A stretch of DNA of 64,000 bases from NCBI GenBank assembly GCA_004565275.1, contig SDOX01000020.1, positions 3,189 to 67,188 on the forward strand, read 5' to 3'. Both the position numbers and the translations under genes were made by a program. The first letter of the stretch is position 1; the number at the start of each line of letters is the position of its first letter. Of this stretch, positions 1 through 64,000 are shown piece after piece. A model generated the notes under the pieces. That model was not told the DNA's origin. It saw only the letters and a list, made by a program, of their open reading frames with translations, and did no database searches. Origin of the DNA: Nannochloropsis salina CCMP1776 (Eukaryota; Sar; Eustigmatophyceae; Eustigmatales; Monodopsidaceae).

Positions 1-252
1 AGGGAGGGAGGGAGGGAGGGAGGGAGGGAGGGAGGAGGGAGGAAGGAAGGGAGGGAGGAGTGGTGGGGCGTGGAGATAGGAGCCAGATAGATGTATGGGC
101 CCTCATGGCGCCCTCTCTTCCGTCATCCCCGCCCTCTTCACTTCCTCTTCACTCCTCCACATGCCTCCCCCCGCTCTCCTTCCTCCCCTTCCTCGCTTCC
201 TCCCTCCCCCCCTCCCTCCCTCCCCCTCGCTTCTCGGCGCCTCTTTATGCAG
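1..252 (+). repeat. (GGGA)n and (TCCC)n simple-sequence intron of CCT2
   Basis: Bases 1-60 are an almost pure GGGA tandem repeat, and 180-235 are pyrimidine-rich with several CCCT units ahead of the acceptor at 251-252. No coding exon could be recognised here, so it is read as the 3' part of the last CCT2 intron. Confidence 0.6.
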
Positions 253-384
253 GACATGAAATCCCTGGGCATCACGGAGTCGTTTAAATCCAAATTGCAG
301 GTCTTAATCTCAGCGGCGGAGGCGGCCGAGATGATAATCCGTGTCGATGACATCATCAAATCCGCTCCCAGAGAGAGGGGCTAG
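253..384 (+). CDS. CCT2: CCT2, TCP-1 chaperonin beta subunit (last exon only)
   Basis: This is the C-terminal end of the beta subunit of the cytosolic chaperonin TRiC/CCT, which folds actin, tubulin and other proteins in an ATP-driven double ring. The exon begins after a pyrimidine tract and the acceptor ctttatgcag, and reads [18 protein letters not shown], then [20 protein letters not shown], then a stop. The vertebrate protein ends almost identically ([26 protein letters not shown]), which sets it apart from the other seven CCT subunits. The rest of the gene lies left of the window. The 252 bases before the exon have a GGGA tract and a CCCT tract and look intronic. The exon stays in frame to a single stop. 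Identity is near certain; only about 43 residues are visible. Confidence 0.9.
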
Positions 385-1102
385 GCGGGAGGGGAGGGAA
401 GGGGAGGGCGCAGGGCGAAAAGGAGATAGTTTTGGGCTGGAATAACCGGTGTGGCGTGGCTTCATGCGATAAGGGGGGGTATGTGTAAGGAATAAGAACA
501 CAGACGCAGTACGGGGGGGCAGCTTGTACGCATTGCTCTACATGTCGTTTATTATCGGTCTGTACACATATAGTATATTCGGTCTCCTGGAAGGGAGGGG
601 AGAGAGAGCGTGATCGCGCTCGGCACGTGGGCCATTTTTCGTCTGAATGTGTGGCAAAGATGACGACGTGGAAAGCAATGGGTATAGTGCAGGGGGGTGA
701 GCTTTTGTCTTGACGCGACTCTGGTTTATGTCCCTCCGCCCTGTCCATCCACCCGCGGAGCACTCCCAGCCTCGCAATTCCCACAGACGTCTTCCCTTCA
801 TCTTTGATTCGTTGGACTTGACATTATGTGCTCTCTGCCTCGCTCTTTCTTATCGGGCCCATCTGGTCACATGCACATCCCCCTCTTACAAGGTCGCACA
901 CCGATCCCCTGTCTTCCGGGTACCTTGATATCTCTCTTCCACCCCTTTCCTACCCAGCTTCCAATCCGCCGATTGTAGCTCCACACATTCCATGAAACTT
1001 TTAAATAGAAAAAAGAAGGAGATTTTTGCCCCAATTTGACACCCAAAATCACTTCCAACCACCCAAGGTTCATTGCTGCGCAGACTCTGTGGTTGAACAC
1101 CC
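385..1102. other. convergent 3' intergenic region
   Basis: This spacer lies between the 3' end of CCT2 (+) and the 3' end of the next gene (-). I see no conserved protein, RNA gene or repeat. It should hold the two 3' untranslated regions and polyadenylation signals. Confidence 0.5.
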
Positions 1103-4100
1103 TTATCTCCAATCGTAGTCGCGCCAGTGCTTGTTCTTGATCGTCAGTCTCGACAACCCCATGCCGGGCTCCAGGGGAAGGGGCGCGGAGGTCGGATCAA
1201 AGTAGGAGGAGACTCCCGCCCCCCCCACTCCGTCGGTGGTGGAAGGCGTTGGGGGGGAAACGGTGGAGGAGGTCGAGAGGGAGGAGGAGGACGAGGGCGG
1301 GGAGGAGGAGGGGCCAGGACCCTTGGACCCAGCCCCGCGCGAGGCGATGCTCCCCGATTGTTGCTGCTGCCAGCGGAGAAGACGGTGCTGCTGGAGCTGC
1401 TCTTGGTGGGCTGCCTCCCGTTCTTCATAAAGTTCCACCTGACGCTGTTGGTGCTGTTGGTACTGAAGATGCTGTTGCTGGGCGCGGGCCTGCTGCCCCT
1501 GCTGGTGCGATAACTTCTGCTGCTGTTGCCGCTGCAACTGTGCTTGCTGTTGTCGTTGCAACTGGGCTTGCTGTAGTTGTTGTTGCTTCTGCCGCTGTAG
1601 GTATAATGAGAGGGGAATCAAGCGTCCCTCTTGGGGAGATTTTCGCTGCTGCTGCTGCTTCTTCTGGAAGGCACGTTGATACCACTGCCATTGCTGCTGT
1701 TGATGTTGCTGCTGCTGCTGGGCTTTTACCTGCTGCTTCATCCATTGCTGCCGGGAGGCTTCGGCTTGTTTGTAGCTCATGGCACCCTGTGAAAAGGCTG
1801 AGGTGGATTGGGAGAGAGACGGAGCAGGGGAGGACCCCGCCATCGCTCGGGCTTGGAAGGCGCGTTGCTGCTGCTCTTGGAGGAATTGAAGCCGCTGCGT
1901 CTGTTGCTGCTGCCGGAGCATGTGCTGGTGTTGCGCGCGGTGGTGTCGGCTGTACTCGTTCATCTCTTGGGGGGTCATCGTGCTCCGATTCCCGGAAGAG
2001 ACAGATCGGGACCGCAGCATGGGCTGCCCGTCCGAACCGGCCACAGGGGAGAAGAATTGGCGCTGCAACGGCGGGAGCGGATGGGCTCTGCGCGCAGGTT
2101 GGGGCACTTCCCCCCGGTATTGGATAGGCGTGCGTGGAGTCCGGCGCTCAGAGGACAGAGAGCGGGGCCGTTCCGATCCGAAGTAGATGGAGGACATGTC
2201 TGGTGGGAAGAAATGCTGCGGGCGTCGGCGTTGTCGGAAAACTTGCGGTGGCCCGCCGCCTTCGTCCTGGCGTTGTGGCGTCCGCGGGGTTCTTCGCTCT
2301 GAGGATAATGACCGGGGCCGGTCCGAGCCTTGGTAGTGGGAGGACGTTTCCGCGACGACCAGGCGTTGGTTTTCCTGATGATGCACGTATCCATGGGGAG
2401 ATGGATGGGCCCTGGAAGTCATCGGCGGCTGATGCGGTGTTCTCGGCGTCGTCGGCGCGGGAGAGGAATGGACCGGCGTCTGGGACACGGCCTGGCGCGC
2501 GCCCTCCGCAGGAAAGACGGGCACTTCCTCGTGGTGCCGGGGGAGGGGGGAGGGCGAGGGCGAGGGCGAGGGCATGGGCCGAGAGGTGGGCGTGAGGCGC
2601 GCAGAGGGTCCTTCTCGGGGTCGCTGCTCAGCCACGGGCGTGGCTGCGCGGCTGTCCCTGTCCTCCCGTGGAGGTGCTGGCCGTTGCTCCGACGCGGGCG
2701 TGCGGGGGGGAACCACCCATGTGCCGACCAAGTCTCGGGAGGACCCGCCCCGGGGCGTTCGTGTCCCGCCCTGACGCAAACGTTCCTCCTCCAAGAGACG
2801 TCGGTTCCGTCGGTCCTTGTCCTCTTTCCCTTCTTTCTCCGCGCGCTTCTTTTCCTGCCGTTCCCGCTCTTTTTGCTGCAAGTACTGCTGCTGCCGTTTG
2901 TGCCGTTCCAAACGACTTCGCGCCTCCCGTTGCTCCATTTCCGCCTGCCGTTGACGTTCCTCCGCCGTCATCTTCTTCCGGCCGAACAGCCGGCTGAAGA
3001 AGCCAGCCTTCTTGACGCTCGCCTTGGGTGCGGGCCACCCCCCCATCTGGCCGGCCTTGGAAGGAACGGGAGCTAGGGCTTCGCCCCCCGGGGCAAGGAC
3101 CCCTGCCGTCCCAGCCTCCTCCCCCTCCCCCCCCCCCTCCTCCCCTGGACCCCTTCCTCCTTCAATTCCTCTTCTCCTTCCCTTCCAGGCATTGGCTGCA
3201 CCTGCTTCGCGTGCATGCGCCTCCAAGAGGACATCGATGGGAGCTGTTGTTCGGGACTGACTTCCCGCGTCCTTCCCCCCACCCCTTCCTCTTTCCCTTC
3301 CTCCCTCCCTTCCTCCTTCCCAATCACGTCCCCTTCTTCTTTCCCCATCATGCCCAGCAATGCGTCCTGGAATGCAGCCGCTCCCCGACTTCGACCCCTC
3401 GCCCTCTCCAGCCGCGATCCTGGTGCTGAGCCCGGGCCACGCGACCCTCCGGCAAGAACCTCGTCGAGGGCCTCCACCACCACCAAGCCAGCCGTCCGCC
3501 CCTCCTTACCACCCTCTCTCTTCGCTTCGGCTACAGCACCTCCTCCTTCTTCCCCCTGCCTTCCCCCTCCCTCCCTCCCTCCCTCCCTCCCGCCCTCCCT
3601 CCACTCCCCCACGTCCGACCTCGCCAGCGCGTGGACCAAGCGCCCGCACAGAGCCAGGGCGCCCACGACCACGGTCTTGACCACACCCGGCGTCAAGGCC
3701 TGCGCGTGCAGGAGGAGGTAGGAGGGGGAGGTAGAGGAGGAGGAGGAGGAGGGCGAAGGCCTCGTACCGTGCCTGTTTCTTGAGCGCGTGCGGGTCTTGC
3801 TCTCTCACGCCCTCCACACCCCCAGCCACTCCCTCCACACCCCCAGCCATTCCCTCGCCATCTGGTCGCACTCTCATGCCGCCCTCCTCCTCCTCTTCCT
3901 CCCCAAACTCCTCCTCTTCCTCCTCTTCCTGGACTTCCTCCTCCTCCTCCTCCTCCTCCTCCTCCTCCTCCTCCTCCTCCTCCTCCTCCTCCTCCTCCTC
4001 CTCCTCCTCCTTCTTCTTCTTCTCCTCCTCCTCCTCCTCCGTCGCCTGTGCCCTCTCTACTTCCTCCCTCCCCTTTCCGCTATCCGATCCACCCTCCTCC

Positions 4101-4627
4101 TCCCCCTCACCCTCCTTGAGATCCCTCACCGCCTCCTCAAGGTCATCCTCATCCTCCACCCCCCTCACGCTGGTGGTAGATGCCCCTTCCACCACCTCCT
4201 CCTTCGCCGTCTCCCTCATCTCCTTTCGATGCGGATCCAGCTCGGGGGGGAGGACAAATGTCATCCCCCCTCCCTCCCCTTCTCCTCCTCCTTGTGCGGT
4301 CATTTCCACCGTGGGCTTTCCTTCTGGCATCTCCTCCTCCACGTCTACGGGAGAAAAGGAGGAGGAGGACGACGACTTCCCTGGGCGTGTGTATTTTGCG
4401 TCCAGAGCTTTTTGGTGCACTTTCACACTTCCATCCCTCTCCGCCTGCTGGGGAGTCAGGACCTGCACATGGACGACGCCTTTTCCGTCGGACTTGTTCA
4501 TGCTTGCTTCTCCTCCCCCCTCCCCTCGCGGTTCCCCTTCTTCCTCCCCTCCTAGCCGGAGCACACTTTCCGCCTCAGCCCAAAAATCCAAGGACGGGCT
4601 CGCCAAGGGAGACACACGGGACACCAT
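1103..4627 (-). CDS. large low-complexity protein with poly-Glu tract, hydrophobic segment and Gln-rich tail (unknown)
   Basis: I do not recognise this protein. Its start is taken at the ATG at 4627 (MVSRVSPLASPSLDFWAEAE). In order it has an acidic N-terminal part, a poly-Glu run of about 40 residues made of GAG codons (about 3935-4030), a hydrophobic stretch likely to be one or two membrane helices (about 3650-3775), and a basic patch FFSRLFGRKK followed by a Lys/Glu/Arg coiled coil (about 2800-3000). Next come Ser/Pro-rich repeats containing RPRSLSSERRTPRTP twice, a Gln-rich block (about 1370-1930) and the ending NKHWRDYDWR. The frame changes at about 3724-3728 (five G) and again between 3330 and 3127, where an 11-C run sits; a small intron ending near 3232 is an alternative for the second. 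A membrane-tethered scaffold is possible but unproven. Treating this as one gene is an inference. Confidence 0.5.
3935..4030 (-). repeat. trinucleotide (CCT)n/(AGG)n microsatellite coding poly-Glu
   Basis: An almost uninterrupted cct/cctt repeat on the + strand is read as GAG and GAA codons on the - strand. Such codon-pure tracts are prone to length change between strains. It lies inside the low-complexity gene, and the long Leu and Ser frames on the opposite strand are its shadows. Confidence 0.85.
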
Positions 4628-5999
4628 GCTTCCCCCTGACCGCTTAAACAAGAAGTGGACTGTGCGTTGTCATAGTAGATGTTAAAAGGGGATAAATATG
4701 AAAGAGTTCAGCCTAGTGGATGCATGTACACACGAAAGGTGGGATCGTGAGAGGCAGGGATCCTCCGCGTCATTCCATGGCATTCCAACATGCTCCAAGC
4801 CAAGTCTCCTTTTTTTGGTTAGCTTGCAATGAAGCATGCAGATACCCTCATTATTACTGATGATGCTCTGGAGGCTCACAGGGGAGTGTAAGGACGAGGA
4901 GCACTGGGTCACTACGGTACCCTATCAGCACACATGCGCGATGACTGCACACTGATGGGCTCCAATAAGGCGGGGCATCACACGACTCTCGGTAAAGAAT
5001 GCACGAATGCAAAATGTTGCGTTGCTATGTGTCTGCATGACAGTAGACAGCAACAGCACACGGGATGCTTATCTGATGAAGTCTGTACTGCACCGGCCCA
5101 TCGTATCTTTCAAAGATGCCACAATTTAAACCAAATCTTCCCACACCTCTGTCTACCGCTTCGCAAGCAGCCATACCAAGGATGTATTAGCTTATTGCAT
5201 GGTGAGTTGAGGAAAGAGAGGTCTAAGTGGCGCCAATACTGGAGAAGGGGAAGAGCTTCAATGCAGCCGAGGTAACAGGGGAACAGTCGCCGCTCGTTGT
5301 CTCGCCATTGCTTAGTAGTAGTCAGAGTTAAAAAAGCACACAAATTTGTTTTGCATAAGCTGGACTTAAAAGTCAAGTTCGCGGTCTCATGTACTGGCCA
5401 CTCACACAGACGCCGTTTTTTTTTGTGAAACGTCGTTGCGATCCCAGTGTGACAATTATTTAACCTCCTCCTTCTCACCCTGACGTACTAGCCAAATTTT
5501 GGAGGGGGGTTGAACTCGCATGTCAATGTTAAAACAACCGGACCCAAAACACGTTTGCGTGCGACGTGCACAATTGTATCTTTCTTTTCCCCGTTCATTC
5601 CATGCAACATACATACGTGCAAGCGTGGATCCCTGTTCCCTCCCCTCCTTCTCCCACGCCTCTCTCTACTCCTGATCCGCCCTCTCCGTACTAGTCATGC
5701 ATTGTCAATTTTCACATCATGGCATCTCTCTTTCCTTAAATAAACTGAGCTGCTGAAGCTGTACGCTGAGGGAAACACTACACAGGCAATCGTCTTTCCC
5801 TTTGGCTCCCAGTGATCCCAATTATCCCCTTCCGGTCGTATTACAGGACAAAATTTTGTAACTTTTTTCCCATGTCCCCTTTTCTGCCCTTCAACGCAAA
5901 ATTTCGGTATTCGAGTACCAATCTCTGACTCGATGCCCTCCACCGAACGAAGGTCCCAGGCCACCATTTACCACACAAATTTGCTTTTCGCTCTTGCCA
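4628..5999. other. intergenic region with no recognised gene
   Basis: The region is less GC-rich than its neighbours. Open frames here are short and their translations (for example - strand 5110-5478 and 5695-5967) show no family features or plausible splice partners. It holds the 5' region of the gene to its left and the 3' region of the gene to its right. Confidence 0.45.
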
Positions 6000-6590
6000 T
6001 TACCGCCAATCGAGACCGTTTCGCTTCAGTTTGAACGATTTGATGCTGTCGGACCGACCCCCCCCGAAAGAAAAGGGCCTCCTCTTCTTCCCGTCGCTGC
6101 TCGTGGACGCTGGCGAATCACCGGGACGGAAAGGGAGGAGAGGGGATGGGGATGGGGAGGGAGCAGGGGACTCCCCACGTCGAGACATCTTCCGGCCCAC
6201 GCGCTCGAGAAACGATTGCTTGCGATCCATGCCGGGGGCGGAGCGTACACTCCCATCTTCTTTCTCCCCATTGAGTACCCCGTTCTCCTTCTTGTCCTGC
6301 CTTTCTTCGATTGTCGTGTGCACGACCACTTTGTCCTCCTCCGCCTGCCCTTTGGTTCCCGTATCGTTTGCTGCCGCACTCAGGTCTTCGTGTTCAATCG
6401 AGGCGTCGCCCACAGCAATCTTAGTACTGTCGGTGGGATCCGCGGGCACAGGTCCGTGCCCAGCTTCTCTCACGGCCTCCCAGATGCAGGCGATACCCAA
6501 AAGGGATTGCTCCACTGCCGAGTGAACCATCCCTCCCGCGGCATGAAAGGCCTCTGATACCGCATTGCCCAATGCATGAAAACGGGACAT
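6000..6590 (-). CDS. 196-residue Ser/Lys-rich protein (unknown)
   Basis: This is a single-exon frame with an ATG at 6590. The N-terminus MSRFHALGNAVSEAFHAAGG, followed by MVHSAVEQSLLGIACIWEAV, could form amphipathic helices. The middle is acidic and Glu/Asp-rich. The last third is basic and Ser/Pro-rich (FLERVGRKMSRRGESPAPSP) and ends FKLKRNGLDWR. There is no signal peptide, membrane helix or known domain. The C-terminal LDWR resembles the YDWR end of the neighbouring gene at 1103. The codon pattern and the length without stops support a real gene. It diverges from the GRIP golgin at 7208 across a spacer of about 0.6 kb. No function is proposed. Confidence 0.6.
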   Translation of the reverse strand: MSRFHALGNAVSEAFHAAGGMVHSAVEQSLLGIACIWEAVREAGHGPVPADPTDSTKIAVGDASIEHEDLSAAANDTGTKGQAEEDKVVVHTTIEERQDKKENGVLNGEKEDGSVRSAPGMDRKQSFLERVGRKMSRRGESPAPSPSPSPLLPFRPGDSPASTSSDGKKRRPFSFGGGRSDSIKSFKLKRNGLDWR

Positions 6591-7207
6591 GGCTGATCTT
6601 TGCCTGTAATACAGCCCTGCGACGAGTCTGTGAAAGAAGGTTATCGTTGAGGGGTGTTGAATGCCGGGCGGACAAGTATAATGAGTTCAGGAGTTAGGTT
6701 ACCAAGAGGTCTGACGAGAAGCAGGATACAAAAGTTGCAGCACTTCCAGGAATGAAAACACCGAAAAGGTTGCCACCCATTCCACTTGTTCTAACTGGTC
6801 ATAAATATACCGTGCATGCACTGCTTTTAATTGGCACAAAACTGCCGGGGACAAGCGGTATTGCTGCCGCAAGTACTCTCTGAATCATCCGAACACCCCT
6901 CGATCTTCTTGTTTAAAGGCATACGCGACCAACAACCACGTCAAGACACCCCACGCGCCTTCCTGACAATCACCGCGTTGCCATTCCACACTATGCCTCG
7001 GACGTGCCTGTTGCCAAGCGTGGGTCGTAGGGCATATTTATTGTCCCGGGGGGGATGACTGCGCCAAGGGCATGTTTCCTCGCTGAACGCCGCCGAGATC
7101 GAGCAGGACCATATCGTCCGACTTATCCACCCGCCCGGGCGCCTGGACGGCTCATTCCCACCGCTATTTGTATTTTTTTCAACCTTGTACAGACACCAAA
7201 GAGGTCC
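6591..7207. promoter_or_regulatory. divergent promoter region between the unknown protein gene and the GRIP golgin
   Basis: The two genes are transcribed away from this spacer. An AT-rich stretch with ataaatatac lies near 6802-6812. The last ~150 bases are in frame with the golgin from an upstream ATG at 7055, so part may instead be coding or 5' leader. No other gene is visible. Confidence 0.4.
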
Positions 7208-9241
7208 ATGGCGGACAGTGGCGCCTCCATGAGTCCGGTGTCCTCTTCTCCGCCCACGTCTGACCCAGGACAGTCCCCTTCGCCAGTCCTCGGTCCCGCA
7301 GCATCTCCATCCCAAACATGTCCGACACCCACATCCATGAAACATCGTCAAGATTCTCCGTCACACTCATCAGCCTCCGAATCATCGTCGTCGCAACCAG
7401 GCTCCTCGTCAGCACCGCCTGACGCTTCACCTCGTCGAGAACACGACCCTCCACACCCGCAACAAGAACAACGACAGCATGTTCAAGCTCTGGAAGCGCA
7501 GCTCTTGAAATTCAAACGACTCTTGACCATGTCCCGGGAACGCCTGGAAGAAAATCAACGGCACTTGGGCGAAAAAACGCAAACCATCGACCGCCTTTCC
7601 AAAGAGGTGGAAAGCACGCGACAGCAATGGAGACAGACAGAGGCTATTGCGGCCTCCAAGGCACAGGCGGCCATAGAGGCGACGACAGCACTGAAAGAAT
7701 TGCAGCAACAGCTGAACCAACAGCAGCAGGAAATGAAGGACGTGGAAAGAGAAGCCAAGCATGGGAAAGGAGGCTCCATTCGACGGAAACTCGCCCCGGA
7801 CAAGCAAGGCAAGCAGAGTCCAAAGCCGACGCTCCCAGCATATCCGCGCCGCAGCTTGCTCTATGTGGAGCACGGGGGAACGCATTGGGTCCTTTTTGAC
7901 TACCACGACCCCGTCTCCCACAAATCCGGGGCCCAGAACCAGGAGAATGGCTGCCCCTCCCCCTCCCCCTCGAGCGCCGTGTGGAGGGCCTTCCCCGCCA
8001 AGAGCGACCTGGACGCTTTCCTCCTGCAGGTTCCTGGCTCGGAGCCTCTTCTCCTCCCGGCCCCCTGCCTCCCGGCCGCGCAAGCCTCCCTCCTCCAGGC
8101 CCAGGCGCAAGCTCAGGTGGAGAAAGCCCTGGAAGCACTACGGTGCGGCGACGACGACCGACGAACCTTCCTACCTCCCTCCCTCCCTCCCCATCCTGAC
8201 CCACGTTCTTTCCCACCCCATTCCAGAAAATACCGAGTGCGGACGGAGCTTGCCGTCCGCCAGAAAGACATGGAAATACAGCAGTTGTCTGCTCAGCTAT
8301 TGGCGTCACAACAGGACCGGATTCAGCATCAGGGCCCAACCGAGGAGGAGCTGAGACGGACCCTCAAAGCCCAGGTAGGCCCTCCCTCCCTCCCTCCCTC
8401 CCTCCCTCCCTTCCTTCCTTCCTTCCTTCCGCCTATCAGTAATTCCCCCTGTCTGTGTCGATATTTACAGTTTTTCCCTCGTCAATCCCTCCGCGGGCCG
8501 CCACACGATGTATCCCTATTCCACAAATCTCCCCTTCTCCGTCCTTTCCCCTCCTCGCGGGCTTCTCAAACCGCTTTCCTCGAATTCCCTCTCCCTCCCT
8601 CCCTCCCTCCCTCCCTTTTTCGGCCCCTCCCGTCCTCTTTCCTTCATTCGCCCAGGCCGACACCCTTCAGGCCCTCCGCGCCGAGTTGAGGGATCAGGAA
8701 GAAAAGTGGAAGGGGCAGTACGAGCGTCTGCGGAAAGAGAAGGCAGGGCTGGAGGCCGCTGGGGCTGAGACGGGCCTCGCCCTTCAGTGGCGGCGGCGGT
8801 ACGAAGAGCTCTTGCAGGAGAGGGAGAGGGAGGGGAAAAGGGAGGGAGGGGGGCACCGCATGAGTTTCTCGGGATCGGGGCCCGTGGAGGAGAAATACAC
8901 GGAGTTGAAGGAGGAGTACCGCCTGTACAGAAAGAAAGCTCTAGAAGCTTTGCGGGAGAAGGACAATTTGATCGCCACGCTGGATGGGGAGGGGGAAAGG
9001 AGGGGGGAGAGGAGGGGGGGAGAGGGCAGATGGGCTGGAGGGAGGGACGTTGGTGTACTTGAAGAACTTGACCGAAAAGTATTTTAGCAGCGGTTGCGAG
9101 GAGATCAAGGAGCACACCGAAAGGGCGATATGCACGGTATTGGGGTTCGATGAGGAGGAGGTGAAGAGGATGAAAGAGGCGAGAGGAGGGGGAGGAGGAG
9201 GGGCGTGGGGAAACAGTTTGTTCGGGGGGGGAGGGCGTTGA
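7208..9241 (+). CDS. golgin-type coiled-coil protein with C-terminal GRIP domain
   Basis: GRIP-domain golgins are long coiled coils that tether vesicles at the trans-Golgi; their C-terminal GRIP domain binds the small GTPase Arl1. The exons read 7208-8142, 8227-8374 and 8656-9241, with GT-AG introns of 84 and 281 bases whose phases agree. The N-terminus is Ser/Pro-rich. Heptad coiled coil starts near residue 90 (LEAQLLKFKRLLTMSRERLE) and returns in exons 2 and 3. The end has the GRIP core LVYLKNLTEKYFSSG followed by LGFDEEEVKRM. Between the last coil (LIATLDGEGE) and the GRIP core the frame moves by +1 inside a G-rich tract (seven G at 9014-9020). The start at 7208 has a good context (tccATGGCG); an in-frame ATG at 7055 would add 51 Arg/Pro-rich residues. 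The expected length is about 555 residues. Confidence 0.8.
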
Positions 9242-9659
9242 CAGAGGAGGAAGGTTGTGGAAAGGAAGGTGCGGGGAAAGCGTTTTGATGGCTGATGGAT
9301 ACGGAAGGGAAGGTCTGCCGTCGCACCTCTCTTTCGGGAGCGATCGAGGACTTTAACTTCGAAAGAATGAGAGCAAGCTGGGTGAGGGGAAGCGAGCGGA
9401 AGAGGGTGTTGATGGATTTGGAAGGCTCTTCAAGGGCCGGGGGTTCCGTGCCTGGTGTCATTCCCTGCTCCCTGTCAACTCCTCTTGTCTCCGCTCCTCT
9501 TCTTTTTCCCTCCCTCCCTCCCTCCCTCCCTCCCTCCCTCCCTCTCTCCTTCCCTCTCTCCCTCCCTCCCTCCCTCGACCCCGCGGTGCAAGAAAGCATC
9601 CGCCCCTCGTCCCCCGCAGTTAGCTTGCTAAGAACCTGGGAGCGAGGTCGGAATGGGAG

Positions 9660-9722
9660 GCTACTGAGGGCAATGACATGCGTCAACGTGTCGAAAGGGA
9701 AAGCTACTGAGGGCAATGACAT
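9660..9722. repeat. 20-base direct repeat, 43-base period
   Basis: The word gctactgagggcaatgacat occurs at 9660-9679 and again at 9703-9722 without mismatch, separated by 23 unique bases. It looks like a local duplication in the spacer. Confidence 0.85.
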
Positions 9723-10576
9723 TCCTCTGTTCCTTCCCACGGTGCTCCAAGATGGAGTCAGCGTCTTCAGAGGTCACGCTCCGCGTCAAGGCTCTTTGAC
9801 CGCATGAAAAAGGAGTTCGAGCGCTCCCGTGTCCCCACACAACACCCACTCAAAGTAATCGCATCGACGTCCCTGGGCGCGGCGAGCGTCCTCCAAGCAC
9901 ATTTTTTCGCGCAATTTCATCGGTTCTTTTCTGCTACCGGGGACCCTTTCTCCCCTCCACACGTCCCCACAGTCCCACGACGGGCGCATCTCCTCGTCCA
10001 TGGAATTTTCTAGACTGCCTTTGGAATGAATCATTCGAAAATGAAGTATTTTAAAATTGAGCCCGAGGACGGCCCGAGGACGAGTCAGAAAGGACCAAAA
10101 CCCTCTCCTTCCCTTCCCCTAACCTTCCTTTTCCCCCTTGTTCTTGCACGCCGTGGGCCTTCCACCCTCATCATCTTCCCTTCCACCCTCATCATCGTCC
10201 TTCCTCCCCGTCAACCCATTGACCCGCGACGAGCCTGCCCCCCCCCCGGGCCCCCACGCCCCCTCGCCTCGCGCGCCTCGCCGTACCCTCAGCACGCGCG
10301 AGAGACGGGTGTCCCCATGAAGGGACCGACGCGGGACCGACCCCGCCCTCTCTCTAGCTCGCTCTATCCCTTTGCTTTCTCTTTCCCGCCGAGCCACGGC
10401 TACCTCCTATCGCCCTCCCCTACTTCTTCCTCAGAACCTCTCTTCCGCCTCCGTCCCACAGCCTGTCGCTTGCCTGCTGCCGCTCGGCCGTCCCGCCTTC
10501 TGGCCCTCCTCCCCCCCACCCCCACCCCCTCCTACCTACCCCCCCGTCTCCCTCCGTCCCGTTCCACCGGTTGACG

Positions 10577-10633
10577 TATCATTCGTATTATACGTATCAT
10601 TCGTATTATACGAATCATTCGTATTATACGTAT
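10577..10633. repeat. 18-base tandem repeat, about three copies
   Basis: The unit is close to cgtatcattcgtattata and is repeated about three times with a single change (gaatc for gtatc). Each unit contains the palindrome cgtattatacg or a near copy, so the array could fold into several small hairpins. It lies about 80 bases downstream of the cyclase gene's stop codon. Confidence 0.8.
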
Positions 10634-10713
10634 CCCCTCAAGAGCTGGCGACTGCCCACCTTGCCCCCCCGCCCTCCGCCGGCACCCCCTCCCCCTCCCC
10701 CTCCTCCCCTCCT

Positions 10714-13504
10714 TCAAAAACCGTGGACGTCGTACAGCTCGTCCACCGCCCCCTCCAGCTCCTCCCGCGTGACGTCCGAGACACAAACACTGTGTCCCAG
10801 CCCCACAATCAGGGGCAAACGTTGCTGCCCGTGCCGGTGCTCCACCGCGTCCTCCAACCCCTTCCAAAGCATCTTCACCATCTCCGCTTGCTCCTCCGCG
10901 CGCGTGGGGGCGGTGGAGGCAGCGGGGGAGGGCGGGAGGGAGGGCGGGAGGGAGGACGGGCCCCGGGGTACCATGGTCGGGAGGCCGATGGCGCGCATGA
11001 CCTTGAAGATCCTGTCTCGCTCCGAGAGAGAGCACAGGCCGCGCCGGCGGGCCAACAGGACGGAGAAGAAGCCGTCGATATTGACAGCTTCGCCGTGCAT
11101 CAGGTCCACGTCTGGGAGCATCTCCATGATCTTGCTGAAGGTGTGGCCGAAATCCACGCACCTGGGAGGGAGGGAGGGAGGGAGGGAGGGAGGGAGGGAG
11201 GGAGGGAGGGAGGCTTGAGACAGGGTGGATCATGCCTCACGAAGGAGGAAAAAAGAAACAAAAGAAAGGGTGCTGCACGGAAGGAGGAAGATGGAAAAGC
11301 TCGTCGACCGGGGAAGGGGCATGGAGGAAGGCACATTCCAGGAGAGTTAGGGTTAGCGCTTCGCTGTGCACCATCACACCGACAGTACAAGACACGGAGG
11401 CAGGGAGGGAGGGAGGGAGGGAGGGAGGACGGGAGGGACAAGGCACCTTTCCAGCCGTTCTTCCCACAGGTTGGGGCCAAGCTCCTCGAGCATGATTTGT
11501 ATCGAGAGCTCCATCACCCTGTCGGCCACTCCGTCTTGGCCTTGGAAGCGTTCGCGGACGAGGCGGGCGCCGTGGGCTTCTAGAAGGAGAAAGAGCTCCT
11601 GAGAGCGGACCAGGGCCAGCTTCATGATCTCGCCCAAGCCGTTGACCACGTTCCTGGAGACGATGGAGGGAGGGAGGGAGAGAGAGAGAATAAGGTACGG
11701 GCAAGGGAGAGATACATGCTTCCGAGAGGGAGGAGGGGAGGGTGGAAGAAGCGCTGGAAGTTTCTGGAAGCTCGTACCGTGCGTCCTGGGTGCTGATGAA
11801 GGTCTTGTCCAAGAGGGCGGCGGAGGGGGCGTAGAAGGAACCGACTCGGTTCTTTTGGCAGCCGCAGGACGGGGAGTCGAAGTCCACGCCATTCTTGACG
11901 CCCACGCTCGCGTCGACGAGGGCGAGGAGGGTGGTGGGTACCCGGATGTACGGAACGCCCCGCCTGGAGGGAGGGAGGGAGGAAGGGAGGGAGGGAGGGT
12001 CAGGAGGGAGAGAAGCCTGCGTCTCAACGATGAATGCTGTGTGAAAGGCAGATGGGAACGAAGGCGGGAAGGAGGGAGAGAGGGAGGGAGAAAAGGAGGG
12101 AGGGAGGGAGAGAGGGAGGGAGAAAAGGAGGGAGGGAGGGAGGGAGGGAGGGAGGGAGGGAGAGAAGGAGGGAAGGAGGGCGTTTCCCCGGGCCGTACCT
12201 GTAAAGATTCGCCGCCATGCCGACAATGTCGAGGATGACGCCTCCGCCGATGGCCACTATCGGCTCCCGACGCCGGAGGCCGAAGCGCGTGAGCTGGTTC
12301 AGGATCTCGGTGACGGCTTCGGGACGCTTGTTCTTCTCTTCCCCAGGAAGGACAAGGACATGCGGCTGGACCCGGTGGGCCGCGAAGTATGCCCGGACTT
12401 GGGGGAGGTAGAGCTCGGCCACGCCCGAGTCGACCACGAGGAAGCGCCGGGGGAGGGGGGGAGGAGGGGGAGGAGGTGGAGGAGGAAGCGAGGAGGAGGT
12501 CCGGGTTCGCGGGGGAGAGGAGGTTGGAGGAGAGGGAGACGTCGTAGGAGATGGGGAGGGAGAACACGTTACGCCAGCCCATGGCTTGGCTGGAAACGGG
12601 GTCGCGGAGAAGGAAGACGTTGTGCGGGGCGCGAGGGAGGGGCTCGAGGAGGAGGCAGGAAGAGGAGGTGGCTGAGGAGGGGGGGGAGGGTGGGAGGGAG
12701 GGCGGCGTGGGGGAGAGATCCTCGTCTTCCTCGATGAGGCGCCGTTGATGTTTTCGGAGGGATGAGGAGGGGGAGGTGGAGGAAGAGGAGGAGGCAGTGG
12801 TCGACCCCGTGGTTATCTCTGAGGAGGAAGAGGACGAGGAGGAGGAAGGGGAGGGCGAGGAGGGGGCGGGGCGTGAGATGGGGTGGTGGTGATGGTGGTG
12901 GTCGAGGAAGCCGTCGGCGCCGGAGCCGGTGGAGGATGGGACGTCCGTCGCGATAGGGTGGGAGCAGGAGGGAGGAGGAGAGGGAGGGAGGGAGGGCGGG
13001 AGGGAGGGAGGGGCTTGCATCTTGAGGAAGGCCTCCTTGGTGAGGGAAGGAAGGTCCTCCCAGACCCGCAAGAGGGCCGAGAGCCCTTCCAGAATCTCGC
13101 CTGATTTGCTTTCCTTTCCATTCTTCTTCTCCGTTAGTGTTGCCTCTTTTCCATTTCTTCCAGGGAAGCTTTTGGCGCCTGTCAGCGATGTGAGAGTGGC
13201 TTCAGGGCCGTCCTCACGGGCGGAGGGCAGCAGGGCGCTGAAAATGGGAAAAGGAACAAAGGGATGGGAACACCAAATGTCAGAATGGCTGCATCAGGTA
13301 AGATTTATGCCGTTCGACATTCACGATGGGGAAAGAAGACGAGCAGGTGATGAGGCGGGAAGAAAGAAGAGCTGGGGGTGGCTCGGAGAGATCCGAAGCG
13401 ATGGCGCAGATAAGACGACGCGAAGGCGTCACAAGAGAAGAAGTGTACTAGAAAAGAGTGTGATTGATAATAATACATGTAATTTTCACTCACCGGCATG
13501 CCAT
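10714..13504 (-). CDS. sugar phosphate cyclase, 2-epi-5-epi-valiolone synthase-like
   Basis: This enzyme belongs to the dehydroquinate synthase superfamily: NAD- and metal-dependent cyclases. The EEVS subgroup turns sedoheptulose 7-phosphate into 2-epi-5-epi-valiolone. Exons are 13494-13504, 12199-13237, 11778-11963, 11447-11653 and 10714-11161; all junctions agree in phase. The first coding exon has only 11 bases (ATG GCA TGC CG). Visible motifs are AIGGGVILDIVGMAA, VPYIRVPTTLLALVDASVGV, KNRVGSFYAP, NGLGEIMKLALV, EELGPNLWEE, VDFGHTF and HGEAVNID. The Asp in NID and the EELGPNLWE block point to EEVS; true dehydroquinate synthases have an IGM-type sequence after HGEAV. About 260 N-terminal residues are Ser/Pro-rich and unlike the family. 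A +1 frame change lies in G-runs at 12449-12470 just before the NAD fold. No methyltransferase-oxidoreductase gene for gadusol synthesis is next to it. Confidence 0.8.
11162..11215. repeat. (GGGA)n tract inside a cyclase intron
   Basis: About 12 GGGA units lie just inside the 3' end of the last intron of the cyclase gene. On the sense (-) strand this is CCCT and forms the polypyrimidine tract of the acceptor. Confidence 0.85.
11964..12198. repeat. (GGGA)n-filled intron of the cyclase gene
   Basis: This 235-base intron is mostly gggaggga with scattered gaga and gaaa interruptions. On the sense strand it starts gtacgg and ends in ccctccctccag. The splice joins NLYR to RGVPYIRVP, as expected for the family. 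Confidence 0.85.
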
Positions 13505-13880
13505 CTTGACCGCGTTGATGTCTATAGTTTCGCTTGAATGCATATAAATTCCTTGAGGTGGTCAGAGCGCAAGGAGAAGAGTCCAAGAGGGGAAAGGCGG
13601 GTCAAAGATGTTGAAAACGAATTGCTTCCTCACAAATCTTGTGCCTGGACTAATAACTGTTTAACTAGAAAGATGTGCCCGTCTACGTCCTGTGGCTCTT
13701 GCCGTCTGTGCCCGACAGGCTAAGGGAAGCAGGATCAATGCTTATATTCCACGTCGATCGTCCAGACACTAGCAAGTCGCGAGAAAGAAGGACAAAAGCT
13801 GCACCTCCCTGTATTCGAGTAAAACATACACAAACATACGTCAAAAGTGCCACTTAATAGAATACGAATCTTGAAATAAA

Positions 13881-14590
13881 TTACAAGAGATCACCAAACT
13901 TGCCCTCTACGCGCATTATCAGCCAGCAGGAAGATCGTGTTAAGGGGGGGGCACGAGGTGTTAAATTGCCATTCATGTCCACGCCTTTTGCCTCGGTCCG
14001 CCCATCAGCTCCCTCATTGTACAATATAGATGCATGGTACATCCACAACAAGTCCATCAGACTCCCCCAAAGCAGCCTTCCTCTAGACACAGGATTGAGC
14101 ATGCCCTTTATTCCATCGAAGCACACGTCACCGCCGAGGGCCCCCAAGTGGAACAAGATGCTTCCATCAAAGACGTCCACAACATCCCCTACAGATCCCG
14201 ACCCCGTGCAGATGGCCGAAAATAATGGTCAAACAGATACATTATTTAGACCTTTCTGGTATGAAAGGCTGAGAGGATTGCTGTGTTGCATCCTCAGTTC
14301 CAACGAGGTACCAGAGTCCTCGACGGCGTCGATCCTGACGATCGCTCTTGAAAGCCTGTCCTGCGAAAAGACACCGCCACGAAAGGTTGGCAACCAGTCT
14401 TGGGACCAGACGAGGGACGCTATCGTGCTCGTGTTATCATCACGGCATGTTTCTCAGCGTGCATCTGTTCGCTCGCGCTCAGATATTTTTAAGACGGCTT
14501 TATTCCTTTCGGAGGCATGCTAATGGATTCTCTTGGGACGTCCGATCTACGAGACTCCTCGATCTCCACATGCCTTTGATCGCGGCCCAT
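13881..14590 (-). CDS. small three-exon gene, product unknown
   Basis: This gene was found by following splice sites. Exons are proposed at 14551-14590 (MGRDQRHVEIEES), 14252-14452 (DDNTSTIASLVWSQDWLPTF onward) and 13881-14188 (GDVVDVFDGSILFHLGALGG onward), ending in TAA. The junctions gtagat…ctgag, gtctaa…ctgtag keep frame and give 182 residues. The longest exon encodes a hydrophobic, folded-looking sequence (GRLLWGSLMDLLWMYHASIL). I recognise no family. A 207-codon frame on the opposite strand overlaps it, but that frame is Ser/Pro-rich and looks like an antisense shadow. Exon 1 and its donor are the weakest part of the model. Confidence 0.4.
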
Positions 14591-15434
14591 GATTAAAAAC
14601 AAACACAACGAAAACTTCACGCGTCGAATGATGCCCCATATTCTTTGGATGCGCGAAAGGGAGGCATGAAGACAAGTGACATGTGTACAATTTGATTTGT
14701 TTCTTGCTTTTAGAAAGATACGCCGTCAAATACGTGGTACACTATGACCTGCCATGTCCTGCATGAAAAACTTCATTGGTCTTCACCTACATCGTATGGT
14801 TTGTGCAACCTAAAAATGGGCCGATTTGCACTATAAATTTTGTAAATAATCAAGATAGCGGCGCTGGTGTGTCCTCGGGGAGCTTGATGGTGTCAGCTCA
14901 GACAATACACCTCCGCCGCGGGTTGCAAAGTATGTACGACGTCATCATCATATCCCTTTCCCCCCAGAGTGGGGAGATTCGTAGTTGCCTCTCGATCCAA
15001 GGATTCGACATCTTCACAACATTTGAGTCCTGGGACATCTTACATGGTGTCTTCGCTTTCCCTTATCAGAGAGAAAGGCATAGTGCATGTTAGTAAACAT
15101 GCCTTGGCTAATCGAGGTAGGAGGTTGTTGTACGAGCTTCTGGGCCCTGCAACACGCATTTCCGGGTATTTGTCCTGGGGCTTGTCCGACAGACCTCTTC
15201 GGACCGACCTCTTCGCAAAGCAAACGCATCACTCAATTGGTCGGACGTCTCTTTCAAGGTGCTTTCCAATACGGCACGCATGTCGTACTTTACAATTTCC
15301 CCCCATTCTCTTGGCTTCCCGTCCCTTTAACGCTTTCCTCCCCCCGCACGCATTGCTGCTTTGTCTTTACACGTGCGTCCTTTGAAGGCATGCTAAGAAG
15401 ATGCAAAGCGCCTTGCTTCATCACTTCCACACAT
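14591..15434. other. intergenic region with no recognised gene
   Basis: The spacer separates the unknown three-exon gene from the 3' end of the giant membrane gene. It holds short AT-richer stretches and no frame with protein-like content or a convincing splice pattern. Confidence 0.45.
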
Positions 15435-18400
15435 CTACGCACCCTTGGATAACGTTGTCTCGCCTTTATCGGCTGCTGCGGCCATCCTTTCTTCCTCCAG
15501 CCTCTCCTCCATCTCCGCCATTTTCCTCCTCAACCTCATGACCTCCGCGGCCAGCGCCTCTGGTCGGGTAGCCGCGCTCAAATCCCTCTCGTCAAAAATG
15601 TAATCATGCTCGTCCCCCTTCCCCTCCGCCCCCTCCCCTCCCCCCACGCTCGCCCCCCGGCCCCGGCGACTCGAGGTGAGAAAGGCGGGCCAGACCGCTT
15701 TGAGAAGGATGTGGAGGAGAAGCAACTGCCCCACGAAGTCTTCCTTGGCGTCTCGGAGGGCGCGAAGGGGCTTGTAGGAGAAGAGGAGGGCCAAGCCGCT
15801 CAGCATCAGCACGTCGGCTACCTTGCGCGCAGGCGGGTGGGCGAGGAGGAGTCCGGCGATGCCGAGAAGGATGAGCAGGAGGAGGATGAGGTCTTTGTAG
15901 AGGCGGGAGGACGGGGAGCCACCGTAGATGCTGTCGCGCCGCGGGACTGGTGGTGGGGGGGGCAAGGAGGGGGAGGAGGGTGAAGGGGCACGCCCGCCAT
16001 ATTCCTTGACACTGGCGAGAGAAAGACTGCTCCCGCTCCCGCTGCTGGTCTGGCTGCTCAAATGTCTGGTTGGGGCAGAGAAAACCGGCTGGAGGCGGCG
16101 GACGAGGCCCACAGTGGCGTGCAAGGCGCACAGGGCCGTAACCAGCACGACCCCCACCTCTGTCGCTACCCCCCAGCGGTCGGTGGCCATCGCCCGCGGG
16201 CGGTTGTTGAGGGGGGGAAAGGCTGCGAAGAGGACGTCCATGGTGGCGAGCGCGAAAGCAAGTTGGCCGATCCGAAGTGCGGAGAGGAGGGGCGGGTGCT
16301 TGTCCGTGATATGGGCCCATCCGCAGAGGCCGAGCGTGAAGAATCCGGCAAGGGCCAGCATGACGATGCAGGCGTAGTTTCCTCGACCCTCGCCCTCCCT
16401 CGCGCACGTGACAGCCAAGTCCACCACCAGCACCGCGCAGATCGGGTCGAGCGCCCGGCGGTGCCGCACCAGGAGCATGTAAGGAGTCAAGAGGAGGCGG
16501 TTGAGGGGGGAGGGATCCGGCCCGACCTCGTCCAGCCCTGCTCCGTACAGCTCCCTTTTGTCCAAGGCTTTCCCCCTCCCCATCACGCCTCCCCCGCCCA
16601 CGTCCTTCCCGGACTGGGTGACGCTGCTGTCCAAGGAGGAAAGCCGGCGCACCACCACCTCCCCTTCCCTCCCTCCCTCCCTCCCTCCCTCCCCCCCCGC
16701 TCTCCGTCCTCCGCCGGAACCGGCTTTGGGAGAGCTGGGCCATGGACAAACCCGCCGCCGCGATGGCTTCCAATTTTCGCGCATTCAATTTGGAAAAATT
16801 GCCCTTGCTTTGCATGCTTTCGCTGAGGCCGCGTCCTTCCCTGCCCATGGGAAGGCTGCTCCACCCGCCTCTTCTGGCCGCCTCCTCCAGGTGGCAGTTC
16901 TGAGGGGCCAGGACGGCGATGATGCGGTAACGCGGAGGGAAAAACCTGACGTGCGACCAGGGGAGGAAGTAGAGAAAGAGCAAGGTGTTGTAAAAAAGCA
17001 TGGCGGCGACGAAGAACGTGAGCTTGAAGGTGAGAAGGGGGGAGGAGAAATTCGAGATGGCCGGGAAGAGGGTCAGGAGGAGGCAGAGGGAGACAAGAAG
17101 ACGGTGGGCAGCAGCTCGCACCATCCGGGAAGGCAAAGAAAGGGAGAGATGGGCGCGGAAACGGTCATAATACTGGCGGCCCTGGACGTAGAAGGCCGCG
17201 GGCATGATCCCGAAGACCACGAAGGCGTTGGTGGAGAGGAGGAGGACGTCGAAGACATGCAGGTGGTTTTCATCGTCGCCCGTCACGTCCAGCTTCAGCA
17301 AGAGGGCACAGTAGGTGACAAGGAGGATCTCGGCCAGGGCAAAGCCTTGCAAGGTGTCGTCGCTCTGCTCCTCGTAGGGCTGGAGCCGCAGGTGCAGGCA
17401 CATGGTCACGGCACAGACCAGACACGCGATGGCCAGCTGGGTCGCGGTCCCGGCTGCGATGAAAATGATCAATCCCGTCAAGAAAAGCTTGCGCAGGAGC
17501 TCGTAGATCTCGAACCACCAGTAACGGCGTCGGTAGGTCTTGTACAGGAAGGAGAGGTTCTCGTCCCAGGGGTGGACGTTCCTTCGATACTTCAAGAGGA
17601 GGAAGAACATGACCGGGATCCCCACGGGGTAAACGGTCAGGGCGAGGACAATCAGGGGCATGTACCGCAAGTAATAGCGGGATCGGCAATCGATGGTGAA
17701 GTCCGACACCAGGTACCGACGCCCGTTGTCGAGGGTACGGCAGTTCACCGCACCGAGGACCACGCGCGAGACGGCCGGGTAGATGAGGAGAATGATCCAG
17801 AACCAGAAGGTGATCATCCGAGACGTGTAGCGTTCCACGGAAAATCGCTCCACATTCTCCTGTTTTTCCAACAGGGTCAATTTGTGCTTGATTTCCAAAA
17901 TCGATTCGTCCTCGTCGTCGTCGCCGGTGGACTCGAAGCTTTGCAGCGTCGGCCCCTCGGTTCGCGCGTGACTCCCTTGGGCACCTGCACCCATGGCCCC
18001 GTCTACTGCCGTTTCTCCCTTCCTTTCCAGTCCACCCGCAGCCCCGGCCGCATTCTCTCTCGGCCCGACCACGCTGTGGCTCTTCTCAGAGCTTATCGTC
18101 ACGATCTCGCCCGAGGAGGATGTCACCCGCTCGCTAAACGTGGCTCTCTTGTGTGCCTTCTGCAGCTGTTGCTGGAGGTGTTGTTGCTGTTGCTGCGGCG
18201 GCGGCGGCGGCGGCAACGGCCGAGAGGATAGGGAGGTCAGTGTCGAGTCGGAGGGAAAGGCGGGGGCGGAAGGGAAGGGGATGGCGGGCAAGATTCTGTC
18301 TTTCTCGCCTTCGTCTGACGACGGACGAGGTGAAAAGATGTCGATGACGGCAGAGCAAACAGCGGGGGAGGCTTGAGGAGGGAGGGCATGCGATGGAGGG

Positions 18401-21400
18401 TAAGACGGGACGCTTATGTCGAAGGGAGGGAGCTGTGAAGCGAGGTGCGGGCGGTGTGGCGCGAACGAGGAAGAAGGCGCCGGGGGGAGCGAGGACTGAG
18501 GGGGCTCTGCAATAAGTGGGGCCTCTGCAATAAGAGGGGGCTCTGCAACAAGAGGGGGCGTCGTGCGGGCCGGAGGGGGAGGAGAAAACCGAGAGGCGGC
18601 CGGCTGAGGGAGGGGGAGGCGCCTGAGCGGGGACGAAGGACGTGGTTGGAGCACGTCCGTGTGTGGATGGGAGGGGGCATAGCTGGTGGCTGCGGGTGAA
18701 GGTGGGCGGGAGGGGACTGCCGCGTGGCGGGACATGACCGAAGCCCAGTCATCCAGGACGGGCGCCGAGGTGTGAGAGGCCAGGAAAGTTGAAGAGGGAG
18801 GTAGGAGAGCCGTGCCAGGGTCATGGCCTTCTGCAGTCGGCGGGGGGGAGGGGGCGCTCGGGGGGGAAACGACTTCCCCGGATTCTTCCTCGATGGTGGG
18901 GATGGAAGACGACCTCCACGTGAGCACCGCGGCGTCCCTCTTCATGTCCCTTGGAGAGTCCGAGGCCGTAGCGACGACACGCGTCCCCGGTGGCGTTTTG
19001 ACTGTCGTACCTTCCGTGCGGTCGAGACTGATTGTATGGGCTCCGTTTTTTGTCGCAGGGAAGGGGATGGCGGCGGCGGAGGCCACAGGGTGACGACGAG
19101 GCCGCCGTCTCAACATTCGGACCGAGATCGCGCGCATCTTCCGGATGAGTTGGTGTTTCATTCGTGCCGATTGCGCCTCCAAGGCTTTGACCACGTCGAT
19201 GTTGCTCGAGACCTTCTTGTGGATGCGCCGGAGGCCCACGGCGTAGAGGACGAGAAGCACGAGGGTGAGAAGGAAAGGTAGGGTCACCGCAACCATAAAT
19301 TCCGCGAAATAGTCCACAGGCTGGACGCACGAGTACGCCATACCCGGTAGATTCAGTATGTTAAGATTTAAAAAACTGAGCATGTGCAAAAATTGTCGAA
19401 ATTCTTGCGGCCAAGGCACCGTGTAGGCGACGTTAAGGGAGGCCAAAATTTGAAAAAAGGTGATGGAGATCTTGGCTTTGCTCCAAATGTCCGGGAGGTC
19501 GGTCAAGTCGGACAGCCGCGAAGCCAGGTGGCGCGAAAGAGAGTTGCTCAGGAAGTAGCTCATGTTCAAATCGCGGGAGAAGGACCGACCTCCTGGCCCC
19601 TCCAGAAAGGAATCTTGGACGCTTTTCACGGCCTCATCAATGTCCGTACCGGGGCGGACAAAGAAGTAGAGCACGATGCTAAAGGCCAAGAAAGCCCCCA
19701 ACACTACAGAGGCGACCAGCGTTTGGATCATTCTCTTGGAGCCGCAAGGGTTGCAAGCCCCACCCCCGTCCCCATAGAACCCGTCCTCACAAATTGCGCA
19801 CAGGGGCCCGCCTTGCAAGTGCCCCTCCGTGCAATTGGAGGAGATTCCTCCCAAGCACACCGACTTGGGATTACATTCGTAGATGCGATAGGTGCTGAAA
19901 TATGGATCAGTGCGGATGGCCTCAGATTTGGACAACGCCTGTCGCCAATACCCTGGGAGGGGCACCGGCAGGAAAACGCCCTGCTGCAGACAGTCGGTGC
20001 CAAGCGGGCAGGGTTGGCAGGGCCTCTTTGAACGCAGCGGTTGATAAGAGCCGAGCGGGCACAGGAAGCATGCTTTCTCCCCATTGCTCCCAATGTCTTG
20101 CTGCTGCTGACCGGGGGGGCAGTACAAGTCGTTCGTCATGCTGGCTGCAATCACTTGCAACTCCATCACCCGCAAGCCCGTGTCTTTCGTGTTCAAGTAG
20201 TCACGGAGCAGGGCCTGCTTCTCCGGTGTCATCAGCCACGTTTGAATCGCAGAACCAATCTTAGCGTTGGCGGCCGTGACGTCCACAGAGACCAGGATCG
20301 AATCCTCTTGGTACACGTCCTCTGACGGATGACGAGCTGCATTACTAGGGGCCAAGGGCGTCTCCATGAGCGTCCTGTCCACGTCCGCGTCTGCCCATCG
20401 GCGGTCTTCCTCTTTGCCTTGATCCCAGAGGGCACCCATTTCGCCGTCGACGTCGATGGAGACGACTTGTTTGCTCGGATTTGGGGCGTAGGCCCGCCCT
20501 TGAAAGCTCACGTTCCAGGATTGGACCGTGGATGCGGTGAGACCAGCCAGGCTGGTGACATTGCAAACGTGCACAGCTTCGTCGGCGATGCTAAGGGTAG
20601 GGTCATATTCCATGGCCCGGAGCAGCACTTGCTCGAAGACGGCCTGTTTGTTCGACCCAAAGCTCTCCAGGCTCTCGCCCGCCAGGAAGAAGACGGCTTC
20701 CACCGTCCGTTGTCCGTAGGAATCCGCGTAGTTGAAGGCGCGGGGGGGGGAGTTGGATTGGTCCGACACAGTCACCAGCATCGGAAGACCCTTTCCCGTC
20801 CCCGGTGGGTACTTGCACGTGATCAGTTGGTGTTCGTAGACCATTTTCACCTCCCGACAGGCCTCCCCCCCTATCGAGACCTCGAGACCCTCCGAGGTGT
20901 GCCCAAAGTTGCGGCCCATGACGACCAGGTCCCCGCCTCCTGTGTTCGCCGTGTCAGGAACAACGGTGACCAGTAGAGGGCCCGCGTACGTGAAGCCAGG
21001 GGAGAGGCTCACCTCGAAACCGCCGAGGCTCACTACGATCGTCAGGTTCTTGCCCACGCCTGGCGGGGTGACGCAGGTGATTAAGTCGTCGGCAATTACC
21101 CGGGCATCGGCACATTCCCACGGCCCCAGCTGCACTTGTGTCAACGTGCCTGCCGGGCCAAAATTGCTTCCCCACAAACTCAACACCTCCTTGCCGCCCG
21201 TGTAGGGCGAGAAGGGCAGGTCCACACTGTACCCGCCGAAGACCGGTAGCGAGACCCGCATCGGCTCGGTCACGTTCCAAGATTTCAGGAGGGGGGAGTC
21301 GTAGACGAAGACCGCCGTCGGACTCGGTTTGCTTGTTTGTCCACCCACAGAGACTTGGACTTGAGCCTCCCCGAGTCCCGGGGGAACGCCGCGGCAGACT

Positions 21401-23541
21401 ACCTCGAAGTCAGAGACCCATACCACTGCCTGGCACGGTGTGTCCTGTATGAGGACCAACGGCTCGAAATCGTCGGCGCCGAAATGCCGACCCAGGATCC
21501 GCAGGTCAAAGCCTCCCCGGGCCATGGTCCCTGTCGTCTCGATGCTGCTGACCACAGGGCGTGCGTAGGAGGCCGCGTTTACCACAGATACGGGCATGTC
21601 TGCCCCTCCTTGTGATATAGTTGCCTGCGCAAGCACATGAGCTCCGACCCCGGCCGTGCTCACGCAAGTGAGGAGAAAAGGCCGTTGGTTCTCGGAGGCC
21701 AACACTGCAGGAAAGGGCATCAGGGCCAAGGACGGAGGAACAGGCATATCCGTTTCACTCGTTGCCAGATCCTGGACCGCGCCCGGCTGGACAGCGAAAG
21801 GGATGGCAGCTACACCACCTTGGGCACTCACAGCGGCCGCTACCACGCCCGGGGCTCTGGCATCCTTCTGAGCCTGGGCCAGGGCGGTGGCGTCTCCGTA
21901 AGGCAGCAAAACCGGGTTCAGGCAGGGGGACAGGCCGACAAAGGCTTCCAGCTCGTAGGGTTGGGAGAGGTCGACGGTCGTCACGTCCAAAGAGAGGGCC
22001 ATGGACACAACCTCCCCCCCCTGAGTGTCGAGGAGAGCGGGCGACACCAGGTAGATTTGTGGCGGGCTCTCCATCACCGAAGTCAACGAGTTTTTGTACA
22101 CGATGTATACACTGGCGTTGGAGGCCACATAGCATCCGATCGCCAATTCTGTCTCATTGTCTCCGTTCAAATCCGGAAGCTCGGCCAGGGATGCCCCGAA
22201 ATTCGTGTTGGCTGGCAGCTGGCTCTCGAACCCTTCGAGACCAGTGGTGATCTTCCGCCACTCCCGGACCATCGGCAAGCCGTCGTCCGTCGCATTCAGG
22301 CCCAAAAATAGGAGGTGAACAGAACCCGCGTTTGGGTTGGCACGACTGTCACCGATGGTACCTACCACCAATTCGGGCACTCCGTCCATATCCAAGTCAT
22401 GGAAGCCAGCCATGGAGGCCCCGAAATAGGCATTCGCCTGCAGACTCGTATCCCCGAAACCGTGCTTGCCCGGGGTAATTTTGCTCGACCCTTTGACAGG
22501 ACTGCCGTCCGCCGGCACCATGCCCCCACCGGCCAACCCCCCCACCGCTTCTCGACCCCCGAGTGGCCGCTGCAGCAAGATAACGTACACAGCGCCGCAC
22601 CCTGGCTGGTACTCCGAGTCCATATACGCCCCTACGGCCATGTCGGGGACGCCGTCTCCATTCAAATCTCCTATGCCTGCAACGGAGGCTCCAAAGGCAT
22701 CGTTGGGGGCCAGAGCAAAGGGAAACCCCGGTGTTTGAGCGCGTAATTTGTACCAGCCCACGATGGGAACGGCGGCAGAGTTTTGCAGAAAGAGAATGTA
22801 GACAACGCCGGCCAATGTGTCCTCTCCATACGCGCCCACGGCAATGTCTCCGACACCATTTCCGTCCACGTCGCCTAGATAAGCCACGGAGGAGCCGAAG
22901 TATGAATTTTGAGCCAGAGTGGCATCAAAACCCCCTTTACCACCCGTGATTTTCACAGAAGATGCCACCGGCGACGCCTGAACACGTTGCATGTACAGCA
23001 AGTAGATGGCACCTGCGTTCAACGCGGATTCATCATCTCCCAGAGCTCCTACCACCAGGTCAGGGACACTGTCGCCGTTAATATCTCCAGCTCCGGCCAC
23101 CGCGGCCCCGAAATAGTCTAAGGCTTGCAGACGGGTGTTGAACCCTCCAGTGCCCGAAGTAATCTTTCGCCAGCTAATCAGCGGATTCACCACATCTTTT
23201 CGCAGGTATAGTATCACAATAGCTCCTGCATTGTTAGCAGTAGTGTCGTCTCCATATGCTCCTAGCACAAGATCGTCTACGCCATTTCCATCCAGATCGC
23301 CGGCGTGGCACAAAGCACTCCCCCGATAATCTTTGCTGTCGCTCGGGCCTAGGTTGACCTTCACAGTTTCTTTCACAATGGGTAATAAAAGTTCATCCTG
23401 CGTAGGATTAATGGGCGGGCCAACACTGGTCCTGATAGTCAACGAGAGCAGCACGAGGAAGAGGAAGGACCAAGGCACGAGCCTTTTTCCCATGCCTCGC
23501 TTCGCCTTGGCCAAGGCAGCAAATGCCGACCAGCAGGACAT
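15435..23541 (-). CDS. giant integrin-like FG-GAP / IPT / Cys-rich / polytopic membrane protein
   Basis: A single exon of about 2,700 codons. Start MSCWSAFAALAKAKRG is followed by a hydrophobic signal (WSFLFLVLLSLTI). Residues 74-480 hold six FG-GAP repeats with Ca-binding loops of the form DLDGNGVDD, as in integrin alpha propellers. Residues 665-930 hold about three IPT/TIG domains (GRHFG, GSNFG, GRNFG). Residues 1137-1267 are Cys-rich and resemble ephrin-receptor/GCC2-GCC3 modules (CPPG…CFLCPLGSYQP…CQPCPLGTDC). About ten membrane helices follow from residue 1267, resembling TRP-like channels of protists, interrupted by a Ser/Pro-rich loop at about 1440-1906. The C-terminal part adds some seven further hydrophobic segments and a coiled coil (EVMRLRRKMAEMEERLEEER). 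The frame moves by +1 at eight C (16691-16698). A surface adhesion or mechanosensory role is an inference from the domains. Confidence 0.85.
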
Positions 23542-24424
23542 GCGCTGCTGCTAAGACATCAAGGGAGGAAAAATTAATAAATTCCAATTCATGGTTCCCG
23601 TCTGCTCGTGTGAAATATAGATATGACGTAAAAGTGAGGTGAGGCTATCGTGCTGCGATAGCAGCGGAGTAGAGGAGAGACATACAGAAATCCCAAAATC
23701 ACGGATACTCTTGTGGTCCCGGGAATTTCAACAATGTTTGAGAACAATATTATCCTTGAAAGCCTTTTTAAGCTTCCTCGTGATAAAAGGAGGCAATTTG
23801 GTGGGAGTGAAATTGCGGGAGGCGTTGTTTAGTGGTTTAAAAGTTTTAAACATGGGCCCGACCAGCCGTTGACTTCGGCATTGCCGGAAGTAGCAAATCG
23901 TTTGGGCTACTTGTTTTGACCTTTACGGGTCCAACCAAATAGAGATAAATTCTCGTACGATGATATGGAATGGTACCATTAGCATATCAAAATGACCTGT
24001 AAGAGAGAGGAGCGTGCAGGAGGGAGAAATACGTACTAGACTTGGGCTACTAGTCTCTATCAGATAAAAACCTAACAAACATCCTGATAGTTTGTAGAAG
24101 AATCCTAGTCCGGCTGTAGAGTCCCGGATAAAATCGAAATAATGTGTTCCTCTCCGTGAACTGCATATTTAAAGTCACAGAGGAGTGAATTGGCCTGGAT
24201 TATAGCAATGTTCAACCTCCTGCTCGGATGGTTAGTCACTGCGCTGTGACACATTTGCGTCAGTCGCTCGTTTCATGAAGTTTAGTGCCTTCTAAATTAT
24301 TCACTTCACATCAAGAAAGACTCCATTTATATTGTAAGCGGGCATGTCACAAATTGCCGCGCTACCGAAGCAAATCGCATTGTTGTTATTTTGTTAGTGG
24401 AGTATCCCCACCGTGTTCGGTTCA
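23542..24424. other. intergenic region with no recognised gene
   Basis: This is a fairly AT-rich spacer between the start of the giant gene and the end of SRP54, both on the - strand. The frame at 23639-23872 shows no protein character. It should hold the giant gene's promoter and the SRP54 3' region. Confidence 0.45.
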
Positions 24425-26663
<2,239 letters not shown>

Positions 26664-27753
26664 GATCACACCCTATTTCGCGATGGGGCCCTATGGAAAT
26701 GCAGCCTTCTCTTTGCACGATAATTCTGCCTCTCTCTCCACAACACTCTAGAGGAGCTCTTTACCTGTGTACGGGTATGTGGACAAGTGTGGGATTGGTC
26801 CACGAATCTGAGTATTACCTGCGTTGTTTGTCTTCTCTTTATTACAGGTCTTGCGTATAAATTCGAGCAGATGTATATGAAACTGCTACTTCTATCACTG
26901 TCACCTCAACACCTAATTATATCATCGTCCAAGCTGTCACATGAATGGCTGGCGCATGCTGTGATAAGACGGTGACCATATGCGACCGCACGCCCCATTT
27001 TTACAGTGCTACCCCAGCTTGCGGTCCGTGTCGCCTAGGCTTAGCTCGTGCCATTCCCCTTCGATCCGTCCAATGACCGGCCCATGCCACACGCACACCC
27101 AACAAAAATAAAAAGGAAAGTGCTCCTACTTTACACAGCCAAATGAAAACATGCTCGCCATAAAATGGGTAATTTTTCTGGCTTCTCCGTCGGGTGCAAT
27201 CAGCCTGCCATCAACTCCATGCATGGTACATTTCTTTGCTACAAAAACTGCTGTGCGATAATAACTGTGGATGAGAGAGCGAGGAAGCAATTCCTTTGGG
27301 TATACGTGAGACATAAATATAGATTGCCAATAATAATTGGTGAAGAGTTCAATCAGATGATTGTGAAAGGCGTCCTCTCTGAATCGATCTTCCTTGTCAA
27401 TTTTGCATGTCTGAGAATGCTTTATGAAGAAATTAAGTAATATGTGTACTTCGCAACACACCACCAACATATCCAATATGCATTATTTCTTCTTCCGGGC
27501 CCATTTTTGACGTTGGGATAGCCTAAATGTTTCTTAGACCACTCAGACTTTACCGACATGAATACATACATACACACACTACAAGGCTTTCCTGCTCTAC
27601 TTCGGGACATTTATCGAAGTCTGATGGACCTTCAATGTAAGTGCCTTAGTTGCCACGACAAACCGCGCATGAGCTGAAACGCTGAATTGTATAAGATCAA
27701 AAGACACATGCCTGCACTTGTGCCGCATTGTCTTCCCTCTCCATGGTCCTCGG
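26664..27753. other. intergenic region; short AT-rich frames of doubtful status
   Basis: Frames of 116 codons on the - strand (27126-27476) and 91 codons on the + strand (27165-27440) overlap each other in AT-rich sequence. Neither shows a domain, signal peptide or convincing splice partner. One may be a small gene, but I cannot choose. The SRP54 promoter and the 3' region of the RING gene must lie here. Confidence 0.4.
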
Positions 27754-29520
27754 CTAGCGGGAGGGGCTCATGACCCAGTTTCGACTTACCACTGCACTCT
27801 TACACGTGACGCAAAAGGACGCGGTGGACGCACAGGACTCACACACCAGATGAGAACAAGGCACCAGCGCGTGCGTCCTGGGCTGAAGACCGCAAGCAGA
27901 GCAGGGGGCCTCCCTGTATATACTCATACCTCGCACCTCCGCTGCTCCTTGTCCTGATATGTCCACTTCCTGCTCTGGCGATATATTCCGATGGAGAGTC
28001 GAGGAGGGAGGGCCCTGGGCCAGATTGTGATGGTTCAAATGCTGTAACCGCAAAGGGTTTGTGCTGCTACCGCGCCGTCCCTGCTGGTACGACGGGGAGG
28101 CGGAAGCTCCTGTGGTCGAGGCGGAGGGCGGCGATGACAAGGTAAAGGAAGAAGAACGGCTTCGACCGCGTCCCTGGCTTTCGTTCGCTCTCTTGGTATA
28201 CGTGGGTGCCAAATGGAAGACCGGGGGGGCTGCTTGGGTCCCGCTGGTCGACTGCGCCACCGAGGCAAAAGTGATGCGAGGAGAGGCCATGTTGAGCTGT
28301 GGTTGCGTGTCGAGGGCAGTTACGTCAGGGGAGGGCCTCACCCGTCGAGAGAGGTGGTAAGCAAGTATCAGGAGCAAACCACCGAATAGGAAAAAGGCAC
28401 TAATATTGGCAAGGTTGCTTATCCTGCCTCCATTGGTGATCGCCGAGTCCGCGCTGACCAATGTCTCGCCCGCGCTGCCATCCTTGTCGCTTTCCAACTC
28501 GTCCCATCCCTCCTCGTCGTCCATCTCCTCATCGTCTGCATCCTTTATTTTTCTCTCCTGTTGGATTGTTTTCTGGCGATCCTCACCTTCCCGCTGTTTG
28601 ATCGGTGACTCGGGGCTCTCTCTTTGCAATTTGACCACGCGGTTTTCGTCATTAATGCCCCCCCTATCTGTGACCAGAGGGCCTTTGCCGGTGTTTAAAA
28701 TATAGTCTGGAACAGGAATCACTATGGGAGGGAGATTATGAGTGTCTCCGTCACCACCATTTGAACTCTTGTTCGACTGCGACGAAGGGATGATGAGAAT
28801 AGAGGATGTGATGTTGCTGGCGTTGGTCTCTGTATCTTCCGCTTGCTCCCCACGTCGCGATGTACTTGCTGCACTGGAAAATCTTCCCCCGTCCCCATTA
28901 TTGTCATCATCCGCGTCACCTTCCGGAGGAGGCGGAGGAGCGTCATCTGTCAAGGGCTCTGGAACAATTAATGTACTTCTCCTCCTTATGTCCCCCTTAC
29001 GTCGCTCATCACGTCCAGGGGCGTCCGTTTTCTCCTTCAAGATACCCTTATCGTGGGACTCGTTCTCAGGGAGTGAATCAGGCTCCTCCTCCTTGTCTTG
29101 AGCCAGCTCTATAGAAGAGGATGAGACATCTTTATTACTCCCTGCCGATATACTTGGAGCACTGGATAACCTTCCTTCGTCCCCATCGTTGTCGTCATCT
29201 GCGTTATCTTCCGGAGGAGGCGGAGGAGCGTCATCGGTCAAAGGCTCTGGAATAATCAACATAGCCCTCTTTTCCACATTATCGAGACTCAATAGTCCAT
29301 GTCCTTCCTGCTCTTTATAAAGCTCCTTACGGTATCGCTTGCCAAGTATTTTGTGTTGTGGCTCACGAGGCCCACCCGAGAGTGCCTTGTGCAAAGCCTG
29401 ACGTCGGGAACTTCGATTGCGAGCTCCCGCGATCGGCTTACATGCCAACAAGACGACAAAGATAGTGCGAGCCAAACAAAAAAAGGACATGGAATGTGTA
29501 GTCTTTAAATGGGATGGCAT
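27754..29520 (-). CDS. membrane-anchored RING-finger protein, probable E3 ubiquitin ligase
   Basis: The 588-residue protein starts at ATG 29520 with a hydrophobic signal or anchor (MSFFCLARTIFVVLLACKPI). A long acidic, Pro/Ser-rich region follows, with two near-identical blocks containing PEPLTDDAPPPPPE (about 28920-28970 and 29210-29260). A membrane helix comes next (ANISAFFLFGGLLLILAYHL, about residue 375) and the C-terminus has a compact zinc-binding RING: CSACGLQPR, PCSHLVCESCA, FCVTCKSAV. The Cys-His spacing is that of the C3HC4 fold used by E3 ligases such as the MUL1/IAP type. The layout predicts a lumenal acidic domain and a cytosolic RING. The ligase activity and target are inferred. 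The gene has one exon and no frame problem. Confidence 0.75.
   Translation of the reverse strand: MPSHLKTTHSMSFFCLARTIFVVLLACKPIAGARNRSSRRQALHKALSGGPREPQHKILGKRYRKELYKEQEGHGLLSLDNVEKRAMLIIPEPLTDDAPPPPPEDNADDDNDGDEGRLSSAPSISAGSNKDVSSSSIELAQDKEEEPDSLPENESHDKGILKEKTDAPGRDERRKGDIRRRSTLIVPEPLTDDAPPPPPEGDADDDNNGDGGRFSSAASTSRRGEQAEDTETNASNITSSILIIPSSQSNKSSNGGDGDTHNLPPIVIPVPDYILNTGKGPLVTDRGGINDENRVVKLQRESPESPIKQREGEDRQKTIQQERKIKDADDEEMDDEEGWDELESDKDGSAGETLVSADSAITNGGRISNLANISAFFLFGGLLLILAYHLSRRVRPSPDVTALDTQPQLNMASPRITFASVAQSTSGTQAAPPVFHLAPTYTKRANESQGRGRSRSSSFTLSSPPSASTTGASASPSYQQGRRGSSTNPLRLQHLNHHNLAQGPPSSTLHRNISPEQEVDISGQGAAEVRGMSIYREAPCSACGLQPRTHALVPCSHLVCESCASTASFCVTCKSAVVSRNWVMSPSR
28855..29275 (-). 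repeat. imperfect internal duplication inside the RING gene
   Basis: Two blocks of about 130 bases (roughly 28855-28990 and 29142-29275) share long identical stretches such as cttccggaggaggcggagga. Both encode LI(I/V)PEPLTDDAPPPPPE followed by an Asp/Asn run and GRxSSA. The copies are about 290 bases apart and in the same frame. Confidence 0.8.
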
Positions 29521-30209
29521 TTCCTCTCGTGGAGGGATTCAAGAACGCCTGTTGTCTTCCTTCTCCAAGAGTCAAATTTTGGTGGGTAGGGCGCTGTCGT
29601 GAAGATCGTGAATGTAAAATGGAATAAGCAAGTAACTTCTATGATCAATACACCATAGTTTAGCTTAATAAGATTGTTAAAACAAGGAAATCATACAGCT
29701 TTGCAGGGGAGACAGCATATAAGGGAGGAAAAAAAGATCCCGTCGAACTGTCGCCCCATCCTAACGGTTTTTAACGGAAACCGTTACGACGGCCGAGACC
29801 ACTCCAAATGATCTTCAGTCTGCCAGAAAGGTTTTTGGCAGGGAAGAAACCTTTACTCAAAAAAAATAAAACATTGTAAATGGTCAAGTCTCGTAGTCTC
29901 CTCGAGCGCAGAGATGCTCTCATTTTCTGATAGCTTAATTTGTATTCAATGTACATTGTTTTGTACAAAACTCAGTAGGACTTAATATATTCAAAGACCC
30001 AAATTCGAGGCAAAGAGACCTGATCTTGAGCGGAAACAACTTCCTTGCTTAAATTTCTGTTTAAAAAAGTGTTCTTCACAGAGCATACATAGAATCCTTT
30101 TACTGTACAGCTTTTTACACTCACTTTTCCTCAAAATGCAGCTGGAGTGAAAATATTATTATTTTCAAGCAATTCTTGTTCAGATATGGAGCCCATTGAG
30201 CTCCAAAAG
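29521..30209. other. AT-rich intergenic region with two hairpins
   Basis: This is the promoter side of the RING gene and the 3' side of the ribulokinase gene. A perfect 9-base stem (29762-29770 with 29778-29786) is followed by a second inverted repeat, aaaggttt…aaaccttt (about 29824-29853). No coding frame is supported. Confidence 0.5.
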
Positions 30210-31679
30210 TCATGAAAGCGTCTTTAAAGCAAGCAAGGCGGCACCATAGGACGCTTCTGTCTCGCTCGCCTTTCCTGTTGGTACTCCCAACAATTGCCTC
30301 CTTATTCGTGTCCACGCCTTGTTTCTGGCTCCCCCTCCTGCTGTCCTTACTTCCACAAGCTCGTCTGCCCCCAGGTCTTTCAAAATCTGATATCCGTCTC
30401 TCTCTACCCGTGCAATTCCCTCCAATATCCCCTGTAAATATTCGCTGCGCCTGGGAGGACGAGGCGTCAGTAGCGCTTTTTTGCTTGGGTCGCACGAGGG
30501 AAACCGCTCCCCCGCATCGCCCGCCAAGGGGTAGTAATTGAGGTGCCGGCAAGGTTTTCGTGGATCGATCTCCTGGCTCAGTCTCTCAAGCTCGGGATTG
30601 GAAAATCCTTCTTGTCTGAGCACGGCGCAACCTACATTGCTCGCACCCCCCACCAACCACTGATTCCCGAGTCGATGGCTGTAGACGCCCCGAGTTGCAT
30701 CCTCGACTGCCTTGTTGCTGAGCATTTTGATGGCCAAAGTGGAGCCGAGGCTCGTGACGGCCTGTCCGGGTTCCTGGAGACCGGCTGCGATGAAAGCGGC
30801 GACGCTGTCGGTGGTGCCGCCGACGACCATGCAGTCACTTGGAAAGCCGTGCGATTGCACCAAAGAGGGGGACACACAGCCATTAGGTTGACCAGGCTCG
30901 ATGATGTGCGTCGGAAGGACATCTCGGTATGTAGAGGGGGAGGACTCGGAGGGAGAGGGGCAGCCCAGGCCGAGGCGATCGTCGAGGAGGGGGGAAAACC
31001 AGCCAGGATAAGCAAGGGCAGACATGTCGTAGCCCAATTTTAGCATGTTGTTCCAGTCTGAGACGCGGGGAAAGCAAGACTGCTCTCTCTTTGCTGTTGA
31101 GGCATCGTGTATCAGACAGGCGCTCAGAAAATCGGCTTGGTGCAGCATCACTTCGTCGCGATGGAATGCCTCCTCCAAATGCCAGGACACTACTTTCATC
31201 AATGAGGATGTCCCGGATAGGGTGACATGCTTGGCTGGTGCATAATCTGCTATCAGACATTTTGCCTTTCTACCAGTTTCTGGTATCTCGCGGAGGGCAT
31301 CCCAATTGTAGAGCCTTGGATTCCGAGTGATTGCTCCATTCGCTTTGTTCACAACCACGCATGAGGCGCTGGTGCCGCTGATTGCTACGCGGGCCACCCG
31401 GGATCGGATTGCAGGGGGTATGTCATCTAGAAGTCTAAACATTGCCAGGCGCCATTCCTCGGCATCTTGCACAGTTTGAGAATGAGGCCATCGGAAGGAG
31501 GCCTGATGAACGCAAGTAGGAGTCTCAGAGGCCTCGAGGACGACTAATCGAACGCCACTCGTACCGAAGTCAAAACCTGCACCGCAGCGGGGTTTGCTCC
31601 CTGAAGATGGAAATGCCCAGAGCAAAGAAGAAAACGAGACCATGATGATCAAAAACCAGCACCACGACAGGAAAGACAT
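30210..31679 (-). CDS. FGGY-family sugar kinase, probable plastid D-ribulokinase
   Basis: FGGY kinases phosphorylate sugars with ATP. This one resembles the short plant and cyanobacterial XK1/D-ribulokinase branch, which phosphorylates D-ribulose. Features include the N-terminal phosphate-1 motif GAGFDFGTSGVRLVV, VAISGTSASCVVV, the adenosine region VVGGTTDSVAAFIAAG with SLGSTLAIK, and the C-terminal AGGGARNKAWTRIR. The leader MSFLSWCWFLIIMVSFSS ends LLWA|FPSSG, the alanine-phenylalanine junction used for secondary plastids. The start chosen is ATG 31679; another in-frame ATG lies six codons upstream at 31697. It has one exon and about 489 residues. It diverges from the PsbP gene over 359 bases. 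Confidence 0.8.
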   Translation of the reverse strand: MSFLSWCWFLIIMVSFSSLLWAFPSSGSKPRCGAGFDFGTSGVRLVVLEASETPTCVHQASFRWPHSQTVQDAEEWRLAMFRLLDDIPPAIRSRVARVAISGTSASCVVVNKANGAITRNPRLYNWDALREIPETGRKAKCLIADYAPAKHVTLSGTSSLMKVVSWHLEEAFHRDEVMLHQADFLSACLIHDASTAKREQSCFPRVSDWNNMLKLGYDMSALAYPGWFSPLLDDRLGLGCPSPSESSPSTYRDVLPTHIIEPGQPNGCVSPSLVQSHGFPSDCMVVGGTTDSVAAFIAAGLQEPGQAVTSLGSTLAIKMLSNKAVEDATRGVYSHRLGNQWLVGGASNVGCAVLRQEGFSNPELERLSQEIDPRKPCRHLNYYPLAGDAGERFPSCDPSKKALLTPRPPRRSEYLQGILEGIARVERDGYQILKDLGADELVEVRTAGGGARNKAWTRIRRQLLGVPTGKASETEASYGAALLALKTLS

Positions 31680-32038
31680 CGCGCCCTGTGGGCACATGGG
31701 AAGAAAATGGATGAACGCATTGGTGAGCACGTGCAAGTTTGACCAGGCAGTGAAGTAGTGAATATTCTTGTACAATAGACACGAGTGTCGAAACGTCCGA
31801 AGTGAGAGGCCTTTCAGGGCGCATTGTTTTTCTTTTCCTATGTAAAGGGATGCAGGGAAGCCGGGTAAGGCGGGGTCCGCCCCTGTCGAAACCCGTCGAC
31901 CTCGTGCTTGCTTGCTGTCCTTCCTTTCTGTCCTTGCACTGCATTAATGTCGGAGTGAACCCCGTGAGGCACCGGTAGATGTCATTAAGTTGCTGGGGCC
32001 TATCCTTGTGAACAATCACGGGGTAGCGACTCGATGTA
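31680..32038. promoter_or_regulatory. divergent promoter shared by two plastid-protein genes
   Basis: The 359 bases separate the starts of the ribulokinase-like gene (-) and the PsbP-domain gene (+). Both products carry bipartite plastid leaders, so shared light or metabolic control is plausible. I could not identify specific factor sites. Confidence 0.45.
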
Positions 32039-33330
32039 ATGCTCACTTTCACATGTCTCATGCTCTTTCTCTTCGCCCTCAGCCCGACCATGACGGCTGT
32101 CATCCCTGGACCCACCATCCGCACAAGTTTCGAAGTTCTTTCAGTGCTGACTTTATTGGCATTCGGCAACGCCTTTGCTCCTGCTGCTTCATCAAGGGGC
32201 AGGTGCGTTCGATGGGTATTTTTTGGGGTTGCTGACTTGGCCTCTTTCATACTCTTCCTCCTAATCCTATTTTCGCACGTCGCCTTCCCCAAAAGGTCAC
32301 CACGACTCCTGACTCGAAGCGCAGAGGGCACTCCATTGGTTTCTCGCAGCACCATCCTTCAACAAGGTGGATTGATCTCCTCGGCAGGCATCTTGGCTCT
32401 CACTGGTAGTCCCTTCCTCCTAAATATTGAAACTGCATCAGCAGATGAAGCTGGTGCAGCTGGAGAGCAATCTTATTTTGACGAGAAGTACAAAGTAGCT
32501 TTCGAGCATATTCCGGCCAAATGGGGAAGGACAGACACCACGATCGGGACGAACAACTTGGACCCCCGACGCATCGTGGTATTCAAGGATCCTTCTAGTG
32601 AGGCAAATGTCTTCATCGCGTACACGGTGGGTGGGGGGCCTAGGGGCAAGGAGCAAAATGAGGATAAGTAGAGGAGAGAAGGAGGAAAAGAATTCAGAAT
32701 AATTATTCTCTATGTAAACGTGAAAATTTATAATTTAGGTAAGAATGCTCATACCCTGGCTGGATCCAAATCGCTGATATGCATCCATTTATCCCTGTAC
32801 TAATTGGTCTTTCCAATTCTTCCCACGCCCTTCTGCGACAGCCTGTTCAACCTGATTTCACTACGCTGGGAGCTTTCGGTAGTATCTTAGACGTGGCCAA
32901 GACGATTGTTCCCAAAGGCCGCGGTACGAGGAGATTCTGAACTGAAACTGGGGGGGAGAAGGTGTTGAGTACATCGAGAGTTTCTCCAGTCTTTTCTACC
33001 TTGTATCTTTGGCCTGTTGATTCTTGCATAAAGACGTTGGGGACTGTCCCTTTAAACTCTGTTTTGTTTTTTTTCCTCCAACTATGTGCCACAGGCGTCG
33101 AAAGCAAACTCCTTAACTATGAAGGTCGAAAAGGTGCCTACTATTACGACTATGTCATTCAACCCGCCGGCCAACCCAAGCGACACCTGACCACGCTCTT
33201 TGCTCTTATCACCATCAGTGGCACTGGAGAGTGCCTCGCGACATATACCACCTCATGTTTAGAAGATCAATGGACAGTTTTGGAGCCTGTATTCGACAAG
33301 ATTACCAAGTCCTTCAGAGTGGGCTTATGA
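32039..33330 (+). CDS. PsbP-domain protein of the thylakoid lumen
   Basis: PsbP-family proteins are lumenal subunits or assembly factors of photosystem II and related complexes. Exons are 32039-32202, 32296-32626, 32842-32923 and 33095-33330, all GT-AG and in phase, giving 270 residues. The leader has an ER signal ending LAFGNA|FAPAASSRGR, then a thylakoid-transfer hydrophobic stretch and ASADEA cleavage site. The mature part has the family pattern YFDEKYKVAFEHIPAKW, DPSSEANVFIAYT, TLGAFGSILDVAKTIVP, then YYYDYVIQPAGQPKRHLTTL and CLEDQWTVLEPVFDKITKSF. The first ATG is used; MTAVIPG at 32090 is an alternative start. The first intron is a multiple of three and could be retained. Which PsbP subtype this is cannot be told by eye. 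Confidence 0.85.
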
Positions 33331-34820
33331 TTGGAATTGATGGAATGAACGGGAGAGATTCAAAATATTTCTCGACATCATTCAATATTCTTGGGAGAGC
33401 TGATGATTCGTTAGGTTTATGCAATTATGGACAATTAGGTGCTAAGAAAAGTCTATCAAGACTCAGTTCCTACTAGCCGTCAAACCTTAAAAGGACCGCC
33501 GATTCTGAAAAAGACTACGTGAGCTGCATCACAACGTCTGCTGAGACCATCGTCGTAAATCCTTGGTGAAAGAGCTGAAAAGTTGAAATGTATTGGCCTC
33601 TTAGGAGTTTGATTGAAATTTAGGAGCGCGCGCGCGAATGTGGTTCCACTGATATGCGGTGCCCTGGAAAAGATACTTGGGGATGAGATTGCCATGTCCT
33701 TGGTCCGGGTGCACAAAACAAAGACCATTAAAGCTAATTCGGTACCCTAAAGCATGAATCTGGTGGTTGTCAATGAATAAACTACTCATTGGCACACATT
33801 TTAGCGATACTTGTTTTACCACCTCAGTGGATTCAATTTGAGTATCCATTTTGTGAGCGCATCAGTTGTATAAAAAAAGTTTTGAAAGTTGAATGCAGCT
33901 GATCAATGCGTGACAGTACCCGACACTGATGTCGTATATATTCGTATCGGCATGATTAAATGCTGGTTACTTGGCGCTCGACTATTTTCGTGCCAAAGCG
34001 CTGACGAGCCATCGTGTAGTCCTACATGCATGAGAGGTAATATAATAAATAAGATGTACATAGTCTCAAGAGCCCGTTCATCCAGTATTCTTGCATCTTA
34101 TGTCTATCGGGCTATCAACATAAGGTCTTTCGGACGCAAATTTTTTCTGGACGAGCATGCTTGCTCAAATAGGATCGACGCCAGTAGTGGCCTTCCTTAC
34201 ACAATTATACCACCCACACTATGCCATCTTTTCTAGATACATCCTTTATCTTAGCCCTCAGCTCACTTAACTTGATATATGTTTTGAAAGGTTGACAAGG
34301 ACATCACCATACTCGAGAGAATGACAAGTCCGGGGACCTCCTGAGGTGGTAAATTTGAACATCCGTTGCTTGGGCACGTCAGCCGTTAAGAACGGTTGCG
34401 GACGATTCAACTCCTCCGCGCCGCGCCCCCGTCTACGCCACACCTTACAGCGGTGGCTCTTTCTTGCACACGTTCTCGCGTTTTCAGACATTGTCTCATC
34501 TTTACCACTGAAAGTGATACGATCTCATCTCTGTGGATTGTTTTGATTACCGTGTCATATGGTTTTTCCAAAACATAAGTAATCCTGCGGCGCTGGAATT
34601 GCATGAGCTAGTTTTTCCAGGTTAGCACCAGATTAAAAGGCATCCTATATGTCTACTTCAGGTGGCCCTTTGCTAGCCAGATTGGATTATCCAAATCACA
34701 GCAGCCCAAATTTGTCCACATTACGAGGAACTATATAGATCTGCTTGGTCCCACCTTCCTTCTGGCACCATTCCCAAAAAATAGTAGCAGGACACATCAA
34801 GGTCATTTTAATCATCTACA
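33331..34820. other. AT-rich intergenic region with one possible small ORF
   Basis: Nothing with known homology is seen. An 82-codon ATG-to-stop frame on the - strand at 33601-33849 is listed separately. The rest has only short frames. It contains the 3' region of the PsbP gene and the promoter of the GH17 gene. Confidence 0.45.
33601..33849 (-). CDS. possible 82-residue small protein (unknown)
   Basis: A complete frame runs from ATG 33849 to a stop: MDTQIESTEVVKQVSLKCVP, then GYRISFNGLCFVHPDQGHGN. The composition is protein-like and not low-complexity, unlike most chance frames here. No domain, leader or intron is evident. It could be chance or an exon of a longer gene. Confidence 0.25.
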   Translation of the reverse strand: MDTQIESTEVVKQVSLKCVPMSSLFIDNHQIHALGYRISFNGLCFVHPDQGHGNLIPKYLFQGTAYQWNHIRARAPKFQSNS

Positions 34821-36656
34821 ATGAATTTAGAGCATGACAAGTGGTCAGACGCCTTTGGCGTAAAGCCGAAGGACAAATCGCGTCAAAAGCACCAAAGGGA
34901 GCTCAACGAAGAAACGCCCTTAATAGGGGTCCTGACAGGACAAGGGGCTTGGTCACCGTGGATGACATGGAAGAATCCGAGAGATCCGATGAGTCAGGAC
35001 AGCTACAGGGAAGAATCTGGTTTGGCAGGCATACATTCGCTGAATAATGCAGGAGATAGACGTACGTATTGAAATGGATGTGAGAACAGAGAGGGGGGTT
35101 GGGGGGGATTGACCAACCGGTGATTATCTCCGTGTCAAACTTGCAAATCGATCCTTCAGAATATGATCAAATTTTGGCAAAACAATTTGTTCACGAGCCC
35201 TCTTGACATTCGAACACTTATTTATGATATGTTCTCTGATAATTGTACCCTTGCACAGGTTCACGTTCCCCCCTTAGCTCCGTAATGCTTTTTCTGGGCA
35301 TCCTATTTTTTGTCTCCGCGTGCGCTGCCATCGCCTTATCATCTTCTAAAAATTTCACCGGTCCCACTTCGATCGCCGAAAAAGACAGCACACAGACCGC
35401 AGAGCTGCTCGCTGATGCAAGGGCCTCGTCCGCTGCTCCCGTTTCTACTTCGGCCTTGCTTTTCTCCGCTTCCTCTTCTTCTTCATCCTCGCCCTCGATC
35501 AATTCCTCTCCCCTTGGTCCCATATCCATATCGTCATCTACCAAGGTAACAACCGTGGACCCGTTTTCGTTTCCTGCAACCTCCCGCTCCCTCGCGCTTG
35601 GCGTGTGCTGGGCGCCAAAGCACAACATGAGCAGCCCTGCGGACATCTTGGCCGATGCCTTGCTTATTCGACGCCATTTTCGTCAAGTCCGAACTTTCTA
35701 TTCTGCGTATTACCAGACCCCGGTCATGCCCTATTTTGTTCAGGCAGGTTTAAAAGCGGTATTGGGTGTCTTCATGTACCCAGACGAACCGTCCTGGACG
35801 GAAGCCGAGAAAAGAGTGGCAGTCCAAAGCGCTATCTCATTTCCTTCGCACACTGTGGCCATTTATGTGGGAAATGAGAATGTGGCTCCCTATGGGAATT
35901 ACTCCGTGGACGAACTCATCCGGCACATGCAGGACGTCAGGGAGGGCTTAAGGGAGAAGGGGGTACAAGTTCCGGTGGGCACAGTGCAGCGGCTTACCGA
36001 GTGGTTGAGGGAAAAAGATGAGATGGACCGTCTTGCTGAAGCATCCGATCTTTTGGGCGTCAATTTTTATCCTTATTTCAGCATTGATGGCGAAAGTCTG
36101 GAGGCGCAATGGGAGAAGATGGTCAAGCGATATCCAAACCATATGCAAAAGATACGAGTTACGGAAACAGGTTGGCCTAGTGCAGGTAATGAACGAGTGA
36201 GAAGATGTGAGCCCAGAGTATCGTTTGTCTCATTCCAACACATTGTTATGATCTATTGGGCGACAGGAGCTCTTCAAGGCTCGTATTCAAGGATGCTTAT
36301 TACCTTCTTTTTCTAATGCCTTTCCTCTTTGCCTTCTTTCTTTTTCTCCTGTAGGGAGTCCTAATTTTGCAAATCGCACGGCTAGTCACGCTCAAGCTGA
36401 GGCTTATTATCAAACGTATGTCAAATGGGCATGTGAGCAGAGAAGAAGAATTGAAGGGGAGGAAGAAAAGGGGGGAGGGGCTGAGACCTTCTATTACGCC
36501 TACTTTGACGGGCGAGCTCCGAGCACGGCACCTGATTACGAGGCCCACTTCGGGCTGGTAACCGAAGATGGAAATAAACCAAAGTTTGAGCTTGAGGATG
36601 GTTTTTGTCCTGGGGAGAAAGAGCTACTACAAGAGAAGGATGACAAGACATTTTAG
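34821..36656 (+). CDS. type II membrane glycoside hydrolase family 17 (beta-1,3-glucanase-like)
   Basis: GH17 enzymes cleave or remodel beta-1,3-glucans. Exons are 34821-35061, 35259-36185 and 36355-36656, with clear GTACGT/CACAG and GTAATG/TGTAG introns in phase; the last exon lies in no long open frame. The product has 489 residues. It has a charged cytosolic start (MNLEHDKWSDAFGVKPKDKS), one helix at about residue 87 (VMLFLGILFFVSACAAIA), a Ser/Thr stalk, then the catalytic barrel. The catalytic acid is the Glu of VGNEN and the nucleophile the Glu of VTETGWPSAG. Exon 3 adds ANRTASHAQAEAYYQTYVKW and FYYAYFDG, which complete the barrel. The anchor puts the enzyme in the secretory path or at the cell surface. 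Wall or chrysolaminarin-type glucan as substrate is an inference. Confidence 0.85.
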
Positions 36657-37302
36657 AGACAATCAGCAAAGGTAAAGGCTCAATCATGTGTCTCCTGTCT
36701 TTTGAATCGCTCCAGGACCATGTTAGCGTGGTTTAAAACGCTATGGCGCAAAAAAAAGAATTAAAAGATCGAGATTCAAAAAATTAACTCAATGACGACG
36801 CGTCTCGATGAATGTTTTCAGCTTTCGATCGTTAAAGTGATCAACATGCAGAAATTAACGAGCTCTGTTAAAAAAATGAGAAGGGAGGGGTTGATAGCGG
36901 GTGGGACTTAATCCTTACAGCTATGATCCTAAAATAAAAAAGCTGAAATATGTCAGTATGATTGTCGCTGCGGTAACACAAAGCGAGCGCGCCATAACGA
37001 GCAATTAGCAAACTGAATTACGTTTAACTCACTGGGTCAACTAAAGATATGCGCCCCCCTTCTATGTGATGTATGAAAACAAGGCTATGAGAAAAATGGG
37101 AGGTTGATTTTCTTCTAATCTTCAGAGTGAAAGGCTTTGTGTGACGTCGAGGTCGAGGCCTGACTTTATTTGATACAAGTTATTCAAGCCTTCAAAGCCA
37201 CTCAGGAGTCTCTCTGCTTAAATCCAACTTTGGGACTTTTTTTGAAGTACGTTGCTCTTAGGCTACATTGGAATTTAAGGGATCTGCAAAGGGCCTTCCA
37301 AT
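36657..37302. other. convergent intergenic region
   Basis: This lies between the 3' ends of the GH17 gene (+) and the MFS gene (-). It is AT-rich and no gene, RNA or repeat was recognised. Confidence 0.5.
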
Positions 37303-39645
37303 TTATACGATCAAAGTGCCGTACCCGTGATATCGAGCAACTTCCTCCGCCCCTTTTTCAATTTCTTCGGGCTTTCGCTTCACTTTTGCTCTCAGACATT
37401 CGATCGCTGCAATCGTCAGGATCAGGGTGCATATCAATGCCAAGATGGAAAGAGGAAGGGATTGAGGTCCCACCAGCTGCATAGTCCCTCCGATTACCAA
37501 GGGGACCGCGGCTTCTCCCACGCATCCACCTACTACCAATTGCGCAGTGTCGACCGTGTCAAGCATGAATCCAGCTTCCCCCGGCCAAGACATGCCTAAT
37601 GGATAAACACTAGACATGCCATATCCGAACAGGGCTGGAGGTAAAAGTGGAGGAGATGAAGAGTGACCAACAAGTTTCTTAATCAGCTCCATGAATATAC
37701 TTATTTTCAGAACATCAAAAACATGATTTTTCCAAGAATGCATCGACTTTTTAGAATCCACCTGATTTACCTCGTCGTAATTTCCAAAATTCTTCTTCCA
37801 TACGACTTTCTGCCCCCTACGAGCAGTGCACTTACCTGCGGCCACAGCCGCTCCTATAAACGATGCTGCGCCTGCCACCCAGAAGACCAAAGCTCCACAG
37901 AGAGAAATCAACAGCTGAAATCGTAGCGACCAAGAAGGACCTACCAATAACGCTTGTCCTACTGCCACAGCTCTCCCGACTGTGACCGCTGCCCAAAAAA
38001 TGGAGACAAGCAAAGCGGCCTGCGAGGCGGAAGCAGTCGTCCCCTCCAACACGACAAAGGTTGAAATCCATCCACCAAATCCAGACTCTCCTCCAACGTA
38101 AAGGCCAAGAAAGATGGTGAGAAGCCATTTAATGCTAGCAGGCAGCGGTGTCTTGGACGCGGGAAAGGAAGCTTTTATGCTAGTCGGAAGCTTGTTGTGA
38201 GGGTCGAGACTCTCAGGCCGGGATTCGGATCTTTCCATGTCTTTCTCTCGAAACCGCTTCTCCTGCTTCCTCTGCCCTTCGTCGTAGCCCCTAGAAGCAG
38301 AAGTATTAATCACAGCATCCCGTGCATTGCCTAAATTTAGGTCGGTAGCGATGGCTACACGCTGTCGCCCCTCTCTATCAGAGTATCTCATCTGGCTGCT
38401 AGAGCTACGGGCAGAGGAAGTTGAGCCCGGGTAAGATTCGAAATGGGCTTCATTGACCGATAAACTACGACCCATCTTCTCTGATCTGTGGAGGTCGTAA
38501 TTCCTTCCCCAGCCGCTACTCGATTGCTGATGGTGAGAGTGGGGACTGTCGAGTGGCAAAGCCAGGAGCGTCTCTTGGAAGGGCATAAAAGTGAGAGAAA
38601 GACATCTCCCATGGTGTCCATGTCTACTACGTTTGCAGCAGTGTTTTTCATTCGAGGACACAGACGAGTCCAACTGGGGCACCGGCCCTTGGCAATACAT
38701 GGAGGACGGAGCGAGAATACCCTGGGCGGTAGAATGCTGGTCAAACACAGGACGATTTGACTCCTCCCAACGATCATAAGATACCAAATGATCACATTTG
38801 CTCTCTCCTTCCCCCTTCTTCTCCAGTATATCATGCAAAGTTTCTCCTGCTCCCGTGGGTCCCCAGTCCTCTATCCCTTCCTCGTATCCGATGTCTTTGG
38901 CACTATTACTTGGATACTGCCTGGTCATAAACCCCTCCTCATCCGTTTCTTTGTTCCCTTTGCAATTGTCCATCCGCCTTTCGCACGAGAAAAATCCCTC
39001 TGCAATTATAACCGCTAGGAAAGGCAGTGTTCCAAGGCAGGCAAACGCGTCGAAAGCAGTAAGCAGACCAGAAGACACGCCCAGAAGGAGCGACGAAAGA
39101 ATGGCCCCGATTCCGAATGAAAAATGCAATGCTTGCAACCAAGGACCAGCATTATAACCCCAGAGCTCAATAAGAACGATGTTTCCGAGCGTAGACATGG
39201 TGGAAAGACCGAAGCCCTGGATGAAACAGAGAGCGAGCAGCATTAACAAGCTGTTACTGCGTGGTATGGCGAAATTCATTAAAGAGGCTATTAGACCAGC
39301 GCAGCCAATGCTCATTATCTTAGACAGCTTTTCGTTGTCCTTGTGTAGCCTGCTGATGAGAAAAGAACCCGCTATGTAGCCTCCAGCGCGGACAGTAAAT
39401 ACCCATCCCAAGGTTGTGCCGCGCAGGGATAAATGCTTGGCAAGTACGGGAATGGCAGCTCCCAAGAGCCCTTGTAAACCTCCCATGCTCACCCAGCTAA
39501 AGCATGTTATCAGACTTATTACTGTTTTTTTTTTGGTTGGCGGAACGTGAGAATGCAATGGCTGGATATCTGTCGTGGCCTTGGTCATTACGACGGACGA
39601 CGAGAGTATCGGCGCCGTCTCATCTTCTCGACAAGAAGTCATCAT
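37303..39645 (-). CDS. major facilitator superfamily transporter, FucP/MFSD4-like
   Basis: A polytopic transporter of the fucose-permease/MFSD4 sort, which move sugars or similar solutes with protons or sodium. It starts at ATG 39645 (MMTSCREDETAPILSSS). The N-terminal half has about six helices with SWVSMGGLQGLLGAAIPVLA, the loop RAGGYIAGSFLISRL and ALCFIQGFGLSTMSTLGNIV. A cytosolic loop of roughly 280 Ser/Arg-rich residues follows, then a second helical half from LLTIFLGLYVGGESGFGGWI with SIFWAAVTVGRAVAVG. One intron of 201 bases (37635-37835, GTAAGT…CCAG) is in frame and is better removed: it then joins GAAVAA to ALFGYGMSSVYPLGMSW. The substrate is unknown and the long central loop is the main oddity. 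Confidence 0.75.
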   Translation of the reverse strand: MMTSCREDETAPILSSSVVMTKATTDIQPLHSHVPPTKKKTVISLITCFSWVSMGGLQGLLGAAIPVLAKHLSLRGTTLGWVFTVRAGGYIAGSFLISRLHKDNEKLSKIMSIGCAGLIASLMNFAIPRSNSLLMLLALCFIQGFGLSTMSTLGNIVLIELWGYNAGPWLQALHFSFGIGAILSSLLLGVSSGLLTAFDAFACLGTLPFLAVIIAEGFFSCERRMDNCKGNKETDEEGFMTRQYPSNSAKDIGYEEGIEDWGPTGAGETLHDILEKKGEGESKCDHLVSYDRWEESNRPVFDQHSTAQGILAPSSMYCQGPVPQLDSSVSSNEKHCCKRSRHGHHGRCLSLTFMPFQETLLALPLDSPHSHHQQSSSGWGRNYDLHRSEKMGRSLSVNEAHFESYPGSTSSARSSSSQMRYSDREGRQRVAIATDLNLGNARDAVINTSASRGYDEGQRKQEKRFREKDMERSESRPESLDPHNKLPTSIKASFPASKTPLPASIKWLLTIFLGLYVGGESGFGGWISTFVVLEGTTASASQAALLVSIFWAAVTVGRAVAVGQALLVGPSWSLRFQLLISLCGALVFWVAGAASFIGAAVAAGKCTARRGQKVVWKKNFGNYDEVNQVDSKKSMHSWKNHVFDVLKISIFMELIKKLVGHSSSPPLLPPALFGYGMSSVYPLGMSWPGEAGFMLDTVDTAQLVVGGCVGEAAVPLVIGGTMQLVGPQSLPLSILALICTLILTIAAIECLRAKVKRKPEEIEKGAEEVARYHGYGTLIV

Positions 39646-40865
39646 GATTGCAAATTTTTTACTGATTAACGGTGTTTTAATTATGCGGGAATTGGCCAAA
39701 ACAATGAGAGCTTTGCAGTGTACGAAGTAGACGTCTTGAGAAGGCTTAAAATTGTCTGTCGCGGCAGGTCTGTCCTTGCAGCTCTTTTCCTATGTTAACG
39801 AGTATACGTCGTCAATATGTGAAAATAATGCAGCATGGGGACAAAAACGACATACAATTTGTTGCACTACACTAAATTTTGCACTCTCAGAATGTGGGGT
39901 GGACAATTGTAAGGATTGCGACATACCAACGAAGAACACCCACAGCTAACTGTCTACTCTGGCCGTTGAATAACGAGTCGCTAAAATTTTGAATTTCAAT
40001 CAAGAGCAATCAAGATGAAGATATGTAGTAAGGAGCCTTGGGCAGAAAATATGAATGAAGACACATTGCTTCTTATAATAACGACCTTGAGTCAGATCTC
40101 ATCTGTATAATTCTGAATTTCAAGTATCGCTTTCTTGGAGAGGCCATCTACCCGCGAATCTAATAGTATCATTAAAAAATCAAGAAGTCCACCGTTCAAT
40201 CAACTAACTCGACTCAAGCTTGAATGAATGATCGCCCTTGTCCTGAAAACCTGTCTGAGCAACGATGAGATTCAAAGTGTGACCTAAATCGTAAGGTCGC
40301 GATGATTACCAACCACGTAGCCTTCCAATCCAAGCCTTCGATACTAAATGTTCGACAGAGCAAATGTACGTGTGGAGCATGGTTTTTCAAAAACTACAAC
40401 ACGAAAGTGTGTGCGGCACAGAAAATTCCCGTTCAAAGGCTGATATGTTGTCAAATATACCACGGAAACCGCATGTGATTAGCAACGGCGATACTTCCCT
40501 GCAGTGAGGCCACGAATGACGCATATTGAGTTTACCGTACTCGTTTACGAGGAGAGGGAGTAGAAGGAGGAACAAGAAGGGGGAAAAAGGACCGTTCCCG
40601 CGTGCTTTAATACTTAACATGTAACATGAATGGCTTTGCAGCGTTATTTACTATTTTCTTTTCGAAATTTTAGGTCCAGACAAGGCGAAGGCTCGATCGC
40701 ATCGGAGGTCAAAGCAACCCAAAAGTTCCTTGTGCATCCCTTTCCTCTTTTTTTTCTTCCATTTCTGGATCTGCCGCTTGTCCCCTCGACCGCTTGAGGA
40801 CTCTACCATCATGTCCCTGTACAAGTAATATTTGGCTCAGATCAATGCCCCCGTCGCCGTCTGCC
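39646..40865. other. AT-rich intergenic region, nothing recognised
   Basis: No frame longer than about 80 codons is present and none has protein character. It contains the 5' region of the MFS gene and the 3' region of the small myristoylated-protein gene. Confidence 0.5.
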
Positions 40866-41384
40866 TCACCAATAGCCATATTTCTGCCCTTGCCTCTCTA
40901 CTATTCGTGGTACTTCGATCACCTCCAAGACCTTGGCTAGCGTCTCTGCTTTCAGCTCATGCTGAGCGCACACCTTCCCAAGGTCAAATTTTTCTGGAGC
41001 CTCGCGCCTAGCCCGTAATATGAGGGCCAAGGTGTCCTCGTGAAGTGTATGGGGTTTATCTTGATGTGCGTGCATCATTTTGTTCATGTCTCGACGCGGC
41101 GTCTGGAGTCGGGCAGTCTTTATAGCCGGACCTAACTCATTCATCATTTTTATGAGAGTGTCGTCAGCTTCCAGCTGATTACCTGCTCGCACAGATGGGA
41201 TGGACGACGGTGGGGCAGAAGGGGGGGGAAAGGGGAGGGACTGGTTGTTTGGGCTTCTGCCTTCGATCGTTACTCCCGAAGGAGCTTCTTGTGTCCGAGA
41301 CGCTTGGGCGACTGCCTGCCGCCTAGCTTGAACGGCCGCGGCAGACACGACCTCTCCTGCAGGCTTACTCCCTCGAGCTCCCAT
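40866..41384 (-). CDS. small protein with N-myristoylation signal (possible NDUFAF4-like)
   Basis: A 172-residue, single-exon protein with ATG at 41384. MGARGSKPAGE matches the N-myristoylation pattern (Gly-2, small residue at 6, Lys at 7). The middle is Pro/Ser-rich. The C-terminal 60 residues look helical: HEDTLALILRARREAPEKFD, then LGKVCAQHELKAETLAKVLE, ending YGYW. The layout of a myristoylated start plus a C-terminal helical 'expression then degree of helix' module recalls the complex I assembly factor NDUFAF4, but the sequence match is weak and this is only a suggestion. It diverges from the GNAT gene over 334 bases. Confidence 0.6.
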   Translation of the reverse strand: MGARGSKPAGEVVSAAAVQARRQAVAQASRTQEAPSGVTIEGRSPNNQSLPFPPPSAPPSSIPSVRAGNQLEADDTLIKMMNELGPAIKTARLQTPRRDMNKMMHAHQDKPHTLHEDTLALILRARREAPEKFDLGKVCAQHELKAETLAKVLEVIEVPRIVERQGQKYGYW

Positions 41385-41718
41385 CGTCGACGCTATACAC
41401 TGCTGTGGATGGCGAGGGAAATAATTTCCGTGACGGTGACGTGTTGGGGAGGTTGCCTGAAATTCAGGAAGCGACTCCTGTAATTTACGTGAAGTGAAAG
41501 AATAGGGATGTGTCTATCAAGAAAGCTACAAAGAAGAAAAATGAATGTTTTAAAAGGATTTGCAATCTAGCTTGTGGGTGCTTCACAAAGCTGGGAATTT
41601 CCTCCATGATGTCTACATAGCATCGCCAAGGCAAACCTCAAGTCGCTCCTGTACTGCGATTGCTTCCTGACAAAGTTTGATTTGCATCCAATACATCTTC
41701 ACAGCGTATGCCCAGAAA
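41385..41718. promoter_or_regulatory. divergent promoter region
   Basis: This 334-base spacer lies between the starts of the myristoylated-protein gene (-) and the GNAT gene (+). No specific elements were recognised. Confidence 0.4.
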
Positions 41719-42396
41719 ATGATGCGAAACGTTATCACTCTTGTCTTGCTTGCTGCCCAGTCGCCCGCAGTCCCCGCCCTCCTTTCATTCATGAATCCCC
41801 CTCCAAAGCAACCTGCCCTCCATTTCCGCCCTGGCCTTCCTACAGACAACCCCCTCATCCGCCAAAGCATGTTAGAGGCTCGCATGAATCCAGCATTCCT
41901 CAAACCCGAGTACTTCACCATTGCCGAGCACCCTGGCCCGAATGCTGGCACGGGGCGAGCGACGACGGCAGGTTTTGGGCAAATCCGTCCCATCCTGGGA
42001 ACGGGAGGACAAGTCTGCGAGCTCGCGTCGGTATACGTCCTCCCTGCTTCAAGAAATCAGAGAATAGGGTCGCGCATTATTGCTAGACTCGTGGAGAATT
42101 TCCGAGCCGATAAGAGCAGAGCGCGCCAGGTCCCCTCTTCTTCCCAGTCTGTTCCTACTCCTCGACTCGTCCTTCTCACCCTGGCAGACACGGCACCTTT
42201 CTACTCTCCCCACGGCTTTCTTGTGCTTCCGGACCCTGTGCGAGCCAAGCCACACCTGCCAATGCTCTTTGTACTCGAGTATTTGGCCGGATCAGTGGTG
42301 GCGAGGCTCTCCCGGGGCCCGGCGACCAAGTTGGTGTGTATGGAGCTGCAGGAGGGGGGAAACAGTGGGAGAAGAGCTGCAAAACGCACAAATTAG
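41719..42396 (+). CDS. GNAT-family N-acetyltransferase, probably organellar or secretory
   Basis: GNAT enzymes transfer acetyl from acetyl-CoA to an amine. The 225-residue frame starts at ATG 41719 with a hydrophobic leader (MMRNVITLVLLAAQSPAVPA). The fold follows: RPGLPTDNPLIRQSMLEARM, the strand FGQIRPI, and the acetyl-CoA loop in LASVYVLPASRNQRIGSRII, which keeps the R-x-x-G pattern (R-N-Q-R-I-G-S). LVLLTLADTAPFYSPHGFLV is the typical last strand and helix with the Tyr-Gly turn. The earlier in-frame sequence has no ATG. The substrate is unknown. Its leader could be a plastid or ER signal; no clear A|F junction is seen. Confidence 0.7.
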   Translation: MMRNVITLVLLAAQSPAVPALLSFMNPPPKQPALHFRPGLPTDNPLIRQSMLEARMNPAFLKPEYFTIAEHPGPNAGTGRATTAGFGQIRPILGTGGQVCELASVYVLPASRNQRIGSRIIARLVENFRADKSRARQVPSSSQSVPTPRLVLLTLADTAPFYSPHGFLVLPDPVRAKPHLPMLFVLEYLAGSVVARLSRGPATKLVCMELQEGGNSGRRAAKRTN

Positions 42397-42697
42397 TGTG
42401 GGGAAAAAGCATAGACGAAGGATTAAAAGCGTCTGAAACGTCTATTTCTTGGTGGGTGTGGCGTGCCTCAAGGCTCTTTGCACTGTTTTACATGATATCT
42501 CCTGCTCTCGTCTCGCGATTCTCAACGACGTCCACGGCCCCCTCCCTCCCCAGCTTTTACCTCAATTCCATTCTCGCTTCCATTCCTTTTCCGACTAAGC
42601 CATCTTTCAACACTTTTTTTCAAGTTCTCTTTGTGCCCTAAGTCACATGGCGGACGTATGGCATTAGTTGTTCATCCCCCTCCTCCAACCCGCCTAC
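42397..42697. other. convergent intergenic region
   Basis: This is the short spacer between the 3' ends of the GNAT (+) and GH65 (-) genes. Nothing else was seen. Confidence 0.5.
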
Positions 42698-45600
42698 TCA
42701 CCCCTCCCCTTCCTCCCTCCTCCCGATCCACGCTTCCTGACGCTCCACCCGCAGTGTCTCTCCCACCACAATTGGTAGTTCCTCTCTCTTCCCGTCCTCA
42801 CGTAGCCTAACAAAGGCGAGGGGCGGCGCACCGGGCGCGACGAAGAGGAGGGCGAGAGACATCTTTCCCTCCTTCCCCGCTTCCTCTCCCTGATCCTCCG
42901 CGGCTTCTCCCCCCTCCGCCTCTGCTTGCTCGCACTCGTACTCGACTCGGAAGTGATGGCCCATAAAGTGCAGATGTCGGTAGACCACGCGGTGCACACC
43001 CTGGGGACAGTGTGGCGCGAGCCGAAGCACCGACCTGCCCCCCCTGTCTTTCTCCCTCCCTCCCTCCCTCCCTCCCTCCTTTCTCCCCTCCTCCATCAAC
43101 CGCAAGCCCCCATAGCCTTGCAGACACGCCTGTAGGAAGGCTCCAGCCGCGGGATAAAAGATCCTCTTTTTCTTTTCCCCCCCGCCAGTCCCTCCCTCTC
43201 CTCCGTCCCCCCCGACGCTCCCTTTCCCGTGCGTCTCAGGGGCCCGTCCTTCCTCCACTTTCGCGCCCAGACTCTCTTTGTCTCCCCCCTCTCCTTCTTC
43301 CACCATCCACACCCCAAATGGAGGCCGACAGTACCCCCCGTACGATCGGAAAAAGGCCTCTTGGGCTTTCCCCCCCTCCCCCAGATCCATGCCGGTCACA
43401 ACCTCCACGCCCCACGTCAGCCCTCCCTCCCTCCTTCCCTCCCTCGATCCCTTCCCTTCCTGGAACCGATCCCAGTAGAAAGAGAAGTCGGAAGCCCTGG
43501 CATGCCTGCTTCTGCTCACGTCGATTGCCTCTCGATCGGAGATAGGGGAAGGAGGGGTTGAGGATGGAAGGGAGGGCGGGGAAGAGCGAGAGCTGCAGTG
43601 CGAAGTAGCTATGACAGCTCCGTCCACGGATTCGGGAAGAAAGGAGGGGGAGGAGGGAGGGGAGGAGGGAGGGAGGGAGGGCGAGTCGAAGTACCCGAGC
43701 GGGTAGCCCAAAAGGACGACGTCCGCGTTGTCAACGGGGGCGTCAGCATAAGCTTTATACTCAGGATGGAGGCACCGGGCTTCATCAAATGGGATCACCA
43801 GCCTCTCCCGCAAGCGTGCCCACACTTCCTCTTCCTTCCCATCCATGCGTGTCGGTCCCACCGCCTTCTCCTCCTCCTTCCTCTTCCTCCTCCTCTTGAC
43901 TACCCCCTTCGCCCCCCCCGCCCACCCTAACGACAACCACGCCATTCCGCTCACACTGGCGCTGTCATCGACGAGCCCGGCCGCCTCGTCCGGTGAGTAG
44001 ACACCACGCAGGTGTGCCCTTCCCTCCCCCTCCTCCTCCGTTTCTTCTGCCCTCATCACCCACAAATTCGCCACCCCCCGCAATACCGGATACCCAACCT
44101 CCTCCATCCAGTCCTCGTCCCGCGTCGCCAGCCAGTACTGCCACATCGCCCCGGCCACAGCCCCTGACGCATGCACCCTCCTCCCCCTCCCTTCCTTCCT
44201 CGACACCTCCTCCCCCGTTCCAGCACTCTCCCAGGGAAACAAGGCCGCCCTCCCCCCCCCTCCATCCTCCCTCATCGCCCCTCTCCTCCCTCCTCCTTTC
44301 TCATCACCCCTATCCGCTCCTTCCTCCCTCATCGCCCCTATCCTCCCTTCTCCTTCCTTTCCATATCCTTTACCCATGGCCATTGCAGACGTTGTCGCGG
44401 TTTCTAGACGCTGAAAGCGGTACTGCAAGAGGGCGCGGGCCCATGCGGGGTTGAACAAGAGCAAGGCAGGGAAGATGTACACCTCCATCTCCCATCCTAC
44501 ATGCTGCGACGCATCCCCTTCTTCCGTCCCTTCCTCGGCCCCGCCCTCCCCTCGCCCTCCTCTCGGCACTCCCCAGGGCCTATCGTCCCGAGCCGCGCTT
44601 CCCAGGGCATACAAGGAGGCATTCACAGCCGCCGGTAACGGAATCACGCCCGACCCTCCGGTCCCTCCCTCCCGCCCTCCCTCCCACTCTCCCTTTTGGC
44701 CTTCCTCCCGCCCTCCCCTCGTCTCCATTTCTATCCCCACCTGTCTCCACCACTGCTTCCAGTCGTCTTTGTGCAGTTCATAGAGCTCTCCAGAAGCTGC
44801 CATTCCTTGGGCGAGTCGGTGGTCTAACAAGGTTTCCTGCAACAGGCGATCGGCTCCCCCTCCCTCCCTTCCTCCGTCCCGCCCTCTCGCTCCCAAAGAG
44901 GTGCGCACAGCGGAAATAAAGTACCAGGTTTCATTGTTGGTGACCAGGAGCGACCTGGGGAGGGGGGTGGAGACGAGGGCGATGGATGGTGGGGCGGCAG
45001 AGGCGTTCTCGGGGGCATGCAAGACGCCCGTGTACACAGAGAGCCCCGGGTACTCAGCCGAAAGGTTCCTGAAAACCACGTCCGCGCCCTGCTTTAAATG
45101 ACTGCGCCCTCGTATCCCATGGATAGCGCGACGACTGCCTTTATCCTCCTTTCCCTCTCCCCGTTCCTCTGCTTCGCCCGTTTCCTCCTCCGTGCTATGT
45201 CCTGAGCCTGTATTTAGTTCCATACGCAATTCCATCGGCTCCGCTGACAATGCAGTAGGTGTCTGCGTCGTCGCTTGGACCTCCAATACGAGCAGGGAGT
45301 GGATGGATCTGTGAGCGTACCATCTCTGCTCGACGTCGACAACGGCCTCCGTATGAACAGCGTCCTCACTTGCAGAACGTAAAAACCGGAGACGCCGCAT
45401 GAAACTTCCGCTCCGCAGGTCCAACGCTTCTCCGACAAAGTTCGAGGTCGTTTTTGATAGAATGGAAAAGATGGGAAGGCTGTCGTTTCGAATGACGGGG
45501 TTTAGAGAAACCTCAACAGCCCCGAAAGGGGGCCGTATATGAATCGACAGCGTAGACGGCAAACGGGCCAAACAAACACGCGCGGAATCGTTCCCTCGAC

Positions 45601-45826
45601 GTATGTAGAGGCCATTGACGAGAATAAAGGGACTGTCGATTTGCCAGGATATCACTCCGTTTCCGAGGACAGGGAGCAAGTGCGGCTCTGTCGGCTCGCG
45701 ATTGTAAAGTATGTCATAGGAGGCTACCCCTTCGGCCCAATCTTGTGGAATTGCAGCATCCAATAAGATTGAAGTCCTTACAAAGATGGCAAGACATAAT
45801 ACAAAGAGAATGATGATCACCCCCAT
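42698..45826 (-). CDS. GH65 glycosidase, ATHL1/PGGHG-like, membrane-anchored
   Basis: In animals this family (ATHL1/PGGHG) removes glucose from glucosyl-galactosyl-hydroxylysine; relatives act on trehalose-type sugars. The ATG at 45826 opens a signal anchor (IIILFVLCLAIFVRTSIL). Family landmarks in order are VLGNGVISWQID, LNPVIRND, GWEMEVYIFPALLLFNPAWA, LLQYRFQRL, the gap region LFPWESAGTGEE, GAVAGAMWQYWLATRDEDWM, PDEAAGLVDDSASV, ADVVLLGYPLGYFDSP, SDFSFYWDRFQEG, and FYPAAGAFLQACLQGYGGLRL near the end. The frame is open for 1,042 residues but is broken up by Gly-Arg-Glu inserts (EGGREGG) coded by GGGA tracts. They lie between conserved blocks, so they are probably surface loops. The substrate in an alga is unknown. 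Confidence 0.75.
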   Translation of the reverse strand: MGVIIILFVLCLAIFVRTSILLDAAIPQDWAEGVASYDILYNREPTEPHLLPVLGNGVISWQIDSPFILVNGLYIRRGNDSARVCLARLPSTLSIHIRPPFGAVEVSLNPVIRNDSLPIFSILSKTTSNFVGEALDLRSGSFMRRLRFLRSASEDAVHTEAVVDVEQRWYAHRSIHSLLVLEVQATTQTPTALSAEPMELRMELNTGSGHSTEEETGEAEERGEGKEDKGSRRAIHGIRGRSHLKQGADVVFRNLSAEYPGLSVYTGVLHAPENASAAPPSIALVSTPLPRSLLVTNNETWYFISAVRTSLGARGRDGGREGGGADRLLQETLLDHRLAQGMAASGELYELHKDDWKQWWRQVGIEMETRGGREEGQKGEWEGGREGGTGGSGVIPLPAAVNASLYALGSAARDDRPWGVPRGGRGEGGAEEGTEEGDASQHVGWEMEVYIFPALLLFNPAWARALLQYRFQRLETATTSAMAMGKGYGKEGEGRIGAMREEGADRGDEKGGGRRGAMREDGGGGRAALFPWESAGTGEEVSRKEGRGRRVHASGAVAGAMWQYWLATRDEDWMEEVGYPVLRGVANLWVMRAEETEEEGEGRAHLRGVYSPDEAAGLVDDSASVSGMAWLSLGWAGGAKGVVKRRRKRKEEEKAVGPTRMDGKEEEVWARLRERLVIPFDEARCLHPEYKAYADAPVDNADVVLLGYPLGYFDSPSLPPSSPPSSPSFLPESVDGAVIATSHCSSRSSPPSLPSSTPPSPISDREAIDVSRSRHARASDFSFYWDRFQEGKGSREGRREGGLTWGVEVVTGMDLGEGGKAQEAFFRSYGGYCRPPFGVWMVEEGEGGDKESLGAKVEEGRAPETHGKGSVGGDGGEGGTGGGEKKKRIFYPAAGAFLQACLQGYGGLRLMEEGRKEGGREGGREKDRGGRSVLRLAPHCPQGVHRVVYRHLHFMGHHFRVEYECEQAEAEGGEAAEDQGEEAGKEGKMSLALLFVAPGAPPLAFVRLREDGKREELPIVVGETLRVERQEAWIGRREEGEG

Positions 45827-46965
45827 TATGGCACTTTTTGTGTTACACAATGGATGCTTTGATCCTCAGCATGGTTTTGGTCTGTGGAATAGAGACATAG
45901 ATCTTCTTCGTGAGTGCGCATTTCTTTAATGAAAGCTGGGGATAAAAGTATCTCACCAAAGCTGACATATCTGACTAAGCGCGAGGAAACACTGCCTCTG
46001 ACTGCCGCGGCTGACTTCCGCTACTGAAGTGCATTTCTCTTGGTTCTCGCTTGAACCTCCCGGCATGGTATGGTAATAGTAATCGCCAGATATATACACT
46101 ACAGCCCACATCGCAAGTCGCTAAAAAAGCTTGTCAGGAGCGAATTTCAGACCTCGACCTTGCACCATGACCCACTCATAAAATTTATTTTTCTAAGTTC
46201 GACTTCGTTAATAAGATGTGCTCCAAGAAAATAAGATGTCGGAGATTTTCTTGTGGGCATGGATGTTTCAGTTCCCCCCATCATACTCTCGTCATTTGCT
46301 TACAATTGCTAACACAACCTCCCATGACATGCACGCTGCCTCAAATTCATGAGAGCCCCACGCACGTGCTCAAAATCTTCTTTGTAGTGACGCCTCCAAA
46401 GAATCGATAAATATCTATCAGGATTCCAACGATTTACAATTGCCATTCTACAGCTCTGCACGCTTAGAGATATATACACACATAAATAAATATATATATA
46501 TATATCTGAAAACACCTCGATTCTCCAAATTATGTGCATGCATGCATTTTAAATTCAAATAAAAGGATATCCTTGTGATACAAATGCAGCACGAGCATAC
46601 GCTCTCGCGCAACAAATACGCGGGTGCGGGATGACGTATTTGTCCATACCAGCGCCTCTCTTCCATGCACATGGTGTCCTTCCTGAAGGTAGATGAACAC
46701 CCAAAAGTCGTGAAAATCTCCTCGCATGCCCGCGTGCGGAATTTTCACAAGTATTAGAGAAACAGGGACATGTACAATTCCCTTCAAGTCTCCCTCAGCA
46801 CCATTCTCGAACATCATCTCTCAACGAGGATCAGGGTGGGATCGAGTTTCCTACTGCGACGGTCAGCATTTCCCCGCCTTTATACGGCACCTACACCGCT
46901 CATTCTTTCAAGTCAAAACCTATCGCACTCCTCCTTCTCCAGTGCATCTCCCCTTTTCGCCTCGC
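45827..46965. other. AT-rich intergenic region with a TA microsatellite
   Basis: A (TA)n run lies at about 46489-46504 within a wider ata/aca-rich stretch (46468-46510). No gene is recognised; the small frames on both strands are featureless. The GH65 promoter and the esterase 3' region lie here. Confidence 0.5.
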
Positions 46966-48426
46966 CTACATATCCAGCAAGAAGGAAAGCATAGCGTCCA
47001 AGGAATCTGGACTAAAGGCAGGCACATGCGAGGCCCCCTCCATCCGCCAGAAGCTCACGTTCGCGCCTTTTTGACCCCCACAGCCCACGTACTGAGTGAC
47101 CACCGTCTCCTCACCTCTCAATGCGCAGTTTGCGTCGCGGTACGAGCTCAGGCGAGGGTCCTTGGCGCCGACCGCGAGGGAAGGGTCGCAGTCCAAGTCG
47201 CGGGTGAATTGGGAGCAGGTCGAGGCTGGCGAGGGCGGGGACGAGAAAGGGAGGGTAGGAGAGGGGAACTCCGAGGGAGTCAACATGGATGAGGGGTCGC
47301 TGGGCTTGCTGAGGCGGCAGAAGGGCTGGGACGAGGCCGGGGGAGAGGGCGGGGAAGAGGCACCGATGGCGGAGGAGGGGAGGGAGGCGGCGGGAGGATT
47401 AGAGAGAGAGGACTCCGCCAGACAGCCTTCCCCCTCCACCCACTTGTCAAAGGCCTGCAGACTCGTGTCGAAGGGTACCACGGCGTCGTCCGTTCCGTGG
47501 ATGAAGAGGGCGGAGCAGGGTCGAGGCACGGGGCAGACGGGGGGAGCCCCGAAGCCGGCGATGGACACCAGGCCCCGAATACGGCCGTCGCCGCCGCTCC
47601 GGCAAGCAAGGTAGAGAGCCATTTGGCCCCCGTTGGAGTGGCCCGTGAGGTAAACGCGGGCTGGATCCACGGGGAGGCGGTCGCGAGCCTCCTGGAGCAA
47701 GTCGGTCAGGTAGCCGAGGTCGTCCACAGCAATGCCCTCCCGGTTGCAACAGGCAGGGGCGTTCCAAAACCGGTAGCCCTTGCTGTTTTTAATACCGTTG
47801 GGGAGCAGGGCGATAAATTGGAAGCGGGAGAGACGCTCAGACACCCCGAGGTAGGCAGCGTGCTCGCTGGCGTTGCTGCCCCAGGCATGGAGGACCACGA
47901 CGAGAGGAAGGGGAGGAGATAGGGCCGCGTGCGGGGGGTATAGGACCGCCGCAGGCCGTCCGCTCTCCAAACCAATAAAGGAGGGCAGGGCAATGGGAGG
48001 CAATCTTCTTGCAGTGCGGATTTTTGGTGCTTGGTCTCGGGGGAGAGGCGAGGTGGCGCTTGAGGTAGGATCGGGCTTGGAGGCGGAGGAGAAGAAAGCC
48101 GGGTCGAGCGGCATGGTATCCGAAATGGCGGACAAATTTTCCTCTCCTACGCCTTCTGAGCTTGGCATGTAACGAGGAGAGCTCATCGTTTCCTCCCGAG
48201 CCTGTGGGGGGGAGCGCAACGAGAGTGGGGGGGGAGCGGCGAGAAATCCTGGCGCAGAACTAGCCGGGCCTGATTCAGCCTCTCTCGTCCCAGATGAAGC
48301 AGGTAAAAGTGTGTTACAAATAACCAGAAGGCTTACAATGAAGTGAAGGCGCCGTGAAAAAAGGAATCTCGTTACTCGCGAGACTATTGCGGTGCTGGTA
48401 GAGGAGGTTGAAGAATAGAAAACCAT
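46966..48426 (-). CDS. secreted or lumenal esterase, CE1/PHB-depolymerase-like (LpqC family)
   Basis: An alpha/beta hydrolase of the feruloyl-esterase/polyhydroxybutyrate-depolymerase group. The start is ATG 48426; a hydrophobic segment follows (LHFIVSLLVICNTLLPASS), suggesting a signal peptide or anchor, then a Ser/Pro-rich linker. The fold shows PLVVVLHAWGSNASEHA (oxyanion strand), ALLPNGIKNSKGYRFWN, the nucleophile elbow GHSNGGQMALYLACRSG, the acid Asp in FIHGTDDAVVPF and the catalytic His in GASHVPAF. A Ser/Pro-rich insert of about 80 residues separates the last two. Its Cys content (CCN, CSQ, DCDPS, NCAL, CGG) fits disulfides in the secretory path. The likely substrate is an ester-linked polymer or feruloyl-like ester; this is an inference. 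Confidence 0.8.
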   Translation of the reverse strand: MVFYSSTSSTSTAIVSRVTRFLFSRRLHFIVSLLVICNTLLPASSGTREAESGPASSAPGFLAAPPPLSLRSPPQAREETMSSPRYMPSSEGVGEENLSAISDTMPLDPAFFSSASKPDPTSSATSPLPRDQAPKIRTARRLPPIALPSFIGLESGRPAAVLYPPHAALSPPLPLVVVLHAWGSNASEHAAYLGVSERLSRFQFIALLPNGIKNSKGYRFWNAPACCNREGIAVDDLGYLTDLLQEARDRLPVDPARVYLTGHSNGGQMALYLACRSGGDGRIRGLVSIAGFGAPPVCPVPRPCSALFIHGTDDAVVPFDTSLQAFDKWVEGEGCLAESSLSNPPAASLPSSAIGASSPPSPPASSQPFCRLSKPSDPSSMLTPSEFPSPTLPFSSPPSPASTCSQFTRDLDCDPSLAVGAKDPRLSSYRDANCALRGEETVVTQYVGCGGQKGANVSFWRMEGASHVPAFSPDSLDAMLSFLLDM

Positions 48427-49158
48427 GGTATAAATTATCTTCAAAGCTTCTCGGCGACAGGCACCCGGTCGCACACTCTTTCTTCAAGGGACAATCTTGA
48501 TTTTTGGGCTTTAATGCCGGTCTGTTGCGGGGGTTGCGGAGGGTTGTAATTAGGAAATAGCAGGACTTGCGGCAGGGCTCCTTGTGCGTACTAGCCAAAG
48601 ATTTTGGGCGGACACCCTTTTCAGGAATTTCCAAGCTCAAAGAGCATTTGAAGAAGAATTTGTCTATTTTACATGACACTGACAGATTACGCGTTCCAGG
48701 AAGTCCTCTGATGGTAGTGTTCAAACTTCGATGCCGTCAAATTCAACCCGCCTCCTGCCTGGCGACAAAGCCGCTCGATCCTGAGCACAGATTTAATTAC
48801 ACACCCGCAACACAATATCAACTTTCTAAGGTGATGGGCATGACCGTGCACCCTCTCGCGCGCAGCAAAAGCGTCCTCCATAGGACCACGACGACAATGC
48901 ATGTTTGCGGTTGCATTGGTCCGCGGTGCTAGTGACCCTTGATCTTTCCGACTTTCCTCTTCTGTGTTGCCTTTCAATTGTTCCAAAAAGTCGCCGGGAG
49001 GGGAAAAAAGGCGCGTGGTTGTACGACCCGGGAATTAGGAACTTAGTGTGCAGGGTCTTGGTTGACTTCACGTCCATGAGACATCGACCACACCTACTTC
49101 ATAGAGCTCATGAAATATGTTTTAAACAGAGACATCGGGTGGTAAGTCTGTGTGGTCG
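48427..49158. promoter_or_regulatory. divergent promoter region of the esterase and HAT1 genes
   Basis: This 0.73 kb spacer lies between two genes read outward. A perfect donor-like ggtaagt at 49141 hints at an untranslated HAT1 leader exon, but no acceptor-bounded coding exon was found. Confidence 0.4.
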
Positions 49159-51044
49159 ATGGCTGCGGGAATCGGAAGTCAGACCGGCACGGGTCAAGAC
49201 CCCCCTGCGAAGAAAAACAAGCAAACCCACCCCTCGCCAGGGCTCCTGTATCCTCACCTGACTCAAGAAGGGCACAAAAATTTAAAGAAGGAGGAGGATG
49301 ATATTGATCTTGCATCCTCTGACGATGAAGAAGACGAGATGAGCCGTGGCAGTGACGCTCTCTCTCTGCCTCCCGCCCAAGACGCCATCACCTTCACGCT
49401 CCATGCCGATTCCATGGCCTCCTCCACCACCACATCGGCATTTCATGGTGCGACTTCAATGCATTTATCACCTCAAATGTGGTCTTTTCATCCCGAATTT
49501 ACCCATCAATTCTTCGAGGACGAGGTCCTTCCCCCCGGTTATCCTGACTTGGCCATCGAGATGGCTTTCAACGCGGCTACCGGGGAGTGGAGTCTCCACC
49601 TTACCTACGACGAGGCGGCTGCACGTGCGGGAAAATCAGCACTCCAGGCCTCATCTCAAGAACTGAGCCAGACCGCGGGCCCAGAGGACGATACCGTCGG
49701 GACGGAGGGATCAGATGAGCCGTCCCTGCAGCCCTTCGAACGCCCTCCCCTCTGTTCCTCCAACGGGGGCGACGACGTGCCCCTGCTCCGCTGTCTCCTT
49801 CCCTGCGTCCCACACGAAGAGGGCTGTGCATGCTCCATCAATGGGAAGGAGGGCTGGCTGTTGCCAGCACGGGGGTTTGTGTCGGTGGAGGAGGGGAAGG
49901 CGGCGGGTCGTGACAGGCCCTTGACGGCTCTTCCCGTGGGCGAAGAGCGAGCCCGGTATATTCTACCTCCTTCGGGCAGCGAAACGCTTCCAGCCAGGGA
50001 TCAAGGGCCGCGCCGCCAGGGTGGCCTGGAGCAGGCATCGCTTGAGTTTGCGATTCACCTCGCCCGTCCTAACAACTACGGCCATGGTCCTGTCGCCTCA
50101 ACGTCCGCCCCTCCCTCCGCCCCGCCCTCCCCCCCCATCCTCTTCCCCGCCCTCCCCACCGGCAATTGCCAACCTGCACCGACGTTTTCAAAAATGGGCC
50201 CCATGGTTCATCGAGAACGGGGATGACGTCAACCCTGAGGGCGGGGACTGGGAGCTCCTCTACCTGACTGCCCGGCCCCCTCCTCCCCGCCTCCCCTCCC
50301 CCTCCCCTTTCCTGGTGGGCTACCTCACCCTCTTCAGTTTCAGCAACCCGATCAAGGGCAAATGCCTGCGCCTGTGCCAGATCCTCGTCCTCCCCCCCTT
50401 CCAGCGACGGGGTCACGGGCAGCGCCTCCTGAGGGAAGCCTGGCGGGTGGGCCGAGAGCGGGAGGTCGTCTATGAACTGACCGTGGAGGACCCAGCGCCG
50501 GGCTTCAAGCTGCTGCGGAGTGTGAACGACCTGCAGGACGTGAGGGCCTGGAGGAGAGGGGAGGAGGAGGAAGGAGGGAGGGAGGAAGGGGGGAGGGGCC
50601 TGGGATTTGGATCCCGAGAGGTTCGAATGCCTGAGCGCGGCGGAGGTGAAGGAGGTGCAGAGGGCCCTGAAGATTACCAAGGCACAGGTGGTGCTCGCTT
50701 ACGAATGCCTGAAGCTTCTGCAAGCCCCTCCCTCCTCCTCCTCCCCCCTGCAAGGCCGACCGGGCCCCTGCTTGTCCTCGGTTCATCGGGAGGAAAGAGA
50801 GCGGGAGGGCGGGAGGGAGGAAGGGCGGAAGGGCGGGAAAGAGGACGGGCGGCACCGGTGCTTCCGCCTGATGGTGAAGCGCCGGCTGGCCAGGGAAATG
50901 GGCGGCGACTTCGAGGGGAAGAAGGAAGAGCTGCGTGCCTACCTGGACGAGAAATTCAGGGAACGAGTGGAGGAGCTGGAGACGGTGTGTCGGAAGGCCG
51001 GGGTGTGGGAGGAGGGAAGAGAGGGAGCGGCGGGGGGCGAGTGA
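49159..51044 (+). CDS. HAT1: histone acetyltransferase type B catalytic subunit (HAT1)
   Basis: HAT1 acetylates new histone H4 on Lys-5 and Lys-12, with an RbAp46/48-type partner. The ATG at 49159 opens a Lys/Asp-rich N-terminus. The HAT1-specific domain follows (FHPEFTHQFFEDEVLPPGYP). The GNAT core has GDWELLYL, LVGYLTLFSFSNP, QILVLPPFQRRGHGQRLL (acetyl-CoA loop QRRGHG) and ELTVEDPAPGFKLLRSVNDL with the catalytic Glu. The C-terminal helical part is ALKITKAQVVLAYECLKLL and an RLMVKRRLAREM tail. The coding frame moves by +1 twice, at eight C (50129-50136) and in a GGGA tract ending with six G (50588-50593). The 1,886-base length (remainder 2) fits exactly two +1 changes. No intron is needed. 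Confidence 0.85.
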
Positions 51045-51271
51045 GGGAGGATTTCGGCAAAACGGAGGCAGGGAAGCGAGATATGATTGAATGGAAGCGA
51101 GAGATGTCCAAGGAAATATAAAAGGACAGGGAAGAAGTGATGCTTAAATTCTGCCAGTCGTTCTTCTCGTTCCCCTCGGCAAGCCCCTGGCCCTCCCACA
51201 GGGCAACACACCGCCTCGCCCCACGCATCACCCCTTACTTCCCCCTACCCGTCCTCCCTCCCTTCCAAGCC
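51045..51271. other. short convergent spacer
   Basis: The 3' ends of HAT1 (+) and the KH-WW gene (-) are only 227 bases apart, so their untranslated regions probably overlap. Confidence 0.5.
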
Positions 51272-53068
51272 CTACGGCCGATGCCACTGCGAGACCCCCG
51301 TGGCCGAGTTGAACCAGTAGGGAGTCCCGTCCGCCGTCGCACATTCCCTCCATCCCGCCGGCAGCGGCGCGGCCCCCCCTTGCCCCCGCCCTCCCATTGG
51401 CATGGGCGCCGCGTACGCCCCCCGACCTTGCCCGTCCCACGCCATGGGCTGCTGCTGCTGCATGACGGGGGCCGCCACCGCCTGTTGCTGTTGCGGGGGG
51501 TAGCCCGCTCCCCATCCCCCCCCGCCTCCTGCCCCGCCCATGTAGGGGCCCGGCACAGGGGCCGTCGCCCCCCCATAGTAGCCTCCTCCTCCCCCCCACC
51601 CTGCTCCCCCTCCGCCGTAACCTCCCCCTCCCCCCATCCCCCTCGCTCCCGGATATGCCGGGGGGCCCTCCCGCGCTCTCCCCCGCCCGAAGCCCCCGCC
51701 CCCTCTCCCTCCTCCCCGCCCTCCCCCTCCAAAGGCCGGGAAGTCGTGTACGACGGGCGGACCCCGCTCCATGATGGCCTCGATCATCTCACAGACGTAG
51801 TCCGCCGTCCCCTCCGTTCCCCCCATGATCGAGACGCGGCAGGGCCTGCCTTCCGGGACATCCTGCGAGATCTGCAACCGGCACCCGCTCTTGTCCTGGA
51901 TAAGCCCGACGATCTCGCCCCCCCGACCGATCACCTTTCCCACCTGGCTCTTGGGCACCTCCACTGCCCATGTGCTCGCATCTACAGGGACGGGGTACAG
52001 GCGCGCGCCTCCCCCGCTTCTTCCTCGTCCTCCCCCGCTTCCTCCGCTGGGAAAGCCGCCGCCTGCGTGGCTGGAGCCCCCACCCGCAGAATACTGATGG
52101 AGGGCCTGAACGCCCTGCTCCATGATGGCTATGATGATCTCACGTGCTAGGCAGGAAGGGGGGGGGTTACATGTCAGGGACTAGGATCGGGGAGGGAGGG
52201 AGGGAGGGAGGGAGGGAGGGAGGGAGGGGAGGGAGAGGAGACGAGGAGAAGGCAAAAAGAATGTCTTACCACTTTGCACGGCTTTGGGTGCCCCCGTGAT
52301 GGTCACCTTGCAGGGCTGGTCCTGCGGGAGGGACTGATTGATCTGGATGACTGCCTTGCTCTTGTACTGGATCTCCCTGACGATGTCTCCCCCCTTCCCG
52401 ATCAATCGTCCCACCAGGCCCCGCGGGCAGTCCACTGTCGCCTTGGAATTGCCCGCCACTTCCGGGAAATCCGCCAGCACGGAGGGGCCCCCCTCCATCA
52501 CGCCTTCGATCATGGCCCGCGCGTTCTTCACGTGCTCGGGCTTGCCCACGATGGTTAATTTCCGGGGCTCTCCGTCGGGGACGCTTTGATCGATCACGCA
52601 CTGGCAGCCACTCCGCGTTTGGATGTCTCGGATGGTTTCTCCCCCTTTCCCAATGATACGACCCACCACGTCCTTGGCCACGTCCATCACCTCCTGGTGT
52701 TGATTGGCTTCGGTAAAGGCGGCGTTGGTTTCCGCGCTCGACTCTCGGGCCTCGGTGGTCGCCTGTTTCTTACTCGGTTGTCCAACGACTGCATGACCTT
52801 CTTCTACTTTTCTGGTGGATTCCGTCTCTGCCGTCGCCTCTTCCGCATGCTCCCCATCTTTCGCCTCATCCTCTTCCTCTCGTGGGCGTTTGGTCCCTTC
52901 CCTCCCCGCCACAACCGCCTCCGATTCAGTCTCTCCACCACCTTCCCCGTTGGGAACAGCCAAGTCCTCCTCCTCTGCATTCACTTCTTCTTCCTGCGCT
53001 TGCTCCTCGCCTTGCACCTTCTGCTGCACTTCATCCTCAGCAGGCGTGTGTTCGCCGTTGGTCACCAT
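51272..53068 (-). CDS. RNA/ssDNA-binding protein with three KH domains and a C-terminal WW domain
   Basis: A FUBP/KSRP-like protein of 557 residues: exons 52270-53068 and 51272-52146, one 123-base intron (gtaagac…cctag) in phase. The acidic N-terminus carries a KRPREEEDE patch that may be a nuclear signal. KH loops are VGRIIGKGGETIRDIQ, VGRLIGKGGDIVREIQ and VGKVIGRGGEIVGLIQ, each with the GxxG RNA contact. Gly-rich stretches (RGG/GYGG type) follow, then a Gln/Pro-rich part and a WW domain, LPAGWRECATADGTPYWFNS with TGVSQWHRP, at the extreme C-terminus. KH proteins of this type act in RNA stability, splicing or transcription; WW binds Pro-rich partners. KH plus terminal WW in one chain is unusual. 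The intron is a GGGA tract. Confidence 0.85.
52180..52240. repeat. (GGGA)n tract in the KH-WW gene intron
   Basis: About ten uninterrupted GGGA units fill the intron; on the sense strand they read CCCT. Confidence 0.85.
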
Positions 53069-53709
53069 TGTACGCGGGGTACGAGGCAAATAGATACTTT
53101 GCCCTCGATGATCGCAACTGGCCGGAGTCAGTCTTCGTCACTCAGCTCTCAGACTGCGTTCGCCGTGAAATAGAGCAGCCTGGACCCGTGCCCCCGAACC
53201 AAGCAGGGGTGAAAACCTGAGAGACAGATGTGGGAGGAGGTGGGCGAGGGTACTTAGCACCAGGAGAAGGGCAGGGATGCACACGAAGGCGGGAAGAGGC
53301 GTGGATGGATATGAGTCGCTGATTGCTCGCTTTGACTCTACCTCCCCACCCCTTGGGAAACCTCTAATATCACGAGGCCGACGGCAAGTGCCGCGTGGCG
53401 AAGGCATAGCCGGGGCCTATAACAAGAAAATTAGTGCCAGTAGAGGTAGAAGGACGCGTGATTGGGTACAACACTTTGTCATCGGTTCACGGGCTGCGGA
53501 TACACCGACCTTGAAAGTGCGGATGTTTACGTTAGGAGTTGACCAAGACGTGACAGTTGGACTTTTTTATAGACCTGTGATTCGAGAAATATAAATGGTA
53601 CGCATGATATATTTGACTTTTTCGTTGGATGTTGGGTTGAATTGTCGTCTAAACCTCCTCACCCTCCGCCTTCACTATTTCTTTCTTGAACACTCGAAGG
53701 AGGTGTACC
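53069..53709. promoter_or_regulatory. divergent promoter region of the KH-WW and TPR-methyltransferase genes
   Basis: This 641-base spacer between outward genes has an AT-rich 3' half (about 53520-53640). No gene or defined element was recognised. Confidence 0.4.
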
Positions 53710-55821
53710 ATGGTCGAGGACGGGGAGACGAGCCCTCACAAGGGAAAATTGTCGTTAGATACGCTGCGGGAACGTGGCAATTTGCTCTACCAGAGAAGTA
53801 AGTTTTTAAACTCACCCAAATTACTTTTTGCTTCAAGTACAGCCACCGACACACGTCGGAGAGTCCCTCACTTCTCTTTGTTGTCATTCAGTTTTTGCTT
53901 CACGCGTCGAGTCTTCCCAGCCAAGGAAAGACTCATGGATTGCTGTGTACTTTTTGCTTACTTGACGTACCTAGGTTGCTACGGGGAAGCCATTCTTGCC
54001 TGGACGGAGGCGCTCGCTTTATTGTCGAGCGAGAAGGACCGCTTTTTCGTGGGAAGCAGAAGCGCGAAGATGACGCGCCGCAGTATAAGCCCCGAAGATC
54101 GAATCATCTCGCTCCTTTTTTCGAACCGTGCCCAGGCTCAACTGCAGCTGAGGGAATATGAATCGGCAGAGAGTGATGCCGGCACTGCGCTGTGTGTAGA
54201 CCCCGGCAACGTGAAAGCTTACCTTCGTCGGGCCACTGCTCTCTTAGCCCTCGAGCGCTTTGATACCGCCACGAGTGTCCTCAACCGTGCTCTTTCTGTC
54301 GCTCCTGCTTTCCTTTTCCCACCTTCGGCTTCTCCCGCCTCCCTCCCTCCCTCCCTCCTCAAGACCCTCCACGCCCTCCAAGACCAAAGCAGGCAGATGG
54401 CGCTCCTCTCGCACGGGCCTGGGGCCGACGACGCACCCGCAGCGGAAGCAGAGGGGCTGGTCGATGAGTGCCAGACTCTTCGCCTCTTCTTCCGGGACGC
54501 ACCCACGGCGTCGGACGCGGGCGGGAGGGCGGGAGGGGGGACGGTCGCTTGGGGAGAATGGGCCACCGTCTCTGTGTTCATGGCCAATGAATTCGGGTTG
54601 TGGAGGCGGCGGGACTTTCCCATGCTCGAGAAAGGAGGCGGGGAGGAGGACGGACAGGAAGGAGGTCTATGGCTCCCAGTGTGCTTCAGTGTTGTGGACT
54701 ATGGAGGAACATATCAAGAGCCAAGCGCGCGGGTAAAGGTGGAGGCAGAAGCCTTGCCCTCCCTCACAGGACAGGAGGAAGACGAGGACGAAGGGGAGAG
54801 AAACTCAAGCAGAAGGCGGATTGCTTTCAGGAGGGGTAGCAGCTGCCGCCTGAGGGCACGGGTTCGCTTTCTCCCTCCGGACCAGACGGCCCTCTCTCCA
54901 CCTCCCTCCGCGACCGTCATTCTCAAAGTCTCTCTTCCCTCCGAGCTGCTCACCCGCCAAGTCCTTCCTGTTTTCTCCCTCCCCTTCCAAATCGTCCCGA
55001 GTCCCTCACCCTCGCTGCCGGCTTCCTCCTCGTCTACCTCGGGTATCAACAGCTGCCGCGCCATCCATATACCCTCCCTCGAGCGATCTCTACTTGTGGC
55101 GGAGGCCCCTGGACAAATCGGGATTGGCGGGAAGGTGTGGGACGCAGGGCTGGTCCTCACCCACTATCTGGCCGAGCATCCTGAGGCGGTGAGCGGAGGC
55201 AGGGAAGGCGGGAGGGAGGGGAAACGAGAAAACAGGGGACAGGAGGGAAACGAAGGGAAAGAGACTTGTCAAGTGATTGAGCTCGGGGCAGGGACTGGTA
55301 TAGCTGGTATTGCTGCCGCCTTACTGGGTAGAGCTTCCGTCCTCATCACTGACCTTCCCGGAGTGGTACCGCTCATTCAAACAAACATTGAGCTGAACCT
55401 ACCTGCCTCATCTCCTAATCCCCCTTCTTTCTGCTCAGCTCGTGCCTATACATGGGGCGAAGACAGCGAATTTCTAAGCGATGGGGGAGAAAGAAAACGC
55501 TCGGATGGTTGCTTTGATGTGATTCTTCTTGCGGACGTAATCTACGAGCCCAAGTACTACTCTAGTTTAATCAAAGCTCTCCGGAACCTATCCCATCCGA
55601 ACTCTCTCATCCTTCTGGCCCATCGAGAGAGACACCCTGATGCCGCAATCTTTTTTGAGGAGGTGGACCAAGAGTTCGAGAGAGCCCGGGTAAAGTTTGA
55701 GATAGAAAAAAAGAAAGGGCAGGAAGCGAGGGAACGCAGGGGACCGAGGATGGCATGTCAGGACGTAGTGATTTATGAGTTGCGATTGAAGAGGGAAGTG
55801 AAGGAGACAAATTGCTTTTGA
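53710..55821 (+). CDS. TPR protein fused to a METTL21-type (Methyltransf_16) protein lysine methyltransferase
   Basis: The ATG is at 53710. Exons are 53710-53797 and 53975-55821; the 177-base intron (gtaagt…cctag) is in frame and joins LLYQR to SCYGEAILAWTEAL, giving 644 residues. Residues 10-180 form TPR helices (LRERGNLLYQ, SLLFSNRAQAQLQLREYESA, DPGNVKAYLRRATALLALER). The middle is a beta-rich unassigned region. The C-terminal 220 residues have the SAM-binding motif VIELGAGTGIAGIAAALLG, ITDLPGVVPLIQTNIELN and the family DxxY motif in LLADVIYEPKYY. Related enzymes (METTL21, FAM86/EEF2KMT) methylate lysines on chaperones or EF2, which suggests such a target. GGREGGREG from a GGGA tract sits before motif I. 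Confidence 0.8.
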   Translation: MVEDGETSPHKGKLSLDTLRERGNLLYQRSKFLNSPKLLFASSTATDTRRRVPHFSLLSFSFCFTRRVFPAKERLMDCCVLFAYLTYLGCYGEAILAWTEALALLSSEKDRFFVGSRSAKMTRRSISPEDRIISLLFSNRAQAQLQLREYESAESDAGTALCVDPGNVKAYLRRATALLALERFDTATSVLNRALSVAPAFLFPPSASPASLPPSLLKTLHALQDQSRQMALLSHGPGADDAPAAEAEGLVDECQTLRLFFRDAPTASDAGGRAGGGTVAWGEWATVSVFMANEFGLWRRRDFPMLEKGGGEEDGQEGGLWLPVCFSVVDYGGTYQEPSARVKVEAEALPSLTGQEEDEDEGERNSSRRRIAFRRGSSCRLRARVRFLPPDQTALSPPPSATVILKVSLPSELLTRQVLPVFSLPFQIVPSPSPSLPASSSSTSGINSCRAIHIPSLERSLLVAEAPGQIGIGGKVWDAGLVLTHYLAEHPEAVSGGREGGREGKRENRGQEGNEGKETCQVIELGAGTGIAGIAAALLGRASVLITDLPGVVPLIQTNIELNLPASSPNPPSFCSARAYTWGEDSEFLSDGGERKRSDGCFDVILLADVIYEPKYYSSLIKALRNLSHPNSLILLAHRERHPDAAIFFEEVDQEFERARVKFEIEKKKGQEARERRGPRMACQDVVIYELRLKREVKETNCF

Positions 55822-56088
55822 TGAAGGAGAGCACAAATGGGGTAAACGTGTTTTCTATTTTTTGTTTCTTTTTTTTAAAGCGTGTGTTTTGGTGACGAGA
55901 GAGGAGCGACTGTATACTTTTGGGATGGGTCGCACAGCCGTCCGCCTCTAATTTCGCATGTTCTGGTGTACCTGGACATGTCGCTTTCTTGACATTACAA
56001 CTTCTCACTTCGACACTTCTTCTTTGACCGACTTAATCCGAAAAAGAGTTTGTAAGCCTATGTCCACCGAAATTTATGCCTTATTTGT
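55822..56088. other. convergent spacer
   Basis: This is a short AT-rich 3' spacer between the TPR-methyltransferase (+) and the SBBP exons (-). Confidence 0.5.
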
Positions 56089-56700
56089 TTAGGATCCCAG
56101 CTTAATCATGAAGACGTCCTGGATGTCAAAAGCCGTAAGGGTTGAGGCTCCAATGACCACGTTTTCTTGAAATTGACCGGTACTGTAAGATATTCCGGAC
56201 GCATCGACAGTTGCCTGATGAGAAATCGCTGCCACAAAAGTTTTATGCTCACGAGGGGACGCCCGCAGAGTCTACCTTCAAGAGAAACGTCGCTTCGCTT
56301 CCCAGCAGGGTGAAGGAAATGCTTCTTACAGTCAGATTTCCTTCAACACAACCAATGACGTAAGTGTTACCCAAAGTATCTACACCAATGCTGTCTCCAC
56401 GCTTTCGTTAGTATAAATTATTTTATTGCAACTTAAACAGAATATCAAAATAGACAGTGGCTGTTTCATGTTTCTCATATTGATTAGAATCATCATTCAT
56501 CATTGTCGCTGTATCTCACGGTCTGAGCAAGTGCTATATGGTCTATAGAAAGGGAGACACACATCAAGAACCTACAAGGCAGTAACGATGTGCAATTAAA
56601 GCGATCGAAGCGCTGTGCACAGGGTCCCCGAATTCATGTGCTCCCCCAAAGAAAGTGCTATAGCAGAACAGGTATGCGTCCGCAGGAGAAGGTAAGAGAA
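56089..56700 (-). CDS. SBBP beta-propeller repeat gene, C-terminal exons only visible
   Basis: Found by translating short exons. Last exon 56089-56214: ATVDASGISYSTGQFQENVV…IQDVFMIKLGS and stop. Before it, after an acceptor cag and a donor gtagac, an exon 56276-about 56398 reads GDSIGVDTLGNTYVIGCVEG…FLLK. A third exon, 56576-56700, reads AYLFCYSTFFGGAHEFGD. These match the seven-bladed-propeller-beta SBBP repeat, whose hallmark is D..GN.YV.G…F(V/L)xKL and YSTxxGG. Introns at 56215-56275 and about 56399-56575 are in phase or nearly so; the AG at 56402 is weak. The 5' end is not found before the next gene at 56839, so this may be a short gene, part of one, or a relic. Confidence 0.5.
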
Positions 56701-56838
56701 CTGCTTCGATACAGGGTAGAAGGACGGTGAGCGAGGCAGACCGTCCAAATCTGACCTACAAAGAGTACTTTGTCGATTGTGTAATCAATACTTTGATGAT
56801 TCAGATTTATATTCTACGCACCCTCAAGATAACTACAT

Positions 56839-58029
56839 TCATCTCCTCATGTTACTCCGAGGAGAAAGGCCTACATCTCCCCCCCACTCGTGGTTTTCCC
56901 CTCCTTCCTGCTTCCGAGCCAATGGGCGCAGCGTCCACAATACCTTCTCTTCACCTCGCTGGCGAAAAAGTAACGATTTTAGGACCAAGCCGTTGAAACC
57001 TGACCTTTCACCCCCCCGCCTCCTGTCCACCGTCCCACCCACCCCTTTCCTCTCCCCCCCAAAAACCTCGCCAACAACCGTGTTCACCCACTTCACTACC
57101 ATGGTCTGTCTCTTCTCGTCGTCATCAGGATTTTCGGACCGCCTCCCCTCCACCTCTAGCTCAAACCGCGCTAGCCGTGCCCGTCCCTCACCAATGCCTG
57201 GTCCCCACCCCGCCTCCATTGTCGCCCTCAGCAACCTCTGCCCCGCCCCAGGATCCCTTCCCCCTCCTTTTCCAAGCAGCTCCTCTGTCGTCATATTTGT
57301 GCGTCCAAGAATTGCTTGCAGCTTCTTAATCTCCTCCTCCACCCATTCCTTCCTCTGATGGTGGTATACCCGAGCGTAGTGCCGCAGTGTCGGGTCTTCC
57401 AACCCGCCGAGGATGATCGTGTACGAATACGTGACGCTAACCAGATCTCGACGCACACAAAAATTGTCCCATGGCGGAAATAGCACCTCCAGCACCCTCA
57501 CATCGGCGGGCAAAAGCCTGTTTAAGGCATGGGCGGTCTGATTCAGGTCTCCGTTGAAAGGAAGGGCAGGCGGCCGGTAAGAGATAAGCTGGGATTCGGC
57601 GTGGGCACCCCCGGTCACTAAAAGAGCCGGAGTAAGTTGTAGAGAATGTGGAGGTACGTGACTGTGAATGATGGACAGTGTTGTACCGAGGCGGTGATGC
57701 AACGAAAGCATGCGCCGAGGAGGGCGGCTCCGTTTGTTGAGTCTTTGACCCTTAAGATTTTGGTTGTCTGGAGTATCGAGGTCCCTCCAGACCTTGTACT
57801 GGCTTCCATCATAGGCTACGTGGAGCAGAAGTAATTTTGAGGGCAGCGTGTCGCTTTGACTGTGCTCCCGAAGGGACGTCGGACGCCTGTGGTAGGGAGG
57901 AGCGTCCCGGAAATGGACGAGAAAGGTGGATCTAACGAAGCCAAAAGCAAGTTGAGCGGTGCCCACGATACCGACGACCACAAGCAGAGTACCAGTAAAA
58001 GCGTGACGGCGTTTGGCTTTACCCTTCAT
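56839..58029 (-). CDS. TruA-family tRNA pseudouridine synthase-like, plastid-targeted
   Basis: TruA-type enzymes convert uridines in tRNA anticodon arms to pseudouridine. The ATG at 58029 opens MKGKAKRRHAFTG and a hydrophobic leader ending AQLAFGFVRS, consistent with secondary-plastid import. The start of the fold is LLLLHVAYDGSQYK. The middle (about 57615-57790) does not match the family in any one frame. The body resumes with GGAHAESQLISYRPP, LPADVRVLEVLFPPWDNFCV and VSVTYSYTIILGGLEDP, and ends with MVVKWVNTVVGEVFGG. The catalytic Asp motif, normally RTDxGxHA, is read here as VTGGAHA; a five-C run at 57608-57612 sits right there, and one base fewer would give SDRGAHA. The 57615-57790 stretch may contain an intron. 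Confidence 0.6.
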   Translation of the reverse strand: MKGKAKRRHAFTGTLLVVVGIVGTAQLAFGFVRSTFLVHFRDAPPYHRRPTSLREHSQSDTLPSKLLLLHVAYDGSQYKVWRDLDTPDNQNLKGQRLNKRSRPPRRMLSLHHRLGTTLSIIHSHVPPHSLQLTPALLVTGGAHAESQLISYRPPALPFNGDLNQTAHALNRLLPADVRVLEVLFPPWDNFCVRRDLVSVTYSYTIILGGLEDPTLRHYARVYHHQRKEWVEEEIKKLQAILGRTNMTTEELLGKGGGRDPGAGQRLLRATMEAGWGPGIGEGRARLARFELEVEGRRSENPDDDEKRQTMVVKWVNTVVGEVFGGERKGVGGTVDRRRGGERSGFNGLVLKSLLFRQRGEEKVLWTLRPLARKQEGGENHEWGGDVGLSPRSNMRR

Positions 58030-58410
58030 GCCTGTTTTGGGCACGATGAGGAGGTTAAGTCCCTGGGAAGCAGGCTTGGTACAACAATTGACATATATGG
58101 CAACATATCAAACAATTCTAAAGAATGACCCCTCTCTCTTGAAGATGCTCTGAAGTAGATCACCTCTCAATTCGTCAAGTCAGATACATGTATACGGGAT
58201 CTTTGCCTTCTCCACATTTCTCATTCTGTGCAGTTGAAGTACTCCCTTATGGCGTGGGCCCTCCTTCAGGGGGGGTACAGCCCCAGAATACGCTCCTTCA
58301 GGATGTTATAGCCAAACCATCGAATGAAAGACAATCCATGCGGTCGGCAGTCGCATCTTGCTGGAATACTTTTTTGAAGGTGCTACAATATGCAATTTTT
58401 CTTCCTTTCT
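58030..58410. other. short intergenic region
   Basis: This lies between two - strand genes, the TruA-like start and the gluconolactonase end. No gene was seen. Confidence 0.45.
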
Positions 58411-59724
58411 TCAAGAGCGAGATGCCTCTTCGACAACTCGCTTCATGGGAGGGGAGGGCGCAGGCCTCACCAATATCGGAATACGAGCTACAACATCGTT
58501 GGCACACACATACAAAAATATCCCCTTTCCTCCCCTGGACTTCTCTTTCCCTCCAAAAGCAACATTGCCCGTTTTTTTCCCCGTCAAAATTGTTCCCAGC
58601 CGCTCTCCCTGGGGAGAGAAAATCAAAACTCCCCCAGGTCCTGTGGCCCATATATTCCCATTTTCATCCACTTTAAGACCGTCTGGATTGCCGATGCGTG
58701 TTTTGCCTCCAGCCTCATCTCTCTCTTGGTAAGCCCGAGCGTCTGCAAAGACACGCGCGCCTTCCTCCCCTTTCACCAGGCCTGTGCTCGCATCCATCTC
58801 GAACACGACCCAGTGCGGGTCCTCGGCGTCGCTATCTCCCACGTATAGATGTGTGTAGTCAGGGGAAAAGGCCAGACCGTTCGGTCGCTTCAGTCCATCA
58901 AAGACCAGTTGCACCTCCGCGCTTCCCCTGGCCGAGGAGACCGTCTGCCGCTCCATTGCCTCCTTGGAGACCCGGTATACCCCGAAACGTTCCAGCTCCC
59001 TCGCTGGGTCCGCGTCTAGTCCATTCAACCCGTACGGCGGGTCAGTGAAATACAAGTCACCGCCTGGCCCGAACACCAGGTCATTGGGCGAGTTCAGCCT
59101 CCTGCCCTGGTAGTGGGTTGCGAGAGGGGTGAAGCTCCCGTTTGCCTCCAGGCGCGAGACCCGACGCTCCCCATGCTCACACATGACGACCAGCCCCGAT
59201 CCCGGCTCCAACGTCAACCCGTTGGAGCCCGGCTCCCTCAAAGTGGCGCATCGAGCCCCGTCATCTCCACAGATACCATCACTGCAACTCTCGTCGCTGC
59301 TGCTGCTGCTGCCGTCCTTCGTCTCCGCTTCGGACCCTGACGCGAGAGGTGGCAGAGACGGCCGACATCCACTCTCTTTCAAAAAGACGCTCCTCCCGAT
59401 GGTGAACAAACCGCCACCCTCCTCCCACCGATAGATAAGATTCTTTTTGACGTCACTCCAGAGCAAGAACCCACCGTCTGCGCTGTCCTCGTCCGACACC
59501 CACAAGGGACCCTCTGCCCATAAATTGCCCTCGGCAATAATTTCCAACTGAGCGTCTGGCGCGAGTAAAGTGTTGAGGACAGACGGTTGGAGGCGTTCTA
59601 CACTACCCAACTCAGGGCGTCGATTCATAGCAGCCTGAAGCAGCACAAGATATCCAAGCAAGGCGGGAAAAAAAATTGTGGCCCAGTATGCATCCGTTGG
59701 GGGCAAAAGATTACCAAGCTTCAT
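58411..59724 (-). CDS. SMP-30/gluconolactonase/strictosidine synthase-like protein
   Basis: A six-bladed beta-propeller hydrolase of the SMP-30/gluconolactonase family, which open sugar lactones with a bound metal. It has one exon and 437 residues from ATG 59724. A hydrophobic N-terminal segment (YWATIFFPALLGYLVLLQ) anchors or exports it. Metal-ligand positions are visible as AEGPLW (Glu), SPNDLVFG (Asn), RPNGLAFSP (Asn) and NPDGLKVDENGNIWATG (Asp). FTDPPYGLNG and YVGDSD are typical blade motifs. An acidic Ser/Asp/Cys-rich insert (about residues 130-165) is extra to the family core. The substrate is unknown. It diverges from the gene at 60123. Confidence 0.85.
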   Translation of the reverse strand: MKLGNLLPPTDAYWATIFFPALLGYLVLLQAAMNRRPELGSVERLQPSVLNTLLAPDAQLEIIAEGNLWAEGPLWVSDEDSADGGFLLWSDVKKNLIYRWEEGGGLFTIGRSVFLKESGCRPSLPPLASGSEAETKDGSSSSSDESCSDGICGDDGARCATLREPGSNGLTLEPGSGLVVMCEHGERRVSRLEANGSFTPLATHYQGRRLNSPNDLVFGPGGDLYFTDPPYGLNGLDADPARELERFGVYRVSKEAMERQTVSSARGSAEVQLVFDGLKRPNGLAFSPDYTHLYVGDSDAEDPHWVVFEMDASTGLVKGEEGARVFADARAYQERDEAGGKTRIGNPDGLKVDENGNIWATGPGGVLIFSPQGERLGTILTGKKTGNVAFGGKEKSRGGKGIFLYVCANDVVARIPILVRPAPSPPMKRVVEEASRS

Positions 59725-60122
59725 GGCTTACAGGTAGAGAGCTTATTATGACGCAATTAAACTCGTGCTTGCCCCACGGACTCTCCTGACCGAGGATCGA
59801 ATAAGCCTTGCACTCGTCCCCTCCCTCCTGTCATGTGAATGTCGGAGACGCGCAGGAAGAGTGACGATGAGGATTTCCCCCTCTACATTACCCCTTTAAA
59901 CGCACCATTTTAGCAGAGGGCTTCGTGCACGCACAATTACCCGGCAAAATTGTGCATTGCTATCGCCTGCCTCGCCGCGTCGCTTTTTCGTCACAGTAGT
60001 GCGAGAACTCGCCGCTTGATTGCCGCCACCTTGGGGGCCCACTGCTAGGAACTTGGACGCCTCAATATTTGTTAACACCAACCTTGCAACATGAAACAGG
60101 ACCTAGTCCACCTGCACGCACG
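59725..60122. promoter_or_regulatory. divergent promoter region
   Basis: This 398-base spacer lies between two outward genes. No defined element was recognised. Confidence 0.4.
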
Positions 60123-63100
60123 ATGGTGCAAGGACAGGGTGCCACTGTTAAGCGGGCGACAGCACTCAACAACAATCTGGGCAATGTTAAGCCGTCTTCC
60201 CGCCTTGTTCCTCCTAGTTCTCGAGCCGCTGCTCTAGCGCATAAAAGCCCCGAGTCGAAAGGTCAAGTCCCTCTCCTTGCGAACGAGAGTATCAAGGACT
60301 TTCTGCTGACCTTCCCAAAAACACAATGGCCGGCGGTACTGGAGGTAGGTTGATTGCTCGTACATGAAGACTACTGGAAAAAATTGGCAACCTTATATCA
60401 TGCACTTTCGTTCGTCGAGAGGAACGCTTTAATGATGGATAAACTACTATTCCCCGAATATGTTCAACCGAAGGAAGCTCGTGACAAGTCATTCAAAGTG
60501 GTGGATACTTGGCACGTAATTGTGACGTCTTCCTTGACCTAATTCGGGCCCCTCCGAGGCCTCAAACCCCCCTGCAACCAGGGGCCTCGACTTTTCACAA
60601 TCCGACGCTTGCTGAACCCACACGCAGCATTTTCATGAAGACGATGCAATGGAAGCCTTCGTGTTCTCTGCATGCCAGCTACGCGTGGCCCTACAACCCA
60701 TCGACATCCGAATTGCTCACTCCTTCCACCCCCCCCGCACTTTATACTTTCCCCGCACCCACAGAACATTGTCCTGTACGGCATCCGCTCCCTCTACTCG
60801 AACTGCCCCCCGGGATCCATCGCATCTGTCAATGAGCTGGAGGGAATCACGGACAGGGCGAGGAAGGAAGTCGCTGTCATGTCCCCTCCTCGGCGGCCCA
60901 TCCGAGCAGGCGATCCTCCCCCCCCCCGCCCCGGTTCTCAGGGGCAGAGAGCACCGCCCACGGCCGCAGGCGCCACAGGTGGGAGCCTTCCGTCGGCAAG
61001 CCCGGTGGGCGCTCCTCCTCTCCCCGCGGGCGCACATGCCTCCCAGTACGCGCCGGCTCCCCGGCTGCCGAGACGCGACGCCCTCTACCGCTTTCCCTTT
61101 GTGGACCGGGAGGGGCACATGGAGGGAATCTTGGGGGAGGGGGCGGCCGGCTCGCTCACGCAGCTGACGTACTTCGACCTGGAAGACCGGGAGCAGGAGC
61201 GGCAGGCCCGGAAGGTGTTCGCGGAAATGAAGCGGGGGGTGGGGGGCATCCGGGCGGCCGACGTGGCCTTCTCGCTGCGATCCCTGGGCGTGGACCTCTC
61301 GGACCGACAGGCGCAGCGGCTCATGCCCTCCCTGTACGGGCCGCAGGTCGGGCAGGGGGGGTCGGCGGGGGCTGGGCCGGTGCCCGCCATCCCCGGCGAG
61401 ACGCTCGTCTCCTTCCCCCAGTGGATGGAGATCCTGGCGGCGCTCAAGGCGGTCCTCGAGCCCTACCTGCGTCCCTACCGACCGGCGCCCGGGCCCCAGC
61501 CCCTCCCCTCCCCCAGCCAGCGGAAGACGAGGCTGGCGGTGGCTGTGGACAACGTCCGCCCCCCCGCCTGGACGCCTCCCTCTCCCTCTCCCCCGCCCGC
61601 CGCAGTCTGGCCTCCACCCACGTCAGGCCCGACCGGGTGCGCCGCCGGCGAGTCACCGGCCCGATCAGCACCAACGCCAGCGGACCTCGCGCCCTCAGTG
61701 ACCACTCTGCCTTCATCTCCAGCGGAGGGGGGAGCGCCCCGCCTTCCTTCCCTTCCTCCTCGTCTTCGGGCTTCCGCATGCCTGCCTCCCTGCACAGCGG
61801 GAGCAGCCACTCGGCGGCCGGCGGCCGGCCCATCGCCTCCTCCTCCCCCTCCACGGCCTCTGCGAGGAGGAATCGTCTGTCGTCCTCCTCTTTTGGGCCC
61901 GAGGTAGGACTCAGGGGGGACGAAGACCGGCTTTACGGAGCCGGTCGGGGGAGTGGGCTCCGGTATGAGACGACGTCCCTGGCGAGTGGGGGGGAGGAGG
62001 AGGAGGAGGGGGAGGAGGAGGAGGAAAGGGGGAAGGAAGAAGAGGAGGAGGAAATGGAGCAAGACGAGGAAGAAGAAGAGGAAGCGGAAGAAGGGGATGG
62101 AGAGGATGAGGAGGATAGCCTTCCTCCGCGGCGCCACCTCAGACGACCTCAGCACGAGCCCGCTCGCCCCGTCCTCCCTCCTCGCCCGCCCCCTCCCCAG
62201 TGGCTTTCCCCCCCGGGAAGACCCCGTCAGCCCTCTCGAGGAGGAACGAGGGTCTCGGGGGGCCCCCCGGCCGCAGGGTCCACAATCGCCCGAGGCAAGG
62301 GTCAGCAGGCTCGAACGTCCTGCGAGGCCCTCCCCGCCGTTCCGAGGGACAGTCGCGCTCTCCCCGTGCAGGTCCGAGGGAGGGCCCTTGTTCCAGGCAC
62401 ACGCAGCCTCCACGCCGATCCCTCCATCCCCTCCTCCCCGTCCTACCCACTCCCTCGCTACCTCCGCCACGTCCAGTCCAAGATCAAGCCGCAGGTCGAG
62501 CGCGCGCGTCGACAGGCCGGGGCAGGCCCGAGGGCGAAGGGCAGGGAGGGAGGGAGGGAGGAAGGGAGGAAGGGCGGAAGGGAGATGAAAACGGAGACGG
62601 TGGGTGGGCCCGTGTTAAAGAACGATGCAGTCGAGGCGACTCTACGTCCAGGCAAGGAGGGGACAGGGGGTGGCGCCCTAGGTCTTGGGGAGAAAGGAAG
62701 GGAGCGAGGGAGCGAGGCGAAGGCAGCACTGAGGCGGGCGTCGAAGGCAATGAGGGAGTGCGCTCGCCCGGCCTCTGCCTCCGTGTCCAACTTGCGCCGC
62801 GCCGACTCCTCTGCTCGGTCGTTCCAAAGCTCGACGGCCTCCTCCGGACCCGAGATCGCCGAAGCCTTCCTCTCAGGGCCCCTGGGCGGGCAGCTTCGAG
62901 GGACGGGCGGGGGGAAGGTGGAGGACGGCAAGCGCGAAGAGAAGGGGCATGGAGGAAAGCTGAGGGAACCGAGGCGCACGAAGCAGCTGCGCCATGCCCG
63001 GGTCACAGAGAAGGAAGCGGCAGGGAGGGAGCGAAGACGAGAGGGGCCGGGGACGCGCGGGCAGGCAATGGGCGTTGACGAGGCAGACGCTGATACGAGG

Positions 63101-63448
63101 AGGGTCTTGAATGACCGGGTCGCGCAGGACGGGCAAGAAGAGGAGAAGCAAGAGAGTGAGGAGGAGGAGAGTGAGGAGGAGGAGAGTGAGGAGGAGGAGG
63201 AGGAGAGTGAGGAGGAGGAGGAGGAGGAGAGTGAGGAGGAGGAGGAGGAAGAGGAGGAGGAGGAAGGCGCAACAGTTTTGAGTGAAGGCGAAACAGTTTT
63301 GAGTCTGTCGTCCTCTTCCCAGTCCTCGTATACTTCACTCTCCTCCTCTTCCGCCACATCCTCACATGAATCTTCCCTTCCGACGTACTCTATCTCCTCC
63401 TCCCTGGTATCTTCAGACGATTCCTACGAAGTCGACTTCGTTTCCTGA
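60123..63448 (+). CDS. long low-complexity acidic protein with short conserved N-terminal part (unknown)
   Basis: Exons are 60123-60344 and 60765-63448, with a 420-base GTAGGT…CACAG intron in phase 0. The joined start reads FLLTFPKTQWPAVLE then NIVLYGIRSLYSNCPPGSIA. A second ordered part, FAEMKRGVGGIRAADVAFSL, RSLGVDLSDRQAQRLM and VSFPQWMEILAALK, resembles a pair of degenerate EF-hand-like helices. The rest is Ser/Pro/Arg-rich with a Glu run (about 61990-62120) and a Glu/Ser-repeat tail (about 63140-63270). It ends SDDSYEVDFVS. The frame moves at seven C (61559-61565); length analysis needs a one-base deficit there (or two extra). No family is recognised; the ordered N-terminal part resembles cytoskeletal or ciliary scaffold proteins only loosely. 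Confidence 0.6.
63140..63270 (+). repeat. (GAG/AGTGAG)n microsatellite coding a Glu/Ser tail
   Basis: Units of gaggaggagagt are repeated with rising numbers of GAG codons between each AGT. It encodes ESEEEESEEE-type sequence, a casein-kinase-2-like acidic Ser pattern. Confidence 0.8.
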
Positions 63449-64000
63449 ATCCTAAGTAACGATTCAATTTGAAATTAAGCAAGCTCGCAAAAAAAACACA
63501 AAACGAAGACATGAAGACATGAACGTATCCCATTCTAAATCGTAAAAACGTGTTGCCACTTCTTTATATTTCCAACACATCTCACTGAGGTAAGGCTCTT
63601 GAGAAGAGGGCATTTCTTGTACCTCTGCTAGTGTACGTATGGAGCACTCTTCGACAGGAATAAGCTCATAGTATGCGGACCGTGAGAGGAAGTATGAGGA
63701 CAACTATGACTGCCACGCCTCAACTCGTCCAATTATGGATTTGAAATATGTTCCGTGGCGTGCAATTTCACGAGTTTGAAGAGAATGAAAGCGCCCACGG
63801 CACGTTTTCTTCATTGCAATGAGCATGGCGGCTTAAACTGCTCAATGATCACTACCTTCCCAAACCGTACAGTGCTCAGGATTCTGATCAGACGAGTAAG
63901 AGGGCTTTCCCGCACAATGTTAAGTGCTGCAGATATACTGTATCACATTCAGCATCGAAAGCTGGTACTGAGTTTTTTTGGTTCCCTACGTCAACGATGG
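63449..64000. other. 3' region with no recognised gene
   Basis: An 80-codon frame on the - strand (63464-63703; YYELIPVEECSIRTLAEVQE) has a protein-like middle but no known family and no visible splice partner. It could be the last exon of a gene beyond the window. The rest is AT-rich and featureless. Confidence 0.35.

Follow-up and report, generated by a model that had tools for sequence, protein, structure and literature searches.

A six-repeat FG-GAP head and a polytopic, Flc/Pkd2-like membrane part in one predicted protein of Nannochloropsis salina

Results

Coding continuity of the locus

The locus occupies positions 15435-23541 on the minus strand of the window (the whole 64,000-nucleotide stretch of DNA analysed, from contig SDOX01000020.1). 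In the open-frame list its main frame, 15604-23541, runs for 2645 codons without a stop, whereas 200 mononucleotide shuffles of the same interval gave longest open frames of 203 codons at the median and 334 at most. The features, numbered by window position and main-frame residue, are as follows.

23422-23541, minus: translation start with a signal peptide that is probable on inspection by eye, residues 1-40, hydrophobic stretch 22-40
22057-23421, minus: FG-GAP beta-propeller, residues 41-495, from Pfam, AlphaFold2 and fold matches; six blades predicted
23209-23322, minus: FG-GAP repeat 1, residues 74-111, 30.2 bits
22996-23112, minus: FG-GAP repeat 2, residues 144-182, 32.9 bits
22792-22899, minus: FG-GAP repeat 3, residues 215-250, 26.6 bits
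22579-22695, minus: FG-GAP repeat 4, residues 283-321, 34.8 bits
22309-22425, minus: FG-GAP repeat 5, residues 373-411, 21.8 bits, just under the cut-off
22135-22200, minus: FG-GAP repeat 6, residues 448-469, weak (15.2 bits, E 0.02), with strands in the model
21562-22059, minus: residues 495-660, no Pfam family at E<=10
21316-21558, minus: IPT/TIG domain 1, residues 662-742, 39.0 bits
20986-21213, minus: IPT/TIG domain 2, residues 777-852, 33.9 bits
20728-20979, minus: IPT/TIG domain 3, residues 855-938, 47.8 bits
20125-20709, minus: juxtamembrane region, residues 945-1139, no Pfam family at E<=10
19738-20124, minus: Cys-rich region, residues 1140-1268, 13 Cys, Ephrin_rec_like at 1153-1182
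19216-19737, minus: first membrane helices by hydropathy, residues ~1275-1295 and ~1419-1437; weaker candidate 1355-1376
17827-19215, minus: Ser/Pro-rich loop, residues 1443-1905, 463 aa, 28.5% S+P
17185-17826, minus: membrane core, residues 1906-2119, six hydrophobic segments
17212-17553, minus: match to PF06011 'TRP' (Flc/Pkd2), residues 1997-2110, profile positions 280-392 of 426
16954-17115, minus: two further hydrophobic segments, residues ~2145-2190, by hydropathy and free-energy scans
16666-16693, minus: (GGGA)7 microsatellite adjoining an eight-G run; site of the coding frame change
15435-16700, minus: C-terminal part in the +1 frame, with an open frame and the best coding score there; no Pfam family above cut-off

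An earlier sequence-only reading had described a single chain carrying these domains in this order, and its observation was confirmed in substance, with corrections. The Pfam domains fall in order within what codon scores treat as one coding unit; it is not, however, a single open frame across 15435-23541, because near 16,700 coding moves into the +1 frame. This change may reflect a short intron or an indel; a single protein read through it would have about 2,630-2,690 residues. When coding scores were trained on the head, the main frame was best in all nine 300-base blocks further downstream, as far as 17,038, and the +1 frame was best in all four blocks past 16,701; when they were trained on the body, the main frame was best in 12 of 12 head blocks. 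The cross-trained scores favour one gene, and on them the reading of head and body as two genes was rejected, leaving the two-transcript alternative raised in the sequence-only reading without support from coding scores. The +1-frame part adds five to seven hydrophobic segments and then a charged tail. At the other end of the gene, translation may in fact begin at a second Met, residue 17.

The propeller head

In the whole-chain Pfam search FG-GAP was matched at 9.2e-27 over five stretches. All six proposed repeats were matched when scanned singly, four of them above the cut-off of 22.1 bits. The DxDxNGxxD calcium loops ascribed to them were found as six pattern sites (residues 82, 153, 224, 292, 382 and 457), but in two of the six (DINGDSVPD and DLNGDNETE) the usual Gly is absent. 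The AlphaFold2 model of the propeller has a pLDDT of 87.2, a pTM of 0.88 and 24 strands, predicted to form six blades as counted from the strand list rather than from coordinates, and its fold matches include integrin-alpha and a six-bladed phytase. It had been allowed beforehand that propeller and helices might be modelled as unrelated low-confidence chains; the propeller, the part that was folded, did not behave as one. The propeller is predicted to face outward and is probably calcium-binding.

The best propeller relatives found were FG-GAP proteins of prokaryotes, with 36% identity over 423 aa; the best integrin fell far below them, and the best bacterial/archaeal FG-GAP locus scored 153.7 bits for its best domain. 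The propeller was matched, with tandem blades aligned along its length, by 45 of the 45 loci compared (41 bacterial/archaeal multi-repeat FG-GAP loci and four viral), a count that is not a census since a piece of the algal protein or its repeat alignment had served as the query that retrieved these loci. A rare-peptide scan of bacteria with the entire propeller gave no match. The TIG, juxtamembrane, Cys-rich and membrane parts had no match at E<=0.01 within the stretches compared of these 45 loci, and no membrane or TIG relatives were found in viral contigs.

Stalk and Cys-rich region

The expected three or so IPT/TIG domains appeared as three stretches in the whole-chain Pfam search (TIG, 2e-28), and this part also matched solved IPT domains, namely TLP-IPT (35.7 bits) and that of the HGF receptor (23.3 bits). 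Residues 495-660, which gave nothing significant against PDB sequences (best E 0.87), are perhaps a divergent fourth TIG domain with an insertion (Cys540/Cys626), a guess made by eye. By eye, too, the juxtamembrane region 945-1139 might be read as SEA-like, its beta/alpha pattern broken by an insertion; this remains a guess because the single-sequence model of residues 940-1145 was not confident (pLDDT 51.9), and the same residues gave nothing significant against PDB sequences (best E 1.2). Ephrin_rec_like fell under its cut-off of 23.1 bits in the whole-chain search (9.5e-4, 19.3 bits) and rose to 27.5 bits when the Cys-rich region was scanned alone, which bears out the ephrin-receptor-like module proposed earlier.

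The membrane part and its loop

Past the ectodomain, a Kyte-Doolittle window gave ten hydrophobic segments in the main frame and seven in the +1 frame, with overlapping windows merged by eye, and a crude custom free-energy scan gave ten and five; the earlier estimate of roughly 16 is therefore fair. Eight segments lie up to residue 2119 and more lie C-terminal to it. A ninth crossing at 1355-1376, guessed from topology, was picked by neither scan. The Ser/Pro loop, put at 465 residues in the sequence-only reading, measures two fewer; it is probably cytosolic, contains 17 PxxP motifs and scores lower for coding than any other part of the gene (one block at -14.5), yet the main frame is still the best of the three there.

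PF06011 was matched at 5e-7 and 29.3 bits in the whole chain and at 32.9 bits in the region alone, against a cut-off of 28.5. The match spans 113 of 426 profile positions and was not lengthened by excising the Ser/Pro loop from the membrane part. No ion-transport or PKD-channel family was among the Pfam profiles listed at E<=1 for the whole chain (six families) or at E<=10 for the membrane pieces, and against PDB sequences the membrane part gave nothing significant (best E 0.24). The description 'TRP-like' thus stands as a real match to a Pfam family of that name, but not as an animal-type TRP, the matched segment being part of a fungal Flc/Pkd2 profile.

In a genome search for PF06011 the studied locus was the only match, and in the three other FG-GAP proteins found in the genome no polytopic part was seen. 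A recent duplicate in the genome was rejected: PF06011, membrane, C-terminal and TIG-to-juxtamembrane queries recovered only the studied locus, in searches that treat each exon separately and assign scores to none but the top candidates. Among the matches listed from titles and abstract openings of the open-licence literature, no description of an FG-GAP/TIG/Cys-rich/PF06011 architecture was recognised.

Discussion

The modules of this protein are individually known; their union is unusual. An adhesion or mechanosensing function is plausible. We tentatively propose a polytopic cell-surface receptor, in which head and stalk would relay ligand or wall tension to an Flc/Pkd2-like calcium pathway. 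The head, stiffened by calcium, would bind a wall glycan or some other ligand outside the cell, and the stalk of TIG and Cys-rich modules would transmit this binding, or tension, to the helices. The body would then respond as an Flc/Pkd2-like tension-sensitive calcium pathway, with ion conduction inferred, and the Ser/Pro loop would dock cytosolic partners. This reading draws on the domain content and order with the cross-trained codon scores, on the confident propeller model and its two fold matches, on the TIG matches to solved domains, on a PF06011 match that is above cut-off and single in the genome, and on the report that fission yeast Pkd2 is stretch-activated (PMC11277609). Against it, the PF06011 match is partial, no ML-like domain is among the families listed, a nine-helix body requires the crossing that neither scan picked, and FLC proteins are also described as flavin carriers (PMC9600462). 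A stronger version, a one-chain outside-in mechanosensor, we consider unlikely; in it a calcium propeller of bacterial type, acquired independently of integrins and carried on an Ig-like stalk, would gate an Flc/Pkd2-type calcium pathway directly.

FG-GAP and IPT modules have binding roles in animals, and the ectodomain is the best-supported part of the protein; both would suit an adhesion protein or wall anchor, whose propeller and TIG stalk bind wall or cells while the membrane part serves as a non-conducting anchor and signalling scaffold, a role that the long loop with its PxxP motifs also fits. The 15 to 17 hydrophobic segments and the PF06011 signature exceed the needs of an anchor, and we regard this explanation as somewhat doubtful. 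A location in an internal membrane, where the protein would be an Flc-like transporter or act in calcium homeostasis, its ectodomain lumenal and used for folding or sorting, would agree with the occurrence of PF06011 in fungal FLC proteins, which are proposed flavin carriers, and with Cryptococcus Flc1, reported at the vacuole and to affect calcium homeostasis (PMC9600462); the surface-type modules, some 1,200 residues of them, do not resemble the FLC plan of an ML-like domain plus TRP, and we hold this explanation to be distinctly improbable. The real frame change near 16,700, together with an ATG of the +1 frame at 16784, could instead mean two genes, the main frame stopping there and 15435-16700 being a separate gene or pseudogene remnant. 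That ATG, however, sits where the main frame still scores best for coding, the coding score is raised at both flanks of the microsatellite (two nearby main-frame blocks are weak, at 0.7 and 2.9), and head and membrane core share one unbroken frame with matching codon preference, so that we give two genes very little weight.

Should the body of the proposed receptor be tension-sensitive like Pkd2, the protein would offer a genetically testable single-protein link from external ligand to calcium signal. It would also allow one to ask whether mechanosensing coupled to adhesion arose outside animals with a different head, one of bacterial type. If the one-chain mechanosensor were true, one protein would do a job that animals are thought to split between integrins and separate mechanosensitive channels.

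Comparison with known systems

The term 'integrin-like' holds for the fold, the predicted head sharing the integrin-alpha propeller, and is not supported as kinship, given the six predicted blades, the missing KxGFFxR in the main frame and the prokaryotic best relatives found. Seven FG-GAP blades are a criterion for integrin alpha (PMC3192720), whereas the algal protein has six Pfam repeats and a 24-strand model read as six. Integrin alpha has a single membrane helix followed by KxGFFxR; here the body is polytopic and a scan of the main frame found no KxGFFxR. On blade count, body and motif, integrin-alpha membership was rejected. No integrin thigh or calf domain was among the six Pfam families at E<=1 in the main frame, at profile level. 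The 2011 survey, which reports that 47 genomes of unicellular eukaryotes yielded no propeller of seven repeats, also describes the Ectocarpus integrin-alpha-like CBN77719.1 as having seven blades, four calcium motifs and a low-complexity C-terminus (PMC3192720). Compared by description rather than sequence, CBN77719.1 is likewise an FG-GAP propeller in a stramenopile, but with seven blades and no polytopic body mentioned in that description; the present locus bears on the survey with a six-repeat propeller on a polytopic body. With bacterial and archaeal FG-GAP proteins the algal propeller has repeat type and calcium loops in common.

Animal and algal TRP/PKD channels, the oomycete PKDRR proteins included, are likewise membrane proteins; a role in calcium entry has been proposed for them, and some have additional domains. 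They carry a PKD channel domain (PMC7399828), and no family of that kind is among the Pfam families listed here. Membership of the animal TRP channels was rejected, no ion-transport profile being among those families. The ML-like domain of Flc proteins is lipid-binding, and neither of its profiles, PF14558 and PF02221, was among the Pfam families listed for the algal protein. Most FLC proteins are reported to carry this TRP_N domain (PMC9600462), and for fission yeast Pkd2, of the PF06011-carrying family, calcium passage upon membrane stretch reportedly requires the extracellular domain and the nine-helix body (PMC11277609). The algal protein resembles the fungal Flc/Pkd2 family in its above-cut-off PF06011 match and in a multi-helix body that follows an extracellular domain, and to this plan it adds the FG-GAP/TIG head, the Ser/Pro loop and an extra hydrophobic C-terminal block.

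A probable single coding unit with a change of frame

The minus strand of the window contains a main frame that is open for 2645 codons, from 23541 to 15604; when that stretch was shuffled 200 times by mononucleotide and read in all six frames, the longest open frame had a median length of 203 codons and reached at most 334. The sequence-only reading had proposed one chain across 15435-23541. No one frame runs the whole of this interval, and coding moves to the +1 frame (15435-16700) near 16,700.

When the codon score was trained on the gene's first 6.6 kb, which includes the blocks above about 16,942, the main frame was best in block 16821-16702 (10.5) and the +1 frame from block 16701-16582 onward (12.8). 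The two main-frame blocks just ahead of the switch were weak (2.9 and 0.7), no frame was preferred in block 16761-16642, which crosses the repeat, and in block 17181-17062 the +1 frame was marginally above the main frame, yet contains a stop. Cross-trained scores gave a cleaner test. When trained on residues 1-1268 only, the score preferred the main frame in all nine downstream blocks of 300 bases as far as 17,038, and the +1 frame in all four blocks after 16,701. Training on residues 1269-2259, the main frame was preferred in 12 of 12 head blocks. The Ser/Pro-rich loop (residues 1443-1905) had the lowest coding score of the gene (one block at -14.5), but the main frame was still the best of the three. 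By coding statistics, the head (propeller, TIG and Cys-rich ectodomain) and the multi-helix body form one coding unit.

The frame switches where an eight-G run adjoins a (GGGA)7 repeat, and the sequence is compatible with either a short intron or an indel in the repeat. Candidate GT-AG introns of at least 40 bases that keep the frame open across the join number 41, too many to pick one. GGGA/TCCC tetranucleotide repeats are frequent in the window, with five or more units at ten places besides 16666-16693, where one coincides with the frame change. The same-strand upstream neighbour (24330-25874, minus strand) matches the SRP54 GTPase and signal-peptide-binding domains, and its product is probably a signal recognition particle subunit.

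Domains of the chain

Pfam families of the whole chain (E<=1; six families listed)
TIG: E 2e-28
FG-GAP: E 9.2e-27
FG-GAP_2: E 1.7e-9
TRP (PF06011): E 5e-7
FG-GAP_3: E 2.4e-6
Ephrin_rec_like: E 9.5e-4, below cut-off

Piecewise Pfam scans found three TIG domains (39.0, 33.9 and 47.8 bits), a PF06011 match at residues 1997-2110 (32.9 bits, cut-off 28.5) and six FG-GAP repeats. Of these repeats, four exceed the 22.1-bit cut-off, one lies slightly under it at 21.8 and one is weak at 15.2. The Cys-rich module, scanned alone, matched Ephrin_rec_like above cut-off (27.5 bits). Residues 495-660 and 940-1145 matched no Pfam family at E<=10. The FG-GAP part is predicted to adopt a propeller fold, and the TIG part matches solved IPT domains (TLP-IPT entry, 35.7 bits; HGF receptor, 23.3 bits).

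Related modules were seen elsewhere in the genome. A 630-aa frame on contig 57 (L011, 886-2778) contains a TIG domain (42.4 bits) and starts, by eye, like the clamp-loader kind of ATPase; the protein that carries this TIG domain is probably nuclear. A long frame on contig 93 (L015, 1-3081) combines by eye an ectodomain that is Cys-rich and EGF-like with a single membrane helix and a protein-kinase domain, a layout like that of a receptor kinase; Ephrin_rec_like scores below cut-off (19.4 bits). A frame on contig 73 (L016, 1003-2703) looks by eye like a vanadium haloperoxidase or a phosphatase of the PAP2 type, and after this part comes a short Cys-rich stretch of the ephrin-receptor-like kind, which at 18.6 bits stays below cut-off.

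Kinship of the propeller

The term 'integrin-like' holds for the fold class; kinship with integrins is not supported by sequence comparison, as prokaryotic FG-GAP relatives score far above the best integrin. The latter, alpha-5, reached 39.2 bits (phmmer, whole chain as query). Among prokaryotic relatives the highest scores were 153.7 bits for a single domain and 256.2 bits for a whole sequence (phmmer, propeller as query). These values indicate nearness and are no census, since the prokaryotic loci, unlike the integrins, were retrieved using part of this protein or the alignment of its repeats. The best prokaryotic match by BLAST was 36% identical over 423 aa, and tblastn detected plasmid relatives in 9 of 72,556 records, which are 29-35% identical and cover 38-72% of the query.

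In the 26.5 Mb genome (103 contigs), FG-GAP was found at this locus and in at least three other proteins, on contigs 42, 52 and 20. In their own coordinates these are:

L063: 2261-4465, minus strand, FG-GAP protein
L064: 1619-3583, plus strand, FG-GAP protein
L065: 1773-3800, plus strand, FG-GAP protein

Each has one N-terminal hydrophobic stretch, and the open frame read for each contains no polytopic part. They score 190-207 bits to prokaryotic proteins, against 108-135 bits to the propeller in the window. The proteins on contigs 52 and 20 are each other's closest; L064 and L065 are 44% identical.

The membrane body

The main frame contributes ten hydrophobic segments to the body, and the +1 frame a further five to seven. 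It had been called TRP-like, and PF06011, named TRP, is indeed matched above cut-off; in the available text of PMC9600462, however, this is the domain that characterises the FLC family of fungi, and it shares very limited identity with human TRP channels. The match spans 113 of 426 profile positions and was not extended by leaving out the Ser/Pro loop. With the loop left out, at a cut site chosen by us, joined residue 279 aligns with profile position 280; this is suggestive only, in that the spacing of the first half of PF06011 would then fit. A profile search of the genome found no second PF06011 match.

Residue 1437 is followed by a basic stretch, a hint that the Ser/Pro loop lies in the cytosol. 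Together with an outside head, this would require a crossing at about 1355-1376, which neither hydrophobicity scan picked.

Proposed action and comparison with known systems

The head may face outside, stiffened by its calcium loops, and bind a wall glycan or other ligand; the TIG and Cys-rich stalk would transmit force, and the body could respond as a calcium pathway. Rival explanations are that the protein is an adhesion anchor without conduction, or an Flc-like transporter or homeostasis protein.

Cys-rich modules ahead of multi-helix bodies are widespread in protists. In the accessible part of a 2011 survey, none of 47 unicellular eukaryote genomes had a seven-repeat propeller, and the brown alga Ectocarpus had a seven-bladed alpha-like protein (PMC3192720). 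A diatom calcium-channel survey reports, in the portion available, TRP channels in all stramenopile genomes examined (PMC11085791); neither that portion nor the available text of the oomycete PKDRR paper (PMC7399828) mentions the present architecture. According to the available sections of PMC12716839, glutamate-type receptors from choanoflagellates and other relatives of animals have ephrin-receptor-like modules ahead of their polytopic body, and coupling of such a module to a polytopic body therefore has precedents. For the proposed calcium-pathway action of the body, the analogy is fission yeast Pkd2, which in the available text of PMC11277609 has a body of nine helices and an extracellular domain that is essential, and is reported to let calcium through on stretching of the membrane.
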